Assembly: GCF_000378765.1 (NCBI RefSeq)
Contig: NZ_KB905342.1
Span: forward strand, 744,001 to 808,000
Origin: Psychroflexus tropicus DSM 15496
GTDB lineage: Bacteria > Bacteroidota > Bacteroidia > Flavobacteriales > Flavobacteriaceae
Reading direction: 5' to 3'
Length of the DNA stretch: 64,000 nt
Shown here: positions 1 to 64,000 of the stretch, piece by piece
Layout of the letters: the number at the start of each line of letters is the position of its first letter
How positions within the stretch are numbered: position 1 is the first letter of the stretch
Position numbers and translations under genes: made by a program
The notes under the pieces: generated by a model
What the model saw: only the letters and a program-made list of their open reading frames with translations
Databases searched by the model: none
What the model was told of the DNA's origin: nothing

Positions 1-587
1 AGCTAGACTTTGATGGTTATGAAAACATTCATCAAAAACAATACAGTACCAATGCATTGGTTAGCCCTAGAACGATCAATATTATAGGTTATACTGGAGG
101 AAGTCAGGCTTTGACCAACTCTGAAAGAACTGCATTACAGTGGGCGGTTGCTAATTATAACCGATTGAACCTCAACATCAATTTCAATTTGACATTCGGA
201 ACTGGTTACCAAGATAAGGATATGGTTGTGTATAACAATACAATCAACAACCCAAGTGGTGCAGGAGGATCTGCGGGATTTCCTAGTAATGGCAGACCCT
301 TTAAATTTGTACAGATCTATGGATTAAGTAACTACAATACCAATGTGATTGAGCACGTGATCACTCACGAAATCGGTCACTCGGTAGGCTTTAGACACAC
401 CGATTACTTCAGTAGACAAAGTTGTGGACAGAACACAAACGAAGGAACTGCTGGTGTTGGGGCGAACTACATCCCAGGTACTCCAAGTGGTTATGATCCT
501 ACATCAATTATGCTGGCTTGTTTTAGTAACAATGAAGATGGTGAATTCAATTCTAATGATGTTACAGCTTTAAATTTCCTCTATTAA
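1..587 (+). CDS. M57-type (dual-action HEIGH) metalloprotease, 5' truncated by the window edge
   Basis: Probably a secreted zinc metallopeptidase. The frame is open from the first bases of the window (through an in-frame stretch reading LDFDGYENIHQKQYS), so the N-terminus and any signal peptide lie upstream, and the TTG at 57 is not a start. The metzincin zinc motif HEIGHSVGFRH is encoded at about 366-398 (three His ligands and the catalytic Glu), followed by a Cys-containing loop and a Met-turn-like SIML. This layout matches Bacteroidota 'dual-action HEIGH' M57 peptidases. A terminator follows at once, so it ends a transcription unit. Family assignment is firm at the level of the zinc motif; substrate is unknown. 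Confidence 0.8.
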   Translation, partial: LDFDGYENIHQKQYSTNALVSPRTINIIGYTGGSQALTNSERTALQWAVANYNRLNLNINFNLTFGTGYQDKDMVVYNNTINNPSGAGGSAGFPSNGRPFKFVQIYGLSNYNTNVIEHVITHEIGHSVGFRHTDYFSRQSCGQNTNEGTAGVGANYIPGTPSGYDPTSIMLACFSNNEDGEFNSNDVTALNFLY

Positions 588-620
588 TTGATCCATTCTA
601 TTATTGTTTTGGCTTTAAAG

Positions 621-650
621 AATCACCTTCATTTTTGAGGGTGATTTTTT
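621..650 (+). terminator. Rho-independent terminator after the M57 protease
   Basis: Arms AATCACC (621-627) and GGTGATT (639-645) form a stem followed by a run of T. It lies 34 nt past the protease stop codon. Confidence 0.75.
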
Positions 651-780
651 TAATAGTATAAGATCTTAAAATCGACAAATACTATGTCACTTTACTGAAT
701 TATGTGGAGTCTATTTTAATATTCATATTTTCAAAAGATGAAAAATTTATGGATTCCATTCTTTGATTACTTGATTTTCT

Positions 781-2133
781 TTATACCGCTAAATCATCGG
801 TTTTAGTTTTGGTTTGATCATTGGATTTTCGCTGAAGCAATGCAAAGCCAAAGGTCAAAACACCTACCCTCCCAACGAACATTAAAAGGATAACGAGAAC
901 TTTACCAATGTCTGAAAGGTCACCAGTAATTCCCGTACTTAGTCCTACAGTACCGAGGGCAGAAGCGACTTCAAAAAGGATAGATTCAAAACTAAACTGC
1001 TCGGTAAGTGTCAATAAAAAAGTAAAGATGAAAATGATGCTTGTGTACAGTATAAAAGAGGAGGTAGCTACATAGAGACGTTCAAAAGGAATAGCTCTAT
1101 TAAAGAAGGTGATTTTCTTTTGTCCTACCAATCTGCTTTTTAATACCGAAATCATTGCAAAAAGTGTTGTAATTTTCATTCCACCCGCAGTTCCAGACGG
1201 GGAAGCGCCTATATACATTAAGAAAATAACAAACAAAAGAATGGGTAAGCTAAGGTTACTGGTAGGAATGGTATTGAACCCGACGGTAGTCATAGCCGTC
1301 ATGGCTTGAAAAAAGGACTCTGCTAATTTTGAAGAAGAATCCTGAACGCTGGGTTCTGCAATAAAGACCAGAAGAGTACCTAGGCTAAGTAAAATCAAAA
1401 ACCCATAAGTAACGATTTTGGTGGTGAAGGAAATGGCCTTGGATTTACCTGTTAATCTATACCAAAGATCTGTAATAACGATAAAGCCTAAGGAACCAGC
1501 AATTGCTAATACCGCTATGATGCTGTTGATAAACGTATTGCCACTGTAGCCTTCAAAACTATCGTTAAACAAACCGAACCCAGCGGTACAAAATGCAGAG
1601 ACGCTATGAAATATAGAAAACCAAACCGCCTTTATTCCCTCCATGCCCGTTTGTTGAAAGGCGAAATAAAAACAAATCGCTCCAATAAATTCCATCACAA
1701 CCGTAAAAACAATAACGCTTTTTATAAAATCTCTAATTTTGATGGTCTCCGGCAAGGTAAATTCTGCTCCCATGATTTTACTGTGCCAACGGGTAAGACG
1801 TTGGGTCGTAAACAATAGAAAGTAGGTGGTAAGGGTCATGTATCCAATCCCTCCAATTTGGAATAGAGCCATAATGACTATTTGACCAAAAAAGTTGTAA
1901 GAATCGAAAACGCTTACAGTGACCAATCCCGTTGTAGAAATAGCCGATGTGGAAATAAACAGGTGATCTAAAAACCCGACACTAGTCTTATGAAACAAAG
2001 GGATGGATAGAACCAAAAAGCCGATGATGGTGTAAAGAAAAAATCCCCAAACAAGATTCATTTGAGGAGATTTACTTACTCTGAATTTTTTATACCAACG
2101 ATGTGGCTTGTTTAAAAAATTATAGTTTGACAT
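781..2133 (-). CDS. TrkH/KtrB family potassium uptake permease
   Basis: Inner-membrane K+ (or Na+-coupled K+) channel subunit of 450 aa with many hydrophobic helices. The four pore-loop signatures of the SKT superfamily are visible in order: STTGLV near residue 66, CTAGFG near 182, TTVGFN near 282 and GTVGLS near 394. The conserved GASPSGTAGGMKITT segment precedes the last module. Such permeases work with a cytoplasmic TrkA/KtrA RCK subunit, which is not next to this gene. It is a single-gene unit; the small-gene cluster upstream has its own terminator. Length fits KtrB-type proteins. Confident family call, partner unknown. Confidence 0.9.
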   Translation of the reverse strand: MSNYNFLNKPHRWYKKFRVSKSPQMNLVWGFFLYTIIGFLVLSIPLFHKTSVGFLDHLFISTSAISTTGLVTVSVFDSYNFFGQIVIMALFQIGGIGYMTLTTYFLLFTTQRLTRWHSKIMGAEFTLPETIKIRDFIKSVIVFTVVMEFIGAICFYFAFQQTGMEGIKAVWFSIFHSVSAFCTAGFGLFNDSFEGYSGNTFINSIIAVLAIAGSLGFIVITDLWYRLTGKSKAISFTTKIVTYGFLILLSLGTLLVFIAEPSVQDSSSKLAESFFQAMTAMTTVGFNTIPTSNLSLPILLFVIFLMYIGASPSGTAGGMKITTLFAMISVLKSRLVGQKKITFFNRAIPFERLYVATSSFILYTSIIFIFTFLLTLTEQFSFESILFEVASALGTVGLSTGITGDLSDIGKVLVILLMFVGRVGVLTFGFALLQRKSNDQTKTKTDDLAV

Positions 2134-2253
2134 GTTAGTTTCAGATAAAAGACCTGTATTGTCTAGTTGTTTCTATGCCGAAATATCAAACATTAAACGC
2201 ATATATTTTAAACTTTAGCTTTTTTTAATGACATAAATTCAGGAGATGCTCTC

Positions 2254-2295
2254 AAAAAAAATTGCTAAGCCTCAAAACGGTTGAAGTTTAGCAAT
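2254..2295 (-). terminator. Rho-independent terminator closing the small-peptide gene cluster
   Basis: Read on the minus strand: an 8-bp stem (ATTGCTAA 2261-2268 with TTAGCAAT 2288-2295), extended internally by CTTCAA/TTGAGG, then a run of seven or more T (complement of 2254-2260). It begins 10 nt after the stop of the last small gene and separates this cluster from trkH. Confidence 0.8.
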
Positions 2296-2304
2296 ATAAC
2301 CAGG

Positions 2305-2442
2305 TTAATAATTTTGGTTTCCAACGGGCTTATGTGTAGATAGTTTGTAACCGAAACTTAGTTCTTGTTTCATAAATCTAGCACTATATCCTTTATCGGG
2401 TTCAATTCTACGATGCTGATCTACAGATTTTAGTGCTTTCAT
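2305..2442 (-). CDS. Small basic peptide, third gene of a tandem small-gene cluster (45 aa)
   Basis: Not recognised. The reading frame starts at ATG 2442 and encodes MKALKSVDQHRRIEP..., ending ...GNQNY before TAA at 2305-2307. It is rich in Lys, Arg and His and has no signal peptide or membrane segment. It lies 21 nt downstream of the second small gene, on the same strand, and is followed within 10 nt by a strong terminator, which argues that the cluster is transcribed and ends here. It is not obviously a paralogue of the two genes before it, although it shares their size, basic composition and a short MK/R-x-L start. Too short for standard gene callers. Confidence 0.5.
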   Translation of the reverse strand: MKALKSVDQHRRIEPDKGYSARFMKQELSFGYKLSTHKPVGNQNY

Positions 2443-2463
2443 TGATTTGGGATTTAAAGGTTA

Positions 2464-2562
2464 TTAATTAGTTCCTGTTCTATGCCGTCTTTTCAAATTC
2501 CAATGAAATCCATTGGTGTCCTTTGCTCTTCGTGATAAATTTTTACTGTCTAAGGTTCTCAT
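2464..2562 (-). CDS. Small basic peptide, paralogue B of a tandem pair (32 aa)
   Basis: Not recognised. It starts at ATG 2562, reads MRTLDSKNLSRRAKDT... and ends ...KRRHRTGTN at TAA 2464-2466. Aligned with the gene just upstream it shares the pattern MRTLD-x2-NLS-[KR]-R-x-KDT-x2-F-x-WN-x-KRR-x-RTG over its whole length. Conservation of the protein across two adjacent copies, with many third-position differences and no frameshifts, supports real coding. It has about nine Lys/Arg against two acidic residues. No transmembrane or secretion signal is seen. Confidence 0.6.
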   Translation of the reverse strand: MRTLDSKNLSRRAKDTNGFHWNLKRRHRTGTN

Positions 2563-2580
2563 GTTTAAAAGTTTTAAAAG

Positions 2581-2682
2581 TTAATAACCAAATCCGGTTC
2601 TATACCGTCTTTTCGAATTCCAGTTAAATGAAACTGTGTCTTTTCCTCTTTTTGATAAGTTGTCGTTGTCTAAGGTTCTCAT
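2581..2682 (-). CDS. Small basic peptide, paralogue A of a tandem pair (33 aa)
   Basis: Not recognised. It starts at ATG 2682, reads MRTLDNDNLSKRGKDT... and ends ...KRRYRTGFGY at TAA 2581-2583. It is the first gene of the three-gene cluster, 18 nt upstream of its paralogue. The C-terminal WN-x-KRR-x-RTG block is strongly basic and aromatic. The function could be nucleic-acid or ribosome binding, a secreted or modified peptide, or something else; nothing in the sequence decides this. No canonical flavobacterial -7 box was found just upstream. Confidence 0.6.
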   Translation of the reverse strand: MRTLDNDNLSKRGKDTVSFNWNSKRRYRTGFGY

Positions 2683-2960
2683 GATTAAAGGGTTTTAGGT
2701 TATGTTTATATAAGAAAGACGATCCAATTCTATGTTTGTTACAGTACTATGCATAGCAAAGTAGTAATTTAACAGGTTTTAACTATAGTGGATTTCGATT
2801 AAGCTGTTATCGCTTAGTTTGGAAGATGATTAATCAAAGGATTACTTTAGGGTCTAATTAGCCTTAACTGAGCAGGATTAAGGAGGTATTACCTGAATCT
2901 TGCCATTTTATTAACAGCTCAACTGTCCTTGATGCCCTATTTTTAGAAAAAAGAAAAGAG

Positions 2961-2991
2961 TTGCTAGTTTTTTAAAAAAATGGATAATTTG
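2961..2991 (+). promoter_or_regulatory. Candidate promoter for the flavin reductase gene
   Basis: TTG at 2961-2963, then 21 nt, then TAATTTG at 2985-2991, close to the TAnnTTTG consensus. It lies 42 nt before the start codon. The -7 box is one base short of consensus. Confidence 0.35.
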
Positions 2992-3033
2992 ACTAAAGAG
3001 TGACTCATCAATGTAAATTTAAAAAAAAAACAT

Positions 3034-3534
3034 ATGAGCGAATTAAGTAAACAAATGACTTACGGTTATTACATCATTACGGCCTTAAAAAAAGGAGATA
3101 ATTTGAAGACTAGAGAAAAAGATTATATAGCAGCCGGCACGGCCAACTGGGTATCTCAGGTTTCATTTTCTCCCGAGATAATATCGATCGCAGTAGGTCA
3201 AAACAGTGATTTAAACGAAACCATAGATTATAGTGAACACTTCAGTGTACATGTCTTATCTAAAGACCACAAAGAGTATGTACAAAAGTTTGCTTCAAAA
3301 TCAACCATCGAAGATGGAAAAATTAATAATATTCCTTTCCAAAAGAAAAATGAACAAGCTATTGTTGAGGGAACTTTAGGCTATATGACCTGTAAAGTGG
3401 TGAATAGCATAAATATGGGAGATCATAGAGTTTATTTCGGGGAAGTGATTCAGCACGAGCTTCATGAAAATAAAGAGGCGCTGTGTACCATGGAATTGCC
3501 CTCTACCTATACCAAAGATAAAGCTGCGATTTAA
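3034..3534 (+). CDS. Flavin reductase family (FMN-binding split-barrel) protein
   Basis: A 166-aa protein of the flavin-reductase-like domain family, which binds FMN in a split beta-barrel and reduces flavin or acts on small substrates with NAD(P)H. The N-terminal GYYIITALK, the NWVSQVSFSPEIISIAV block (about residues 39-55), HFSVHVLS near 72 and the C-terminal HRVYFGEVI segment follow the family pattern, and the length is typical. The start ATG follows an A-rich tract. It stands alone with its own candidate promoter and terminator. The physiological substrate cannot be read from the sequence. Confidence 0.85.
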   Translation: MSELSKQMTYGYYIITALKKGDNLKTREKDYIAAGTANWVSQVSFSPEIISIAVGQNSDLNETIDYSEHFSVHVLSKDHKEYVQKFASKSTIEDGKINNIPFQKKNEQAIVEGTLGYMTCKVVNSINMGDHRVYFGEVIQHELHENKEALCTMELPSTYTKDKAAI

Positions 3535-3556
3535 GCACAATAATAACTATCATTAA

Positions 3557-3586
3557 AACCCATCGCATAGGCGTTGGGTTTTTTTA
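3557..3586 (+). terminator. Rho-independent terminator after the flavin reductase
   Basis: AACCCA and TGGGTT arms, with an inner CGC/GCG pair, followed by seven T. Confidence 0.8.
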
Positions 3587-3670
3587 TCATAAGAAATTGA
3601 CTAATTGAACAAATTCAATAAAAGCTAAAATCACTTCATCAGTCAGTTGTGAAATGATGGAGTCACGCCG

Positions 3671-4304
3671 AAGAATTAGCGTTGATCCAGAGTAGAATCA
3701 CTTCTGCAAATAGAAATTCGCTCAACTTTCTTAAAATCTCCATATTTGTCATTTCGAGCCTGCCTGTAAGCAGACAGGCGTAGTCGAGAAATCCAGGTTA
3801 TTGAAATTCAGTATGTTTTGACTGCTCTCAATATCAAATTCATCAATTTATCATATTTTGAGACAGTTTTTTTTCTTTCAGAAATAAATTCAAAAGTAGT
3901 GGAGTAGGATTAAGTAGCGTTAATCCCAGAGTAGACCCTCTCTTGCACAAAGAAATACCAAGCTTCTGTTGCAGCTTCTGTTTTTTTAATTAGAATTAAA
4001 CTAACGCTTAATATTTTGGATTAACTAGCGTTGATCCAGACTAGATCCACTCCTGCAAATAAAAATCCAAACCGCTATCGCAGTTCCTGTTGTTTTGAAG
4101 TTAGACTAAAAATAGATCTGTAAACCATGGATTAACTAGCGTTGATCCAGACTAGATCCACTCCTGCAAATAAAAATCCAAACCGCTATCGCAGTTCCTG
4201 TTGTTTTGAAGTTAGACTAAAAATAGATCTGTAAACCATGGATTAACTAGCGTTGATCCAGACTATATCCACTCCTGCAAATAAAAATCCAAACCGCTAT
4301 CGCG
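3671..4304. repeat. Intergenic repeat block: 111-bp tandem repeat plus degenerate copies
   Basis: The core unit contains TTAACTAGCGTTGATCCAG and CACTCCTGCAAATAAAAATCC. Near-identical copies begin at about 4019 and 4130, and a third, truncated copy at about 4241; the period is exactly 111 bp, measured on TTAACTAG at 4021, 4132 and 4243. Two diverged copies sit upstream at about 3671-3722 and 3905-3990. Copies abut with no unique spacers and contain no credible reading frame. No gene is seen in 3587-4400. Confidence 0.85.
3748..3795. repeat. Palindromic interspersed repeat of the TCATTTCGAGC type
   Basis: ATTTCGA at 3751 and TCGAGAAAT at 3784-3792 pair around an inner stem (GCCTGCCTG with CAGACAGGC). 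Elements of this form are a common intergenic palindrome in Bacteroidota genomes (established knowledge); no function is known to me. Confidence 0.65.
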
Positions 4305-4312
4305 CTTTTGTC

Positions 4313-4366
4313 TTTTTTATTAAACATAAGATCTCAAGCAAGCTTGAGCTTATGTCTAATAAAAAA
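4313..4366. repeat. Long imperfect inverted repeat at the end of the repeat block
   Basis: The left arm runs from a T6 tract (4313) through ACATAAG to CTCAAGC. The right arm (GCTTGAG, CTTATGT, A6 at 4361-4366) is its complement with one mismatch and a 2-nt bulge, giving arms of about 25 bp around a 2-nt centre. It directly follows the truncated third tandem copy. Confidence 0.75.
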
Positions 4367-4390
4367 TCCAATACCATTAGGCATTGGATT
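4361..4390 (-). terminator. Rho-independent terminator after tRNA-Val(GAC)
   Basis: On the minus strand, AATCCAAT (complement of 4383-4390) and ATTGGATT (complement of 4365-4372) form an 8-bp stem followed by T6. It begins 12 nt past the tRNA 3' end. Confidence 0.8.
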
Positions 4391-4402
4391 TCTGCTTGAT
4401 GT

Positions 4403-4476
4403 GGGTCATACTGGATTCGAACCAGTGACTTCTACCCTGTCAAGGTAACACTCTGAACCAACTGAGTTAATGACCC
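4403..4476 (-). tRNA. tRNA-Val (anticodon GAC)
   Basis: 74 nt on the minus strand. The acceptor stem GGGTCAT pairs with ATGACCC. The D arm is ACTC/GAGT, the anticodon arm TTACC-TTGACAG-GGTAG gives anticodon GAC (Val), and the T arm is ACTGG-TTCGAAT-CCAGT. The 3' CCA is not encoded. Confidence 0.93.
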
Positions 4477-4490
4477 GATTCTAAAATAAA

Positions 4491-4513
4491 AAACCCTAAC
4501 TTAAGCTAGGGTT
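4491..4513 (-). terminator. Terminator or processing hairpin between the two tRNA genes
   Basis: On the minus strand, AACCCTA and TAGGGTT arms (4507-4513 and 4492-4498) are followed by a T-rich tract. It lies directly downstream of tRNA-Val(TAC), so tRNA-Val(GAC) is reached by partial read-through or has a promoter that I do not see. Confidence 0.65.
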
Positions 4514-4516
4514 AGT

Positions 4517-4590
4517 GGGTGCGAAGGGATTCGAACCCCTGACCTTCTGGGTGTAAACCAGATGCTCTGAACCAACTGAGCTACGCACCC
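4517..4590 (-). tRNA. tRNA-Val (anticodon TAC)
   Basis: 74 nt on the minus strand. The acceptor stem GGGTGCG pairs with CGCACCC. The anticodon arm CTGG-TTTACAC-CCAG gives TAC (Val), with A at position 37. The T arm is CAGGG-TTCGAAT-CCCTT. CCA is not encoded. Confidence 0.95.
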
Positions 4591-4603
4591 TAAATTGGGA
4601 GTG

Positions 4604-4633
4604 CAAATATAAACCTTATTTTGATTTCACAAA
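4604..4633 (-). promoter_or_regulatory. Promoter of the tRNA-Val genes
   Basis: On the minus strand, TTTG (complement of 4630-4633), 18 nt, then TATATTTG (complement of 4604-4611): a perfect match to the flavobacterial consensus, 14 nt before the tRNA-Val(TAC) 5' end. It sits just after the folC stop codon. Confidence 0.75.
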
Positions 4634-4649
4634 CTAATATTTTTAATTT

Positions 4650-5870
4650 TTATAAAATTTCTGCAACAGTAAATGTGCTTCCTCCAATATAAATAAGATC
4701 GTTTTCCGAGGCTTCTTGTCTTGCTGCTTTAAAAGCATCTTGAACTGTCAAAAATACATCGCCCTTAAGTCCTTGTTGTTTAGCTTGTTGATGTAAATCC
4801 TTAGCCGGTAAGCCTCGAGGAACATCTGGTTTAGAAAAATAATATTTGGCATTTTGAGGAAATAACTGGAGGATAGAATTAAGGTCCTTATCATTGACAA
4901 ATCCTAGTACCATATGAAGGTTTTCAAAGCTTTCATTTGTCAATTGATTTAAAACCAATGTTAGACCTTCCGCATTATGCGCCGTATCGGTTATGATTTT
5001 AGGCATTTGGCCAAGGACTTCCCAGCGGCCTCTAAGCTGAGTAGACGATACCACACTTTTCAAGCCTTTCTCAATGTTTTGTTGAGAAATGTCCCAGCAA
5101 TTCAACGTATTTAAAACTTCGATACTTTTTAGGCAAGTTCTTATATTGAACTGTTGATAACTTCCCTTTAGATCACACGCTGGTAATTTGCACTCAAGAT
5201 CTTCAGCAAAATGAATTGGAGCATTGTTCTGTGTTGCTTTTTGAATAAAAACCGGTTTTGTCTCTTCTAGTGTTTCTCCAATAACTACTGGAATTTCAGG
5301 CTTGATAATGCCCGATTTCTCTCCTGCGATTAACTCTAAGGTGTGGCCTAGAAATTCTGTGTGGTCTAAACCAATGTTGGTTATCACAGACAAAAGCGGA
5401 GTGATAATATTGGTAGAATCCAGGCGCCCGCCTAATCCAACTTCTATAACGGCTATATCTACTTGTTCTTTGGAAAAATAATCAAAAGCCATACCTACGG
5501 TCATCTCAAAAAAAGACAGTCTATTTCGCTCCAAAAATTCTTTGTGGGTTGAGATGAATTCAACCACCTTTTCTTTTTGAATTTGCTCACCATTGATTTT
5601 GATTCGCTCTCTAAAATCTTTAAGATGCGGCGAAGTATACAAGCCTACTTTATAGCCTGAAGACTGGAGAATTGAAGCAAGCATATGGCTTACAGAGCCT
5701 TTACCGTTGGTACCTGCCACATGGATGCTTTTAAATTGTTGTTCGGGATGTCCAAGCTGCTGAGCAAGTGCGATGGTATTCGTTAGGTCTTTTTTGAAGG
5801 CGGTTTTGCCTTGCCGCTGATACATTGGGAGTTGCTCAAACATCCATTGCAGCGTTTCAATGTAGGTCAT
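4650..5870 (-). CDS. folC: Bifunctional folylpolyglutamate synthase / dihydrofolate synthase
   Basis: An ATP-dependent ligase of the Mur-ligase superfamily that adds glutamate to dihydropteroate and to folates in the cytoplasm. The 406-aa length is typical. The nucleotide-binding loop HVAGTNGKGSVSH lies near residues 50-62, the VGLGGRLDSTN block near 143-153, a GEKSGIIKPE segment near 183-192 and the DTAHN motif of the C-terminal Mur domain near 296-300. It is the last gene of the exbB-exbD-tonB-folC run; its start is 3 nt past the tonB stop. The energy-transduction and folate functions share only a transcript as far as the sequence shows. Confidence 0.93.
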   Translation of the reverse strand: MTYIETLQWMFEQLPMYQRQGKTAFKKDLTNTIALAQQLGHPEQQFKSIHVAGTNGKGSVSHMLASILQSSGYKVGLYTSPHLKDFRERIKINGEQIQKEKVVEFISTHKEFLERNRLSFFEMTVGMAFDYFSKEQVDIAVIEVGLGGRLDSTNIITPLLSVITNIGLDHTEFLGHTLELIAGEKSGIIKPEIPVVIGETLEETKPVFIQKATQNNAPIHFAEDLECKLPACDLKGSYQQFNIRTCLKSIEVLNTLNCWDISQQNIEKGLKSVVSSTQLRGRWEVLGQMPKIITDTAHNAEGLTLVLNQLTNESFENLHMVLGFVNDKDLNSILQLFPQNAKYYFSKPDVPRGLPAKDLHQQAKQQGLKGDVFLTVQDAFKAARQEASENDLIYIGGSTFTVAEIL

Positions 5871-5873
5871 TTC

Positions 5874-6761
5874 TTATTCTGATAATTTAAACACGTAGGT
5901 AATGAAACCAATTTGGGTAAAAGGAGCTTTAGAATCACTATTAAATTTGGTGGCTAAAGCGGCACGTTTGGCCGGTTCCATCAGACAGGAGCTCGAGTTG
6001 GTTGTGCCTTTTGCACCAGGAGTAGCTTTCACCACATCGCCATTACGATTGACTTCAATCCTCACCACCACTTCTCCAGACTCATCGCATTCCTGGACAA
6101 ATTTCTTTTTAGACAAGGCTTTTCTGCCACCTAGCCTGTAGTTACCATCACCATCTAAGCCTTTGCCCGTACCGTAATAGTTTTTAGCATTGGGATCTCC
6201 CTCAGGATCTCCTTTGTCGCCAGCTGTATTATCGTTGCCTTCTCCTCCTTCTGCATTGCCATCACTTTCCGGCCCATTCATCAGATTCTGCATGGCATCG
6301 GTGACGGATTTCTCAGGTTTTTTCTCTGGTACAGGCTCAGGTTCGGGTTCCGGAGTAGGCTCGGGCTGAGTTTCTTCTACTTTCTCTTGAACTTCCTCTT
6401 TGGGAGGTTCAGGTGATTCTTTAACCTCTTTCACTACCTCTTCTTTATTTTCGATCACTGGAGCCTCTTCGGTATCCTGAGTGACTACATCTTCCTGGAT
6501 GTCTTCTGAAGCAGCTTCTTCTTGGACCTCCTCAGGTGGAGGAGGAGTGCTGGTAGGTTGCGGAGCAGATTTTATGGGGGCATCGGGCTGAATATTGCCA
6601 GAACCAACATCAGTTGTACCAAAATTAATCGCAATACCTCTTTCCTCTGGTGGATCCAGGTATTTTAAACCGAAAAAAAACATCAACAGAATAAACAGGA
6701 TATAAATCCCTGACGTAATCAGAAAAGACTTTTTCTCGTGTTTGGTTTTGAATAGGCTCAC
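5874..6761 (-). CDS. TonB-family energy transducer
   Basis: Periplasm-spanning protein linking the ExbBD proton channel to outer-membrane TonB-dependent receptors, several of which are in this window. It has 295 aa with one N-terminal membrane helix (about residues 13-32). A long Pro/Glu-rich linker follows (about 60-150, repeated PEPEP-like runs), then a Gly/Asp/Asn-rich stretch, then a C-terminal TonB-like domain beginning near VVVRIEVNRNGDVV and ending ...GFITYVFKLSE. The linker is typical of spanners that cross the periplasm. It follows exbD by 3 nt, so the operon assignment is strong. Confidence 0.88.
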   Translation of the reverse strand: MSLFKTKHEKKSFLITSGIYILFILLMFFFGLKYLDPPEERGIAINFGTTDVGSGNIQPDAPIKSAPQPTSTPPPPEEVQEEAASEDIQEDVVTQDTEEAPVIENKEEVVKEVKESPEPPKEEVQEKVEETQPEPTPEPEPEPVPEKKPEKSVTDAMQNLMNGPESDGNAEGGEGNDNTAGDKGDPEGDPNAKNYYGTGKGLDGDGNYRLGGRKALSKKKFVQECDESGEVVVRIEVNRNGDVVKATPGAKGTTNSSSCLMEPAKRAALATKFNSDSKAPFTQIGFITYVFKLSE

Positions 6762-6764
6762 GAC

Positions 6765-7157
6765 TTAATTAGGTTTTACGGCCAATACGATTTTATATTT
6801 ATTCCTGTTGGCAATGTCCATAATTTGCACTGCATTTTCAATCGGCACACCTTCTGCAGCTCTTAAAATAATGGTAGGCTCTTCCAATCCGTTAAGCATG
6901 CTATTAAGTCGACCTTCTACCTGACCTGAACTGACTTTTTCATCATTCACATAAAACTCTAAATCCTCAGTTATACTCACGGCTACATTTTGTTGTGAAG
7001 TCGTTTTTCCTTTGGCTTTAGGTAAAATCAAATCCAGAGCTTCAGGTGTGATGACGGGAGAGGTCAACATAAAAAAGATCAATAACAGAAATACAATATC
7101 TGTCATAGAAGACATGCTGAAGGTCGCACTTACTTTATTTCTACCTCGTAAATTCAT
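6765..7157 (-). CDS. exbD: ExbD/TolR family biopolymer transport protein
   Basis: A 130-aa inner-membrane stator subunit with one N-terminal helix. The segment SSMTDIVFLLLIFFMLTSPV (about residues 16-35) carries the membrane Asp that is protonated in the family, followed by a periplasmic domain. It is encoded 2 nt after exbB and 3 nt before tonB. The length matches short Bacteroidota ExbD proteins. TolR and ExbD cannot be separated by sequence alone, but the adjacent TonB-type gene favours ExbD. Confidence 0.92.
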   Translation of the reverse strand: MNLRGRNKVSATFSMSSMTDIVFLLLIFFMLTSPVITPEALDLILPKAKGKTTSQQNVAVSITEDLEFYVNDEKVSSGQVEGRLNSMLNGLEEPTIILRAAEGVPIENAVQIMDIANRNKYKIVLAVKPN

Positions 7158-7159
7158 AA

Positions 7160-7849
7160 TTAACTAGGTTCATTCAATAAATCCAAGAAATCTACCGCAG
7201 TGGCTTCCATCTGGTGGACCACTTTATCCGTCCTTACTACCACATGGTTATAACCAATATAAGCGATAATACCTACAATAAGCCCTGCCACTGTGGTCGT
7301 CATAGCTGTATAAATACCTTCAGCCAGAGATCCCATTTCAGCTTGTCCACTGCTGGTGGCCAATTCATGAAAAGCCAAAACCATTCCAATGACGGTGCCC
7401 AGAAAGCCTATCATAGGGGCTGCTCCTGCAATTGTAGCTAAAACACTCACATTTTTTTCAAGTTTATAGACTTCGAGTCGACCAGCGTTTTCTATAGCTG
7501 TATTAATATCTTCGAGAGGAGAACCAATTCTGGAGATGCCTTTTTCAGTCAATCTAGCTACCGGAGAATTTTCCTGTGCACAACGGATTTTTGCCGACTC
7601 AATATTACCAGAAGTGACACTGTCCTTAATTTGATTCATAAAATTTTTATCTGTTTTGGACGCGGCCTTGATCGCAAAAATGCGTTCAAAGTAAATATAA
7701 ATGGCAAAGAACAGAAGAACAGCCAAAATGATGATGATAATAGTACCTCCGGGACCTCCGCTAAAAATGAGATCAATGATGGAAAGAGTTTTTTCTTCAA
7801 CAAGTTCCTCTGCTACCTCAGGGGATTCTTGAACAAATGGTATTGACAT
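7160..7849 (-). CDS. exbB: ExbB/TolQ/MotA proton-channel family protein
   Basis: A 229-aa inner-membrane channel subunit that uses proton-motive force to energise TonB. It has a first membrane helix near residues 34-54 (a Gly/Ile-rich stretch) and two C-terminal helices. The signature APMIGFLGTVIGMVLAFHEL lies at about residues 143-162, and a further Thr/Ala/Gly-rich helix (TAMTTTVAGLIVGIIAY) near 180-197. It is the first gene of the exbB-exbD-tonB-folC operon. Confidence 0.93.
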   Translation of the reverse strand: MSIPFVQESPEVAEELVEEKTLSIIDLIFSGGPGGTIIIIILAVLLFFAIYIYFERIFAIKAASKTDKNFMNQIKDSVTSGNIESAKIRCAQENSPVARLTEKGISRIGSPLEDINTAIENAGRLEVYKLEKNVSVLATIAGAAPMIGFLGTVIGMVLAFHELATSSGQAEMGSLAEGIYTAMTTTVAGLIVGIIAYIGYNHVVVRTDKVVHQMEATAVDFLDLLNEPS

Positions 7850-7923
7850 AAGAAATAGAATAAGATTGATATATTAACGCTAATGTAAACAATTAATTTC
7901 ATCACCTCTAAGGAATTATAAGG

Positions 7924-9150
7924 CTACAATAATTCTTTTAAGGCAATTTCATAAGCTACACTACTGATGTGTTTCTTATCGTTGTTATTTTCATAAGTTT
8001 TTTGGATCGCGTTCTTAATCGTGATGGAAATATCATTAAAAATAGCTTCATCGGTCATCATCACCTTACGTTCCATAAAATAGGCGAAAACTCTTGCCAT
8101 ACCACAATTGGCAATAAAATCTGGAATAAGACTTACTTTCTCATCTGCATATTCCATGATAGGTCCAAAAAAGATCTCCTTATCGGCGAAGGGAACGTTG
8201 GCCCCACTGGAAATAACTTCCAGTCCATGCTCTACCAAACTATCGATTTGGTCTTTTTGGATTAATCTTGAAGCGGCACAAGGCGCCAAAATTTCAGCTC
8301 CTAAATTCCAGAATTGAGCATTGGCTTCCTCAAAGGATAGCATGTCTGTACTTTTTAAGCTATTGCCTTCTTTGGTAAGGAACAATTCTTTAATCTCTTC
8401 GAAACTAAAACCATCTTCATTTATCAATCCACCACCAATATCTAAAATACCAATGATTTTCACTCCCATTTTAGCTAGATAAAATGCCGCAGCAGAACCG
8501 ACGTTTCCAAAGCCCTGTATAATTGCTTTTTTGCCTTTTACGTCTCCACCGTAAACATTGTAATAATGCCTTATCGACTCCGCTACTCCAAAACCTGTAC
8601 ACATGTCAGCTACCGTAAATTTCCTCAAGACATCTGGCGTATAATCTGTGTTTTCGATCACCTTGATTACTCCATGTCTCAGTTGTCCAATTCTATTAAT
8701 TTTATCGGCTTCTGTAGGCTGAAAGTGGCCGTTAAATACACCTTCCTGTGGATGCCACACTCCACAGCTTTCAGTAATAGGAATCACTTCATTAATCTCA
8801 TCAACGTTAAGGTCTCCACCAGTCCCATAGTAGCTTTTCAAAAGGGGAGACACGGCTTTATACCAACGCTCTAGCACAGCTTGTTTTCTTGGATCTTTGG
8901 GGTCAAAATTAATTCCAGATTTAGCTCCGCCTATAGCCGGACCAGAAACGGTAAACTTAATTTCCATGGTTTTAGCCAGCGATAAGACTTCATTTTCATT
9001 AAGGCCTTTACGCATTCTGGTTCCACCACCGGCAGCACCTCCGCGCAAGGAATTGATCACTGCCCAGCCTTCTGCTTCTGTTTCGGAGTCCTTCCAATGG
9101 AATACAATTTCTGGGGCTTTATCTTCGTATTTTGTCAATAATTCTTTCAT
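7924..9150 (-). CDS. Glu/Leu/Phe/Val dehydrogenase family protein
   Basis: Oxidative deamination of an amino acid to a 2-oxo acid with NAD(P)+. The substrate-binding block LRGGAAGGGTRM is near residue 35, the catalytic-Lys region GPAIGGAKSGINFDP near 70 and the Rossmann motif GFGNVGSAAA near 212. I place the start at ATG 9150 (MKELLTKYEDKAPE): a longer frame beginning at 9195 overlaps the -7 box at 9179-9186 and so cannot be translated from that promoter. About 408 aa. Glutamate is the likeliest substrate, but leucine or other substrates are possible. It is a separate unit from exbB, 75 nt away. Confidence 0.88.
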   Translation of the reverse strand: MKELLTKYEDKAPEIVFHWKDSETEAEGWAVINSLRGGAAGGGTRMRKGLNENEVLSLAKTMEIKFTVSGPAIGGAKSGINFDPKDPRKQAVLERWYKAVSPLLKSYYGTGGDLNVDEINEVIPITESCGVWHPQEGVFNGHFQPTEADKINRIGQLRHGVIKVIENTDYTPDVLRKFTVADMCTGFGVAESIRHYYNVYGGDVKGKKAIIQGFGNVGSAAAFYLAKMGVKIIGILDIGGGLINEDGFSFEEIKELFLTKEGNSLKSTDMLSFEEANAQFWNLGAEILAPCAASRLIQKDQIDSLVEHGLEVISSGANVPFADKEIFFGPIMEYADEKVSLIPDFIANCGMARVFAYFMERKVMMTDEAIFNDISITIKNAIQKTYENNNDKKHISSVAYEIALKELL

Positions 9151-9178
9151 GAGAATCCTATACTTTTCTGTTTGAGCG

Positions 9179-9186
9179 CAAATATA
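9179..9186 (-). promoter_or_regulatory. -7 promoter box of the amino-acid dehydrogenase gene
   Basis: TATATTTG on the minus strand, 28 nt before the ATG at 9150. This placement decides the start codon. No clear -33 TTG at usual spacing. Confidence 0.6.
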
Positions 9187-9238
9187 GAGATTCATCTACA
9201 GTTGCTTTGTAGAAGCTTCAATTATTCTTAAACCTATA

Positions 9239-10291
9239 TTAAGGCAGAAACACTTCGCCAGAACTATGGTCATGACTAGCCCCTGTCACCGAAGCCAGGA
9301 CATTGATTTCATTTCTTTCTCTTAGGACACCTAAAAGCGCAAAGATGAGAGCCTCCTTATAATTGACGACTTCAGGATTGGGAATGATCAGTTCTGTTGA
9401 GCTTTGTTCGGTAATCAATTGCATCAAATAAGAGTTAAAGCTTCCGCCGCCAGTAAAAAGTACCTTCTTTTTACCCTGGAGTGCTATTGCAATTTGATGG
9501 GCAAAATGCTGAGTACAGGTCGCCATAATCTCTTCTGATTTTAATCCAGATTGATCCAGTAGGGGAAGAAATTCAGCTTCCAGCCATTCGATGCCTAAAG
9601 ATTTTGGCCCTGGTGAAGAATAATACTGAAGGGTATTCAGCTCAGATAAAAGCTTTGAATTGACCACTGAAGCCTTGGCGATACGACCACCTTCATCGTA
9701 GTCTTGCCCCAAAAGTTCGGCATATCGATTCAGAACTTTATTCACCGGACAGATGTCAAAGGCAAGACGCTTGCCATTGCTTTCGTAGGAGATATTTGCA
9801 AACCCACCTAAATTAACACAAGCATCATATTCGCTAAAAAGTAAGCGATCACCTATAGGAACCAATGGCGCACCCTGGCCTCCCAGTTCAACATCCTGAA
9901 CTCTAAAGTCACAAATCACATTACATCCCGTTAACTTTGCAAGCTCTGGAAGGTTTCCTATTTGATAGGTGAGCTTCTTTTCAGGTTGATGCAAAACCGT
10001 ATGACCGTGAGAAGCGATAAAGTCCAGGTTGGTAATTTGGTGTTCATCGATAAATCGGTTGATGAATTCAGACAGAATTTGAGTATAGTTAACATCTATC
10101 GCTTTGATGCGTTCCAAAGGCAATGTGTGAGCATTGGCTAGTTGATGCTTCCATTCGTTCGTATATTCATAAGTTAAAGCGGTATGAATTTCAAAAGAAA
10201 AAGATACTCCAGCCTTGATGCTGCAATACACGAGATCCAACCCATCCAGAGAAGTACCTGACATCACCCCGATAACTGAATAGACTTCCAT
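9239..10291 (-). CDS. anmK: Anhydro-N-acetylmuramic acid kinase
   Basis: Phosphorylates and opens 1,6-anhydro-MurNAc from recycled peptidoglycan, giving MurNAc-6-phosphate. The ATP-binding signature GVMSGTSLDGLDL is at the N-terminus, with VNLGGFANIS near 180 and the FTGGGSFN nucleotide loop near 293. I start it at ATG 10291 (MEVYSVIGVMSGTS, 350 aa); the upstream TTG at 10312 lies inside the -7 box. It is divergent from the acyl-CoA dehydrogenase, and no other recycling gene is adjacent. Length and motifs fit AnmK well. Confidence 0.92.
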   Translation of the reverse strand: MEVYSVIGVMSGTSLDGLDLVYCSIKAGVSFSFEIHTALTYEYTNEWKHQLANAHTLPLERIKAIDVNYTQILSEFINRFIDEHQITNLDFIASHGHTVLHQPEKKLTYQIGNLPELAKLTGCNVICDFRVQDVELGGQGAPLVPIGDRLLFSEYDACVNLGGFANISYESNGKRLAFDICPVNKVLNRYAELLGQDYDEGGRIAKASVVNSKLLSELNTLQYYSSPGPKSLGIEWLEAEFLPLLDQSGLKSEEIMATCTQHFAHQIAIALQGKKKVLFTGGGSFNSYLMQLITEQSSTELIIPNPEVVNYKEALIFALLGVLRERNEINVLASVTGASHDHSSGEVFLP

Positions 10292-10309
10292 AAGTAGATA
10301 TTTAAACCT

Positions 10310-10317
10310 CAAAACTA
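10310..10317 (-). promoter_or_regulatory. -7 promoter box of anmK
   Basis: TAGTTTTG on the minus strand, 18 nt before ATG 10291. It implies a very short 5'UTR. Confidence 0.5.
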
Positions 10318-10406
10318 ATTTAAACTCTTCAATTAATTTATAAATCCTATTTTAAAAGTTGAGCCTACACAGCTTTTACATTAATCTTAATTTATAAAAG
10401 GTTACG

Positions 10407-10437
10407 TTGAAAATTCTTCAAGTTAATCTTATATTTG
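10407..10437 (+). promoter_or_regulatory. Promoter of the acyl-CoA dehydrogenase gene
   Basis: TTG (10407-10409), 20 nt, TATATTTG (10430-10437): near-ideal flavobacterial promoter, 35 nt before the start codon. Confidence 0.75.
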
Positions 10438-10472
10438 TGGCAAATTTTTAATAAAACTGAAACAGTAACCCT

Positions 10473-11615
10473 ATGGATTTTAAGTTAACTGAAGAACATG
10501 AAATGATACGCCAGGCGGCTAGAGATTTCGCTAATAATGAATTGAAACCAGGAGTCATTGAAAGAGATGAGAAGCAAGAATTTCCTAAAGAGCAAATCAA
10601 AAAATTAGGCGAGCTAGGCTTTATGGGGATGATGGCGTCACCAGAGTATGGTGGTGGTGGAATGGACACCGTTTCTTACGTGTTAGCTATGGAGGAATTA
10701 TCAAAAATCGACGCTTCGGCTTCAGTGGTAGTTTCAGTAAATAATTCTTTGGTATGCTGGGGATTGGATACTTACGGTACTGAAGAACAAAAGAAAAAAT
10801 ACTTAACTCAATTAACCACAGGAGAAAAAATAGGTGCCTTTTGTTTGAGTGAACCAGAAGCTGGTAGTGATGCAACCTCACAAAAGACAACTGCTATAGA
10901 CCATGGAGATCATTATGTGATTAATGGAACTAAAAACTGGATCACTAACGGAGGTTCTGCAGACATTTACTTAGTGATTGCTCATACCGATAAAGATAAA
11001 AAGCACAGAGGAATCAACGCGTTTATTCTTGAAAAAGGCATGGAAGGCTTTGAAGTTGGCCCTAAAGAACAAAAAATGGGAATCCGTGGAAGTGATACGC
11101 ATTCCTTGACTTTTAATGATGTAAAAGTGCCTAAAGAAAACCGTATTGGTGAAGATGGATTCGGCTTTAAATTCGCTATGAAAACCCTTTCTGGAGGACG
11201 AATAGGTATCGCAGCCCAAGCTTTAGGAATTGCTGCTGGTGCCTATGAAATGGCCAAAGACTATTCTAAAATCAGAAAAGCTTTTGGAACCGAAATCAAA
11301 AATCATCAGGCCATTGCTTTTAAATTAGCTGATATGCACACTAGCATTGAGGCGGCTAGACATATGGTGATGAAAGCAGCCTGGGATAAGGATAATGGTG
11401 AAAACTACGACTTATCTGGTGCAATGGCTAAACTCTACGCCTCAAAAGTAGCAATGGATGTAACTGTAGAAGCAGTGCAAGTCCATGGTGGTAATGGATA
11501 CGTGAAAGAATATCATGTAGAGCGTTTGATGAGGGACGCGAAGATTACCCAAATTTATGAAGGAACATCAGAAATCCAAAAAATTGTGATCTCCAGAAGT
11601 ATTCTGGCAGATTAA
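10473..11615 (+). CDS. Acyl-CoA dehydrogenase (short-chain / butyryl-CoA type)
   Basis: FAD enzyme that oxidises acyl-CoA to trans-2-enoyl-CoA in beta-oxidation or branched-chain degradation. The 380-aa protein has the family signatures CLSEPEAGSDA (about 128-138), GTKNWITNGG (about 152-161) and the C-terminal QIYEGTSEIQKIVI block with the catalytic Glu position typical of short-chain enzymes. It is monocistronic, with a promoter upstream and a terminator downstream. Chain-length specificity is inferred from overall similarity only; a partner electron-transfer flavoprotein is not in the window. Confidence 0.92.
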   Translation: MDFKLTEEHEMIRQAARDFANNELKPGVIERDEKQEFPKEQIKKLGELGFMGMMASPEYGGGGMDTVSYVLAMEELSKIDASASVVVSVNNSLVCWGLDTYGTEEQKKKYLTQLTTGEKIGAFCLSEPEAGSDATSQKTTAIDHGDHYVINGTKNWITNGGSADIYLVIAHTDKDKKHRGINAFILEKGMEGFEVGPKEQKMGIRGSDTHSLTFNDVKVPKENRIGEDGFGFKFAMKTLSGGRIGIAAQALGIAAGAYEMAKDYSKIRKAFGTEIKNHQAIAFKLADMHTSIEAARHMVMKAAWDKDNGENYDLSGAMAKLYASKVAMDVTVEAVQVHGGNGYVKEYHVERLMRDAKITQIYEGTSEIQKIVISRSILAD

Positions 11616-11637
11616 CTGATTCAAAATAATTTTTTTT

Positions 11638-11668
11638 AAAAGGTCAGCAGGAACGCTGGCCTTTTTTA
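11638..11668 (+). terminator. Rho-independent terminator after the acyl-CoA dehydrogenase
   Basis: AAAGG-CAGC and GCTG-CCTTT arms around a short loop, followed by T6, 24 nt past the stop codon. Confidence 0.8.
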
Positions 11669-11705
11669 GTTTAAAATGATAATCTTGCGCCTTTAATACT
11701 TAACT

Positions 11706-11966
11706 ATGAAAATTTCAGTTGAATTAACCTTAACTCCCATTCAGGATGATTTTGAACCCATCATCATTAATTTTATAAAAGCTCTGCGTCATTCTGGTTT
11801 AACAGTGATAGAAAATCCTTTAAGCACACAGGTTTATGGCGAATACGATACAGTGATGCAGATTTTGAAAGATGAGGTAGAGATTGCTTTTGAAGCCATG
11901 GAGCGTGGGCTAATACATATGAAACTCGTAAAATCTGATAGAAGCGACTATGAACCTCATTTTTGA
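11706..11966 (+). CDS. Thiamine-binding (YkoF/MTH1187-like) protein
   Basis: Small cytosolic ferredoxin-fold protein of the family whose members bind thiamine or pyrimidine precursors. It has 86 aa: MKISVELTLTPIQDDF..., a central ENPLSTQVYGEYDTVM segment and a C-terminal alpha/beta half. The thiamine assignment rests on family resemblance and on context: it overlaps the PnuC-type permease gene by 17 nt, and a TPP-riboswitch-controlled receptor follows a few genes later. The exact ligand is an inference. Confidence 0.7.
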   Translation: MKISVELTLTPIQDDFEPIIINFIKALRHSGLTVIENPLSTQVYGEYDTVMQILKDEVEIAFEAMERGLIHMKLVKSDRSDYEPHF

Positions 11967-12588
11967 TTGGTTATTTGCAGAATACCAGAATACTCCAACT
12001 CATTTTGTCGTCCTTGAGGTTATAGCGATTGTGTTTGGGTTTTTAAGTGTGTTGTTTTCTAAAAAAGACAATATTTTGGTCTTCCCTACAGGAATTATTA
12101 GTACTTCGATTTTTGTCTATATTTTGTATCAATACAGTCTGCTAGGGGACATGATGATCAATGCCTATTATTTTATCATGAGCATTTACGGTTGGTACGT
12201 ATGGACCAGGAAAGTAGATGACTCTCATTTTGTCCCTATTGAAAGATCCTCTAAAAAAGAAAACTTACAGTCGATTTTAATTTTTACAGCCACCTGTATT
12301 TTTGTATGTATCGTTTACGAAACTTTCGATAAGTGGGACGGTTGGGTGACTTATATGGATGTCTTGACCACCGGCATCTTCTTTGTGGGAATGTGGTTGA
12401 TGGCTAAAAAACGGTTGGAGAACTGGATTTACTGGATCGTAGGGGATTTGATCTCCATTCCTTTGTATTATTATAAAGGGCTTACGTTTACTTCATTTCA
12501 ATATATTCTTTTTACTATTATTGCCGTTTATGGATTTATAGCATGGAAGAAGCACTTAAACAAACCCAAGACCAGCTTACTAGAATAG
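11950..12588 (+). CDS. PnuC-family vitamin transporter (thiamine or nicotinamide riboside)
   Basis: A 212-aa inner-membrane facilitator with about seven hydrophobic segments and the Trp/Tyr-rich PnuC pattern (SIYGWYVWTRK near 78, NWIYWIVGDLISIPLYYYKG near 157). PnuC proteins import nicotinamide riboside; close relatives named PnuT import thiamine in Bacteroidota. The overlap with the thiamine-binding gene and the nearby TPP riboswitch favour thiamine, while the downstream NadR-like kinase would also suit nicotinamide riboside. I leave both open. Confidence 0.85.
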   Translation: MNLIFDWLFAEYQNTPTHFVVLEVIAIVFGFLSVLFSKKDNILVFPTGIISTSIFVYILYQYSLLGDMMINAYYFIMSIYGWYVWTRKVDDSHFVPIERSSKKENLQSILIFTATCIFVCIVYETFDKWDGWVTYMDVLTTGIFFVGMWLMAKKRLENWIYWIVGDLISIPLYYYKGLTFTSFQYILFTIIAVYGFIAWKKHLNKPKTSLLE

Positions 12589-13097
12589 TATTATTTGGAC
12601 CCGAATCTACCGGAAAATCTACACTTGCTGCTGCTCTTGCAGATCACTACAATACAGAGTGGGTGCCAGAGTATGCCAGAGACTATCTGCAAAAGAAATA
12701 TGATGATGTTGCAGAAATATGCGCTCCCTCAGACCTAATCCCTATTGCTAAGGGTCAGATTCAACTGGAAAATGAGAAAGCTTTTGAAGCAAATCAATAC
12801 CTGTTTTGTGACACCTGTGTGCTTCAAACTTTAACTTATGCTCAGGTTTACTATAAAGACTTTAAAAGTGAGGTTTTAGAGCATTGCGTTAGGGAGCATC
12901 AATACGCTCATTTTTTTTTAACCTATATCGATACACCTTGGGTTCCCGATGATTTAAGAGATAAGCCGAATGAAAGACTTAAAATGTTTAGTATCTTTGA
13001 AAATGCACTTATTCAAAGGCAATTACCTTACACTACTTTAAAAGGAAATTTAAAGCAACGTTTACAAAAAGCCACATCTATTATAAAAACGCTATAA
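12543..13097 (+). CDS. NadR-like P-loop kinase
   Basis: A 184-aa ATPase with Walker A GPESTGKST at about residues 20-28, the VPEYARDYL motif near 43 and a FCDTCVLQT block near 92. It resembles the ribosylnicotinamide kinase domain of NadR (AAA_28 type). Its start overlaps the end of the permease gene by 46 nt, so transport and phosphorylation (metabolic trapping) of the imported vitamin are probably coupled. If the permease carries thiamine, this kinase may act on thiamine instead. No adenylyltransferase domain is present. Confidence 0.75.
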   Translation: MEEALKQTQDQLTRIVLFGPESTGKSTLAAALADHYNTEWVPEYARDYLQKKYDDVAEICAPSDLIPIAKGQIQLENEKAFEANQYLFCDTCVLQTLTYAQVYYKDFKSEVLEHCVREHQYAHFFLTYIDTPWVPDDLRDKPNERLKMFSIFENALIQRQLPYTTLKGNLKQRLQKATSIIKTL

Positions 13098-13103
13098 TTT
13101 ATT

Positions 13104-14639
13104 ATGCAATTTCATCCTAAAGACATAACTCAAATAGAAGCATACGGCCTTACAGTCGACAAAGTAAAGCAAGACTTAAAGTATTTTGAAAAGGGATTCC
13201 CAACCTTAGAAGTCGTTCGACCTGCAACAGTAGGAGATGGTATATTGCAGCTCTCTGCAGAAGAGGAAGACAATCTATATCGTCTATACTCAGATTCCGA
13301 TTTGGTTCCTGTTAAATTTGTCCCCGCCAGCGGAGCTGCCTCCAGGATGTTTCGGTTGCTTCATCAGTTTATGGATGAATTCCCTAAGTCTGGAGAAAGT
13401 CTTCATTCCTTTTTAGAAAAGGAGGATTTTCAGTCACTAGCTCCCTTGTTTGAGTCTGTAGATCAACTTCCGTTTTTTGAAGATTTGAAATTATCTATTG
13501 AAGGAAAGGGCGTTGACTTGAATAATTTATCTGAAGGTGACACAGCTCTTCAACTCACCAAACAGATGCTATCTAAAAATGGCTTTCAAATGGCAGATTT
13601 ACCTAAAGGCTTAATACCATTTCATAAATACGATGATGGGAAATTAACTGCGTTTGAAGAGCATTTTTATGAAGCTGCCAAATACATTGAAAAGGATAAT
13701 GTTGCCAAACTCCACTTCACCATTTCTGAAGACCACCTTTCAAAATTTGAAAATAAACTGAAAGATGTTCTGCCAGATATTGAAAATAATACTGGGGTCA
13801 GGTTTGAAGTTGAGTTTTCGTTTCAGCATCCCTCTACAGATACAGTATGTTTGAATGCTAAGGATGAGCTTTTTAGAGATCAAAATGATGTTATTCTCTT
13901 TAGGCCAGCGGGTCATGGAGCCTTAATTCAAAACCTGAATGCCTTAAAAGAGGATCTCGTTTTTATTAAGAATATTGATAATGTCGCTCATCGAGATTCA
14001 GAGGATGAACAACGCAAACCTACTCATAAATACAAAGCCATTTTAGCAGGATTACTGTTGCAACTTCAAGAAAAAGCTTTCGATTATTTGAACCGACTTG
14101 AGTCTGATGATTTAAGTGATGCATTTCTCGAAGAAGTCAAAGCTTTTTTAAGAAATCAGCTGAATATCCATGTCCAGTTTAAAGACAAGCAGGAGATCAT
14201 TCATTATTTAAACCGCCCGATTCGGGTTTGTGGTATGGTGATTAATGAGGGAGCACCAGGAGGAGGGCCTTTTTGGATCAAAAATGAAGATGATAGTATC
14301 TCTCTTCAAATTGTTGAAAAATCTCAAATCGATTTAAAACAAGAAGATCAAAAAGAAAAAATGCAAGCTTCTACGCATTTTAATCCAGTTGATATTGTAT
14401 GTAGTCTTAGAGATTACAAGGGAAAAACTTTTGATTTGCAGGATTTCGTCGATCAAAACAAAGGCTTTATTGCTCACAAATTTGTTGGCGGAGAACCGAT
14501 TAAAGCTCTAGAGCTTCCAGGCCTGTGGAATGGTGGTATGGCCTTTTGGAACACTGTTTTTGTAGAAGTGCCCGTCCATACTTTTAATCCGGTTAAAACA
14601 GTAATGGATCTTTTAAAACCAGGTCATCAACCAGAATAA
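13104..14639 (+). CDS. DUF4301 family protein
   Basis: A 511-aa cytosolic protein typical of Bacteroidota DUF4301. It contains VPASGAASRMF at about residues 74-84, resembling a nucleotide-sugar-binding loop, then RPAGHGALIQNLN near 270 and GGPFWIKNEDD near 389. The fold appears related to nucleotidyltransferases, but no reaction is established. It follows the NadR-like gene by 6 nt and precedes arfB by 2 nt, so it is within the same transcript. No signal peptide. Confidence 0.8.
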   Translation: MQFHPKDITQIEAYGLTVDKVKQDLKYFEKGFPTLEVVRPATVGDGILQLSAEEEDNLYRLYSDSDLVPVKFVPASGAASRMFRLLHQFMDEFPKSGESLHSFLEKEDFQSLAPLFESVDQLPFFEDLKLSIEGKGVDLNNLSEGDTALQLTKQMLSKNGFQMADLPKGLIPFHKYDDGKLTAFEEHFYEAAKYIEKDNVAKLHFTISEDHLSKFENKLKDVLPDIENNTGVRFEVEFSFQHPSTDTVCLNAKDELFRDQNDVILFRPAGHGALIQNLNALKEDLVFIKNIDNVAHRDSEDEQRKPTHKYKAILAGLLLQLQEKAFDYLNRLESDDLSDAFLEEVKAFLRNQLNIHVQFKDKQEIIHYLNRPIRVCGMVINEGAPGGGPFWIKNEDDSISLQIVEKSQIDLKQEDQKEKMQASTHFNPVDIVCSLRDYKGKTFDLQDFVDQNKGFIAHKFVGGEPIKALELPGLWNGGMAFWNTVFVEVPVHTFNPVKTVMDLLKPGHQPE

Positions 14640-14641
14640 GT

Positions 14642-15046
14642 ATGGCATCCATTGAATCTATTTTAGGGGAAGTTCAGTTTCAATCCGCCTTAAGTGGAGG
14701 TCCGGGAGGACAACACGTTAATAAAACGGAGTCTAAAGTTATTTTGACCTGGGATGTGTCTGAATCCTCGTGTATCAATTCTCAAGAAAAGCAGAGAATT
14801 TTAAACCAGCTCGCTAATAGAATTAATTCTGATAGCATTTTAAAACTTAGCGTTACTAAATCCAGAAGTCAGCATCAAAATAAAAAGATAGTTAAAGAAT
14901 CCTTCATAAAGCTTATTCAAAAAGCTCTTCAAAAACCAAAAAAGCGAATAAAAACAAAGCCTTCAAGATCTTCTAAACTAAAACGACTCCAAAAGAAAAA
15001 GCAACAGTCGGATAAAAAGCAGTTGAGGAAGAAACCAAAGCTTTAA
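14642..15046 (+). CDS. arfB: Alternative ribosome-rescue peptidyl-tRNA hydrolase
   Basis: A 134-aa class-I release-factor-like protein that frees ribosomes stalled on broken mRNA. It carries the GGQ motif in SGGPGGQHVNKTESKV (about residues 19-34) and a strongly basic C-terminal tail (KPKKRIKTKPSRSSK and more) that would enter the empty mRNA channel. There is no codon-recognition domain, which separates it from RF1/RF2. It is the last gene before the TPP riboswitch region. Confidence 0.92.
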   Translation: MASIESILGEVQFQSALSGGPGGQHVNKTESKVILTWDVSESSCINSQEKQRILNQLANRINSDSILKLSVTKSRSQHQNKKIVKESFIKLIQKALQKPKKRIKTKPSRSSKLKRLQKKKQQSDKKQLRKKPKL

Positions 15047-15149
15047 TATTTACATCAGTATACTTTTGATTTTTACAGTGAGTTTTGATCTGACAACTTA
15101 AAACTTTATTTTAATTATGAATTTCAAGGGCTGATTCAATTCTAATTCC

Positions 15150-15157
15150 TAGATTTG
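15150..15157 (+). promoter_or_regulatory. -7 box of the riboswitch-controlled transcript
   Basis: TAGATTTG, about 10 nt upstream of the riboswitch, so the leader RNA begins with the aptamer. The -33 element is weak. Confidence 0.55.
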
Positions 15158-15165
15158 CGCGAAAT

Positions 15166-15245
15166 CTCAAAGGGGTGTTTTGCGACAGCAGGACTGAGAT
15201 CATACCCAATGAACCTGGGCAAGTAATGTTGCCAAGGGAAAATGA
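15166..15245 (+). ncRNA. TPP riboswitch (THI element)
   Basis: Contains the conserved THI blocks in order: GGGGTG (15172-15177), CTGAGATCATACCC (15194-15207), GAACCTGG (15211-15218) and TAATG-TTGCCAAGGGAA (to 15240). A second hairpin (ATGACAA/TTGTCAT, 15242-15259) and an intrinsic terminator follow before the receptor gene. The layout is that of transcription attenuation: TPP binding should favour the terminator. Confidence 0.95.
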
Positions 15246-15273
15246 CAAATTCTTGTCATGCATTGCTTATACT

Positions 15274-15306
15274 CCTGATACCAAAGTGGTCATCAGGTTT
15301 TTTTTA
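15274..15306 (+). terminator. Riboswitch-controlled intrinsic terminator
   Basis: CCTGAT (15274-15279) and ATCAGG (15292-15297) plus an inner CCA/TGG pair, then eight T (15298-15305). It sits between the TPP aptamer and the receptor start codon, so it is the probable expression platform. Confidence 0.85.
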
Positions 15307-15356
15307 TGTTTAACTTTTGAATAATGGCCCCTTTTATTCGTAAACCATTTTTACGA

Positions 15357-17732
15357 ATGAAAACCAAATTATTTCTTTTATGTACCATCCTCTGGGGATG
15401 GCAATCTTACTCTCAAAACCTAAAAGTTGAGGGAAAAGTCACCGATCAAGGCAACCCACTCTCAGGGGTGAGTGTGTATGCCAAATCTACAAACTCTGGC
15501 ACTGTAACCGATGATAGTGGGAACTATCAGTTGATGTTGCCATCAGGAGAATATACCTTGGTCTTTAAGTATGGTAACCAAAGGGAATTTGATATAAAAT
15601 TGTATCAAAATTTAACTTTAGACGTTGATATGTTCAAAGCTGAAGAATCTCTCGATGAAGTTTTAGTTCAGGCCTTTAGGGTAGATGCAGATTCACCCAT
15701 TACGCATTCCAATTTCAGTAAAGCTGAAATTGAAGAACGAAATCTGGGCCAGGATATTCCTATCTTATTGAACGTTTTACCTTCCGTTGTTTCCACAACC
15801 GATGCAGGAAACGGGATTGGATATACGTCCATAAGAGTGAGAGGGAGCGATGCTTCGAGAGTCAATGTGACTTTAAACGGAATTCCATACAATGATCAGG
15901 AGAGTCAGGGCACCTTTTGGGTGAATTTGCCAGATTTCGCCTCTTCTACAGAAAATATTCAGCTTCAGCGTGGTGTAGGGACCTCTACCAATGGGTCTGG
16001 TGCTTTTGGTGCAAGCTTAAATATTCTCACAGAGGCTAAAAATGATAAGGCCAATGCTGAACTTACCAATTCATTCGGGTCCTTTGGTACTCGAAGACAT
16101 ACTGTAGAGTTTGGGACTGGTCTTTTAGAAGATAATTTTACATTTACTGGTCGGCTTTCACAGATCAAATCTGATGGTTATATCGATAGGGCCTTCTCAG
16201 ATCTGAAGTCTTATTTCCTTCAGGGAACCTTTCAGGATGGAGGTACTTACATTAAAGCACTTACTTTTGGGGGGAATAATATCACCTATCAGGCGTGGAA
16301 TGGTATTGATCGGGAAACTTTAGAAAACGATAGAACTTTTAATCCATCGGGTCAATATACCGATGAGAATGGTAATACTCAGTTTTATGATAATGAAGTA
16401 GATAACTACAAGCAAGACCACTATCAATTGCACTGGAATCAAAAATTAACTCCAAATTGGTCGACCAACCTGAGTCTAAACTATACTTATGGTAGGGGGT
16501 ATTTCGAGCAGTATGAAGAAGATGCAGATCTTTCCTTTCATGAAATCGATCCTGTTTCCATTGGAGGGGAAACCATAGAAGAAAGCGATTTAATCAGAAG
16601 ACGATGGCTGGATAACGATTATTATGTTGTTAACGCCACTAGCAGCTATAGCGATAGTCAGGTGGATTTTACGTCAGGATTGTTTTACAGCTATTATACC
16701 AACGATCATTTTGGTGAGGTGATCTGGTCGCGCTTTGCCGGTAATTCTGAAATACGTGATAATTACTATTTTGGAACCGGGACCAAGCAAGAATTTACTG
16801 TTTTTAGTAAAGCCACCATAAAGATCAATGATCAATTTAGTCTATTCGGTGACTTGCAGGGTAGATTTGTTCATTACGAAACCTCTGGCTTAACTTCGGA
16901 TAAGGTGAATCTATTGGTTGATGAACAATTTAATTTTTTCAACCCCAAAGCAGGAGCAACTTTTAGAGTGAATGAGGAGAATCAGCTTTACGCCTCTTAT
17001 GGCAGAGCACAGCGAGAACCAAGAAGAACTGACTTTGAAAATGGTATTACCAATCCTGAGATTCTGGATGATTTTGAGTTGGGTTGGAGATTGGATTTTG
17101 GACCATCTTCAATAAATACAAATTTATATGCGATGCTCTATAAAGACCAGATGGTCTTGACAGGAGCTTTAGATGACGTAGGGGCTCCAATCAGAGAAAC
17201 CAGTGGAGAAAGTTATCGTTTGGGGTTAGAAATTGAAGCAGACTTAAGATTAAATCAACTGTTTTCTCTTCGTCCTAACCTGACCCTCAGCCGTAATAAA
17301 AATGTTGACTTCAGAGCTAATTTGAACGGTGAGGTCCAAAATTTAGGCGAGACTAATATTTCTTATTCTCCAGAGATTATTGCCGCTAATCAACTGATTT
17401 TTCATCCTTTTCAAGACTTCCAGGTTAACTTTATTTCCAAATACGTTGGTGAGCAATATATGGGCAATATAGACAGCGAGGTTTCACTCTTAGACAGCTT
17501 CTTTACTAACGACTTAAATATCGTTTACGAGTGGAATGAAGTTCCTCTGTTTAAATCCATAGTGTTTACAGGACTAGTTAATAATGTATTTGATGTGGAA
17601 TATGAATCTAACGGGTATTTTTTCACCTTCGATTTTGAGAATGAACAGGGACAAACACAGACTGGTCAGGGTGCAGGGTTTTACCCACAGGCTGGAATTA
17701 ATTTTTTGGTAGGGGCAACTTTGAAATTTTAA
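15357..17732 (+). CDS. TonB-dependent outer-membrane receptor under TPP control (thiamine receptor, Omr1-like)
   Basis: Outer-membrane barrel expected to import thiamine or a derivative using TonB-ExbBD energy. I start it at ATG 15357, where the signal peptide MKTKLFLLCTILWGWQSYSQ begins (791 aa); an in-frame ATG at 15324 adds 11 residues before it. After the signal comes a carboxypeptidase-like domain (KVTDQGNPLSGVSVYA), then a plug with RVRGSDASRVNVTLNGIPYND and a large barrel ending in ...GATLKF. The TPP riboswitch gives functional evidence beyond homology, consistent with the thiamine-regulated Omr1 receptors described for Bacteroidota. Confidence 0.9.
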   Translation: MKTKLFLLCTILWGWQSYSQNLKVEGKVTDQGNPLSGVSVYAKSTNSGTVTDDSGNYQLMLPSGEYTLVFKYGNQREFDIKLYQNLTLDVDMFKAEESLDEVLVQAFRVDADSPITHSNFSKAEIEERNLGQDIPILLNVLPSVVSTTDAGNGIGYTSIRVRGSDASRVNVTLNGIPYNDQESQGTFWVNLPDFASSTENIQLQRGVGTSTNGSGAFGASLNILTEAKNDKANAELTNSFGSFGTRRHTVEFGTGLLEDNFTFTGRLSQIKSDGYIDRAFSDLKSYFLQGTFQDGGTYIKALTFGGNNITYQAWNGIDRETLENDRTFNPSGQYTDENGNTQFYDNEVDNYKQDHYQLHWNQKLTPNWSTNLSLNYTYGRGYFEQYEEDADLSFHEIDPVSIGGETIEESDLIRRRWLDNDYYVVNATSSYSDSQVDFTSGLFYSYYTNDHFGEVIWSRFAGNSEIRDNYYFGTGTKQEFTVFSKATIKINDQFSLFGDLQGRFVHYETSGLTSDKVNLLVDEQFNFFNPKAGATFRVNEENQLYASYGRAQREPRRTDFENGITNPEILDDFELGWRLDFGPSSINTNLYAMLYKDQMVLTGALDDVGAPIRETSGESYRLGLEIEADLRLNQLFSLRPNLTLSRNKNVDFRANLNGEVQNLGETNISYSPEIIAANQLIFHPFQDFQVNFISKYVGEQYMGNIDSEVSLLDSFFTNDLNIVYEWNEVPLFKSIVFTGLVNNVFDVEYESNGYFFTFDFENEQGQTQTGQGAGFYPQAGINFLVGATLKF

Positions 17733-17760
17733 TCTATTGTTGTTATATTTTATCCAAATG

Positions 17761-17790
17761 AAAAGACCTCGATAAACGAGGTCTTTTCTA
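17761..17790. terminator. Bidirectional terminator between convergent genes
   Basis: Perfect 11-bp arms AAAAGACCTCG and CGAGGTCTTTT around a 5-nt loop. T runs on both strands serve the receptor (+) and DUF4837 (-) genes. Confidence 0.85.
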
Positions 17791-17813
17791 TTTTATAGGT
17801 AAGCATAAAATAA

Positions 17814-18809
17814 TCAGTCTGTGAATTCAGCTGATTTTAAAATCGCTTCAATTTCAAACATTTGTTGGCGTTTGGAAGAAGAAGGTTTAAATACAAAGCC
17901 TTCTAAAATAAGATACCTGTCATTCTTTTCATCTTTTATAGCGTAAGTCACGAAAGGTCCAGCCATAAAAAATCCTTTCACTTCCCAGGTGCCTTTGATT
18001 TCGTAAGCAAATTTGCCATCGATTTCAGTTTCAAATAGGTAAGGTGCATAGGCTTCTTCTGTGATCATATGAGTATCTTCATTGGGACCAGGGATGTGTC
18101 GTTCTCCAACAGAATCTCTCATTTTAATGACGTTGGCAATAATATCTCCTCCGCTTTCAATAGTTGACATTGGGACTTCATAAGCAAGTAGTTCCATGCT
18201 TCCGTTTTTGATGTCTTTTCTCATCCAGAAGAAATTTTCTTTCTGTTTAGCATATCTATATGCCGAAGGAAAGAGCATTGTAAAGCCTAGAGATTTCTTT
18301 AAAACTTCTGTTTTGTTGGGAGCCTTACGCATTCGTCTCCTTTTTTCTTTAAGCTCAGTCGTCTCCAGTCGGTTAAGAAAAGCTTCCTTATTAGAAGAAA
18401 GTTCATTTATAATGCTTTGGCTATCTGGTCCTGCAATCGCGATACCAACCTGTGGCTTCGCAAATGAATCAATAAGAATTTTATGAGCAGGTCTTTCAGC
18501 ATTTTCAATTTTCAGAAATGTTCTGTTTTTTCTAGCAAATCCAGAGAAAGCTTCAGGTGGGATCTGATTTAAGGCATATTTGGGCTCTTGTTGTGGGAGT
18601 CCTGAAACGTCTTCTGCAAAGATATCTCGTATGGTTTCACCAACTTCACCTTGCCACTCTTCATTAGAAATGACAATATTAAGCTGATTAAGGTTTCCAG
18701 AAGATTCTGCCTTGTAAGCTGAATCATTGCCGTCATTGCAGGCTATGATTGATAATAAGAGGAAAAAAGAGAGACTGACTTTTGTAAAACGATGTAAAAG
18801 TGAATGCAT
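17814..18809 (-). CDS. DUF4837 family lipoprotein
   Basis: A 331-aa predicted lipoprotein. The signal sequence ends in a lipobox at about LSIIAC (Cys near residue 24), followed by an acidic/polar linker. Body motifs GFTMLFPSAYRYAK and FFWMRKD match the Bacteroidota DUF4837 family. No enzymatic motif is visible and the function is unknown. It is transcribed toward the thiamine receptor and shares only the bidirectional terminator with it. Confidence 0.82.
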   Translation of the reverse strand: MHSLLHRFTKVSLSFFLLLSIIACNDGNDSAYKAESSGNLNQLNIVISNEEWQGEVGETIRDIFAEDVSGLPQQEPKYALNQIPPEAFSGFARKNRTFLKIENAERPAHKILIDSFAKPQVGIAIAGPDSQSIINELSSNKEAFLNRLETTELKEKRRRMRKAPNKTEVLKKSLGFTMLFPSAYRYAKQKENFFWMRKDIKNGSMELLAYEVPMSTIESGGDIIANVIKMRDSVGERHIPGPNEDTHMITEEAYAPYLFETEIDGKFAYEIKGTWEVKGFFMAGPFVTYAIKDEKNDRYLILEGFVFKPSSSKRQQMFEIEAILKSAEFTD

Positions 18810-18880
18810 TTTTGATGTTTTTTGTTAGAAAGCAACCATCCAATACCATTCCAAAAATACATTTATTAAAAAGAAGTTGA

Positions 18881-19402
18881 CTAGCTAGCCAAATTATTCA
18901 TCACCTTAAATTTATGCTCTTGTATAAATCTATCGAGTCTCTGGTTCCAGAAAGGGACATCTTTATAAAAGTCAACACAGTCTTCCAATGATTTTTGCTG
19001 TATGAGTTGAGGGATCATATAATCTTCAAAATCTCGCTTTATCATATCGATAAATTGCTCGAAATTATCTCCGGTTTTAATACAGTAACCTATGCTATTT
19101 TTAAATTTATGAAATTGTAGTTCTTCTGGGAGGTAGCAATCCTGAGAAACGCATACAGCTAGTTCTGTGATTTCTGGACGCTCTGAAGAGTTTTTTTGAA
19201 TGGGTGGGATCATCAAGCCTAGGTTGATTCTAAAATCTACTTTATCTTCTGAAGACCACCAGTATTTTTGTAAGGTCAAGACTAGGGAAAAATCTGCTGT
19301 AGATTTCCACCATATATCATCATCGTTGTGAAATCCAACTTTAAGCATTAGAGGCTTTAAAACTTCCGCCTCCATTTTGATTAACATTTTTATTGCTTTC
19401 AT
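18881..19402 (-). CDS. DUF4304-like protein under a double-dyad operator
   Basis: A 173-aa cytosolic protein, MKAIKMLIKMEAEVLK..., with a GF-x10-WW-x-FS-type N-terminal pattern and a DFRINLGLMIPP segment similar to DUF4304 proteins; the function is unknown. I start it at ATG 19402: a longer frame from 19435 begins within the -7 box. Its promoter carries the same double TTACGG-N5-CCGTAA operator found before the two accessory cassettes at 44.9 and 49.6 kb, so it probably belongs to their regulon. Family assignment is moderate. Confidence 0.6.
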   Translation of the reverse strand: MKAIKMLIKMEAEVLKPLMLKVGFHNDDDIWWKSTADFSLVLTLQKYWWSSEDKVDFRINLGLMIPPIQKNSSERPEITELAVCVSQDCYLPEELQFHKFKNSIGYCIKTGDNFEQFIDMIKRDFEDYMIPQLIQQKSLEDCVDFYKDVPFWNQRLDRFIQEHKFKVMNNLAS

Positions 19403-19424
19403 AGCTCTAGGTATTTTATATATC

Positions 19425-19492
19425 CAAAAATACAAGCATAGATTGACTTTGCTTTACGGTTTGACCGTAAACATAGTACGGGAAAACCGTAA
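19425..19492 (-). promoter_or_regulatory. Promoter with paired TTACGG-N5-CCGTAA operators
   Basis: Two 17-bp dyads, TTACGG-TTTGA-CCGTAA (19454-19470) and gTACGG-GAAAA-CCGTAA (19476-19492), with centres 22 bp apart. The proximal dyad ends exactly 21 nt from the -7 box TATTTTTG (minus strand, 19425-19432). No -33 TTG is present; the dyad takes its place, as expected for activator-dependent promoters. The geometry is the same at 44888-44955 and 49616-49683. Confidence 0.7.
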
Positions 19493-19587
19493 ATTTTAGA
19501 TCTATGAGTGTTAATAAAACAACTAAGATTATGATTACCCTACCAAAGTTATCAGTTTCTTAACCTGGATAACTAAAGCTTAATCTT

Positions 19588-19595
19588 TACTTTTG
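19588..19595 (+). promoter_or_regulatory. -7 box before the porin-like pseudogene
   Basis: TACTTTTG, 14 nt before ATG 19610. The retained promoter suggests that the gene below was broken recently. Confidence 0.45.
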
Positions 19596-19609
19596 CGTTT
19601 TAAGAAGTT

Positions 19610-20224
19610 ATGACAAAGTTTATTTTTCTATTAGCTATAATATGGTTTGGTTGTAAGTCAATGAGCCAAGACATCCAAAAACCTGCTTTTGAATTTGGTC
19701 CTAGGTTTGGTTTGGCGGTTTCAGAATTAAATGGAGCAGAAAATTAAAAGTCTGTCAGGGCTTCATTTACCGGAGGTTTTATGGCCGAATTTAAATTAAA
19801 TTCCTCCTTGGCTTTATATACTGATGTTAGTTATTCCAGACAAGGATCTACAAATAGAGGTTATAATGAAGGATCGCCTTTTGATAATAGGTTGAATCTG
19901 GATTATATCAATCTTCCACTTTTTATTAAATATTACCTTAAGCAAGGCTTGGCATTAGAATTAGGTCCTCAGCTAGGCTATCTGATGAATGCGAAGTACA
20001 AATCTAAACAAGTGGAATCTCCTCTAGTGAGAGATATAACCAATGATTTCGAAACGCTTGATGTTTCCTTAGGTCTTGGAGCGAGCTATAAGACCGAGTG
20101 GGGATTTATTTTTGGATTACGATACACTTTTGGCTTCAACTCTATTAATAAGAGCATAGATTATGAATCTGCAGAATTAAGAAATGCTGTTTTTCAATTG
20201 CATTTCGGCTATTTATTCAAATAA
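19610..20224 (+). pseudogene. Outer-membrane beta-barrel (porin-like) protein, broken by one nonsense codon
   Basis: A frame from ATG 19610 (MTKFIFLLAIIWFGCKSMSQ, a signal peptide) runs ...FGPRFGLAVSELNGAEN and meets TAA at 19745-19747. The same frame then continues without a break (KSVRASFTGGFMAEFKL...) to 20224 and ends ...LHFGYLF-K. The body alternates short beta strands (LDYINLPLFIKYYL, GPQLGYLMNA, GLRYTFGFNS) like PorT/OmpA-type small barrels. A single substitution or a sequencing error explains the break; ATG 19781 is an internal Met without a signal peptide. Confidence 0.8.
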
Positions 20225-20263
20225 AGCTTTAGTAAAATAAATTATCAACTGCTTTAAAAACAG

Positions 20264-20271
20264 TATCTTTG
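20264..20271 (+). promoter_or_regulatory. -7 box of the pseudouridine synthase gene
   Basis: TATCTTTG, 14 nt upstream of ATG 20286. Confidence 0.5.
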
Positions 20272-20285
20272 CGCAAATTTTGAAA

Positions 20286-21104
20286 ATGAAAGATCAACAT
20301 AAACATAAAGATCCCAAGAAGAAAGGAACTAGAAATAAATTCAGTAAAAAGGAAGTCGCCCAGTCTAAGGTAGATAAGCAAATTAAAAATCCAAAAGCAG
20401 GAATGCGTCTTAATAAATACGTCTCTAATTCTGGTGTATGTTCTAGAAGAGATGCAGATATTTATATCAAGTCTGGTAATGTAACCGTAAATGGGAAAGT
20501 GGTTACAGAAATGGGACATCACGTGCAGCTAGACGACGAAGTCAAATTTGATGGGCGCTTGATTAATCCAGAGCCTAAATCTTATGTGTTACTCAATAAA
20601 CCTAAGGGCTTTTATGTCACTGGAAGTTATGATAAGGGGAAATTGACGGCTTTAGATTTGGTTCAAAATGCTTCGAGGTCAAAACTTGCTCCAGTGGGAA
20701 AGCTGGATACAAGTTCTATGGGACTCATCCTATTTACGAATGATGGGACGCTAGCAAAGAAGCTATCTGGCCATAAGAATGGAGTGAGACAAATCTATCA
20801 AGTCGAGCTCACAAAACCTCTTAAAGAAACAGACCTTGAAGTGATAAAAGACGGTCCTTTTATAGAAGGTTCTAAAGTAAAAATAGAAGAAGTTGCTTAT
20901 GTAGATAACAGACCAAAAAACATTATCGGTTTGGAATTGAGAAGTCAGCGTGCTCATATTGTACAACGTATCTTCAAGAAACTTGGTTATGAGATTGAAA
21001 AACTAGACAGGGTAGTTTATGCTAATCTGGATAAGAAAAATTTACCTAGAGGTCATTACCGTGTATTGAGTAAGCAAGAAGTTATCAATCTGGGTATGGT
21101 TTAA
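20286..21104 (+). CDS. Pseudouridine synthase, RsuA/RluB/E/F family
   Basis: Isomerises uridine in rRNA. 272 aa from ATG 20286 (MKDQHKHKDPKKKG). It has a Lys-rich N-terminal tail, an S4 RNA-binding domain (MRLNKYVSNSGVCSRRDAD, about 41-59), then the catalytic domain with SYVLLNKPKGFYVT and the active-site motif VGKLDTSSMGL holding the catalytic Asp. The residue before Leu-Asp is Lys, where family members nearly always have Arg. The remaining motifs (FTNDG, YQVEL, RSQRAHIVQRIF) are normal. The substrate position in rRNA is not readable. Confidence 0.9.
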   Translation: MKDQHKHKDPKKKGTRNKFSKKEVAQSKVDKQIKNPKAGMRLNKYVSNSGVCSRRDADIYIKSGNVTVNGKVVTEMGHHVQLDDEVKFDGRLINPEPKSYVLLNKPKGFYVTGSYDKGKLTALDLVQNASRSKLAPVGKLDTSSMGLILFTNDGTLAKKLSGHKNGVRQIYQVELTKPLKETDLEVIKDGPFIEGSKVKIEEVAYVDNRPKNIIGLELRSQRAHIVQRIFKKLGYEIEKLDRVVYANLDKKNLPRGHYRVLSKQEVINLGMV

Positions 21105-21116
21105 ATCGCGACATCA

Positions 21117-23099
21117 ATGATTAAGCACCTATTACACTCTATTGTCCTGATATCTTTGTTGAGCACTTCCTTAATTGGTTTAGCTCAACAAAGACAGTTA
21201 AAGACAGATTCATTGGTCATTAATGACAGCATAAATGGACAAGTTGAATATGAATACGATACTTTAAAAGGAGAAGATGTATTTGACGGTAAGTTTTTTT
21301 ATCAATCCGTTTTTACATCCCATCTTGAATCATTTGCTTACGAAGCTATAACCTACGAAGGGGTGTATATTTCTAATATAAAAGAGGGAGATTGGAGTTA
21401 TGCATACAAAAGGTTGAACCCAAAAGACCTAAAATATGTTGAAGATTTCAAAATTGGAAATCTCGCATCCGGAATAGAACTACAAGTTAATGGGCAGTTC
21501 CAGAACGGGAAAGCCAGTGGAAAATGGATCGTTAAAAGCCAGCGATACAACGATTCAAAAGTTGAAGACACTTTACTCACGGTTCGTTCTACTTTCAAAG
21601 CCAATACCATTTCTGGCCGCATTGAATCTAAGTCTCCTGCAATTGATTTGAGTGGATATTTCAATGCTGACGGTTATTTCCATGGTGAGTGGGAAATTAC
21701 TCATAAAACTTCAGATCAGCCCATCAAAGAAGTGAGAACCTATGAAGCAGGTATTTTAAAATCATACGAATTAGAATATAAAGGCAAAGTCTTTAATCTG
21801 GAGTATACAAATTTGGACACGAGCGTTGACAAAGAAGAAAATTGGGTAGATATTGGCCTGCAAGAGGGGTACTTTGATATTTTAAAGCTGGCTAAGCTGG
21901 AAGTTATAGAATCGATATCGTCTTCAATATTATTTACTGCAAAGAAACAAAGTGAGTCTACAGATGATTTTATCACTCGTAGTCTTTCTTCTCTATCATT
22001 TCGATCTGAACATAATATATGGCAAAGCTTAAGAGGAAGTGACCCCATTGGATTGGGCAAGTTTAAAGTGAGGAAATATGATTTTTCTTCACAGGAAAAG
22101 GTTATAATTGAAAAGATCGAGACCAGTTTTGATAACATAGAATCCACTCTTCAGAAGTTCAAGGAGAATCCTAAGTTGAAACTTGGCAAGCCCATGAATG
22201 AAAAGCTTAACCAAATAGAGTTGGTATATAATGTATATAGTAATGATCTTAGTCAGCTTAAAACCATGGTAGATGTGATTGGTTCTGATGCTTTTGAATA
22301 TATCGACAGAACAAAAGTCTTTGACCAAATCTGGCCTGAATTGCGCTTTCCAGTTGAATTGACTTATGAATTTCAATCTGAGTTAATTACCAAAACTCAT
22401 GCATTTCCAAAGCAACCAGAAAAAAATAATTTTAATTTGAATAAGGCATATACTCTCCTTGATGCGATTGAAAAGGATGTAAAAACTCTAAATGAAGAGG
22501 CTAAGACTATTTTTCAAAATATGGAAGCTGAACGATCGCTGTCCAGAGATGAAGAAAAGCTCGTATCAAGAAAGGAGCAGGTAGAAGAACTTTTTGGAAA
22601 TCCGGATAATGAAAATTTTAATCTTTATCATGAACGTTTTCAGGATCTGGTATTGGATCTGTCTGAAAATACCTTTAATACATATGGAGCTTATAATCTA
22701 GAAAATAAAAAAGACAGAATTGAAAGTGTACTCTCTTGTTTTGAAAGTATGATTAAGTTTCATGACTTTTTAGGAAAGTTAATGGCAAAGGATAATAAAC
22801 TTGACGATGTATACACCAGAACCACTTTTAACCCTTACGTCATGGTGGATATGTCTGAAAGGATAAAAGAAAGCCTGTATCAAGCATTTGTGGATATTCT
22901 TCAGCCTTACTTATTAAATAAACTCGAAAACAATTTTAATTGTAATGACTTAGGGTTAGCGATGAATGAGATGAATAAAGCCTACCAGAAAATGCTTGAT
23001 TTGAGTAACCAAGATACAAGAGGTATTGAAAAAGATCTAAGAAGAGAAAACGATCCACAACGTATTCTTTCCCTGTTGGAATTACAATCACAATATTGA
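21117..23099 (+). CDS. Secreted protein with MORN/YwqK-like N-terminal repeats, function unknown
   Basis: 660 aa with an N-terminal signal peptide (MIKHLLHSIVLISLLSTSLI...AQ). Residues about 80-230 contain repeated G-x-W/G-K-x-x-G-x-W turns (KEGDWSYAYK, GKASGKWIVK, FHGEWEI) like MORN or YwqK-type repeats. The remaining 400 residues are mainly helical and charged, with coiled-coil-like segments and no catalytic motif that I recognise. The stop codon overlaps the next gene's start (TGATG), so it is translationally coupled to the DUF2490 gene; a second MORN protein ends the operon. Confidence 0.65.
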   Translation: MIKHLLHSIVLISLLSTSLIGLAQQRQLKTDSLVINDSINGQVEYEYDTLKGEDVFDGKFFYQSVFTSHLESFAYEAITYEGVYISNIKEGDWSYAYKRLNPKDLKYVEDFKIGNLASGIELQVNGQFQNGKASGKWIVKSQRYNDSKVEDTLLTVRSTFKANTISGRIESKSPAIDLSGYFNADGYFHGEWEITHKTSDQPIKEVRTYEAGILKSYELEYKGKVFNLEYTNLDTSVDKEENWVDIGLQEGYFDILKLAKLEVIESISSSILFTAKKQSESTDDFITRSLSSLSFRSEHNIWQSLRGSDPIGLGKFKVRKYDFSSQEKVIIEKIETSFDNIESTLQKFKENPKLKLGKPMNEKLNQIELVYNVYSNDLSQLKTMVDVIGSDAFEYIDRTKVFDQIWPELRFPVELTYEFQSELITKTHAFPKQPEKNNFNLNKAYTLLDAIEKDVKTLNEEAKTIFQNMEAERSLSRDEEKLVSRKEQVEELFGNPDNENFNLYHERFQDLVLDLSENTFNTYGAYNLENKKDRIESVLSCFESMIKFHDFLGKLMAKDNKLDDVYTRTTFNPYVMVDMSERIKESLYQAFVDILQPYLLNKLENNFNCNDLGLAMNEMNKAYQKMLDLSNQDTRGIEKDLRRENDPQRILSLLELQSQY

Positions 23100-23929
23100 T
23101 GTCTATGAAATTGACAACCTCTATCATCTTAAGGTTATTTGTGATTCTGATGGTGACTTATCATGCACATGCACAGGAAGGAACCACTGAATTCCCAGAC
23201 GAATCGATCTTAGCAGAGCCTGAAACGCTTACCTGGTTTAATAACTACGCTAACTTTAGGATTAGTGATAAATGGTTTTGGCATGGAGAAGTTCATTTTA
23301 GGTTTCGCGAAAATGAAAATATAAATTTTATAGGCGATATTGCTCAAATCTACAACAGGCATGGTATAAAATATATTCCTAACAAAAAATTCAAAGTTAC
23401 ATTTGGGGGCGTATTACGGGTAGATTTTGGTGATCAAACTGGGGATGAATTTGAAGATATAAGACTAGAACCTAGAATATGGCATGAATACTTGTGGATG
23501 ATGCCATTCGAACACCTTAGAGTTTATCACAGAATACGAATTGAACATAGATGGAAGAAAAAATTCAAAAAGGGATCAGAATACGTATTCAACAATAGAT
23601 GGCGGTATAAATTTATGATGAAAATTCCTCTTAATAAACCTAAACTTCAACCAGGCGCCTTTTATTTCAATCCTGATGTTGAATTAATTTTACAAAGCGG
23701 TAAGGGCATTGTCGATAATCCTATTGAAGATCTAAGGCTGTATCCTGGGATTGGCTATATCGCTTCACCAAGAATGAGTTATTCTGCCAATATGATGTAT
23801 ACAACTGGTCAGAGCGGAGATTTTGGTGGAGTTTACAGACAGAGATGGATTTTTAAATTTAATGTGTATATCAACCTGGATTTGAGAAAATTTGACGATA
23901 AAATTCCAGATACTAGCTTCTATCAATAG
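23099..23929 (+). CDS. DUF2490 family outer-membrane-barrel-like protein
   Basis: About 276 aa. A signal peptide (MSMKLTTSIILRLFVILMVTYHAHAQ) is followed by many amphipathic strands rich in Trp, Arg and Tyr (FRISDKWFWHGEVHFRF, LEPRIWHEYLWM, YHRIRIEHRWK), as in DUF2490 proteins, which look like small outer-membrane barrels. The start ATG overlaps the previous stop by one base. It is the middle gene of an envelope operon with two MORN-type proteins. Function unknown. Confidence 0.75.
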   Translation: MSMKLTTSIILRLFVILMVTYHAHAQEGTTEFPDESILAEPETLTWFNNYANFRISDKWFWHGEVHFRFRENENINFIGDIAQIYNRHGIKYIPNKKFKVTFGGVLRVDFGDQTGDEFEDIRLEPRIWHEYLWMMPFEHLRVYHRIRIEHRWKKKFKKGSEYVFNNRWRYKFMMKIPLNKPKLQPGAFYFNPDVELILQSGKGIVDNPIEDLRLYPGIGYIASPRMSYSANMMYTTGQSGDFGGVYRQRWIFKFNVYINLDLRKFDDKIPDTSFYQ

Positions 23930-23941
23930 CAAACAATTCCT

Positions 23942-24835
23942 ATGAGTTCCAAAGAAAAAAAATATAAAAAACGCTACAGGCTATTTTTCATGCTCACGCT
24001 AGTTGGCCTTATTAGCCTGCTTGTTATTGTTTATGTTCTAGACACCAATTTAAAGGCTTACCAAAAGAACGGCAGTGTTTCCTTATCAAAATATGAAGCT
24101 TCCGAATCTGAAAATGAAAAATTAAAGGAGCTTATTCTAATCGATGATCTTTGGCTTGTAGATAAGCAGCCGAAAACGGCTTTGGATAGGCTTAAGGAGC
24201 TTAATTCTTCTGATTTTAGTCTCAACAATAGAGTGGAAGAGAGGATAAGGCAAATTGAGAAGGTGTTAGAGTCTAAAACCGAGAACGAACTCACAAAAGA
24301 TAAGCTTAGAGCAGAATTAGATAAATCAATCAAAGTTCAGGATTCTCTATATAGTCGAATGGATTCTTTGCAACAACGGATGAAGACGGTCTCCAATCGT
24401 TTTGAAAGCAAGTCTGACAGTCTAAGTGACAAACTTGAAGAAGTAAAAAGAAAACTAAACCGAAAGGAGACGCTTAAAGTGATAAGCTTTAAGTCAGACA
24501 AAAGTATTTTAGTTCATTATATTGGGGAAACCAGAAATGATATGGCCAATGGCAGTGGAATAGGCGTTTGGTCTAATGGTTCTATTTATAGAGGAGAATG
24601 GACAAGTAATAAGCCTGACGGAGAAGGCGAATATAAGTGGTCTGACGGCGCCAGATATGAAGGTGATTTTGAAATGGGAGAACGCTCTGGAGAAGGTACT
24701 TTTTATTATAAAACCGGAGAGCGCTATGAAGGTGAATTTGAAAATGGCCTACGAAGCGGTAAGGGTACATTGTATGATATAGATGGGAATGAGAGCTTTT
24801 CGGGACAGTGGAAAAATGATAAACCCATTCAATAA
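23942..24835 (+). CDS. Membrane-anchored coiled-coil protein with MORN repeats
   Basis: 297 aa. One N-terminal membrane helix (about 14-32) is followed by a long charged coiled-coil region (about 45-180) and at least four C-terminal MORN repeats with the G-x-G-x-W / Y-x-G-E/D pattern (GSGIGVWSNGSIYRGEW, GEGEYKWSDGARYEGDF, GEGTFYYKTGERYEGEF, GKGTLYDIDGN). This suggests an inner-membrane protein whose MORN domain interacts with envelope lipids or proteins. It ends the operon and is followed by a strong terminator. Confidence 0.8.
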   Translation: MSSKEKKYKKRYRLFFMLTLVGLISLLVIVYVLDTNLKAYQKNGSVSLSKYEASESENEKLKELILIDDLWLVDKQPKTALDRLKELNSSDFSLNNRVEERIRQIEKVLESKTENELTKDKLRAELDKSIKVQDSLYSRMDSLQQRMKTVSNRFESKSDSLSDKLEEVKRKLNRKETLKVISFKSDKSILVHYIGETRNDMANGSGIGVWSNGSIYRGEWTSNKPDGEGEYKWSDGARYEGDFEMGERSGEGTFYYKTGERYEGEFENGLRSGKGTLYDIDGNESFSGQWKNDKPIQ

Positions 24836-24856
24836 TAAGAACGGATAATACGAATT

Positions 24857-24893
24857 AAAAAGCCTTGAATTTTAACATTTCAAGGCTTTTTTG
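24857..24893 (+). terminator. Rho-independent terminator ending the MORN operon
   Basis: Twelve-bp arms AAAAGCCTTGAA and TTCAAGGCTTTT around a 10-nt loop, then more T. Confidence 0.87.
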
Positions 24894-25070
24894 TTCAGCT
24901 GAAATAGATTTCATTTGTATAGAAATAAATATATTTCGCTTCTTAAATGAAGTCTCTACAAGCCATGCTATATCTATCACAATTAATGCTGTTATTTCTA
25001 CATTAAGATGTGTCTATTCCCTCGAAACCTACTTTTTTTACTTAACTTTAAAGCAAATAATAGCTTATAA

Positions 25071-26471
25071 ATGAATACAAAGTATATTGATCTTATCAGT
25101 CAAACTTATGATTTTCCACAAGATGAATTTTCTCTAAAAAATGATGAACTCCATTTCCATAATATAGACTTGATGGAGCTGGTTAGAACTTATGGAGCGC
25201 CACTTAAATTCACTTACCTCCCTAAAATTTCTGATAATATAAAGAGGACCAAAGAATGGTTTAATGAAGCTATTACAAAACAAAATTATAAAGGAGATTA
25301 TAATTATTGTTACTGTACAAAAAGCTCCCATTTTAAGCATGTTTTGGATGAAGCTTTAAAGAATGATATTCATATTGAAACATCATCTGCCTTTGATATT
25401 GATATAGTAAATCGTTTGAAAGACCAGGGTAAAATCACCAAGGATACTTATGTGGTTTGTAATGGGTTTAAAAGAGATCAATATGTATCTAATATTGCCA
25501 ATCTGATTAACGGAGGGCATGAGAAATGCATTCCCGTCATAGATAATTATGAGGAAATTGCTTTGCTATCTAAAGAGATTAAAAAAGATTTTAAAGTAGG
25601 GATACGAATCGCTTCTGAAGAAGAGCCTAAATTTGAATTTTATACTTCCAGGTTAGGGATAGGATACAAAAATATTATCCCATTTTACGAGGATCAAATC
25701 AAAAATAATGATCAGGTCGAGTTAAAGATGCTTCATTTTTTTATCAATACTGGCATTAGAGATAATGCTTATTATTGGAACGAGTTGCAGAAGTGTTTAA
25801 GAGTGTATACCCGTCTAAAAAAAGTGTGTCCAAGCCTTGATAGTCTGAACATTGGTGGAGGATTCCCAATTAAAAATTCTCTGGCATTTGAATATGATTA
25901 CCAGTATATGATCGATGAGGTGATCAATCAGATTAAACTAACCTGCGAAGAAGAAGACGTATCGGTACCACATATTTTTACTGAATTTGGGAGCTTCACT
26001 GTTGGAGAAAGTGGTGGTGCTATCTATGAAGTTTTATATCAAAAACAACAAAATGATCGTGAAAAGTGGAATATGATCAACTCTTCGTTTATAACCACTT
26101 TGCCCGATTCCTGGGCGATAAGCAAGCGGTTTATTATGTTAGCACTCAACAGGTGGCAGGATAAATACGAGCGGGTTCTTCTTGGAGGGATGACTTGTGA
26201 TAGTGATGATTATTACAATTCTGAGCAGCATATGAACGCGATTTATCTACCCAAATACGAAAAAGAAGATCCGCTTTATATTGGATTTTTCAATACGGGG
26301 GCTTATCAGGAAACTATAGGGGGTTTTGGTGGATTACAGCATTGCTTAATTCCAAGTCCTAAGCATATATTAATACAAAAGAACGACGATGGGAGTCTTT
26401 CAACTGAACTATTTAGCGAACAACAAAAAAGTGAAGATTTATTAAAAATTCTAGGTTATCATGGCATCTAA
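25071..26471 (+). CDS. speA: Arginine decarboxylase, PLP type III fold
   Basis: Converts arginine to agmatine plus CO2. 466 aa, shorter than E. coli SpeA but typical of the Bacteroidota form. The PLP-lysine region YCYCTKSSHFKHV lies near 79-91, HIETSSAFDID near 99, the Gly-rich phosphate loop LNIGGGFPIKNS near 260 and the substrate Cys/Asp motif GMTCDSDD near 374. It overlaps speB by 11 nt, so agmatine is handed to agmatinase within one operon. Confidence 0.9.
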   Translation: MNTKYIDLISQTYDFPQDEFSLKNDELHFHNIDLMELVRTYGAPLKFTYLPKISDNIKRTKEWFNEAITKQNYKGDYNYCYCTKSSHFKHVLDEALKNDIHIETSSAFDIDIVNRLKDQGKITKDTYVVCNGFKRDQYVSNIANLINGGHEKCIPVIDNYEEIALLSKEIKKDFKVGIRIASEEEPKFEFYTSRLGIGYKNIIPFYEDQIKNNDQVELKMLHFFINTGIRDNAYYWNELQKCLRVYTRLKKVCPSLDSLNIGGGFPIKNSLAFEYDYQYMIDEVINQIKLTCEEEDVSVPHIFTEFGSFTVGESGGAIYEVLYQKQQNDREKWNMINSSFITTLPDSWAISKRFIMLALNRWQDKYERVLLGGMTCDSDDYYNSEQHMNAIYLPKYEKEDPLYIGFFNTGAYQETIGGFGGLQHCLIPSPKHILIQKNDDGSLSTELFSEQQKSEDLLKILGYHGI

Positions 26472-27336
26472 CAAAAATTACGCAGGAATTCCTGATAAGT
26501 ATGCTCGTATCGACGAGGCGAAAGTCGTCTTAATTCCAGTTCCTTATGACGGAACGAGCTCATGGCAAAAAGGAGCAGATAAAGGCCCACAGGCGTTTCT
26601 GGAAGCTTCAGAAAACATGGAGTTGTACGACATAGAAACCCGAACTGAAGTTTATAAACAAGGTATCTATTTAGCCCCACCAGTGTCTGAAAACTCCTCT
26701 CCAGAAAAAATGGTAGAAGCCGTTCATAAGACGACCAAGAATTATCTCAAACAAGAAAAATTTGTTACCATTTTTGGAGGAGAACATTCGGTTTCTATTG
26801 GAACAATAAGAGCTTTCCATGAACAATTTCCTGAATTAACAGTGGTGCAGATAGATGCCCATGCCGATTTAAGGCCATCCTATGAAGGAAGCTCCTGCAA
26901 TCATGCCTGTGCGGTTCATGAAGCCAGTAAAAAAGGAAACTTAATTCAGGTCGGTATTCGGTCTATGGATGAGTCTGAATTAGAGCATATGGACGAAAAC
27001 CGAGTCTATTTTGCTCACGATTTGTACGATGACTGGCAGGAGGATGCTATTGGGCAGATGACTCCCAATGTATTTATCACCATAGATCTCGATGCTTTTG
27101 ATCCTTCTATTTTGCCATCAACAGGAACTCCGGAACCAGGGGGCTTATTTTGGTATGAAACCCTGGAGTTTTTAAAAGAAATATTCAAAAAGAAAAACGT
27201 CGTGGGATTTGACATCGTTGAACTCTGTCCAAATGAAATCGACAAGTCTTCAGATTTTCTTGCAGCCAAACTCTACTATAAGATGTTAAGCTATAAGTTC
27301 AAATACGAAAATGCTTCTGAAGAAGAGGAGGACTAG
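26461..27336 (+). CDS. speB: Agmatinase (ureohydrolase family)
   Basis: Hydrolyses agmatine to putrescine and urea with a binuclear Mn centre. 291 aa. The metal-ligand motifs are complete: GGEHSVSIG (about 100-108), QIDAHADLRPSYEG (about 124-137) and ITIDLDAFDPSILP (about 206-219). The HAC segment near 143 and the ending ...CPNEIDKSSDFLAAKLYYK also fit. It overlaps speA and lies 122 nt before the deoxyhypusine-synthase-like gene. Confidence 0.93.
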   Translation: MASNKNYAGIPDKYARIDEAKVVLIPVPYDGTSSWQKGADKGPQAFLEASENMELYDIETRTEVYKQGIYLAPPVSENSSPEKMVEAVHKTTKNYLKQEKFVTIFGGEHSVSIGTIRAFHEQFPELTVVQIDAHADLRPSYEGSSCNHACAVHEASKKGNLIQVGIRSMDESELEHMDENRVYFAHDLYDDWQEDAIGQMTPNVFITIDLDAFDPSILPSTGTPEPGGLFWYETLEFLKEIFKKKNVVGFDIVELCPNEIDKSSDFLAAKLYYKMLSYKFKYENASEEEED

Positions 27337-27458
27337 GTATCAGAGATAAGACATAAGATTGTAGAAGAAAGGTAAAATGATAAACAGAAACGGTGAGTCA
27401 TGATCTAAGATATCTAACTCTTGACTCTTTTTACAATTAAATTAAAAAACACAGAACA

Positions 27459-28427
27459 ATGAGTAAACCCATTTCAGATTTTATAGAAAAATACTATTTA
27501 CACTTTAATGCAGCGAGTCTGGTTGATGCTGCTAAAGCTTATGAAAACCAGCTAGAAGGAGGTTCCAAAATGCTGGTGTCTCTAGCCGGCGCTATGAGCA
27601 CGGCTGAGCTCGGAAAGATTTTTGCTGAAATTATCCGAAAAGATAAAGTGCATATCGTATCCTGTACGGGAGCCAATTTGGAAGAAGATGTCATGAACCT
27701 GGTAGCTCATTCGCATTATAAACGTGTTCCAGAATATAGGGATTTAACTCCTCAGGATGAATGGAAACTTCTTGAAAAAGGGCTTAATCGAGTGACCGAC
27801 ACCTGTATCCCAGAGGAAGAAGCGTTTAGGCGTTTACAAAAGCATATCGTTAAAATCTGGAAAGATGCTGAAGCTAAAGGTGAACGTTATTTTCCTCATG
27901 AGTACATGTACAAATTACTACTTTCTGGTGTGCTGGAAGAATACTATGAAATCGATTTGAAAGATTCATGGATGTATGCTGCAGCAGAAAAGAACTTACC
28001 GATTGTAGTTCCTGGATGGGAAGATAGTACTATGGGAAATATTTTTGCAAGCTATGTGATGAAAGGTGAACTTAAAGCTTCCACCGTCAAGTCTGGAATT
28101 GAATACATGACGTTTTTAGCCGATTGGTATACGGACAACTCCAAAGAAGGGATTGGCTTTTTCCAAATTGGTGGAGGAATTGCAGGAGATTTCCCTATAT
28201 GTGTGGTCCCAATGCTTTATCAGGATATGGAGCGCACCGACACCCCGTTTTGGAATTACTTTTGCCAAATTTCAGACTCTACGACGAGCTATGGATCCTA
28301 CTCTGGAGCCGTTCCTAACGAGAAAATCACCTGGGGGAAACTGGACATCGATACACCAAAATACATTATTGAAAGCGATGCGACCATTGTGGCTCCACTC
28401 ATTTTCGCCTATTTGTTAGAAATGTAA
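27459..28427 (+). CDS. Deoxyhypusine synthase family protein
   Basis: A 322-aa NAD-dependent aminobutyl-transfer enzyme family. The N-terminal SLAGAMSTAELGKIFAE, the NAD-binding HIVSCTGANLEEDVMNLV and the catalytic-Lys region TWGKLD near 295 are all present. In eukaryotes the enzyme modifies eIF5A; bacteria lack that target, and bacterial relatives are thought to make homospermidine or related polyamines. Placement after speA-speB supports a polyamine role. The amine donor and acceptor cannot be read from the sequence. Confidence 0.85.
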   Translation: MSKPISDFIEKYYLHFNAASLVDAAKAYENQLEGGSKMLVSLAGAMSTAELGKIFAEIIRKDKVHIVSCTGANLEEDVMNLVAHSHYKRVPEYRDLTPQDEWKLLEKGLNRVTDTCIPEEEAFRRLQKHIVKIWKDAEAKGERYFPHEYMYKLLLSGVLEEYYEIDLKDSWMYAAAEKNLPIVVPGWEDSTMGNIFASYVMKGELKASTVKSGIEYMTFLADWYTDNSKEGIGFFQIGGGIAGDFPICVVPMLYQDMERTDTPFWNYFCQISDSTTSYGSYSGAVPNEKITWGKLDIDTPKYIIESDATIVAPLIFAYLLEM

Positions 28428-28551
28428 CTATCACATTGAGTTCATAAGTTTTGAAACTTAATTATATACCCTTCAGAAATCATCCTAGCTTTAGTCAAAA
28501 CTCTTAAGTTAGGAGAATTCTTGGGAGCTTATTTTCTAAATCCATTATAGT

Positions 28552-28559
28552 TAACTTTG
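28552..28559 (+). promoter_or_regulatory. -7 box before the GNAT-nitrilase gene
   Basis: TAACTTTG, about 90 nt before ATG 28650, implying a leader of about 80 nt. The rest of 28428-28649 shows nothing else. Confidence 0.45.
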
Positions 28560-28649
28560 TATAAGTTCAGTAGAAAAAATGGCACCTCTTTTCTATTCTG
28601 AATTTAACACGAACTAGACTTCATTTTCATAACTAAATTAGACTTTTTC

Positions 28650-30185
28650 ATGTCAACCGAAAACTTGCCAAAAATTGAACAAATTGAATTGAAATACCTT
28701 TCTCTAAAGGATTTTGAAGCCCTCAAAGAAGTGTTTGTGGAAATCTACGGGGATGCTCCAGATGTTTACTGGCGAAAGGATGAATTGAAGAGTTTAATCG
28801 ATATTTTCCCGGAAGGTCAGGTGGTGATTTTGGTCAATGGGGATTTAGCAGGATGTGCGTTTTCTATAATCGTAGATTACAACAAACTGGCAGACCAGCA
28901 TACTTACGACGATATTGCCGGAGATGTGAAATTTAAAAATCACACTGAGGATGGAGATATGCTGTATGGTATTGATGTGATTATTAAAAAGGAATACCGA
29001 GGCTTGAAGCTCGGGCGACGTTTATACGATTATAGAAAGGAATTAACCGAGCAATTAAATTTGAAAGGGATAGTATTTGGAGGGCGAATCCCTAATTACC
29101 ATAAGGTGTCTAACCAATTTACTCCAAAGCAATATATACAAAAGGTACGCGCCAAGGAAATTGATGACCCGGTTTTGAACTTTCAACTGTCTAATGATTT
29201 TAGACCGGTTAGGATTTTATCAAATTATTTAGATAGCGATAAGGATTCTAAAGAGTATGCGGTTTTGATGCAATGGGATAATATTTATTATGAAAAGGAG
29301 ACTAAAGCGCCCACCAATCAAAAAAGTGAAGTTAGACTCGGACTTGTGCAATGGCAAATGCGTTCCTACAGCAGCTTAGAAGAATTGCTTCACCAGGTTG
29401 AATATTTTGTGGAGTCATTGTCTGGCTACCGATCTGATTTTGCCTTGTTTCCTGAGTTTTTTAATGCGCCGTTGATGTCTAAATACAATCATATGAGCGA
29501 GCCTGAAGCTATTCGTGAACTAGCTAAGTATACAGAACCTATCAAACATAAGATGGCAGAGCTGTCTATTGCTTATAACATTAATATCATCTCGGGGAGC
29601 ATGCCAGATGTGATTGATGGAAAGCTTTACAATGTAGGCTACCTCTGTAAACGCGACGGAAATATAGAGCGTTATGAGAAAATTCATGTCACTCCAGATG
29701 AAGCTCGTGTGTGGGGAATGCAACGCGGAAGTGACTTTAAGGTTTTCGACACAGACTGCGGTAAAATAGGTATTTTGATTTGCTATGATGTGGAATTTCC
29801 TGAACTCTCCAGAATTTTGGCTAAAGAAGGCATGGATATATTATTTGTGCCTTTTCTCACCGATACTCAAAATGGGTTTTCCAGAGTCAAACTATGTGCT
29901 CAGGCCCGGGCAGTGGAGAACGAATGTTATGTGGCTATTGCCGGTAGTGTTGGGAATCTTCCAAAAGTTCATAATATGGATATTCAGTATGCTCAGTCAG
30001 CTGTATTTACCCCTTCTGATTTTGCATTTCCTAGTGATGGTATAAAAGCACAAACCACCCCAAACACAGAAATGATTTTGATTGCTGATGTAGATCTACT
30101 AGCGTTGAGAGAGTTGCATAATTTTGGTAGTGTGAAAAATTTAAAAGATATTCGAGAAGATTTGTATAGTCTTGGACGTAAATAA
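28650..30185 (+). CDS. GNAT acetyltransferase-carbon-nitrogen hydrolase (nitrilase) fusion
   Basis: A 511-aa two-domain protein. Residues about 12-205 form a GNAT-like domain with IKKEYRGLKLGRRLYDYR (acetyl-CoA binding pattern R-G-x-x-x-G). Residues about 228-505 form a nitrilase-superfamily amidase with the full Glu-Lys-Cys triad: FPEFFNAP, YEKIHVTPDEARVWG and LICYDVEFPELSR. Bacterial fusions of this kind are known, but the substrate is not. Proximity to the polyamine genes suggests an N-acyl or N-carbamoyl amine as substrate, which is an inference. It has its own promoter. Confidence 0.88.
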   Translation: MSTENLPKIEQIELKYLSLKDFEALKEVFVEIYGDAPDVYWRKDELKSLIDIFPEGQVVILVNGDLAGCAFSIIVDYNKLADQHTYDDIAGDVKFKNHTEDGDMLYGIDVIIKKEYRGLKLGRRLYDYRKELTEQLNLKGIVFGGRIPNYHKVSNQFTPKQYIQKVRAKEIDDPVLNFQLSNDFRPVRILSNYLDSDKDSKEYAVLMQWDNIYYEKETKAPTNQKSEVRLGLVQWQMRSYSSLEELLHQVEYFVESLSGYRSDFALFPEFFNAPLMSKYNHMSEPEAIRELAKYTEPIKHKMAELSIAYNINIISGSMPDVIDGKLYNVGYLCKRDGNIERYEKIHVTPDEARVWGMQRGSDFKVFDTDCGKIGILICYDVEFPELSRILAKEGMDILFVPFLTDTQNGFSRVKLCAQARAVENECYVAIAGSVGNLPKVHNMDIQYAQSAVFTPSDFAFPSDGIKAQTTPNTEMILIADVDLLALRELHNFGSVKNLKDIREDLYSLGRK

Positions 30186-30295
30186 TTGATATCTCACTTA
30201 CTTACTTTCTTCGTGTGATAGTATAAATCCAGATAATTCTCAGCTTATATATAAAATCTAAAATGTTTATATTTAATCACATTCATTGATAAAAA

Positions 30296-31219
30296 ATGCA
30301 AGATATCTTTAAATTGGTCAGTCTTTTAGTTTTGACTTTCGCTGTAGATATTTCGAATTCACCAGAAGAGGAGATAGGTTTCTGTTTATTTGATGCAAAT
30401 AGCATCGAGCCTAATCAATACCAATGTAATCCAAACCCTAATTTTAGCTACTCTACCGATCCCAAAGATCTACAAAGTTTTCCTGAATTGATTATTCCAG
30501 TTGTATTTTGGGGAATTAATCGATCCGATGGGAGCCACGACAATGCGCTAACCAATGCAAAAGCTACTGAAGCTATTCGGCTCTTAAATTCAGCATTTGA
30601 AACCATGAATATTTGTTTTGAATTTAAGGATATTAAACAAATCAATGATTCTGAAATCTACTGGACAGATTATTATAAGTTCAACAAGCATATCAAAAAA
30701 AACTATCGAGTAACTCAGAAGGATTTAAACATTTATGTTCCCTATAGGTTTACTAACAACAATAATAACTTAAGAGGCGGTAAATGGTCACCAAATCAGT
30801 TGTCGGTCAACATGCTTAACTATAACACGGGTATTTTACCACACGAAGTCGGTCATATTTTGGGCCTCTTGCATACGCATACGGGTGCAACAGCTGTAAA
30901 TTGTGAGCATGTCACAAGAGATGAAAATAACCCAGATTACAATGCCAAATGTGCAGGAGATAGAGTTACAGACACCAATGCTACGCCAAAATTGTATGGT
31001 AAGTTTCATTTGATAAATGACAACTGTGAATATGAAGGAAAATTAAAAAATTGCAAGGGGGAAATGTATCAACTAACAGAATTGGACGTAAGGAACTTTA
31101 TGGCATACACTCAACATTCTTGTAGGTCTGTGTTTACAATAGGTCAAGGGATTAGACTAAGAGAATTTATTCGAAATTCTAAAGAAAAAGGAAAGATGAA
31201 CTTCGTGAAAAAAAAATAG
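30296..31219 (+). CDS. Secreted M43 (pappalysin-like) metalloprotease
   Basis: A 307-aa protein with an N-terminal signal-like segment (MQDIFKLVSLLVLTFAV). The metzincin motif HEVGHILGLLHTH is encoded at about 30842-30880. Downstream features match pappalysins: a Cys-containing GDRVTDTNATP segment, NFMAYTQHSC (Met-turn and Cys) and FTIGQGIRLR. It is probably extracellular. No T9SS sorting domain or propeptide is obvious. It is convergent with the YugP-like peptidase. Confidence 0.85.
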   Translation: MQDIFKLVSLLVLTFAVDISNSPEEEIGFCLFDANSIEPNQYQCNPNPNFSYSTDPKDLQSFPELIIPVVFWGINRSDGSHDNALTNAKATEAIRLLNSAFETMNICFEFKDIKQINDSEIYWTDYYKFNKHIKKNYRVTQKDLNIYVPYRFTNNNNNLRGGKWSPNQLSVNMLNYNTGILPHEVGHILGLLHTHTGATAVNCEHVTRDENNPDYNAKCAGDRVTDTNATPKLYGKFHLINDNCEYEGKLKNCKGEMYQLTELDVRNFMAYTQHSCRSVFTIGQGIRLREFIRNSKEKGKMNFVKKK

Positions 31220-31245
31220 CAGCCATTGATTCAGCAATGGCTGCA
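31211..31245 (-). terminator. Terminator between convergent peptidase genes
   Basis: Perfect 10-bp arms GCAGCCATTG and CAATGGCTGC (31219-31244). The T run lies on the minus-strand side (complement of the A run before 31217), so it mainly serves the 31266 gene. Confidence 0.75.
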
Positions 31246-31265
31246 AATCAAATAGATTTATGAGT

Positions 31266-31958
31266 TTAATCCCTTCCTAAATAAATACTCAAGAAGTACA
31301 GTAAAGTAGCCAATGAACCAATAGCAGCTACTACATAAGTTCTGGCAGCCCATTTCAATGAATCTTCAGACATTTTATATTCTTCCTGATTGACAATAGC
31401 ATGGTCTTTCATCCAGGCCAGTGCTCTGTTGCTGGCATCGTATTCTACAGGTAAAGTGATAAAGCTAAACAAGGTACCTAAACCAAACATGATAATTCCG
31501 GCTAGAAGTACCATCTGTCCTACTCCTACAGAAACCATTGTCATCAAGATAAGCCCACCAAAAATGACCCATTGGCTCCATTGTGAGGCGACGCTTACGA
31601 TGGGTACGAGCTGGCTCCGCATCTCAAGCCAGGAATAGGCTTTGGCATGCTGCACGGCATGACCAACTTCATGAGCTGCAACTGCTGCCGCTGCTGCGTT
31701 TCGTTGATTGTATACACTTTCACTTAGGTTAACTGTTTTTTTTGTAGGGTGATAGTGATCTGTGAGTTGACCAGGTGTAGAAATGACTTTTACATCATGA
31801 ATGTGATGATCTTCTAGCATTTTTCTAGCAATTTCAGCTCCAGTCATTCCATTTTGAAGTTGAATTTTAGAGTACTTTTTAAACTTACTTTTCAACTTAT
31901 TGCTGACATACCAACTTACGAGTAGTATGGCGCCTATTAAAATATAATATCCTGTCAT
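31266..31958 (-). CDS. Membrane zinc metallopeptidase, YugP/PF04298 family
   Basis: A 230-aa membrane protein with an N-terminal helix, a cytoplasmic or luminal zinc site AAHEVGHAVQHAKAYS near residues 95-110, then several C-terminal helices. EYDASNRALAWM near 170 is characteristic of the family, whose cellular role is poorly known. A -7 box TATTTTTG lies on the minus strand at 31972-31979, 14 nt before the ATG, so it is a single-gene unit. Confidence 0.88.
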   Translation of the reverse strand: MTGYYILIGAILLVSWYVSNKLKSKFKKYSKIQLQNGMTGAEIARKMLEDHHIHDVKVISTPGQLTDHYHPTKKTVNLSESVYNQRNAAAAAVAAHEVGHAVQHAKAYSWLEMRSQLVPIVSVASQWSQWVIFGGLILMTMVSVGVGQMVLLAGIIMFGLGTLFSFITLPVEYDASNRALAWMKDHAIVNQEEYKMSEDSLKWAARTYVVAAIGSLATLLYFLSIYLGRD

Positions 31959-32016
31959 TATTTAATTTTTTCAAAAATATACATCAAATAATTGGCCAAA
32001 ATTTAAATTGTCAGGT

Positions 32017-32538
32017 TTATTTAACGAAGATGAATTCAAGAAATTCTAAATCTGCATTTTCATTGTCTGTAGTGCTAAGGTCAAGATATTCATTCACCTG
32101 TGTACTAGTGATGGTAAACTTCAACTGATTATTATTTAGTTCAATCATAACACTTTCAGTAGAGGTTGACCCGTCGATCATTGTGGTTGCAGTTAGCTCT
32201 CCATTTTCCAAAATATATGTTCCCACATTTAGAGCGTTGTTACAAACTAAAGATTGGTCATTTTCTCCAGTGAATTCAATTTTAGGATATGTAAATTCAT
32301 AAGTATCATTTTCAAAATTGATGGTCATTTCATCAAAGCAGTCTGTTTCCTGGGTCAAATTAATAGTACTTATACCATCATTGTTGAGGTCCACGGGCTG
32401 ACTTGCGTTAAGTTCAGATAAAAACCATTCACCCTGAATGTCGTTTTGAGATAACGTTTGAGTACTGTTGTCGTCATCATCACATGACAAAAATAAAATT
32501 GAAAAAACAAGGACTAGATAGTAGTTAATTAGTTTCAT
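32017..32538 (-). CDS. Lipocalin-like lipoprotein
   Basis: 173 aa. The lipoprotein signal MKLINYYLVLVFSILFLSC has the Cys at residue 19, followed by an Asp-rich (DDDD) linker. The body begins IQGEWFLSELNA, the start pattern of Bacteroidota lipocalin-like or DUF5004-type small barrels, and alternates strands to the end. Probably at the outer membrane; ligand unknown. It is divergent from rplM. Confidence 0.7.
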   Translation of the reverse strand: MKLINYYLVLVFSILFLSCDDDDNSTQTLSQNDIQGEWFLSELNASQPVDLNNDGISTINLTQETDCFDEMTINFENDTYEFTYPKIEFTGENDQSLVCNNALNVGTYILENGELTATTMIDGSTSTESVMIELNNNQLKFTITSTQVNEYLDLSTTDNENADLEFLEFIFVK

Positions 32539-32615
32539 AAATCAATAATTTTTGCTAATGTAAGATTTAAGTGTCGGACTATGAATTGGCTTAACAAAAT
32601 ATTTCTAAGCATAGC

Positions 32616-32645
32616 TTGCTATATAAATTTATAATCGTAAATTTG
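32616..32645 (+). promoter_or_regulatory. Promoter of the rplM-rpsI operon
   Basis: TTG (32616-32618), 19 nt, TAAATTTG (32638-32645). The transcript would carry a leader of about 50 nt with an A/T-rich hairpin (CTTATTTTC with GAGAATAAAAAG), a possible ribosomal-protein autoregulatory leader. Confidence 0.7.
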
Positions 32646-32705
32646 CACCCTTATTTTCAAGAGATTGAGAATAAAAAGGAATGTTTAATTATTAAAAATT
32701 TAAGT

Positions 32706-33161
32706 GTGGATACATTAAGTTACAAAACGGTTTCGACCAACAAAGCTACTGCAGATAAGCAATGGGTTGTTGTTGATGCCGACGGACAATCACTTGGACG
32801 TGTAGCTTCTATTGTTGCCAAACTTTTGAGAGGTAAGTACAAGCCTAGCTTTAGCCCTCATGTTGATTGTGGAGACAATGTTATTATTGTTAACGCAGAA
32901 AAAGTCAATTTGACCGGTAAAAAATGGGACTCAAAAGAATATATCCGACATACTGGATATCCTGGTGGACAAAGAAGTTTAACGGCTCAAGAAGTATTTG
33001 ACAAGAGCCCGGAGCGTCTTGTAGAAAAATCTGTAAAAGGGATGTTGCCTAAAAACAAATTAGGTTCAGATTTATTTAGAAATCTACGTGTCTTTACAGG
33101 ATCTGAGCACAATATGGATGCTCAACAACCAAAAGAAATTAATATAAACGAACTAGTGTAA
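32706..33161 (+). CDS. rplM: 50S ribosomal protein L13
   Basis: Large-subunit assembly protein, 151 aa. It starts with GTG 32706 (MDTLSYKTVSTNKA), the usual flavobacterial N-terminus. A longer frame begins inside the promoter and is excluded. Signature segments are WVVVDADGQSLGRVAS, PHVDCGDNVIIVNA, HTGYPGGQRS and VKGMLPKNKLG. It is joined to rpsI, whose ATG directly follows the L13 stop codon. Confidence 0.97.
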   Translation: MDTLSYKTVSTNKATADKQWVVVDADGQSLGRVASIVAKLLRGKYKPSFSPHVDCGDNVIIVNAEKVNLTGKKWDSKEYIRHTGYPGGQRSLTAQEVFDKSPERLVEKSVKGMLPKNKLGSDLFRNLRVFTGSEHNMDAQQPKEININELV

Positions 33162-33548
33162 ATGGAGACAATTCACAAAATTGGCCGTAGAAAAACTGCC
33201 GTAGCTAGAGTTTATCTTTCTGAGGGAAAAGGTGAAATTACCGTTAACAAGAAAAAAGCTAACGAATATTTTACCACTGGTCCTTTGCTTTACAAAGTTA
33301 ACCAAGCCTTAGCTTTGACTGGTAATGAAGACAGATTTGATATCAATATAAACGTGTTTGGTGGTGGTATCACTGGACAGGCAGAAGCTATCAGACTGGC
33401 CTTATCTAGAGCAATGTGCGAGCTTGACCCAGAAAATAGAGCAACTCTTAAGCCAGAAGGATTATTGACAAGAGATCCTAGAATGGTTGAGCGTAAGAAA
33501 TTCGGTCAGAAAAAAGCAAGAAAGAAATTCCAATTCTCAAAACGTTAA
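33162..33548 (+). CDS. rpsI: 30S ribosomal protein S9
   Basis: A 128-aa small-subunit protein whose C-terminal tail reaches the P-site tRNA. It begins METIHKIGRRKTAVARVYL, with GGGITGQAEAIRLALSRAM near 67 and the canonical basic end KKFGQKKARKKFQFSKR. It starts one base after the rplM stop codon; the pair is the universal L13-S9 operon. Confidence 0.98.
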   Translation: METIHKIGRRKTAVARVYLSEGKGEITVNKKKANEYFTTGPLLYKVNQALALTGNEDRFDININVFGGGITGQAEAIRLALSRAMCELDPENRATLKPEGLLTRDPRMVERKKFGQKKARKKFQFSKR

Positions 33549-33706
33549 TCGAGAATTTCATTCAACAATTGAAATTATTAATAGTTCAATTTTTTGTTGT
33601 TATTCCGCATCATGTGGAAGTTAGTTTAGCATCTAAATGAATAAGACCAGAAAACCTGCTACTTATTTATTGCTATCCCAACAGAAGAACGTAAACTAAA
33701 ACAAAA

Positions 33707-34552
33707 ATGGCAAATCAAATAGAGGTCAAGGAATTACTTGACGCAGGCGTCCACTTTGGACACCTTACCAGACGATGGAATCCAAATATGGCTCCTTATG
33801 TATACATGGAGCGTAATGGAATTCACATTATCAACCTTTACAAAACTGTTGCTAAAATGGAAGAAGCTGGAGCAGCGCTTTCCAAAATAGCAGCAAGTGG
33901 CAGAAAAATCCTTTTTGTCGCTACAAAAAAACAAGCAAAAGAAATTGTAGCTCAAGAATCTCAAAGAGCTCAAATGCCTTACATTACTGAAAGATGGCCT
34001 GGAGGGATGTTGACTAATTTTGTTACCATCAGAAAATCTGTTAAGAAAATGGCAGCTGTAGACCGTATGAAAAAAGACGGAACCTTCAATTCTCTTTCTA
34101 AAAAAGAAAGACTGCAGGTTGACAGGATGAGAGCTAAGCTTGAGAAAAACTTAGGTTCTATTGCTGACATGTCAAGACTCCCAGCTGCAGTATTTGTAGT
34201 CGATACTTTGCGTGAGCACATCGCCGTAAAAGAAGCACAAAAATTAAACATTCCTGTGTTTGCAATGGTAGATACCAACTCCAATCCTAGAGATGTGGAT
34301 TATGCTATCCCAGCAAATGATGATGCTTCCAAGTCTATACATAAAGTAATGTCTTATATGACAGACTGTATTCTTGAAGGTCTTAAAGATCGTAAAGAGG
34401 GAAAAGAAAATGCGGATGCTAAACCAGCAAAAGCTAAGAAAGAAACCAAAAAAGCTGAACCTAAAAAAGAAGTTCCTGTTGTAGAAGAAGTTCCTGCTGA
34501 TAAAGCTGAACCTTCAAAGCCAGCTGGAGAAGAAAATAAAGCTTCAGAATAA
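33707..34552 (+). CDS. rpsB: 30S ribosomal protein S2
   Basis: 281 aa. Typical S2 motifs are LLDAGVHFGHLTRRWNP (about 10-26), RWPGGMLTNF near 97 and FAMVDTNSNPRDVDYAIPAND near 182. It carries a Lys/Ala/Glu-rich C-terminal extension (about 230-281), common in Bacteroidota. It is followed by a strong hairpin before tsf. The 158-nt gap upstream holds no other gene. Confidence 0.97.
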   Translation: MANQIEVKELLDAGVHFGHLTRRWNPNMAPYVYMERNGIHIINLYKTVAKMEEAGAALSKIAASGRKILFVATKKQAKEIVAQESQRAQMPYITERWPGGMLTNFVTIRKSVKKMAAVDRMKKDGTFNSLSKKERLQVDRMRAKLEKNLGSIADMSRLPAAVFVVDTLREHIAVKEAQKLNIPVFAMVDTNSNPRDVDYAIPANDDASKSIHKVMSYMTDCILEGLKDRKEGKENADAKPAKAKKETKKAEPKKEVPVVEEVPADKAEPSKPAGEENKASE

Positions 34553-34570
34553 TATAGATTTAATAAACTC

Positions 34571-34603
34571 AAATCGCTTAAGTATTGCTTAAGCGATTTT
34601 TAA
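34571..34603 (+). terminator. Terminator or attenuator between rpsB and tsf
   Basis: Twelve-bp perfect arms AAATCGCTTAAG and CTTAAGCGATTT around a 5-nt loop, then T. Partial read-through to tsf is likely, since the two genes are normally co-transcribed. Confidence 0.75.
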
Positions 34604-34625
34604 GTTAACACAAAATATAATAATC

Positions 34626-35447
34626 ATGGCAAAAATTACGGCTGCTGAAGTCAATAAATTAAGAAAAAGCACTGGTGCTGGTATGATGGATTGTAAAAAG
34701 GCTCTTGTAGAAAGCGAAGGAGACTTTGATAAAGCTATCGAAATACTAAGGAAAAAAGGTCAAAAAGTTGCTGCCAAAAGAGCCGATAGAGAATCCTCTG
34801 AAGGTGCAGCTATTGCAGTTGTTAATGACGACGCTTCCAAAGGAGCTATTATTTCCTTAAACTGCGAAACAGATTTCGTTGCAAAAAATGATTCTTTTAC
34901 AAAAATGGCTAATGACTTTGCTCAATTGGCTTTAGGCGTAGAATCTAAAGAAGAGTTACTTCAACTTGACTATAATGGTATCACCGTTGGAGAAAAGTTG
35001 ACAGAGCAGACTGGTGTTATTGGAGAGAAAATTGAAATAGGTGACTTTAGAATTTTAAAAGCACCTTTCGTAGGATCTTACATTCATGCTGGTAACAAAA
35101 TAGCTGTCCTTACAGGTTTATCTAAATCTGTAGACGGAGCAGAAGAAGTTGCAAAAGAAGTTTCTATGCAGGCTGCTGCTATGAATCCTGTTGCTTTAAA
35201 TGAAGAAGGTGTTGATCAATCTACGATCGATAAAGAAATTGAGATTGCAAAAGATCAATTAAGACAGGAAGGTAAGCCTGAAGAAATGTTAGATAAAATT
35301 GCTAAAGGTAAAATTCAGCGTTTCTTTAAAGATAACACGCTTGTTAACCAGGCATTTATAAAAGACAGTAAAATTTCAGTTGCCCAACACGTTAAAACTT
35401 TGGGTGATGTTGAAATCGTTGCCTTTGAAAGAGTTGCTTTAGGATAA
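34626..35447 (+). CDS. tsf: Elongation factor Ts
   Basis: Guanine-nucleotide exchange factor for EF-Tu, 273 aa. It begins MAKITAAEVNKLRKSTGAGM, followed by MDCKKALVESEGDFDKAIEIL (UBA-like N-terminal domain). The core has LNCETDFVAKND near 79 and a KGKIQRFFKDNTLVNQAFIKD segment near the end. It follows rpsB, as in most bacteria, and ends in its own terminator. Confidence 0.97.
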   Translation: MAKITAAEVNKLRKSTGAGMMDCKKALVESEGDFDKAIEILRKKGQKVAAKRADRESSEGAAIAVVNDDASKGAIISLNCETDFVAKNDSFTKMANDFAQLALGVESKEELLQLDYNGITVGEKLTEQTGVIGEKIEIGDFRILKAPFVGSYIHAGNKIAVLTGLSKSVDGAEEVAKEVSMQAAAMNPVALNEEGVDQSTIDKEIEIAKDQLRQEGKPEEMLDKIAKGKIQRFFKDNTLVNQAFIKDSKISVAQHVKTLGDVEIVAFERVALG

Positions 35448-35469
35448 TTTTCAAATGCAAACCCTTACC

Positions 35470-35504
35470 AAAGCCCTATAGACTCATCTGTAGGGCTTTT
35501 TTTT
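35470..35504 (+). terminator. Rho-independent terminator after tsf
   Basis: AAAGCCCTA and TAGGGCTTT arms followed by a run of T (to 35504). Confidence 0.85.
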
Positions 35505-35552
35505 GTAAAAAAATTGAATTCAATATGTCATTTTTTGGTATAAGATAATCCT

Positions 35553-35560
35553 TATATTTG
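35553..35560 (+). promoter_or_regulatory. -7 box of pyrH
   Basis: TATATTTG, 22 nt before ATG 35582. A longer reading frame that starts at 35558 overlaps this box and is therefore not the start. Confidence 0.55.
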
Positions 35561-35581
35561 CAAAACTCTATTCGAAAAATT

Positions 35582-36289
35582 ATGCAATACAAGCGAATTT
35601 TACTCAAACTCTCTGGTGAAGCACTTATGGGTGATCGTCAATATGGAATTGATCCTAAGCGACTAGACGATTACGCAAAAGAAATAAAAACCATTGTAGA
35701 CCAAGGAGTGCAAGTTGCTATTGTGATAGGTGGAGGAAATATCTTTAGAGGTATTTCTGGAGCCAGTAAAGGTATGGATAGGGTTCAGGGCGATCATATG
35801 GGAATGCTAGCCACTGTCATTAATGGACTTGCTCTACAAAGTTCTTGTGAGGATAATGGGATGCAAACCCGACTGCAGTCTGCCATCAAAATTAATGAAG
35901 TAGCAGAACCTTTCATCAGAAGAAAAGCGATTAGGCATTTGGAAAAGGGTAGGGTAGTCATCTTTGGAGGCGGAACAGGTAATCCCTACTTTACAACAGA
36001 TTCTGCAGCTGTTTTGAGAGCTATAGAGATGGAAGCTGATGTAATCTTAAAAGGCACACGCGTAGATGGAATCTACACTTCGGATCCAGAACGAAATAAC
36101 GATGCCACAAAATTTGATTTTATCAGTTTTGATGATGTGCTCAAAAAAGGGTTAAAGGTTATGGATACGACTGCTTTTACACTCAGTCAGGAAAATCGTT
36201 TACCCATTATAGTTTTTGATATGAATACACCGGGAAATCTGCTAAAAATTATCTCTGGTGAAAATATTGGAACAAAAGTTAATTTATAG
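35582..36289 (+). CDS. pyrH: UMP kinase
   Basis: Phosphorylates UMP to UDP; hexameric amino-acid-kinase fold. 235 aa from [18 protein letters not shown]. Motifs include [13 protein letters not shown] (about 41-53), [16 protein letters not shown] near 68, [20 protein letters not shown] near 116 and [12 protein letters not shown] near 155. It lies 9 nt before frr, a standard bacterial pair. Confidence 0.97.
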
Positions 36290-36298
36290 AATATAGAT

Positions 36299-36853
36299 AT
36301 GAACGAAGAAATTGAATTTATAATAGATAGTGCCAAAGAGTCGATGGAACAGGCAATTAAGCACCTAAAGAAACAGCTCGTCAACATTAGAGCTGGTAAA
36401 GCGAATCCATCAATGCTGTCCTCTGTGATGGTAGAGTATTATGGAACTATGACACCGCTCAACCAGGTAAGTAACGTCAATACTCCAGACGCAAGAACAC
36501 TTACTATTCAACCTTTTGAAAAAGGAATGATAAAAGAGATTGAGAAAGGTATTATGAATGCCAATCTTGGTTTTAATCCGCAGAATAACGGGGACAATGT
36601 CATTATCAACGTCCCTCCACTTACAGAGGAAAGACGTATACAGTTGTCTAAACAAGCTAAGGCTGAAGCTGAAGAAGCTAAAATTGGCGTAAGAAATGAT
36701 AGAAGATCGGCTATGAATGAGATTAAAAAAGCAGATCTTCCAGAAGATGTTCAAAAAGACACAGAAGAAGAAATTCAAAAACTTACTGATTCTTTTATCG
36801 AGGAGATTGATAAAGTATACGCTAATAAAGAAAAAGAAATCATGACCGTTTAA
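36299..36853 (+). CDS. frr: Ribosome recycling factor
   Basis: With EF-G, splits post-termination ribosomes. 184 aa. The N-terminal helix ends LVNIRAGKANPSML, followed by VEYYGTMTPLNQVSNVNTPD. The C-terminal half carries the conserved VPPLTEERRIQLSKQAKAEAE and VRNDRRSAMNEIKK. It is co-transcribed with pyrH. Confidence 0.97.
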   Translation: MNEEIEFIIDSAKESMEQAIKHLKKQLVNIRAGKANPSMLSSVMVEYYGTMTPLNQVSNVNTPDARTLTIQPFEKGMIKEIEKGIMNANLGFNPQNNGDNVIINVPPLTEERRIQLSKQAKAEAEEAKIGVRNDRRSAMNEIKKADLPEDVQKDTEEEIQKLTDSFIEEIDKVYANKEKEIMTV

Positions 36854-36884
36854 GAATCGGTTTTTAAGCTTATAATTCCTGCAT

Positions 36885-39185
36885 TTGAAAATTCAGCACA
36901 CCTTATTTTTTTTATTTTTCCTTTCTGTGTTGAGTCTTCATGCTCAAAATACTTTAGAAGGCAGAATTATTTCAGCTTCTGATGAATATCAACCTATAGC
37001 TAACGCTGTTTTGATCACTAATCAACAGCGTTATTTTTTTTCTGACCTTGATGGGAATTTCTCCATTACCCTTCAGGAGAACGAGAACATCAAATTTGTG
37101 GTTTCAAGACATCATAAGCTATTAAAAAACCCGAAAGAATCCTCAGTCATTAAAATGGAAGCGCTAGATTCTGAGCTTTCAGAACAGGTTCCAGATGATA
37201 TGATCGATGAGATTGCAAACCAACAGGTTCTTTCTTCTAATTTTAACTTTAAGTCTTTAAGCAAAACTGAAATCATTAATTCTGAGACCAGATTTGTACT
37301 CAGGAAAGATATGGAGTCCAAACTAACACGGGAAGGTGGACTACAGCAGAAATATAAAGCTGTGTCTATAAAAGGCCTGGATGGAATTGCTCCAAAAGCC
37401 ATTAATCGAGATATGTTTTCATTCAATTGGTTTCAAACCTTTATTGAAATTTTTGATATAAAATTTGTGTCTCCTTTTAATCAATTGAATGCAATTAACT
37501 ACCAGTTTTATAAAATTTACGAAACACAAGAGTTTGAGGTGATTAGTTTTGAGCCGTTACTTGATGGTTTTCAAAGATCTTTTGAAGGGATTTTACTTTT
37601 AGATAAAAACACTTCAAAATTCAAAAGAATACAAGCTACTCTTGATGCAGATTTTAAGCTGAATTTGATTACAGATTTTGATCTTGATTCTGGTCTTCCA
37701 ATGGAAACTAAGTTAAAGTTGAAACCAGGAAGCGGGGGTGTAAAGTTATCCTTTTTCGGAGCAGGCTTGCAATTTGGCAGGATCCAAAAGAAAAATCCAG
37801 ATGAAACTGCAGAGCTTGATTATCATCTGGTGAATTATGATATTACAGCAGGTGATTCTATCCGTCCCTTTTTAAGATCGCTCAGCAAAATCTATGAAGA
37901 TGAAGATGAAACAATTCCAGAGAAATACTGGTCTCAATTTGATTATGCTTTTATAAAAGATGACCGATCAAACGATTTAGATATTCAGAAGTACGTTGAG
38001 AATAACAATATTAAAAAGAAGGTAAAACGTATTTCAGCCTTTGATGCTGGTTATTTTCCTATTGGAATTGTAGATGTGGATCTTACGCGTCTAATCAAGG
38101 CCAACAACTACGAAGGCTTGAGGTTGGGATTAGGTTTAGAGACCAACCAGGCCTTTTCTGAACGCTATCGATTGGGGGCGTTTACCGCCTACGGGACCCA
38201 AGACGGTAACTTCAAATACGGCTTTAATACGGGTCTACTTTTAGACTCCGATTCTGCTACATGGCTCAATGCTTTCTATGATAACGACATTGAGGAAGTA
38301 GGCATGAATAATTACCTTACAGATCAACGGGTGTATACACTCTTTGAACCCAGGCTGGTCAACATCACCTTTTTTTACAAGTATGAAAAATATGGCCTGA
38401 GTTTGCAGCATAATTTTTCGCCACAGCTTATTACTGAATTTAAAGTTGATAGAAGTAGTATTTCACAAACACGGGATTATGCTTTTTTAAAAGACGGAGA
38501 AGCGTTCACAAATTATAATTTAGCCACTGCCACTTTTGGACTTAGATGGACTCCAAATTATAGCTATTCCAAAATAGGGAAACGAATTTACGTTAACAAT
38601 GCGTTCTCGCCAGTCATTTCGGCTCAATTGAGTCAAAGTTTTGAAGGGCCTTTGGAGGGAGATTTTAGTTTTACAAAATTAAGTGCTAAACTTGATTATG
38701 ACTTCAATCATAGCTGGGGAAGCATATCTTCTATCGAGTTGGGAGGAGATTTGGGATTTGGGGATATACCTCTAATGCATAGCTTTCATGCCTTTCCTAA
38801 TAGCCCAAACAAGGAGAGTATTTTCAAAAGATTCTCAGTAGCTGGGGTCAAAAGTTTTGAGACGATGTATTTCAATGAATTTTTTAGTACCAAACTCGCT
38901 ACGCTGCATCTTAAACACAAATTTGCACCCTTTAGAATAACCAATACCTTACAGCCAGAATTGGTATTGATCTCAAGACATGCCATTGGTGATTTTGAGA
39001 ACCCCGAACAACATCAAAATATTCAATTTAACACTCTTTCCAAAGGTTACAATGAAGCAGGACTCGAATTTAATAAGCTGTTTTTTGGCTTTGGACTTAG
39101 TTTTGCTTACCGCTATGGGGCTTATCACTTGCCCCAACTAGAAGATAATATATCCTTTAAATTCACTTTTTATTTAAAGCTTTAA
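36885..39185 (+). CDS. DUF5686 family outer-membrane protein with carboxypeptidase-like domain
   Basis: 766 aa starting at TTG 36885 with a signal peptide (MKIQHTLFFLFFLSVLSLHAQ). A carboxypeptidase-regulatory-like domain (about 22-95, GRIISASDEYQPIANAVLIT) follows. Then comes a long middle region and a C-terminal barrel-like half with many aromatic strands, ending ISFKFTFYLKL. This matches Bacteroidota DUF5686; function unknown. It lies 31 nt after frr and may be read from the pyrH promoter. The TTG start is the only one in frame at the signal peptide. Confidence 0.8.
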   Translation: MKIQHTLFFLFFLSVLSLHAQNTLEGRIISASDEYQPIANAVLITNQQRYFFSDLDGNFSITLQENENIKFVVSRHHKLLKNPKESSVIKMEALDSELSEQVPDDMIDEIANQQVLSSNFNFKSLSKTEIINSETRFVLRKDMESKLTREGGLQQKYKAVSIKGLDGIAPKAINRDMFSFNWFQTFIEIFDIKFVSPFNQLNAINYQFYKIYETQEFEVISFEPLLDGFQRSFEGILLLDKNTSKFKRIQATLDADFKLNLITDFDLDSGLPMETKLKLKPGSGGVKLSFFGAGLQFGRIQKKNPDETAELDYHLVNYDITAGDSIRPFLRSLSKIYEDEDETIPEKYWSQFDYAFIKDDRSNDLDIQKYVENNNIKKKVKRISAFDAGYFPIGIVDVDLTRLIKANNYEGLRLGLGLETNQAFSERYRLGAFTAYGTQDGNFKYGFNTGLLLDSDSATWLNAFYDNDIEEVGMNNYLTDQRVYTLFEPRLVNITFFYKYEKYGLSLQHNFSPQLITEFKVDRSSISQTRDYAFLKDGEAFTNYNLATATFGLRWTPNYSYSKIGKRIYVNNAFSPVISAQLSQSFEGPLEGDFSFTKLSAKLDYDFNHSWGSISSIELGGDLGFGDIPLMHSFHAFPNSPNKESIFKRFSVAGVKSFETMYFNEFFSTKLATLHLKHKFAPFRITNTLQPELVLISRHAIGDFENPEQHQNIQFNTLSKGYNEAGLEFNKLFFGFGLSFAYRYGAYHLPQLEDNISFKFTFYLKL

Positions 39186-39214
39186 GAATAAACAGCTTTC
39201 AGCTTTTGATTTTT

Positions 39215-39222
39215 TACATTTG
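39215..39222 (+). promoter_or_regulatory. -7 box of the MMPL exporter gene
   Basis: TACATTTG, 18 nt before ATG 39241. Confidence 0.5.
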
Positions 39223-39240
39223 CACTTTATATAACACTTC

Positions 39241-41637
39241 ATGTACAAAGTTTTTAGCTCAGGATTTTGGAATTTTATTGCAAGCAGAATTCTTAGAAAT
39301 AGAATTCTAATCCTCATCATTCTTACAGGAATCACTGTTTTGTTAGGGTTCCAATGGCAGCACATGAAGTTTTCGTTTACAGAAGCTAATCTACTTCCAG
39401 ACGATGCACCTATCAACCAGCAATATGCTGCCTTTGAAGAAAAATTTGGATCTGATGGTAACGTGATCATGCTAGCTACAGACGATGATCAACTCTTTAC
39501 TGAAGACAATTTTGAGGCCTGGGCGAATTTAGCCGATACGTTAGCAAGTTTTCCTGAGATTAAATCGGTCATTGGTATTCACAACCTCCAGCAACTCGAG
39601 AAACGAGAAAATCCTAAACGGTTTGAGATGCAGCCTATTCTCAAAAAGGACTCTCTGTCTCAAGAGCAAATAAAGTCTTACAGTAAAGACCTATTTACCG
39701 ACTATCCGTTTTATGATGGGTTGATTTTTAATTCTGAGAATAAGACCGTTCAGACTGTCGCTTACATGAAAGACAGTATTGTGAATGCTAAGGGAAGAAA
39801 GATCTTCGTGATGGAGAAATTTGTTCCTTTAATAGAAGACTTCAAGTCCAAAAATAGCCTGAAAATTCACGTGTCTGGGATGCCTTACATAAGGACTTTA
39901 AATTCTCAAAATATAATAGATGAAATTCAATGGTTTGTGCTCTCGGCTCTATTGGTGACCTCTTTTATTTTCTTCTTTTTCTTTAGGTCCTTTAGGGCTA
40001 CACTTATCTCTATGCTTACCGTGATCATAGGAGTAATGTGGGCTTTTGGTTTTATAGGTTTACTCGGTTTTGAAATTACCGTATTAACGGCTGTTATTCC
40101 CCCACTGATCATTATTATTGGAATACCAAACTGTATTTTCCTTATCAACAAGTATCAGCACGAGATCAAAAAACACGGTAATCAGGCCAAATCATTACAG
40201 CGGGTGATTACCAAAATTGGGAATGCAACGTTGATGACCAACGTGACCACAGCTTCTGGTTTTGCCACCTTTATATTTACTCAAAGTGAGCTTCTTAAAG
40301 AGTTTGGTATTCTGGCATCCATTAATATCATCGCCATTTTTATCCTTAGCTTATTGCTCATTCCAATCATTTACAGCTACATGCCTTTACCCAATGATAA
40401 GCACCTCAGGCATCTCGGTAAGCAATGGATTGAAGGCTTTGTAGAATGGATCGTTAAGATGGTAAAGCACCGTAGAGTGACTATTTACTTTACAGCAGTT
40501 GGTGTTTTAGGACTGAGTATCATAGGAATTTATAACATTAAAGTATCCGGGAGTTTACTAGAGGACATGCCTAAAAGCACAGATTTCTTTAAAGACATTA
40601 AGTTTTTTGAAGAAAAATTTGATGGGGTGCTGCCATTGGAAATCATGATAGATACCAAAAGACCTAATGGAGTTACTAAATTATCTACGCTTAAGAAAAT
40701 GGATGCTTTGAAAGCTGAGATCAATGAGATTGAAGAATTATCCACTCCCTTGTCTGTTGTGAATTTAGCTAAATACGCCAAACAGGCGTTTTACAATAAT
40801 AATCCAAAGTATTATCAGCTGCCTACTTCTCAGGAACAAACGTTTATGTCTCCCTATATAAAAAGTATGGAGAGTATGAATAACGGAATTTCATCTTACG
40901 TCGATTCCACTGGACAATTTGCCAGGATGACCATGTTTATGAAGGATGTGACGACTGAGGAAATTTCCAGAATAGAAGCTAGACTTCTGCCAGAAATCAA
41001 TAAGATTTTTCCAGAAGATCGTTTTGAAGTCACCATGACTGGTAAAGCCCTGGTGTACCAAAAAGGGACTTACTACCTTGTAGATAACTTACTGTTATCT
41101 CTAACGCTAGCTATTATTCTTATTGCTCTATTTATGGCCTGGATGTTTCGTTCGTTTAGAATGATTTTGATTTCTCTTATTCCAAACTTGCTGCCCTTGC
41201 TAATGACGGCCGGAATGATGGGCTTTTTGGGGGTGCCTATCAAGCCATCAACCATTCTGGTTTTTAGTATTGCTTTTGGAATTAGCGTCGATGATACCAT
41301 CCACTTTCTGGCCAAATACAGACAGGAATTGAAGGCCAATCACTGGAAGATCAAACGCTCAGTATATCCAGCCTTGAGAGAAACGACGGTGAGTATGTTT
41401 TATACTTCCATTGTACTTTTCTTTGGTTTTTCAGTCTTTATGATTTCGAGTTTCGGAGGAACTGTTGCTTTAGGTGGATTGGTCTCTGCAACGCTGCTCT
41501 TTGCAATGTTGGCTAATTTGTTATTGCTTCCGTCTCTACTACTCTCTTTGGAGCGAAGTATTGCTAACCAAAAAACGATGAAGGAACCACAGATGAAAAT
41601 TATCGATGAAGATGATGATGCGAATGAGATTGTGTAG
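39241..41637 (+). CDS. RND-superfamily (MMPL / HAE-3 type) transporter
   Basis: A 798-aa inner-membrane exporter with the RND duplication: one helix plus a large periplasmic loop, then five to six helices, twice. The first sterol-sensing-like block is around 220-380 (SALLVTSFIFFFFFRSFRAT, PNCIFLINKYQHE). The second is around 620-780 (GISVDDTIHFLAKYRQELK, with paired Asp residues for proton coupling). Relatives move lipids or hopanoids; the cargo here is unknown. It is encoded alone without adaptor or outer-membrane factor genes. Confidence 0.87.
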   Translation: MYKVFSSGFWNFIASRILRNRILILIILTGITVLLGFQWQHMKFSFTEANLLPDDAPINQQYAAFEEKFGSDGNVIMLATDDDQLFTEDNFEAWANLADTLASFPEIKSVIGIHNLQQLEKRENPKRFEMQPILKKDSLSQEQIKSYSKDLFTDYPFYDGLIFNSENKTVQTVAYMKDSIVNAKGRKIFVMEKFVPLIEDFKSKNSLKIHVSGMPYIRTLNSQNIIDEIQWFVLSALLVTSFIFFFFFRSFRATLISMLTVIIGVMWAFGFIGLLGFEITVLTAVIPPLIIIIGIPNCIFLINKYQHEIKKHGNQAKSLQRVITKIGNATLMTNVTTASGFATFIFTQSELLKEFGILASINIIAIFILSLLLIPIIYSYMPLPNDKHLRHLGKQWIEGFVEWIVKMVKHRRVTIYFTAVGVLGLSIIGIYNIKVSGSLLEDMPKSTDFFKDIKFFEEKFDGVLPLEIMIDTKRPNGVTKLSTLKKMDALKAEINEIEELSTPLSVVNLAKYAKQAFYNNNPKYYQLPTSQEQTFMSPYIKSMESMNNGISSYVDSTGQFARMTMFMKDVTTEEISRIEARLLPEINKIFPEDRFEVTMTGKALVYQKGTYYLVDNLLLSLTLAIILIALFMAWMFRSFRMILISLIPNLLPLLMTAGMMGFLGVPIKPSTILVFSIAFGISVDDTIHFLAKYRQELKANHWKIKRSVYPALRETTVSMFYTSIVLFFGFSVFMISSFGGTVALGGLVSATLLFAMLANLLLLPSLLLSLERSIANQKTMKEPQMKIIDEDDDANEIV

Positions 41638-41669
41638 ATTGTTTGAAGTGATAAAATTTTATGGAATTA

Positions 41670-41710
41670 CTAGACTTCACAGTCCCGAAATCTAGGGATT
41701 GTGTGATCTG
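41670..41710. repeat. Palindromic interspersed repeat (GACCTCACAG family), copy 1
   Basis: AGACTTCACAGTCCC and GGGATTGTGTGATCT form imperfect arms. It shares the outer CTCACAG/CTGTGAG-like frame with the elements at 44711, 49441 and 51841. Confidence 0.55.
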
Positions 41711-41718
41711 AATATATA

Positions 41719-42456
41719 ATGAAAAATTTGAAGTCAATAAAAGTCTTCCGATTTAAAGAATTTGAGGTTTCTCACTCCAAATCGGCAATGAAGATAGGAA
41801 CTGATGCTGTGCTGCTTGGCGCCTGGACTCCCATTGAAGATAACCTTAATTCCATATTGGATGTTGGAGCCGGAACAGGGATTTTAGCCCTTCAAATGGC
41901 TCAGCGTTCAGCAGCAGAAACTATCGACGCCGTTGAATTAGATCCCGATGCTTTTGAAGAGTGTGTGACCAATTTTGAACATAGTCCCTGGAGCGACCGC
42001 TTGTTTTGCTACCATGCCAGTTTTCAGGAATTTTACACTGAAGTCGAGGAAACTTATGATTTAATCATTTCTAATCCTCCTTATTTTACTGAAGAACCCG
42101 ACTCAAAGACAACTTCTAAAGCACGAGAAAAAGCCAGATTTCAAGAGCATCTGAGTTTTAAAGACTTATTAGAAGGCGTTTCAATCTTGTTATCTCGGCA
42201 CGGCAGCTTCAGTGTAATCCTTCCAGTTTCTGAGCAGGAAAAGTTCATTTCAATGGCTAACGCCTACCAGCTCTACCCATCAAATATCCTAAATGTGAAA
42301 GGTCAGCCCACTTCTCCGGTAAAGCGAACGCTTATCAAATTTAGCAGAAATAAGAAAAACACTATTCTAACTGAAGAATTGATAATTGAGCACTCCAGGC
42401 ACGAATACACTCAGGATTACAAAGATTTAGTGAAAGATTTCTATTTAAAGATGTGA
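41719..42456 (+). CDS. trmN6: tRNA1(Val) (adenine(37)-N6)-methyltransferase-like protein
   Basis: A 245-aa SAM-dependent N6-adenine methyltransferase of the YfiC/TrmN6 type. It has the N-terminal FKEFEVSHSKSAMKIGTDAVLLGAW, the SAM motif DVGAGTGILALQMA near 51, the acidic VELDPDA near 75 and the catalytic NPPYF near 117. In E. coli the enzyme methylates A37 of tRNA-Val (UAC). The tRNA-Val(TAC) in this window has A37, so the substrate is present. Not in an obvious operon. Confidence 0.88.
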   Translation: MKNLKSIKVFRFKEFEVSHSKSAMKIGTDAVLLGAWTPIEDNLNSILDVGAGTGILALQMAQRSAAETIDAVELDPDAFEECVTNFEHSPWSDRLFCYHASFQEFYTEVEETYDLIISNPPYFTEEPDSKTTSKAREKARFQEHLSFKDLLEGVSILLSRHGSFSVILPVSEQEKFISMANAYQLYPSNILNVKGQPTSPVKRTLIKFSRNKKNTILTEELIIEHSRHEYTQDYKDLVKDFYLKM

Positions 42457-42516
42457 TTTTTTAGGATTTAAATAAAATAATAACAAAGCTTCATAAGAGT
42501 TCAGACTAGTAATCGT

Positions 42517-42524
42517 TAAATTTG
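42517..42524 (+). promoter_or_regulatory. -7 box of the glutaryl-CoA dehydrogenase-like gene
   Basis: TAAATTTG, 18 nt before ATG 42543. Confidence 0.5.
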
Positions 42525-42542
42525 TGTATAAGAATTTAGATT

Positions 42543-43721
42543 ATGAAACAAGACACCTTTCAAGCTCCAGATTATTATAATATAGACGATTTACTAAGCG
42601 AAGAGCACCAGATGATCCGTCAGGCGGCCAGAGACTGGGTAAAACGTGATGTGAGCCCAATCATAGAAGAGGCTGCACAAAAAGCCGAATTCCCAAAGTC
42701 AATTATCAAAGGATTAGCAGGCATTGGTGCTTTTGGCCCTTATATTCCAGAGGAATATGGAGGCGCAGGCTTAGACCAAATCTCCTACGGATTGATTATG
42801 CAGGAAATAGAGCGAGGCGATAGTGGTGTGCGTTCCACGGCCTCTGTGCAATCCTCTCTAGTGATGTTTCCTATCCACGCTTACGGTACTGAGGAGCAAC
42901 GTAAAAAATTCCTTCCTAAGTTAGCCACAGGAGAGTTTATGGGGTCTTTTGGCCTTACTGAGCCCGATCATGGTTCTAATCCTAGCGGGATGACCACGAA
43001 CTTTAAAGATATGGGCGATCATTATTTGCTGAATGGGGCAAAGATGTGGATTTCTAATTCCCCGTTTTGTGATGTCGCTGTGGTTTGGGCCAAAAATGAA
43101 GAAGGCAGAATACACGGGTTAATTGTAGAGCGTGGTATGGAAGGCTTTACTACTCCAGAAACGCATAATAAATGGTCGTTAAGAGCTTCTGCTACGGGAG
43201 AATTGATTTTTCAGGACGTCAAAGTGCCTAAAGAAAACCTTTTACCCGGTAAAAGCGGGCTTGGAGCGCCATTATCTTGTTTAGATTCTGCCCGTTATGG
43301 CATTGCCTGGGGAGCTATAGGTGCTGCGATGGATTGCTACGATACAGCTCTTCGTTATGCCAAAGAACGCATTCAATTTGGAAAACCTATTGCGGGCTAC
43401 CAATTGCAACAGAAGAAGCTGGCAGAGATGATTACAGAAATCACCAAAGCTCAGCTTTTGGCTCTACGTTTAGGTCAGTTGAAGAATGAAGGAAAAGCAA
43501 CTTCTGCTCAAATCTCTATGGCTAAGCGAAATAACGTAGAAATGGCAATCAATATAGCTCGTGAGGCCAGACAAGTCCTAGGAGGCATGGGTATTACTGG
43601 TGATTATAGTATCATGCGTCATATGATGAACCTGGAGAGTGTAATTACTTATGAGGGCACCCACGATATTCACCTCTTGATCACTGGTTCAGATATTACA
43701 GGCCTTTCAGCTTTTAAATAA
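42543..43721 (+). CDS. Acyl-CoA dehydrogenase, glutaryl-CoA dehydrogenase type
   Basis: A 392-aa FAD enzyme. FGLTEPDHGSNPSGM near 138 and LNGAKMWISNSPFCDVAVVWA near 162 match glutaryl-CoA dehydrogenase (lysine/tryptophan degradation) better than the general acyl-CoA enzymes. The catalytic segment ITYEGTHDIHLLITGSDITG lies at the C-terminus. It differs in these blocks from the short-chain paralogue at 10473. Monocistronic, with promoter and terminator. Specificity is inferred by motif. Confidence 0.88.
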   Translation: MKQDTFQAPDYYNIDDLLSEEHQMIRQAARDWVKRDVSPIIEEAAQKAEFPKSIIKGLAGIGAFGPYIPEEYGGAGLDQISYGLIMQEIERGDSGVRSTASVQSSLVMFPIHAYGTEEQRKKFLPKLATGEFMGSFGLTEPDHGSNPSGMTTNFKDMGDHYLLNGAKMWISNSPFCDVAVVWAKNEEGRIHGLIVERGMEGFTTPETHNKWSLRASATGELIFQDVKVPKENLLPGKSGLGAPLSCLDSARYGIAWGAIGAAMDCYDTALRYAKERIQFGKPIAGYQLQQKKLAEMITEITKAQLLALRLGQLKNEGKATSAQISMAKRNNVEMAINIAREARQVLGGMGITGDYSIMRHMMNLESVITYEGTHDIHLLITGSDITGLSAFK

Positions 43722-43756
43722 AGTTAGATTTTCAAAATAATAGATTAAATTATAAG

Positions 43757-43790
43757 AGTCCATTTGTTTTAAATTCAGATGGACTTTTTA
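43757..43790 (+). terminator. Rho-independent terminator after the glutaryl-CoA dehydrogenase-like gene
   Basis: AGTCCATTTG and CAGATGGACT arms followed by T5; the -7 box of the next gene overlaps its end. Confidence 0.8.
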
Positions 43791-43796
43791 TTTTTG
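43789..43796 (+). promoter_or_regulatory. -7 box of the DUF3050 gene
   Basis: TATTTTTG, 14 nt before ATG 43811. Confidence 0.5.
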
Positions 43797-43810
43797 CAAA
43801 AAAAAAGAAG

Positions 43811-44593
43811 ATGCAGGTAGAGGAGCTCAAAAACAATCTAAAAGACTTAAGATCACAACTTATAGACCATGAACTTTATAAAAGCGTAGAATCCCCTCAG
43901 GATTTACAAATCTTTATGAAACATCATGTTTTTGCTGTCTGGGATTTTATGTCATTGCTGAAGTCACTTCAAATCCAATTGACCTGCACAAACACACCAT
44001 GGGTGCCTGTGGGAAATCCTAAACATCGCTATCTTATCAATGAGATTGTTCTAGCTGAAGAGACTGATATTAATGCAGAAGGGCAAAGACAAAGTCATTT
44101 TGAAATGTATTTGGATGCCATGGAAAAAGCTGGAGCATCCACAACACCTGTCCAGGACTTTGTAGATCAGATTCTGCATGGAACCGACGTGTTTTTAGTG
44201 ATAGCAAGCAGTAATTTACCGGAGTCTGTCAAAGCGTTTTTAATCTTCACTTTTAATACTATAAAAAAGGGAAAGGCACATGAAATTGCCGCTTGTTTTA
44301 CCTTTGGGCGTGAGGAACTCATTCCCGATATGTTCACGTCTATTATTGGAGAGATTCAGCAGAATTTTCCAGAGGAAGACTTGAGCCTATTTAAATATTA
44401 TTTTGACCGTCACATCGAGCTGGATGAGGACGAACATGGCCCTATGGCTTTAGAATTAATCGCTGCTTTATGTGCAGATGATAAGCAAAAATGGAAAGAA
44501 GTGGAAACTTGTTCCCGAAAGGCTCTAGAAAAGCGTCTGGGCTTATGGAATGGGATAGCAAAGGAAATCGAGTATTATAAAGCGATAGCTTAA
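43811..44593 (+). CDS. DUF3050 family (heme-oxygenase-like fold) protein
   Basis: A 260-aa helical cytosolic protein. The DUF3050 pattern is clear: HHVFAVWDFMSLLKSLQ near 38, INEIVLAEETD near 76, SHFEMYLDAM near 95, CFTFGREELIPDMF near 160 and YYFDRHIELDEDEHGPMAL near 196. The spaced Glu/His/Asp residues suggest a di-iron or heme-oxygenase-like helical bundle. Reaction unknown. It is the last gene before the accessory region. Confidence 0.83.
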   Translation: MQVEELKNNLKDLRSQLIDHELYKSVESPQDLQIFMKHHVFAVWDFMSLLKSLQIQLTCTNTPWVPVGNPKHRYLINEIVLAEETDINAEGQRQSHFEMYLDAMEKAGASTTPVQDFVDQILHGTDVFLVIASSNLPESVKAFLIFTFNTIKKGKAHEIAACFTFGREELIPDMFTSIIGEIQQNFPEEDLSLFKYYFDRHIELDEDEHGPMALELIAALCADDKQKWKEVETCSRKALEKRLGLWNGIAKEIEYYKAIA

Positions 44594-44609
44594 AAGAAGC
44601 CCATCCTGG

Positions 44610-44642
44610 CCTCCCTTTAATTCTCTCCAAAGGAGGGAAAAC
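44610..44642 (+). terminator. Hairpin downstream of the DUF3050 gene
   Basis: CCTCCCTTT and AAAGGAGGG arms form an imperfect stem 16 nt past the stop codon; it lacks a good T tract. Confidence 0.5.
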
Positions 44643-44710
44643 TTTTACTCACCTGCTCTCCGAAGTTTGTTGAATTGTTTAAGATATACACACTGCAAAG
44701 TGAAATTTAG

Positions 44711-44746
44711 ATTTCACGGTCCTTAATCTTTAAGGACTGCGAGGTT
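44711..44746. repeat. Palindromic interspersed repeat (GACCTCACAG family), copy 2
   Basis: CACGGTCCTTA pairs with TAAGGACTGCGAGG. It abuts the left edge of the first accessory cassette leader. Confidence 0.55.
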
Positions 44747-44887
44747 TTGTGTGTTTTTCAAAATTTTTAAAGTTAATAATTCTTACTTTGTAACTAATAA
44801 TTTAGTTTCTAGAAAGTTTTTTTTTACATAAAAATCTGATAATAAAACAACTAGAAGAGGTGTAGTTTGTAAATGAACACCAAAAAT

Positions 44888-44955
44888 TTACGGTTTTCCC
44901 GTAACAATTGTACGGTCAAACCGTAATTGTGAAGGAAATATTAAAGCTATCTTTA
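44888..44955 (+). promoter_or_regulatory. Promoter with paired TTACGG-N5-CCGTAA operators, cassette 1
   Basis: Dyads TTACGG-TTTTC-CCGTAA (44888-44904) and gTACGG-TCAAA-CCGTAA (44910-44926) have centres 22 bp apart. The proximal dyad ends exactly 21 nt before the -7 box TATCTTTA. Same geometry as at 19425-19492 and 49616-49683. Confidence 0.75.
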
Positions 44956-45003
44956 TATAAACAAAAATCATATGCGAATGAGATAGCTATAAGATTAAAA
45001 AAA

Positions 45004-45118
45004 GAGAAAGCTCCTGCCAGGCAGAAGCTTCTCCCGTAAAGGCATGAATACATACACTTCACTGTGAATTGCAAATGTATGGGTTTTCATGAGACGAGCA
45101 ACTTCTTATGCAAGAAGT
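45004..45118 (+). ncRNA. Structured 5'UTR of cassette 1 (three hairpins)
   Basis: Hairpin 1 is GAGAAAGCTCCTGCC with GGCAGAAGCTTCTC (45004-45033). Hairpin 2 is CATGAATACAT with ATGTATG...TTTCATG (45043-45091). Hairpin 3 is ACTTCTT-atgc-AAGAAGT (45101-45118). All three are preserved in L2 (hairpin 1 at 49733-49762). The leader is about 210 nt, unusually long for these genes, and the stems suggest a cis-acting RNA. No known riboswitch consensus is recognised. Confidence 0.5.
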
Positions 45119-45174
45119 ATAAAATATCCGGTATGACGATAAACTGCCAAATCAATTTTTTAAATCTTATTAAA

Positions 45175-45438
45175 ATGAAAAATTTATTTTTTGCACTAGC
45201 GTTTGTGCTAGTAGGAACCTTTACTTTTGCAGAAACAGGCAAGGTTACAAAATTGAACCAGAACACGACTATTAAGATAGTTGAGTTGACAATTACTAAA
45301 CTATCTGAAAAAACAGAAGGTGACTGGGCGTGCTGTACTGTTACTAGAAATGGTGGTAGCGCAACTGTATGTCGTAGAGACGGTAATGTTGGCAGAGCCT
45401 GCAGAGAAGCGAGAAGGTTAACAAGAGAATTACAGTAA
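45175..45438 (+). CDS. Small secreted four-cysteine protein, cassette 1 cargo
   Basis: 87 aa from ATG 45175. The signal peptide MKNLFFALAFVLVGTFTFA would be cleaved before ETGK. The mature part of about 68 residues has Cys at 53, 54, 66 and 76 in a C-terminal basic, Gly/Arg-rich segment (WACCTVTRNGG, VCRRDGNVGRAC). No family is recognised. The first four codons belong to the repeated leader. It precedes a GLPGLI protein and a TonB-receptor-like barrel. It could be a secreted toxin, a signalling peptide or a binding protein; the sequence does not decide. Frames beginning at 45064 only extend into the UTR. Confidence 0.7.
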   Translation: MKNLFFALAFVLVGTFTFAETGKVTKLNQNTTIKIVELTITKLSEKTEGDWACCTVTRNGGSATVCRRDGNVGRACREARRLTRELQ

Positions 45439-45453
45439 TCTTATTTAAATGCA

Positions 45454-45491
45454 AAACATCATCTTGCTAGAAATAGTAAGATGATGTTTAT
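45454..45491 (+). terminator. Terminator-like hairpin after the small secreted protein gene
   Basis: Twelve-bp perfect arms AAACATCATCTT and AAGATGATGTTT around a 12-nt loop; T-poor downstream, so it may attenuate rather than stop transcription into the GLPGLI gene. Confidence 0.6.
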
Positions 45492-45533
45492 CAATTATTT
45501 AATTCTTAAGTTTAATTTAATTATTCATATATT

Positions 45534-46310
45534 ATGAAACAAATAATATTAGTAATATCCTTTTTATTTTCGTGTATTACATATGCTCAAGATGAAAATT
45601 TAGTTTTCCATTTTCAAGTTCAAAAAAACTTTTTAACCTCGGACTACGACTTAATTTTAGGTGGAAATATTGCATTGTGGAAAGAAATGAGTGACCCAAA
45701 ACAATCAGCATTTAATCCTACATACATACCCGATGAAGATTATAAAAGAAAAGTCTTATTTAAAAACCTTAAATCTAAAGAAGTAATCAGTGAATATGAT
45801 GTATTAGGTGCTCATTTTTTTGTAAAAGATTCTTTGCACAATATGACATGGACGTTAGTGGATAATGAAACCAAAAAAATATTAGGCTATGACTGTAAGA
45901 AAGCTAAAACAATTTTTCATGGCAGAGAATATGAAGTTTTTTATAGCGATGAAATAGCCATTAGTAATGGACCATGGAAGTTTGGCGGTTTACCTGGTAT
46001 GATCCTTAAAGTTGTTGCCAAAAGCAATAAAGAAAATTATAATATGGAATGTTATAGTATAGAAAAACACAAACAAAACATACCATTAGAATTTACTAAT
46101 TATTTAAAGAAGAACAAAAAAAAGAAGTTTCAGACTTGGGACGAATTTGTATTAGATTTTAATTCGTTTTTAGACCGATATGTAAAAAGTTTAAAATCTG
46201 AAGTAGAAGCAGACGGTGATAGTGGATTTACCTTACATTTCAGTGTAGATAATCATTTAGAGATTTTTTCAGAAAAGGTGCAAACTGATGGGATATTGCT
46301 TGAATTTTAG
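45534..46310 (+). CDS. GLPGLI family secreted protein
   Basis: A 258-aa protein with signal peptide MKQIILVISFLFSCITYAQ. The family-defining segment GPWKFGGLPGMILKV is at about 147-161, preceded by NETKKILGYDCKKA, both standard in GLPGLI (TIGR01200) proteins of Bacteroidota. Family members usually sit next to outer-membrane barrels, as here: the next gene overlaps its end by 23 nt. Function unknown. Base composition is more AT-rich than in the housekeeping genes, consistent with acquisition by transfer. Confidence 0.88.
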   Translation: MKQIILVISFLFSCITYAQDENLVFHFQVQKNFLTSDYDLILGGNIALWKEMSDPKQSAFNPTYIPDEDYKRKVLFKNLKSKEVISEYDVLGAHFFVKDSLHNMTWTLVDNETKKILGYDCKKAKTIFHGREYEVFYSDEIAISNGPWKFGGLPGMILKVVAKSNKENYNMECYSIEKHKQNIPLEFTNYLKKNKKKKFQTWDEFVLDFNSFLDRYVKSLKSEVEADGDSGFTLHFSVDNHLEIFSEKVQTDGILLEF

Positions 46311-48996
46311 TTTATATGGATATGTTAATGGCAAGAGATTGTATTCATATTATATAATTTTTTTGTTACTAAATTTACTAATTGTTAATCTAAATACTGT
46401 TTATTCTCAAACATTGGATGTCTCAGTAACTGATAGTTATGGAAATAATATAAATTCTGTTATAATTACAACTAGGGAATTATCTGATAGCTCAAGAATT
46501 AAGGAATTTTTTGAACTAGAAAATGGAAAAGGAAAAATAAAATTAGCAGATACTTACCAAAATATAGTTATCAAATTTAAGAGTTATGGTTATTTTGATA
46601 CTTCAAAAATTATTCAAACAATTGAAACTGATACTATATATTCCTTACAGGTGATATTAGAAGAGAAACCTCCTGTAAAACTTGATGACATAATCGTAGT
46701 AGCTAAAAAAAAACCCTTTAGAATTGTTAAAGATACTGTCTCTTTCAATGTTTCCGAATATTTAGACGGAAGCGAACAAAAAGTACAAGATGTCATAAAA
46801 AAATTACCTGGTGTTGAAGTCAATGAGCAATCGGGTGAGATAAAATACAAGGGAAAATCTATTGAAACTGTTACATTAGATGGTGATAATTTATTTGGAT
46901 TTAACTATACTCTGGGTACAAAAAATATAAATTTGGATATAGTAGATCAAGTTGAAGCCATAGATAATTATGCTGAAAACCCGCTTTTAAAAGGAATAGA
47001 ACAAGGTGGTAAGGTTTCATTAAACTTAAAATTGAAAAAAGGGAAATTGGATGTTTCGGGCAATTTAGACATTAGTACTGGTTGGTTTGATAATGACGAA
47101 TTAGCTTTAAATTTAGGTTCGAATATTTTAGGAATAACTAAAACCTATAAATCTTTTGCAACCTTATCTTACAATAATGTTGGTGTTAATCAAACACCTT
47201 TTGATTATTTTGGGTTTAGTTTTAATGTTGAACAGCAGAAAGAACAAAACTATTTCGCTGAAAAAATAATACCCGAAACTCGTTTTTCAAATTTATTAGA
47301 AGACAGAAGAGCAAATATAAACAATCAGTTTTTTGGGAATTACAATGCTATTTTTAAAATTAGCCCTAAGTTAAATGTTAAAACAAATTTGTATTATTTG
47401 CAAGATAGAATAACCACAAATCAACTATTTCAAAATGATTTTCAGATAAATAATGATATTTTCACGACAACAGACAATACTTTCATCACCAAAAAACCAC
47501 AACAATATCGTGGCGATTTGGAAATAAAATATAATACTTCAAAAACTTCTTTATTAGAATATAATCTAAGACTACGTCAAGAGAACATAGAAACACCTAC
47601 AACTATAATTCAAAACCAAACCAATGAGTTTAATACATTTTTAAACACCGAAGATTTTTATTTTAAGCAAGATTTATTGTGGACAAAAAAGCTTTCCGAT
47701 AAAAAGGCATTGCAACTTTCATTGTTTCATTCTTTTAATGATTTGCCACAAACTTTCTCGATAACACCTTCGCTTTTTGATGAAGATGCTTTAATGGATA
47801 CACAAGAAAGTGAGTTTAAAAGAACATTTTTGGAAGGAAAAGCTACGTATCTAGGTTCAGGCAAAAGAGATAAATATACTTTTACTTTAGGTTCAAATTT
47901 TAATTACTCACCATTCCTTTCAAGACTCTTTAATTCAGAAGAAAACATTTCAGAAAACAATTTTGATTACACCCAAAGTAATATTTTTAACACAGGAGTT
48001 TACAATTTTAATCGAGGTAAATGGCAAATATCGCCGTCCTATTCCGTTAGGGTTTTAAATCAGAATTTAGAGCAAAACATAATAAATGAAGAGCTAAATC
48101 AAGATGATTTCATTTTTGAACCTGCTTTAAATCTAAAGTATAAATTGAATTCAGTTTCCTTTTTATCAGGAAATTTGGGCTATAACCAAAATACAAATGC
48201 CGAGCAGTTTTTTTTCTTAAATCAGGTGTTAATTAACAACAGAACGTCTATAAGCAATTTACCACGTTTAGAGTTACAAAACAGTCAAAGATACAGCCTG
48301 TTATATTTCAATAATGACTTGTATAATCAATTTCAACTTAATACAAATGTAAGTTACCAAAAGTCAACAGGTAACTTTTTTACTAATCAGAGTATAACAG
48401 AAACTACTACTCAAATAGAATATTTCTTTTTACCTCAAGATAACAGCAATTGGAATATGAATATGCAAATTTCAAAATATATCCCATTTACAGAATCTAC
48501 ACTTAAATTAACGAGTAATTACTCGCTTTCAAATTTCAGAAATATTGTAAACAATTCAGATTTAAGGCAAAACCAAAATCAATTTTTAAGCAATTCATTC
48601 TTTTGGAAAACCGCTTTTGAAATGCCTGTAAATTTTGAGAATACGTTTACTTATCAATATTCGGAATCAAAAAGCGAAAATCAATCTGCTTTTATTAATA
48701 AATCTTGGCAAAATACTTTTAAAGTCATTTTTAAACCAAGCAAAAAATGGTTCTTTATCATTTCATCGGACTATTACTTGCCAAACACAGAACAATCGGA
48801 TGAGCAATTTTTCTTTTTAGATGCAACTATAAGACATAGACCAAAAAGCAAAAAATGGGGAGCGAGTTTCACAATGCGGAATATTACAAACGAAAATAAT
48901 TTTGAGCAAGTACAGACGTCTGACATATCAACAACAATTTTTAGAAGTAATTTGCTGCCAAGATATTTTTTATTGAATTTAACCTGGAATTTTTAA
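46288..48996 (+). CDS. TonB-dependent-receptor-like outer-membrane barrel with carboxypeptidase-like domain
   Basis: 902 aa. Hydrophobic signal segment near residues 22-38 ending NTVYSQ, then a carboxypeptidase-like domain (about 42-125). A plug-like region follows (KKLPGVEVNEQSGEIKYKGK, VTLDGDNLFG, around 165-205), then a long barrel ending ...LPRYFLLNLTWNF. It resembles the GLPGLI-associated receptor-like barrels. The exact start is uncertain: ATG 46288 overlaps the GLPGLI gene by 23 nt. AT-rich, probably horizontally acquired. The natural guess is that it handles the small secreted protein, but nothing proves this. Confidence 0.8.
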   Translation: MGYCLNFSLYGYVNGKRLYSYYIIFLLLNLLIVNLNTVYSQTLDVSVTDSYGNNINSVIITTRELSDSSRIKEFFELENGKGKIKLADTYQNIVIKFKSYGYFDTSKIIQTIETDTIYSLQVILEEKPPVKLDDIIVVAKKKPFRIVKDTVSFNVSEYLDGSEQKVQDVIKKLPGVEVNEQSGEIKYKGKSIETVTLDGDNLFGFNYTLGTKNINLDIVDQVEAIDNYAENPLLKGIEQGGKVSLNLKLKKGKLDVSGNLDISTGWFDNDELALNLGSNILGITKTYKSFATLSYNNVGVNQTPFDYFGFSFNVEQQKEQNYFAEKIIPETRFSNLLEDRRANINNQFFGNYNAIFKISPKLNVKTNLYYLQDRITTNQLFQNDFQINNDIFTTTDNTFITKKPQQYRGDLEIKYNTSKTSLLEYNLRLRQENIETPTTIIQNQTNEFNTFLNTEDFYFKQDLLWTKKLSDKKALQLSLFHSFNDLPQTFSITPSLFDEDALMDTQESEFKRTFLEGKATYLGSGKRDKYTFTLGSNFNYSPFLSRLFNSEENISENNFDYTQSNIFNTGVYNFNRGKWQISPSYSVRVLNQNLEQNIINEELNQDDFIFEPALNLKYKLNSVSFLSGNLGYNQNTNAEQFFFLNQVLINNRTSISNLPRLELQNSQRYSLLYFNNDLYNQFQLNTNVSYQKSTGNFFTNQSITETTTQIEYFFLPQDNSNWNMNMQISKYIPFTESTLKLTSNYSLSNFRNIVNNSDLRQNQNQFLSNSFFWKTAFEMPVNFENTFTYQYSESKSENQSAFINKSWQNTFKVIFKPSKKWFFIISSDYYLPNTEQSDEQFFFLDATIRHRPKSKKWGASFTMRNITNENNFEQVQTSDISTTIFRSNLLPRYFLLNLTWNF

Positions 48997-49022
48997 ACAA
49001 AATAAAATATTTTAACTACCGA

Positions 49023-49352
49023 CTACTCCTCACTCGGCGCCAGCTCCACTACAAGCCCTTCTAAGTCTTCTGTAATGGGAATTTGGCAGCTCAACCGACT
49101 GTTGTCCTGGACATTAAAAGCTTCTGCCAGCATGGCTTCCTCGTCGTCTTCTTTTTCGGGAAGTTCGGTGTCCGACTGGATGTAACACTAGCAAGAGGCG
49201 CACATCGCCATTCCACCGCAAATTCCAATAGTGCCCTCAGGAGCGAGTTCGTAAGAACGAATCACTTCCATCAGGTTCATAGCCATATCTGTTTGCGCAT
49301 CTACGTGGTGAGCAGTGCCTTCTCGATCTATAATGGTGATTTTTACATCCAT
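49023..49352 (-). pseudogene. Adrenodoxin-type [2Fe-2S] ferredoxin pseudogene, copy of the gene at 51371
   Basis: Read from ATG 49352 (MDVKITIIDREGTAHHVDAQ) this copy is nearly identical to the intact ferredoxin. It carries TAG where the intact gene has CAG, directly after GGMAMCASC; the frame then continues (CYIQSDTELPEKEDD...) to the same C-terminus LVVELAPSEE. Both lengths are 330 nt. Sequence similarity ends about 20 nt upstream of the start, so the -7 box of the intact gene is missing too. It is doubly inactivated: no promoter and a nonsense codon. Confidence 0.88.
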
Positions 49353-49440
49353 TGTTTTAGCAATATTCAAATGATAAATTTATTTAATCCAAACTGATTT
49401 TCAGGTGATTGTAACCAGTTTTAAATGATAGTTAAACCAT

Positions 49441-49482
49441 AGACCTCAAATGTCCCAAAGCTTTGGGCACTGTGAGGTTTTG
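49441..49482. repeat. Palindromic interspersed repeat (GACCTCACAG family), copy 3
   Basis: AGACCTCA...TCCCAAAG and CTTTGGG...TGAGGTTT form imperfect arms. It lies between the ferredoxin pseudogene and leader L2, overlapping the start of L2. Confidence 0.6.
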
Positions 49483-49915
49483 TGTGTTTTTCAAAATTTT
49501 TAAAGTTAACAATTCTTACTTTGTAACTAAAAATTTAGTTTGTAAAAAGTTTTATTATAAACATCTGATAATAAATGAATTATTGATGTGTAGTCTTTAG
49601 ATAACTGCCAAAACTTTACGGTTTAACCGCACCAAGTTTACGGTGAAACCGTAATTGTGAAAGAAATATTAAAGTTATCTTTAGTTAAACAAAAACGTTG
49701 TGCCAATGAGATAGCTATAAGATTTAAAAAAAGAGAAAGCTCCTGCCAGGCAGAAGCTTCTCCCGTAGAGGCATGAATACATACACTTCACTGCGAATTG
49801 CAAATGTATGGGTTTTCATGAGATGAGCAACTTCTTATGCAAGAAGTATAAAATATTCGGTATGATGATAAACTGCCAAATCAATTTTTTAAATCTTATT
49901 AAAATGAAAAATTTA
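49470..49915 (+). repeat. Accessory-cassette leader, copy L2 (direct repeat of L1)
   Basis: About 440 bp matching 44737-45186, including the double operator, promoter (TTG 49655-49657, TATCTTTA 49676-49683), three-hairpin UTR and the first four codons of a secreted-protein gene (ATG 49904). In the UTR, hairpins are intact despite scattered substitutions. No other gene is seen in 49371-49903. Confidence 0.88.
49616..49683 (+). promoter_or_regulatory. Promoter with paired TTACGG-N5-CCGTAA operators, cassette 2
   Basis: A degenerate distal dyad TTACGG-TTTAA-CCGCAC (49616-49632) and a perfect proximal dyad TTACGG-TGAAA-CCGTAA (49638-49654) have centres 22 bp apart. The proximal dyad is again 21 nt before the -7 box at 49676. 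Confidence 0.73.
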
Positions 49916-50470
49916 AAGATAATTCCAGTTTTTTGCTTTTTAGCTTATAGTTTGATTTCCTGTGAAAAAAATGAAGTTAATATAGATGAGGCATTAACAT
50001 TCAAAGATATTGAAGCTATTTTTGAAATGAAAGAACCATTTAGTATAAAAGCCAAAGAGACAATTCTTAACCGATATGGAAGCTTAGAAAATTATTTAGA
50101 AATTGTTGAAGAGAAAAGACAACAATTATATAATAAGAGGATAAACTCCGAATCTAACTCAATAGCGAAGGTTAGTTATAAAGTTAAATTAATATCCCCT
50201 GAATACCTTGATAAACTTACAATACATGTAAAAGATGATGAAACTATTTTAGATGTTGCAGAACAACAAGGTATTGATTTACCATATTCAGACAGAGCTG
50301 GTGCAAGTAGTACTTGTGCTGCTTTGCAGATGAGTGGCGTACCAGTTGACCAATCAGAACAGTCTTTCTTAGATGAAGATTTACTTGAAGCTGGCTATGT
50401 TTTGCTCTGTGTTGCTTACCCTAAATCAAGGTGTACCATGCTTACTCATCAAGAAGATACGATGTTTTAG
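49904..50470 (+). CDS. Lipoprotein with plant-type ferredoxin fold lacking two cluster cysteines, cassette 2 cargo
   Basis: 188 aa from ATG 49904. The lipoprotein signal MKNLKIIPVFCFLAYSLIS has Cys20 as the lipid-attachment site. A helical region (about 25-88) leads into a domain (about 90-188) that follows plant/cyanobacterial ferredoxin closely: ETILDVAEQQGIDLPYS, then VDQSEQSFLDEDLLEAGYVLLCVAYP and a THQED end. The four cluster ligands of such ferredoxins map to Asp130, Ser135, Cys138 and Cys169, so two are replaced and a normal [2Fe-2S] cluster is unlikely. Probably exported and lipid-anchored. It is co-transcribed with the next gene, 4 nt away. Confidence 0.82.
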   Translation: MKNLKIIPVFCFLAYSLISCEKNEVNIDEALTFKDIEAIFEMKEPFSIKAKETILNRYGSLENYLEIVEEKRQQLYNKRINSESNSIAKVSYKVKLISPEYLDKLTIHVKDDETILDVAEQQGIDLPYSDRAGASSTCAALQMSGVPVDQSEQSFLDEDLLEAGYVLLCVAYPKSRCTMLTHQEDTMF

Positions 50471-50474
50471 TAAA

Positions 50475-51110
50475 ATGAAAGGAGTGGTAATTATTATGAC
50501 ATTACTTGTACAAGTAATGTCATATTCTCAAATAAAAAAAGAAGAAAATATTTTAATAAGTGATTCAATCAGAAGATATATTATTAAAAATAAGGCGAAA
50601 ATTGATTCTTTAAAAAAAATCAACTATATAAATAGAAAGTATGAATATCTAGATTCTACTTTCAAGATAACTATTTCAAGCAATAAATTTCAAACGATTA
50701 TTGATAAAAGAATTAAAGAAGTCAAAAATTATAATGATTCTTTGATGGTAGTATTATTATATGAATTAAAAGACGATAACGCAGTTAATATAGCTTTTCA
50801 TAGAATTTTATATTCATGGGAGAAAGTTGGGTTTCATATTTGGGAAACCCCTGAAAATGCAAAAAAAATTTCTAATGGCTTTGGAATCAATCATCCTTAT
50901 GAATTTATGAATTATTTATATGACGAGAAAAAAGATATTTTAAAAGATTTTTTTTTAATGATGTTAACAGATAAACTTAAAGCCTATTTAAAAACAGATA
51001 CATTTACTTTTGACAATAAACAATTATTAAAAACTCTATATAAGAATAATCCTAGGAGAATAAAATTGTATAAAAAATATGTCAAAAATAAAAGTATACA
51101 CTCACACTAA
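50475..51110 (+). CDS. Secreted protein of unknown function, cassette 2
   Basis: 211 aa from ATG 50475, starting 4 nt after the previous stop codon. The signal peptide MKGVVIIMTLLVQVMSYSQ precedes a very Lys/Asn/Ile-rich body with mixed helical segments (LIDKRIKEV-like stretches, HRILYSWEKVGFHIWETPEN near 115) and a basic C-terminus. No family is recognised. Strongly AT-rich, like the cassette 1 cargo. Frames that begin earlier, inside the ferredoxin-like gene, lack a signal peptide and are less likely. Confidence 0.7.
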   Translation: MKGVVIIMTLLVQVMSYSQIKKEENILISDSIRRYIIKNKAKIDSLKKINYINRKYEYLDSTFKITISSNKFQTIIDKRIKEVKNYNDSLMVVLLYELKDDNAVNIAFHRILYSWEKVGFHIWETPENAKKISNGFGINHPYEFMNYLYDEKKDILKDFFLMMLTDKLKAYLKTDTFTFDNKQLLKTLYKNNPRRIKLYKKYVKNKSIHSH

Positions 51111-51370
51111 ATAATCGCAAGCATCTTGTAAATGAATATTTATCTCTTCGAAGTTTGTCATATTGAAGCTTATTGTCATGATAATTTAATGATGTGAAGC
51201 TGCAAACTTCGCCTGGCTGTAAAACCTTAATTATTGGTTATGATGCGAAGTTAAAATATCGTACATTTAGGAACAAAAGATTCTGTGATTGGAAAAAATG
51301 CGGCTATAAACTTTCCTGAGATTCCTCTTTAATTCACCCAGATATTTTTATTTTGACTACCGACTACTCA

Positions 51371-51700
51371 CTACTCCTCACTTGGCGCCAATTCAACCAC
51401 GAGGCCTTCTAAATCTTCTGTTATTGGAATCTGGCAGCTCAAGCGGCTGTTGTCCTGGACGTAAAAGGCTTCTGCCAGCATAGCTTCTTCTTCATCCTCT
51501 TTCTCTTGGAGTTCGGTATCCGACTGGACGTAACACTGGCAGGAGGCGCACATCGCCATTCCACCGCAAATTCCAATAGTGCCCTCAGGAGCGAGTTCGT
51601 AAGAACGAATCACTTCCATCAGGTTCATAGCCATATCTGTAGGGGCATCTACTTCATGAGCAGTACCTTCCCGATCTATAATTGTAATTTTTACATCCAT
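51371..51700 (-). CDS. [2Fe-2S] ferredoxin, adrenodoxin type
   Basis: A 109-aa electron carrier from ATG 51700 (MDVKITIIDREGTAHEVDA). The cluster ligands are intact: GICGGMAMCASCQCYV (three Cys in C-x5-C-x2-C) and the distant LSCQIPI. A -7 box (TAGTTTTG, minus strand) at 51724-51731 makes the in-frame upstream TTG at 51718 unlikely as the start. The ferredoxin-NADP reductase gene lies 294 nt downstream on the same strand, a plausible redox partner. It has a broken duplicate at 49023. Confidence 0.93.
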   Translation of the reverse strand: MDVKITIIDREGTAHEVDAPTDMAMNLMEVIRSYELAPEGTIGICGGMAMCASCQCYVQSDTELQEKEDEEEAMLAEAFYVQDNSRLSCQIPITEDLEGLVVELAPSEE

Positions 51701-51723
51701 TATGGTAGCGATATTCAAAGTGG

Positions 51724-51731
51724 CAAAACTA
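51724..51731 (-). promoter_or_regulatory. -7 box of the ferredoxin gene
   Basis: TAGTTTTG on the minus strand, 23 nt before ATG 51700. It is absent from the pseudogene copy, where similarity stops just before it. Confidence 0.55.
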
Positions 51732-51840
51732 TAGAATCGGAAGGGATTTACGGCTGACCTCAGTCAGTTTTAAATGAAGTTTATAAGTCTGCTAATAAAT
51801 ACTTTAATCAGCCAAAAGTTTAAATTTTCAAACTTTTTAC

Positions 51841-51884
51841 ATTTTAAGACCTCACAGGTTTTAAAACCTGTGAGGTCTTAAAAT
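51841..51884. repeat. Perfect 44-bp palindrome (GACCTCACAG family), copy 4
   Basis: Each 22-nt arm is the exact reverse complement of the other, with core AGACCTCACAGGTTTT. It closes the right side of the second accessory cassette. Elements of this type recur in Bacteroidota intergenic regions (general knowledge). The remainder of 51732-51940 shows nothing. Confidence 0.8.
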
Positions 51885-51937
51885 TATTTTATAAGAATAA
51901 AGGCCCTCTACCATTGACTATGACTAATTCTACTAAT

Positions 51938-51974
51938 CAAAAAACGCCTTGCTTCATTATTGAAGCAAGGCGTT
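51938..51974 (-). terminator. Rho-independent terminator of the mrp-nfu-fnr operon
   Basis: Thirteen-bp arms AACGCCTTGCTTC and GAAGCAAGGCGTT around a 6-nt loop, followed on the minus strand by T6. Confidence 0.88.
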
Positions 51975-51994
51975 AAATATATTTAGGACCAACT

Positions 51995-53056
51995 TTAATC
52001 GATACTTCTAATTACAGACTTTGGCGCTTCTTTTTTAGTTCCATCAAAACCAGCAACACCACCAACGGTAGTATATTTTAAAACGTTGCGTTTTCCAGGA
52101 TGGATTTTTGCAAAGGCGCTTTGGCACATCAAAGTTGCTTCATGAAATCCACAAAGAATTAATTTTAATTTACCAGGATACGTATTCACATCGCCAATGG
52201 CATAGATGCCAGGAATGTTGGTCTGGTAATCTAAAGTATTATCGACTTTAATGGCATTTTTTTCAATTTCTAAACCCCAGTCTGCAATAGGTCCGAGTTT
52301 TGGCGATAAACCAAATAATGGAATAAAGTAGTCAGTTTCTAAGGTATAATCCTCTTCTGGATTGTTATTTTTTCTAACCGAAACCGATTCAAGTTGACCA
52401 TCACCGTGTACATCCACAATTTCTGCAGGGGTAATCAATTTAATCTTACCCATATCTTTGAGTTCTTTTACTCGATCTACAGACTCTAGTGCTCCTCTAA
52501 ATTCATTTCTTCTATGGACCAGTGTCACGTCTGAAGCTACATCGGCTAAGAATATACTCCAATCGAGAGCTGAGTCACCACCACCAGCGATAACCACCGA
52601 TTTATCTCTGAATTGTTCTGGATCTTTAACCATATAATTCACTCCTTTGTCTTCAAAATTTCCAATATTAGGAATTGGGGGTTTTCTTGGAACAAAGCTT
52701 CCCAGACCACCAGCAATAGCAACAATAGGGGCGTGGTGTTTAGTTCCCTGATCTGTGGTCACAATGAAACTGCCATCTTCCTGTTTTTCAATATGCTGAG
52801 CTTTTTCTCCGAGTGTAAATCCCGGTTGAAAGGATCTAATTTGTTCCATCAAATTATCAACTAGTTGTCCAGCTTTTACTTCTGGAAAGCCTGGAATGTC
52901 GTAGATGGGTTTTTTTGGATACAATTCGGATAATTGCCCGCCTGGTTGAGGAAGGGCGTCTATAATATGACACTTTAGTTTTAATAATCCTGCTTCAAAT
53001 ACAGCGAAAAGTCCTGTAGGTCCTGCTCCAATAATCAGAATATCAGTTTTGATCAT
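51995..53056 (-). CDS. Ferredoxin-NADP+ reductase, thioredoxin-reductase-like
   Basis: A 353-aa FAD/NADP flavoenzyme. FAD motif LIIGAGPTGLFAVFEA (about 7-22), PGGQLSELYP near 43, NADPH motif VVIAGGGDSALDW near 154 and a C-terminal FAD motif GIYAIGDVNTYPG near 287. It lacks the CxxC disulfide of thioredoxin reductase, as expected for TrxR-like FNR. It probably reduces or oxidises the ferredoxin encoded just downstream. Last gene of the operon. Confidence 0.9.
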   Translation of the reverse strand: MIKTDILIIGAGPTGLFAVFEAGLLKLKCHIIDALPQPGGQLSELYPKKPIYDIPGFPEVKAGQLVDNLMEQIRSFQPGFTLGEKAQHIEKQEDGSFIVTTDQGTKHHAPIVAIAGGLGSFVPRKPPIPNIGNFEDKGVNYMVKDPEQFRDKSVVIAGGGDSALDWSIFLADVASDVTLVHRRNEFRGALESVDRVKELKDMGKIKLITPAEIVDVHGDGQLESVSVRKNNNPEEDYTLETDYFIPLFGLSPKLGPIADWGLEIEKNAIKVDNTLDYQTNIPGIYAIGDVNTYPGKLKLILCGFHEATLMCQSAFAKIHPGKRNVLKYTTVGGVAGFDGTKKEAPKSVIRSID

Positions 53057-53084
53057 ATCAAAATCTATTAATTTTAAGGTCTTT

Positions 53085-53342
53085 TTATGCGAGTTGATCT
53101 GCTTTAATATTTATGACTTCCTTAATTTGAGGGGCGTGTTTTTTGATAGTCATTTCTACGCCAGATTTCAAAGTCATTTGGTTGACTGTGCAGTCTACAC
53201 AGGTACCCATGAGTTGAACTTTGACTATAGAATCGTCTTCAATCGAAATGAGCTCGATGTCACCACCATCGCTTTTCAAAAAGGGGCGGATTTCATCAAG
53301 AGCGACTTCTACGGTTTGTCTTAATTCTTGTCCTGTCATCAT
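53085..53342 (-). CDS. NifU-like iron-sulfur scaffold (Nfu)
   Basis: An 85-aa protein consisting only of the NifU C-terminal domain. IRPFLKSDGGDIELISIEDD and the CxxC motif GTCVDCTVNQMTLKSGVE (Cys about 48 and 51) bind a transient [4Fe-4S] cluster between two monomers for delivery to apo-proteins. It lies 2 nt after mrp and 28 nt before the reductase gene, making an Fe-S assembly/redox operon. Confidence 0.93.
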   Translation of the reverse strand: MMTGQELRQTVEVALDEIRPFLKSDGGDIELISIEDDSIVKVQLMGTCVDCTVNQMTLKSGVEMTIKKHAPQIKEVINIKADQLA

Positions 53343-53344
53343 AG

Positions 53345-54487
53345 TTATTTGTTTTTTACAGCGCTACAGCCAGCCATGGTTGTAATTTTGATAGCTTCTG
53401 TAGGCGGTAGATTTTTATTTCTGCTTACCACTTGCTGGACGGTGTTACGCGTTAACTCGGTAAAGGAGTCACTTAATGGTGTACCTTCCTGTAATGCTGC
53501 TGGTCTACCTACATCACCAGATTCTCTTAAACTTTGTACCAAAGGGATTTCGCCTAAAAAAGGGACTCCAATATCTTCAGATAGGTATTTTGCTCCCTTC
53601 TCTCCAAAAATATAATATTTATGATCTGGTAACTCAGCAGGAGTAAAGTAAGCCATATTTTCACAAATTCCTAATACGGGAACGTTGATACTTTCCTGTT
53701 GGAACATAGATACCGCTTTTTTAGCATCAGCTAAAGCTACATTTTGAGGTGTACTTACAATCACCGAACCTGTAATAGGCATAGACTGCATAATAGAAAG
53801 ATGGATATCACCAGTACCTGGAGGTAAATCTACCAAAAGAAAGTCTAGCTCACCCCAATCGGCATCAAATATCATTTGGTTGAGTGCCTTAGCAGCCATA
53901 GGTCCTCTCCAAATTACAGCCTGATCGGGCTTAGTGAAAAACCCAATAGATAGCAGTTTAACCCCGTAATTCTCGATAGGCTTCATTTTGGACTTACCGT
54001 CTTTTTTTACTGAAAGTGGTTTTTCATTAGCAACGTCAAACATGATAGGGCCAGATGGACCGTAAATGTCTGCATCCAGCAATCCGACTTTAAATCCCAT
54101 TTTAGATAAGGAAACAGCAAGATTGGCGGTCACAGTAGATTTTCCTACACCACCCTTTCCAGAGGCCACTGCAATAATGTTTTGAATACCAGGAATGGGT
54201 TTTCCTTTTATTTCATTTACGTTGCTCTTATTTTGTGGAGCTTCTACTGTTATTTTTACCTCAACTTTTGCTTTATTATAAACGTGCTCGTGGATGGCTT
54301 TCATGACATCTACTTCGGCCCGTTTTTTAATGTGCAAGGCTGGAGTTGAAAGTTTTAAATCAACGACAACTTCATCGCCAAACGTAACTATATTTTGTAA
54401 AGCTCCGCTTTCTACCATGTTTTGGCCTTCTCCAGCTACGCTTATCGTTTCTAAGGCTTTTTTTATCTCGTCTTTATTGAGTTTCAT
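53345..54487 (-). CDS. mrp: Mrp/ApbC family P-loop ATPase (Fe-S cluster carrier)
   Basis: 380 aa. An N-terminal MIP18/DUF59-like domain (about 1-90) is followed by the deviant Walker A VASGKGGVGKSTVTANLA near 107, DADIYGPS near 139 and DLPPGTGDIHLS near 225. Family members carry [4Fe-4S] clusters to targets. The -7 box TATATTTG (minus, 54524-54531) lies 37 nt upstream. First gene of the mrp-nfu-fnr operon. Confidence 0.92.
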   Translation of the reverse strand: MKLNKDEIKKALETISVAGEGQNMVESGALQNIVTFGDEVVVDLKLSTPALHIKKRAEVDVMKAIHEHVYNKAKVEVKITVEAPQNKSNVNEIKGKPIPGIQNIIAVASGKGGVGKSTVTANLAVSLSKMGFKVGLLDADIYGPSGPIMFDVANEKPLSVKKDGKSKMKPIENYGVKLLSIGFFTKPDQAVIWRGPMAAKALNQMIFDADWGELDFLLVDLPPGTGDIHLSIMQSMPITGSVIVSTPQNVALADAKKAVSMFQQESINVPVLGICENMAYFTPAELPDHKYYIFGEKGAKYLSEDIGVPFLGEIPLVQSLRESGDVGRPAALQEGTPLSDSFTELTRNTVQQVVSRNKNLPPTEAIKITTMAGCSAVKNK

Positions 54488-54523
54488 AAATGAATCTGAT
54501 TCTATTAAGATTTAATCTAAATG

Positions 54524-54531
54524 CAAATATA
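54524..54531 (-). promoter_or_regulatory. -7 box of the mrp-nfu-fnr operon
   Basis: TATATTTG on the minus strand, 37 nt before the mrp ATG. Confidence 0.55.
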
Positions 54532-54623
54532 CAAGTTAATCCGCTATTTGCTTGTAATTGAATACGTTTTACAGGTATTCTTAGGGATAAATTAACGACT
54601 TCAGAGGGGGTTGACTATCAACT

Positions 54624-55601
54624 TTATAACACAAGTAAATTACACCCTCTAATATCACTTTGGTCAAATCTCCCCAGGATTTCAAATTCTTTAGAATTGA
54701 TTTGCTTTCCTAAATCTTGTGTTGCAATAAATGGACAGGAGTCTACATTAGCCAAGTCGATGACATTTATTCCACCAGTTTTACCGTGTTCAAGATAAGT
54801 TAATGGATCCTCGGTATCTCTAATTAGAATTTTCATGTGAGAGGGGCATTCAAACCTGCTATGACCTTTTGAATAGGCCTGGGACAGCAGTTCTGTCATT
54901 CCATATTCGCTATGTATACGATTTACCCCGAACCCTTTTGCAAGAATTTTATGAAGTTCTTCGCGAATCATCTCCTTTCGTCTGCCCTTCATTCCACCGG
55001 TTTCCATAATTATTGTGTTTCTTAACTCAAAGGATTCTTTTTCTATTAAATCTAATAATGCAAAAGAAACGCCTATGAGCAGTATCTTATGGCCAGATTG
55101 ATCTAATTTTTTTAAAGTTTTGGAGAGTTGTTCCAGATCGTCTAAGTAAAAACCACTCTCAGAAAATTCACTTTTTTTTATAAAATGATCGACCATATAA
55201 ATCAAAGATGAGCCTTCTCGTTCAAGATACGAAGGGAGTAAGCCAAGAATAACATAGTCTTCTACTGGACCGTAGAACTCAGTAAATGTTTTTGTAAAGC
55301 TATCAATGTAGATAGATAAATCCCTAACATGATGTTTACTTTGCTTTTGACCGGTCGTCCCACTGCTTAAAAAAGTAACCTGAGGTGAGAATTTTCCTTT
55401 CTTTACCTCATGCGTTTTAAAAAATTCAATGGGTAAAAAGGGAATGTCCTTTATGGTCTTAACATCAGCTTTTTTAATTTTCAGATGGTCACAAAATTGC
55501 CGGTAAACCAGATTGGAATCATATTGCTCATGAAATAAAGACAAAGCCTTTTTTAAAAAGTTTATGTCTGATTTTATTTCTAATGAAGGCTTGGTATTCA
55601 T
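54624..55601 (-). CDS. LuxE/PaaK-like acyl-activating enzyme
   Basis: A 325-aa member of the acyl-protein synthetase (LuxE) / adenylate-forming family, started at ATG 55601 (MNTKPSLEIKSD). The AMP-binding loop FLSSGTTGQKQSKH lies at about 80-93, MVDHF near 137, HSEYGMTELLSQAYS near 226 and a C-terminal GRFDQSDIRGCN. In Bacteroidota such enzymes often occur in lipid or polyketide gene sets; here no such partner is adjacent, so the acyl substrate is unknown. Confidence 0.82.
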   Translation of the reverse strand: MNTKPSLEIKSDINFLKKALSLFHEQYDSNLVYRQFCDHLKIKKADVKTIKDIPFLPIEFFKTHEVKKGKFSPQVTFLSSGTTGQKQSKHHVRDLSIYIDSFTKTFTEFYGPVEDYVILGLLPSYLEREGSSLIYMVDHFIKKSEFSESGFYLDDLEQLSKTLKKLDQSGHKILLIGVSFALLDLIEKESFELRNTIIMETGGMKGRRKEMIREELHKILAKGFGVNRIHSEYGMTELLSQAYSKGHSRFECPSHMKILIRDTEDPLTYLEHGKTGGINVIDLANVDSCPFIATQDLGKQINSKEFEILGRFDQSDIRGCNLLVL

Positions 55602-55628
55602 AGTTTTCATTCAATTTCAAAAGTAATA

Positions 55629-55654
55629 AAAAAGCACCCTTATAAAAGGGTGCT
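55629..55654 (-). terminator. Rho-independent terminator after the T9SS surface-protein gene
   Basis: On the minus strand, AGCACCCTT and AAGGGTGCT arms (55646-55654 and 55633-55641) are followed by a T run. Confidence 0.82.
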
Positions 55655-55680
55655 AAGAACTAAAAAGAATGAAGATGAAT

Positions 55681-57726
55681 TTATTCAATAATCACCTTTT
55701 TGGTTAGTGAAGAAGAGCCTTGTTTGATTTTTAATAAATAGACTCCTGCATTGAGATTTGAGACATCTATACGTTTTGAAGTATGTGTGTTAAGGACGCG
55801 TTGACCTAACATGTTGTATAAATCGATTTCAAATTCTCCCTCTATTGAACTTTCTATATATATAACTCCGTTAGATACAGGATTTGGAAATAATTTGAAG
55901 CTTGTAATATCAAAGATATTTGTATTTAGAGTGGTAGTATAGGTGCCGATTGGCCATGGATTTGTAGCAGAAGCTTGTGAGGTGTCATCATCATTTTCGT
56001 TTATACCGCTGAACGTCCAATTACCAACAACAAAAGCAGTCCCATCAGGCCCTGTGTTATTATTTCTATAAGCCCAACCATCAAGGTAATCCCAGGATTC
56101 TCCAGAACCATCCACATTAATATCTCCAAAAGTATCGATAATAGTTCCGTTTTGAAATAGTTCAATGGCATCGTCACCGTTGTTATTTGCAACACTTGAA
56201 ACATAATCAGAATCAAAGCCGAAAAAGGTGTTGAAGTTTGGAGCCTCTGAGGAAATATAAATAAAATCTCCAGCTGTGGCAGTTGTTTCTGGAAAAGTAA
56301 ATTCCTCTCCGTCTGTGCCATCACCATTGTTAGCACTTCCAACGCCAAACGTACTCATGTCTGAAATATCTCTAACCACATAAATTTCGATGACTTTAGG
56401 AGTTCCTCCAGATAAGGGTCCGTCAAACACTCCAGTGATGATCATATCGTTAGTTACCTCACCAAAAACGTTACCGCTCAATGTTCTAGTTTCTGTATCT
56501 GCACTTACAGATGACACCTCCAAAGTTCCAGAATAAGGGCCTTCAGCAAGTCCAGAAGCAAGTCTTACAAAAACAGTTTCAGAGGCATTTCCGCCGGTTT
56601 GGAGAATTTCAATATTATTGGAGAAGCCTGTACCAGATGTTAAAGAGACTTCAAACTCAGAAGGCACAGTAATATTAATATTATCGATTAAGAATTGACC
56701 TTCAACTATAAAGCTTACTTCTGTAGAAGGGCCTTCTCCAAGATCATAATTTAACCCTGAAATATCACCAGTTTGTACGTCTAGTTGAGGTGTTGCGGCT
56801 AAGACTTCTCCCGACACATTTATAACTTCTGTTACTCCACTAGAACTGGCAGTAACTTCTCCATTAAAATCTCCAGCAGATAAACCTGACTGCAACCTCA
56901 CGAAAACTTCCGTTGAAGGAACTTCTCCATCGGTTTCTGCCAAATTGATAGCATTTGAAAAACTACCTTCAGAAGTAAGTGATACTTCAAAATTTGTTGG
57001 GGCTGTTACAGTAATATCCTCAGTTAAATTCAATCCTTGAACTGTAAAGGAACCCTCAGCATTCGTTGGATCAAAGTTACCCTCAAAATAAAATAAATTA
57101 GCGACATCTGCTCCTGTAACGATTGAAGCAGTTCCTCCTCCTGTAGGGCTGTAAGTTCCAAAAGGGACTAGTGTGCTAAACACTGTACCTGCGTTACAAA
57201 GTCCCTCACCATCAAGAAGATTGGGACCTCCAAATGCCCAATTCGCTGGGTTGAAGTTTCCTCCATTTGGTGTTGAACCATTTAGCCTGTAGGCATAGCT
57301 ATCCAAATGATCCCAAGCAGTTCCCGATCCGTCTACACCGTCTTCGCCAAACCTGTCGATGATGGCATCTGTTGGATCATTAAGTTGAAATCCATCATTT
57401 CCATTTCCGTTGATAGATCCACTCACTATAAAATTGGTCGAAATTCCAAACTCTTGAAGTAAGATGTTCTCATCGTTAGTTACATACACAAAATCATCAG
57501 TAACACTTCCTAAGCCAGAAATATCAATAGTGGTGGTAAACCCTCCGCCATTGGACTGTCTTACAATATTCCAATCTGTAAAGTCAACGGTGCCGTCGAC
57601 ATAAATCTCCAAGGTTCTCCCATCAGCTCCAGGGCAAGTAGAGTCAATATAGCCTGTAATAATAGGAGATTGAGCGTAAGTCAATACAGTTATCAATAAG
57701 GATAACAACAATGTAATTTTTTTCAT
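55681..57726 (-). CDS. T9SS-exported surface protein with duplicated lamin-tail-like domains
   Basis: 681 aa. A signal peptide (MKKITLLLSLLITVLTYAQ) is followed by two copies of an about 150-residue domain. Compare IDRFGEDGVDGSG near 120 with IDTFGDINVDGSG near 535, each followed by a W-D-x-L-D-x-x-A-Y-R motif; these resemble lamin-tail domains of secreted nucleases. Two Ig-like repeats lie between them. The last 75 residues (FKLFPNPVSNGVIY... LNAGVYLLKIK) are a type A T9SS sorting domain. No nuclease or phosphatase domain is visible. A -7 box (TATTTTTG, 57749-57756) precedes it. Divergent from the lipoprotein-receptor pair. Confidence 0.85.
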   Translation of the reverse strand: MKKITLLLSLLITVLTYAQSPIITGYIDSTCPGADGRTLEIYVDGTVDFTDWNIVRQSNGGGFTTTIDISGLGSVTDDFVYVTNDENILLQEFGISTNFIVSGSINGNGNDGFQLNDPTDAIIDRFGEDGVDGSGTAWDHLDSYAYRLNGSTPNGGNFNPANWAFGGPNLLDGEGLCNAGTVFSTLVPFGTYSPTGGGTASIVTGADVANLFYFEGNFDPTNAEGSFTVQGLNLTEDITVTAPTNFEVSLTSEGSFSNAINLAETDGEVPSTEVFVRLQSGLSAGDFNGEVTASSSGVTEVINVSGEVLAATPQLDVQTGDISGLNYDLGEGPSTEVSFIVEGQFLIDNINITVPSEFEVSLTSGTGFSNNIEILQTGGNASETVFVRLASGLAEGPYSGTLEVSSVSADTETRTLSGNVFGEVTNDMIITGVFDGPLSGGTPKVIEIYVVRDISDMSTFGVGSANNGDGTDGEEFTFPETTATAGDFIYISSEAPNFNTFFGFDSDYVSSVANNNGDDAIELFQNGTIIDTFGDINVDGSGESWDYLDGWAYRNNNTGPDGTAFVVGNWTFSGINENDDDTSQASATNPWPIGTYTTTLNTNIFDITSFKLFPNPVSNGVIYIESSIEGEFEIDLYNMLGQRVLNTHTSKRIDVSNLNAGVYLLKIKQGSSSLTKKVIIE

Positions 57727-57934
57727 AATAAATTATTTAAAGTTTATTCAAAAATAAGAGAAAACTTTGAATTCTGTTAAGTCTTTGAGTTCGATATCAG
57801 TGTCTTAACCTTAACATAAACTTCTTTTTCCCAGAAGGATAGGCATTACCTAAGATTATGATTTTTGGAATTTTTCTGAATGTTAAGCCTGGATTAAACT
57901 TCTCTCAATCTATTAATCCACCTGTAATCTTTTG

Positions 57935-57979
57935 TTAACGGCTACATAACATCGAAGCTTGATTCTGCATGTAAGTTTG
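57935..57979 (+). promoter_or_regulatory. Promoter with direct repeats resembling a Pho-box arrangement
   Basis: TTAAC at 57935 and ATAAC at 57946 are spaced 11 bp, the period used by PhoB-type regulators, and lie at the -33 position of the -7 box TAAGTTTG (57972-57979). A PhoB-like regulator gene is 4.3 kb downstream. The link is inferred. The 283-nt intergenic region has further TTAAC/GTTAA sites at 57776, 57805, 57811 and 57881 and no gene. Confidence 0.35.
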
Positions 57980-58009
57980 CTTCATCTTAAAAACTTTAAA
58001 CATACTAAA

Positions 58010-59293
58010 ATGAAAAAATTAATTTTATCTACAATTTTACTGACATCACTATTTCTAGTTTCATGTACTAGTGATGATGATGTACTTACTGGTCCAGCAG
58101 AAGGTGGTAATCCCGGTGAAGGAGAAACGTTTGTAGTTTCTGGCACTATTCAGGAAGATCAAACGTGGACTAAGAATACTGTATATGTTTTAGATGGAAA
58201 AGTTGTTGTAGATGGAGGTGCTACCTTAACCATCGAACCAGGAACTATAATAAAAGGGGCTGAAGGTGTTCAGACTCAGGCTTCTGCACTAATCATTGAT
58301 AGAGATGCTACGCTAAATGCTAATGGAACTGCACAAGAACCAATTATTTTTACATCTATTTTAGATAACATACAAGCCGGACAAACAGTAAGCCCTAATT
58401 TGACTGTAAATGACAGGGGACTCTGGGGAGGTGTGATCGTTTTAGGAAATGCACCAAGTTCTTTTGAAGGTGATGCTACTGAGGAGTTAATTGAGGGTAT
58501 TCCAGCGAATTCAGGTTTTGGACTCTATGGAGGTAGTGATTCAAACGATAGTTCTGGTAATATAGAATATATCTCTATTCGTCATGGTGGTGCTAATATT
58601 GGTGAGGGAAATGAAATCAATGGTTTGACTCTTGGTGGAGTTGGAGCAGGTACTACAATCAATCATATAGAAGTTATTGCTAACCTAGACGATGGTGTTG
58701 AGTTTTTTGGAGGAACTGTAGATGCTTCAAACATAATTGTATGGGGAGTTGGTGATGATTCCGTTGACATAGATCAGGCTTACAGTGGTACAATAAGCAA
58801 TGTCGCTATCGTCATGAATAATGTATCAGACCATGGTTTAGAAATCGACGGGCCAGAAGGTTCTTTAAATGGTATGTATACACTTGAGAATGTGACTATT
58901 TTCTCAGACGATTCAGAGACAAACGCGAACTCAGGTAATAGAGAATTTGCTCAATTCCGATCTAGTGCCATGGGTATTAATAATAATATCTTATTAGTAG
59001 GAGGTCTTGAAACTTCAGACTTTACCTTGCAAGACAATCAAGGGGTGGCAGACAATTACAACGCAGAACAGTTGATGTTTTCAAACATTGAAATTGTACT
59101 TCCTGCTGGTGTAACAGATGTTGCTACTTTATTTACAGATGCTTCTGGGTTGACTTCGTTTCAAGATGATGCTAAAGGAACAAACGGTTTTGTAACTGTT
59201 GTTGAAGATACAAATTCAGCTAATACGGGGGCTAATTTGTCTGTTTTTGGATGGACCTGGGTCTCAGAAGCAGCATCTACTTTAGGGTTTTAG
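58010..59293 (+). CDS. Cell-surface lipoprotein with beta-helix-like repeats
   Basis: 427 aa from ATG 58010. The lipoprotein signal MKKLILSTILLTSLFLVSC is followed by an acidic linker (TSDDD). The body is Gly/Asn/Ile-rich with right-handed beta-helix-like turns (NIEYISIRHGGANIG, TTINHIEVIANLDDGVEFFGG, NIIVWGVGDDSVDID). The family is widespread in Bacteroidota but uncharacterised. It precedes a TonB receptor in the same direction, so the pair probably forms an uptake complex like other lipoprotein/receptor pairs. Upstream in-frame starts at 57959 lie within the promoter. Confidence 0.78.
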   Translation: MKKLILSTILLTSLFLVSCTSDDDVLTGPAEGGNPGEGETFVVSGTIQEDQTWTKNTVYVLDGKVVVDGGATLTIEPGTIIKGAEGVQTQASALIIDRDATLNANGTAQEPIIFTSILDNIQAGQTVSPNLTVNDRGLWGGVIVLGNAPSSFEGDATEELIEGIPANSGFGLYGGSDSNDSSGNIEYISIRHGGANIGEGNEINGLTLGGVGAGTTINHIEVIANLDDGVEFFGGTVDASNIIVWGVGDDSVDIDQAYSGTISNVAIVMNNVSDHGLEIDGPEGSLNGMYTLENVTIFSDDSETNANSGNREFAQFRSSAMGINNNILLVGGLETSDFTLQDNQGVADNYNAEQLMFSNIEIVLPAGVTDVATLFTDASGLTSFQDDAKGTNGFVTVVEDTNSANTGANLSVFGWTWVSEAASTLGF

Positions 59294-59323
59294 GTTGACG
59301 AAATAATTAAATTAAAAAGAATG

Positions 59324-59353
59324 GTATTGCCTGGTTTTATGACCGGGCAATAC
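59324..59353 (+). promoter_or_regulatory. Intercistronic hairpin between lipoprotein and receptor genes
   Basis: Arms GTATTGCC-TGG and CCG-GGCAATAC around a short loop, without a T tract. It probably stabilises or processes the upstream mRNA rather than terminating it. Confidence 0.55.
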
Positions 59354-59381
59354 TAGTATTATAAATAGTAAGTTGATTTTT

Positions 59382-62219
59382 ATGAATAAGTATTTGAAGT
59401 TTTTTTTATTAGGAGTTTTAGGATTAGGATTCCAGACACTAACTGCACAAAATGGCAAAATTGAAGGTAAAATTTTAGATGGTGAATTAGATGATGTTTT
59501 ACCTTTTGCAAATGTGACAGTTCTTGGAACGAGTAAAGGGAGTACATCCGATTTTGATGGACTGTATTCTATTAGCCTGGAGCCTGGGGTCTATACAGTT
59601 ACTTTTTCTTTTGTAGGCTATCAAGTGAAGGAGATTACAGAAGTGGTAATCAAAGAAAATGAAACAACACGTGTTGACGTTACACTAAACTCTGCAGCAG
59701 CAAGTCTACAGGAAGTTGTTATAACAACAACGGCAAGAAGAAATACGGAAGCTTCTGTACTAAATTTACAAAGAAAATCGGTAAAAGTTTCTGACGGGCT
59801 TTCACTTGAAGGCATGAAGAGAACTGGAGCTAGTAATGTCGCTGCTGCAGTAAAAAATATACCAGGCGTTTCTGTACAGGGAGGGAAATATGTATTTGTA
59901 AGAGGTCTTGGCGATCGTTACACGAAATCTATTTTGAATGGTATGGATATTCCTGGCTTAGACCCAGATAGAAATACGCTCCAGATGGATGTTATACCTT
60001 CTAATATTATTGAAAATATTATTGTTTCTAAAACTGCAACTGCAGATATGCCAGCAGATTTCACAGGAGGAGTAGTAGATATAGTTACTAAAGACTTTCC
60101 GTCAAGAGAAACCTACAGTTTAAGTGCAGGTGGAGCCTATAATTTTGACATGCATTTAAATTCAAACTACTTAGAGGGTAGCTCTTCCCCAACAGATTTT
60201 TTAGGCTATGATTATGGGGATAGAAACCTGCCCTTGGCAGAAAACTTAGAAATTCCTTCTCCCGTTGGAAATGGACTGAATAGCGATGGATTGAGCATTA
60301 CTACCATAACTCAAGCTTTTGATAAGAAATTGGCAGCAGATCGAACCACAAGCCCTGCAAACTTCAATTTTAGTTTTTCTGCGGGCAATAGCTACGATGT
60401 GGGGGAGAAAGGCAATAAAATAGGCTATCTAGCTAATGTTTCTTACAGAAATACCACAGAGTACTTTGCAGATTTAGAACAAAACTTCTTTTTCAAACCT
60501 ATTTCACTTTCTGAAACAGAATTAACACCCAACAGAACACAAACTGGGGATTTAGGTTCCAACAATGTATTGCTCAGTGGTCTTGCAGGTTTATCTTATA
60601 AAACCGAAAAATCTAAATACAGTTTTAATGTGCTGCATCTTCAAAATGGAGAGTCAAGAGCAGCTAAATTTAGAACATTTACTTTTATTCAGGATGATAT
60701 CGAAGTCGTAAGGGATAATATTGAATATACCCAAAAATCTATCACTAACTTGAATCTTAATGGTTCTCACGTTAACGAAGACGCATCCTGGGAGATAGAT
60801 TGGGCATTGTCCCCAAGTTTCTCTAATATTAAGGATAAAGATGTAAGGGTAACACCTTTTGAAGTAATTGGAGAAAACCAGTTTTCTATTCGTCCTAGTA
60901 CAGCTGGTGCACCACAGCGTTTGTGGAGAGATTTGGAGGAAATTAACCTTGCTGGTAAAATAGATTTTACTAAAAAGCATGAGGTGTTGGGTAAAAGTGC
61001 AAATCTGAAGTTTGGTTCAGCATATACCTATAAAGCACGTGACTTTAGAATTAATAACTACAATATGCTTATCAAAGGGAGTTCTGCAATTTCTATTGAT
61101 GGTGACGCAGACAACCTTTTACTGGATGAAAATATCTGGCGTTCATCTACTAATAGTGGAACCTATATCCAGGGTAATTTTGAACCTGCTAACAATTTTG
61201 AGTCAAACTCTACAGTTGCTGCAGTTTATGCTTCAGAAGAATTCAAAATCTCAGAAAAGCTGAAAAGTGTAATAGGCTTAAGGTTTGAAAATTATCAATT
61301 GAATTACACTGGTGTAAATAACCAGGGCACATTAGATCTTAATGATGAGCAAATTCTGGATAAAGCAGATTTATTCCCTTCGGCTAACTTTATCTATGCT
61401 GTGAATGATAATACCAACTTAAGAGCTTCATATTATGAGACAACAGCAAGACCATCTTTTAAGGAAGCTTCCATTGCTCAAATTTTTGACCCGCTAAGTG
61501 ATATTACGTTTATCGGTAACATTGACATTCAACCCTCATATATTAGTAACTTTGATTTTAGATATGAACGCTACGGAGACAACGGTCAGCTTTTTGCTGT
61601 AAGTGCATTTTATAAAAAATTCACAGATCCTATAGAGCTGGTTGCCTTCCCGGAAGCTCCAAACAATTTACAACCCCAAAATGTAAATTCAGCTGATGTG
61701 TATGGTGTTGAACTTGAAATCAGAAAAAACTTTGGTTTCCTTTCAGAAGACCTTAGCAAGTTTAGTGTCAATGCCAATTTTTCTGTGATTGAGTCAGTTG
61801 TTAAAATGTCTCAGCAAGAATTTGAATCTAGACAACTTGCAGCAAGAGATGGCGAAACCATCGACGACGAAAGAGATTTGCAGGGGCAGTCTCCATACCT
61901 TATCAATATAGGATTACGATATGATGACAATGAGAAGGGCTGGCAAGGTGGTCTGTTCTATAATGTACAGGGTGAAACTTTAGAGGTGGTAGGTATTCGT
62001 AATGTTCCTGATGCTTTCACTCAACCCTTTCACAATCTAAATTTTAGAATCTCTAAAGCTTTTGGAGAAGATAAGCAGTCCTCTATCAATTTTGGATTCA
62101 GTAACTTATTAAACGATGTTATTGAAACTAATTATAACTCTTTTCAGGCAGATTCCAGAATTTATTCCCGAAGAGATCCTGGTCAGCAGATTTCTTTAGG
62201 CTACTCCTATAGTTTTTAA
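59382..62219 (+). CDS. TonB-dependent receptor
   Basis: An outer-membrane importer of about 945 aa from ATG 59382, with signal MNKYLKFFLLGVLGLGFQTLTAQ. A carboxypeptidase-like domain (about 25-105) and a plug follow (AAAVKNIPGVSVQGGKYVFV, RGLGDRYTKSILNGMDIPG, DFTGGVVDIVTKDFP). The 22-strand barrel ends in ...GQQISLGYSYSF. The RGLGDRY-x-LNG plug pattern is frequent in receptors that accompany phosphate-responsive genes in marine Bacteroidota, but the substrate is not readable here. It pairs with the upstream lipoprotein. Confidence 0.9.
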   Translation: MNKYLKFFLLGVLGLGFQTLTAQNGKIEGKILDGELDDVLPFANVTVLGTSKGSTSDFDGLYSISLEPGVYTVTFSFVGYQVKEITEVVIKENETTRVDVTLNSAAASLQEVVITTTARRNTEASVLNLQRKSVKVSDGLSLEGMKRTGASNVAAAVKNIPGVSVQGGKYVFVRGLGDRYTKSILNGMDIPGLDPDRNTLQMDVIPSNIIENIIVSKTATADMPADFTGGVVDIVTKDFPSRETYSLSAGGAYNFDMHLNSNYLEGSSSPTDFLGYDYGDRNLPLAENLEIPSPVGNGLNSDGLSITTITQAFDKKLAADRTTSPANFNFSFSAGNSYDVGEKGNKIGYLANVSYRNTTEYFADLEQNFFFKPISLSETELTPNRTQTGDLGSNNVLLSGLAGLSYKTEKSKYSFNVLHLQNGESRAAKFRTFTFIQDDIEVVRDNIEYTQKSITNLNLNGSHVNEDASWEIDWALSPSFSNIKDKDVRVTPFEVIGENQFSIRPSTAGAPQRLWRDLEEINLAGKIDFTKKHEVLGKSANLKFGSAYTYKARDFRINNYNMLIKGSSAISIDGDADNLLLDENIWRSSTNSGTYIQGNFEPANNFESNSTVAAVYASEEFKISEKLKSVIGLRFENYQLNYTGVNNQGTLDLNDEQILDKADLFPSANFIYAVNDNTNLRASYYETTARPSFKEASIAQIFDPLSDITFIGNIDIQPSYISNFDFRYERYGDNGQLFAVSAFYKKFTDPIELVAFPEAPNNLQPQNVNSADVYGVELEIRKNFGFLSEDLSKFSVNANFSVIESVVKMSQQEFESRQLAARDGETIDDERDLQGQSPYLINIGLRYDDNEKGWQGGLFYNVQGETLEVVGIRNVPDAFTQPFHNLNFRISKAFGEDKQSSINFGFSNLLNDVIETNYNSFQADSRIYSRRDPGQQISLGYSYSF

Positions 62220-62237
62220 ATAGTTTTGATATTAGCC

Positions 62238-62270
62238 AAAAAGCTGTTCTGACTAGAGCAGCTTTTTTTG
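62238..62270 (+). terminator. Rho-independent terminator after the TonB receptor
   Basis: AAAAGCTG and CAGCTTTT arms followed by T, separating the receptor from the two-component genes. Confidence 0.8.
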
Positions 62271-62306
62271 TATCTATTCTTAACTTTTAGCTAATATTCA
62301 ATTCCC

Positions 62307-62314
62307 TAAATTTG
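62307..62314 (+). promoter_or_regulatory. -7 box of the two-component operon
   Basis: TAAATTTG, 22 nt before ATG 62337. Confidence 0.5.
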
Positions 62315-62336
62315 TCATTATCAAAACTAAAACTTC

Positions 62337-63023
62337 ATGAAAAAATCAGACATCACTATTCTCGTTGTGGATGATGATCCAGATATCTTAGAGATTTTAA
62401 ATTATAATTTGAGCGCCGAAGGTTATAAAGTGATCACTGCAGAGAATGGAGCTGAGGGGGTAAAAAAAGCCAAGAAGAAAAACCCTCATCTCGTAATTTT
62501 GGATGTGATGATGCCCGAGATGGACGGTATTGAAGCCTGTGAAAAAATCAGAGAAACCAAAGGCCTGGAAAATACGATCATTACATTTTTAACCGCTAGA
62601 GGTGAAGATTATTCTCAGGTAGCTGGATTTGATGCTGGAGCAGATGATTATATTACAAAGCCAGTTAAGCCTAAAGTCTTAATGAGTAAAGTAAAAGCTT
62701 TATTAAGACGGTTTAAGGCGAACTCACCAGAAAAAAATATTGTAGAGATTGGTGACATCATCATCAATCGTGATGAGTATAAAATTTACAATCACGGGAC
62801 AGAAATGAACTTGCCTCGAAAAGAATTTGAATTATTATCTTTACTTACTTCTGAGCCCAATAAAGTCTTTAAAAGAGATGATATCCTCAATACGGTTTGG
62901 GGGAATGAAGTAGTTGTAGGAGGGAGGACTATTGATGTCCACATTCGAAAATTAAGAGAAAAATTAGGCGACGCTAAGTTTAAGACCGTTAAAGGTGTCG
63001 GTTATAAGTTTGTACATGAATGA
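62337..63023 (+). CDS. OmpR/PhoB-family response regulator
   Basis: A 228-aa transcription factor. The receiver domain holds VVDDDPDILEIL (acidic pocket, about 10-21), phosphoacceptor Asp in LVILDVMMPEMDG (about 52-64), Thr/Ala in LTAR and Lys in ITKPVKP. The C-terminal winged-helix domain has LPRKEFELLSLL near 155 and GGRTIDVHIRKLREKLG near 198. Similar to PhoB/RprY. Its stop codon overlaps the kinase start (ATGA), so the two proteins are translationally coupled. Confidence 0.93.
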   Translation: MKKSDITILVVDDDPDILEILNYNLSAEGYKVITAENGAEGVKKAKKKNPHLVILDVMMPEMDGIEACEKIRETKGLENTIITFLTARGEDYSQVAGFDAGADDYITKPVKPKVLMSKVKALLRRFKANSPEKNIVEIGDIIINRDEYKIYNHGTEMNLPRKEFELLSLLTSEPNKVFKRDDILNTVWGNEVVVGGRTIDVHIRKLREKLGDAKFKTVKGVGYKFVHE

Positions 63024-64000
63024 GTACTAAGTTTAAAAGATCCTATAAGTTTGCCCTCAAGACGTCTACTTATATCACAATTTTACTAACGGGTCTTATT
63101 GCCCTTTATGAATACATACAACTCGAAGTCAATTTGCCTTCCATTTTGGTTTTTGCGCTGATCTGTTTTGTGTTTTCTTTTTTCATCATTCAACTGAGAA
63201 TAGAATTTTTTATTTACAAAAGGGTGAAGTCCATCTACGATAGTGTTTCTATTTTAGACCAATCCAGCTTAACAGGTCAAAGAACAACCTCCGATATGAA
63301 GACCTTAACCGAGGAAGTCGAGCGTTTTGCAAAAGGTAAAAAACTGGAAATTGAATCCTTAAAAGTAAGAGAGAATTACAGAAAAGAATTTATCGGTAAT
63401 GTTTCTCATGAATTGAAAACCCCTTTATTTACTGTGCAAGGTTATATTCTCACCCTTTTAGATGGTGCTATTAAAGATAAAAAAGTAAGAAAAAAATACC
63501 TTAATAGAGCCAGCAAGGGTGTGGATAGATTGATTTACATTGTTAAAGATCTGGATATGATCACCAAGTTGGAAACTGGTGATCTCAACTTGTATATTGA
63601 AAGTTTTGACTTGGTGGAGCTGGTAGAAAGTGTTTTTGATCTTCTGGAGATGAAATCTGCTAAAAAAGAAATCAGCCTGAGTTTTGATAAGGACTATCCG
63701 CCGATTTACGTCGATGGCGATAAGGAAAGAATACAGCAAGTAGTTACCAACTTGATTGTAAACTCCATTAAATACGGCAAAAAAGGCGGAACCTCTGAAA
63801 TAAGCTTCGAAGAGTTGAAGGATTCTAAAATCATGCTTCGAGTCACCGATAATGGTGAAGGCATTGAGAAGGAGCATATCCCAAGATTATTTGAGCGTTT
63901 CTTTAGAGTAGATAAAACAGGCTCCAGGAGAGAAGGGGGCTCTGGATTAGGTCTTTCTATTGTAAAACACATCATAGAGGCCCATAATGAACAAATTTCG
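63020..64000 (+). CDS. PhoR-like sensor histidine kinase, truncated at the window end
   Basis: 327 codons from ATG 63020 to the window edge without a stop codon. Two membrane helices (about 18-30 and 40-57) lie close together with almost no periplasmic domain, then a short linker. The H box is FIGNVSHELKTPL (His130). The N box NLIVNSIKYGKKGG, G1 DNGEGI, F LFERFFR and G2 GGSGLGLSIV follow. As in PhoR, sensing may be through a partner rather than a periplasmic domain. Only the last residues of the catalytic domain are missing. Overlaps the response-regulator stop. Confidence 0.92.
   Translation, partial: MSTKFKRSYKFALKTSTYITILLTGLIALYEYIQLEVNLPSILVFALICFVFSFFIIQLRIEFFIYKRVKSIYDSVSILDQSSLTGQRTTSDMKTLTEEVERFAKGKKLEIESLKVRENYRKEFIGNVSHELKTPLFTVQGYILTLLDGAIKDKKVRKKYLNRASKGVDRLIYIVKDLDMITKLETGDLNLYIESFDLVELVESVFDLLEMKSAKKEISLSFDKDYPPIYVDGDKERIQQVVTNLIVNSIKYGKKGGTSEISFEELKDSKIMLRVTDNGEGIEKEHIPRLFERFFRVDKTGSRREGGSGLGLSIVKHIIEAHNEQIS

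Follow-up and report, generated by a model that had tools for sequence, protein, structure and literature searches.

Twin palindromes as the very probable binding site of an undescribed signalling regulator encoded beside a sensor, an exported-type peptide and a small RNA in flavobacteria

Results

The DNA analysed here, a stretch of 64,000 nucleotides from Psychroflexus tropicus DSM 15496 (the window), contains three sites that are each built from two dyads of the form TTACGGN5CCGTAA, with the dyad starts 22 bp apart, just as a first-pass annotation had described them. At site 1, a pattern search of the window placed the distal dyad (TTACGGTTTTCCCGTAA) at 44888..44904 and the proximal dyad (GTACGGTCAAACCGTAA) at 44910..44926, both on the plus strand. 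A predicted -7 box (TATCTTTA; consensus taken from excerpts of PMC9723704) lies at 44948..44955 (+), 21 nt after the proximal dyad. The cassette downstream, also on the plus strand, begins with the first copy of a structured leader RNA (model R1; 45004..45122), which lies upstream of a small ORF (45175..45438) whose start codon was chosen by eye within a longer ORF (45064-45438) that has no Pfam match. This is followed by a gene for a Porph_ging (GLPGLI-type) protein identified with Pfam (45534..46310) and by a gene for a 902-aa protein (46288..48996), which has no Pfam match and takes the position held by beta-barrel proteins in similar cassettes.

Site 2, on the same strand, consists of a distal dyad with two mismatches (49616..49632), an exact proximal dyad (49638..49654) and, 21 nt after CCGTAA, the predicted -7 box TATCTTTA (49676..49683). 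It precedes the second copy of the leader RNA (49733..49851, +) and a gene for a 188-aa lipoprotein-like protein (49904..50470, +), for which the lipobox was recognized by eye and the longer ORF matches Fer2. The two cassettes are recent duplicates, with 97% identity over 192 nt. Site 3 lies on the minus strand, with a distal dyad containing one mismatch (19476..19492), an exact proximal dyad (19454..19470) and the predicted -7 box TATTTTTG at 19425..19432, again 21 nt after CCGTAA. The first gene after it encodes a DUF4304 protein (18881..19402, -), the target common to the 10 genomes of the genus that have the regulator described below, and the second gene of this operon encodes a DUF4837 protein according to Pfam (17814..18809, -). 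The spacing of 21 nt between proximal dyad and -7 box claimed in the first-pass annotation was thus seen at all three sites, and the box TAnnTTT[GA] was confirmed, with A as its final base at two of them.

Among the six dyads of the window, three match the pattern perfectly, two have one mismatch and one (at 49616) has two. Single dyads with at most two mismatches number 8 in the window versus 1.05 expected, and 8 were reached in 0 of 100 shuffles; the two remaining dyads (8538 and 12186) are unpaired. With up to three mismatches allowed, the paired pattern was absent from 40 Markov-1 sequences of 64 kb, and the genome as a whole contains 14 pairs, compared with none for the reversed control. 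A degenerate 15th pair with four mismatches precedes a small-RNA-like element, so that a regulon of three sites, as first proposed, falls well short of what the genome holds. Exact single dyads occur nine times genome-wide, and since all nine sit in the 14 pairs, the pair can be regarded as the unit. A distance of 22 bp was also found in all 68 pairs at the collected loci, a biased count because these loci had been picked by the paired pattern. RNA hairpins were ruled out as an explanation of the dyads, which lie upstream of the -7 box.

At 11 of the 14 sites in this genome and at 47 of 81 sites in 10 Psychroflexus genomes, TAnnTTT, a -7 box of the sigma-A type, begins exactly 21 nt past CCGTAA, and no other offset of the box exceeds 4 of 162 oriented flanks. 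Of the 34 sites without a perfect box at 21 nt, 18 deviate from the five fixed bases at one position and 16 at two or more. Some of these 16 seem to face the other way, and two of them (L132 and L142) have a leader RNA nearby, on the opposite strand. The -7 box has been mapped at -12 to -5 in Flavobacterium psychrophilum (excerpts of PMC9723704), and by arithmetic from these positions the predicted dyad centres lie near -42 and -64, the positions expected of a class II activator.

On contig C5, the genes downstream of one site encode, in this order, a small lipoprotein, a kinase and a response regulator (P0001, G000:C5:55056-55721). The candidate regulator is hence encoded outside the window, in line with the first-pass annotation; the annotation had also suggested looking for a regulator gene with an autoregulatory site, and this operon carries its own paired site in 10/10 genomes. 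The kinase has TPR, HisKA_3 and HATPase_c domains (Pfam) and, judged by eye, one membrane span. P0001 starts with a receiver domain (Pfam Response_reg, 1.1e-8), and its residues D10, D11, D63 and K120 are invariant in 18 regulator sequences. Its C-terminal part has no match to a Pfam HTH family, and a LytTR match in P0001 was likewise lacking; phmmer alignments to RcsB and NarL extend into this part of the protein. An AlphaFold model of the Psychroflexus sediminis orthologue, which is 84% identical to P0001, was obtained with 8 sequences (mean pLDDT 81.1, pTM 0.64). Its best fold match, over the full length, was RcsB, with TM scores for the top matches of about 0.6 to 0.7 by query length and a pTM that is itself modest. 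P0001 is the best candidate for a protein that binds the paired dyads.

Within Psychroflexus, the sites, a close regulator and the DUF4304 protein are found in the same 10 of 27 genomes, with 4 to 13 sites per genome at up to two mismatches. Identity to the regulator is at least 66% in these 10 genomes and at most 37% in the other genomes of the genus. Site and box are kept at the DUF4304 promoter in 10/10 genomes, and these orthologous promoters rule out cassette duplication as the sole cause of the sites, a conclusion that the first-pass annotation had anticipated. On an rpoB tree, the site/regulator label needs two changes: the 10 genomes make up a single clade except for G017, an assembly of 79% completeness that lacks the system. 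Because of this tree, the match of sites and regulator within the genus counts as only about two events.

Five genomes outside the genus had a strict match (G031, G039, G050, G054 and G076), and in all of them it lies 44 to 86 bp past the 3' end of a gene for a regulator homologue. We then considered 17 larger stretches around regulator homologues, picked partly because sites had been seen there, 15 of which are from outside the genus. A pair with up to four mismatches is present in 12 of these 15, and 11 of the 12 have a perfect box at 21 nt. The other two stretches belong to Psychroflexus genomes whose regulator is only distantly related (G019 and G022) and have a variant pair with four mismatches and a box at 21 nt. 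At loci L087 and L088, a variant pair, TACGGATTATGCTTA..TACGGATTATGCCTA, with a 22-bp period and a box at 21 nt is located 3' of a gene for a regulator homologue that is 36% identical, and here site and regulator may have changed together.

Regulator homologues were matched in 122 of 299 genomes of the family. From the better of these matches, a fresh set of 40 loci in 40 genomes was picked without looking at sites. A pair was found within 200 bp 3' of the regulator gene in 35 of them at up to four mismatches (32 at up to two) and was absent from 5; 31 of the 35 also show the perfect box 21 nt further on. In the controls, pairs occurred in 0 of 800 shuffles and in 2 of 629 other windows, none with a box. 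With the 12/15 stretches and the 35/40 loci, a paired site beside the regulator is known from 47 genomes outside the genus, a linkage that supports the assignment independently of the within-genus match.

The gene before the kinase is, as a rule, a small exported-type ORF, which was detected by script in 14 of the 17 stretches and by eye in one more, with signal sequences judged by eye, and which is present at 38 of the 40 fresh loci, where L192, at a contig end, was left out as spurious. The peptides are about 45 to 65 aa long, and their C-termini often read TGG..D or YDLLAH..PxxG. Tandem copies occur, with four 59-aa copies in G024 (L143) and three genes in L221. Upstream of the kinase gene at L090 (G040), we noted one small exported-type precursor in which a TGGGVDERD unit recurs as three internal repeats.

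In other genera, the promoter is followed by a conserved small-RNA-like element with the core TTAATCCCTC and the segment TTTGTTGA.TAATAGCA, which ends in a terminator-like hairpin with compensatory changes. The core was found in 12 of the 17 stretches and at 33 of the 40 fresh loci. Its convergent neighbour encodes a small membrane protein, which we take to be DUF456. A model of this small RNA (R2) had no match in Psychroflexus and, among 100 genomes, matched only its 12 source loci. Psychroflexus has another terminator-ended element after a site. BLAST matched it over nearly its full length in 7 of the 10 genomes, two others of the 10 carry diverged copies (L113 and L148), and two genomes that lack a close regulator gave short partial matches of 34 to 37 nt. 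To judge from their sequences, the elements of both kinds are probably transcribed and non-coding. At the gathering score, Rfam gave no match for the window leader or for 20 loci with a leader or small RNA, and a permissive search gave sub-threshold matches only.

The leader RNA of about 120 nt occurs in both window cassettes and at others (loci L150-L163), and it precedes many cassettes made up of a small secreted-type ORF and a Porph_ging gene. Its covariation is strong: in an alignment of 34 rows, which was fitted to the model and includes 5 reverse-strand overlaps, 30 of 35 pairs are changed on both sides, and 90.4% of cells pair versus 77.0% in shuffled and at most 49.6% in slid alignments. 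Since the leader is also present in Psychroflexus genomes that are missing the close regulator, we regard it as a separate layer.

Genes that follow the Psychroflexus sites in the same direction encode Porph_ging (GLPGLI-type) proteins with beta-barrel proteins and other outer-membrane proteins, and further targets include Por_Secre_tail proteins, a Tox-MPTase3 protein, an RHS/DUF6443 protein and others. M23 peptidase proteins (4 of 10 tested) also belong to this set, as does a subtilase whose site has a poor box, and for many of the first genes Pfam gave no match. Surface and secreted products would seem to be the common theme of these targets, a set that is apparently wide in Psychroflexus and narrow in other genera. 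The 5' parts of neighbouring genes, presumably ssb-like and uvrC-like, recur upstream of some sites (L015:8106-8534, 10388-10726 and 14055-14438; L018:6894-7121), as if cassettes had been duplicated along with a piece of the neighbour gene.

Discussion

In flavobacteria, a signalling regulator that has not been described before, and that is encoded beside its sensor, an exported-type peptide and a small RNA, very probably binds the twin palindromes reported here. We consider it highly likely that a single NarL/RcsB-like response regulator, P0001, has all the paired dyads as its operators and would activate transcription from the predicted promoter geometry. Phosphorylated by the adjacent kinase, the regulator would bind as two dimers on the same face of the DNA, separated by two helical turns and centred near -42 and -64, and the proximal dimer would replace the -33 contact and recruit RNA polymerase. 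In Psychroflexus it would switch on its own operon (small lipoprotein, kinase and regulator), the DUF4304-DUF4837 operon and the small RNA, as well as variable surface and secreted cassettes, including both cassettes of the window. For other Flavobacteriaceae, the predicted output of the site next to the regulator gene is the terminator-ended small RNA. An activator acting as two cooperating dimers next to the -33 region, as the first-pass annotation had proposed, still appears to be the best reading of the fixed 22-bp pair, the fixed distance to the box, the conserved DUF4304 promoter and a regulator operon with its own site.

That the same response regulator acts mainly as a repressor or silencer at the site is unlikely in our view. 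Position alone would be compatible with repression, and some sites are arranged differently relative to the apparent promoter; however, centres near -42 and -64, with most sites lacking a convincing -33 element elsewhere, are in keeping with activation, and the dyads overlap neither the start nor the -7 box. A different protein could read the site, the response regulator being merely another of its targets. One example would be a LytTR protein: LytTR proteins read direct repeats, and ACCGTAA is repeated directly at a distance of 22 bp on both strands of the site. A family search of the organism's own genome, to which the LytTR comparison was confined, returned two LytTR genes (C2:377260 and C3:336970), but neither is near any of the 14 sites, and in other genera it is the response regulator gene that is linked to the site, with no LytTR counterpart. 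LytTR was rejected for want of such linkage, and we consider another transcription factor of any kind quite improbable. That the pairs are left over from a mobile or duplicated cassette and have no regulatory role is hardly credible. The near identity of the window cassettes and the neighbour-gene fragments upstream of other sites would agree with this, whereas the retention of site and box at the orthologous DUF4304 promoters, and the occurrence of sites before unrelated genes and, in other genera, before small-RNA-like elements, would not.

Returning to P0001 as the reader of the paired dyads, the closest solved structures, by fold and by sequence, are those of RcsB of enterobacteria. RcsB, too, is a response regulator with a site at the promoter of a small RNA, rprA (the title of entry 6zj2 describes RcsB bound to the rprA promoter). 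It shares about 23% identity with the regulator here and belongs to a different phylum with a different promoter type, and the two dyads 22 bp apart set the present system apart from RcsB and rprA. The Rcs phosphorelay has a hybrid kinase and a phosphotransfer protein (RcsC and RcsD), whereas the kinase here has TPR, HisKA_3 and HATPase_c domains only, with no receiver or HPt domain found by Pfam. Two-component systems of the NarL/FixJ type are similar in having a receiver and a C-terminal helical domain and an adjoining HisKA_3 kinase; unlike in those systems, there is no Pfam HTH match here, and the locus includes an exported small peptide gene and a small RNA.

Few regulator-operator pairs have, to our knowledge, been assigned in Flavobacteriaceae, and a search of the open-access PMC literature found no paper describing this regulon. 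Rfp18 of F. psychrophilum is a conserved flavobacterial small RNA, the deletion of which lowers two metalloprotease mRNAs (excerpts of PMC9723704). Its likeness to the small RNA here is one of description, and the excerpts of that report name no regulator for it. In Porphyromonas gingivalis, the promoter of a regulatory RNA is bound by PG0720, likewise a response regulator from the Bacteroidota, and the affected genes include GLPGLI genes (excerpts of PMC8757827). This likeness, too, is one of description, and a paired dyad is not mentioned for PG0720 in the excerpts.

From sequence alone, an operator, a likely regulator with its sensor, core targets and a conserved small RNA can thus be placed in one linked module, and the geometry is strict enough for targets to be listed from sequence. 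The peptide gene beside the kinase offers a direct route to what is sensed. A tentative and, on balance, doubtful extension is that this is a peptide-signalling module of Flavobacteriaceae, in which the peptide would be a ligand or processed pheromone for the TPR kinase, and the regulator would respond by producing the small RNA, joined in Psychroflexus by surface and secreted products. On this view, the tandem copies and the internal repeats would suggest that peptide dose matters.

Repeats of variable length were observed at some of the loci. In the 5' UTR of lipoprotein-like genes (L101, L102, L108, L121, L126, L130 and others), the stretch from the predicted promoter to the start codon contains a (CA)n microsatellite of varying length. 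T runs of about 7 to 16 are present upstream of leaders without the usual site geometry (L150, L151, L152, L154 and L161; L012 and L007 on the minus strand), possibly as a length-variable spacer that would allow phase variation.
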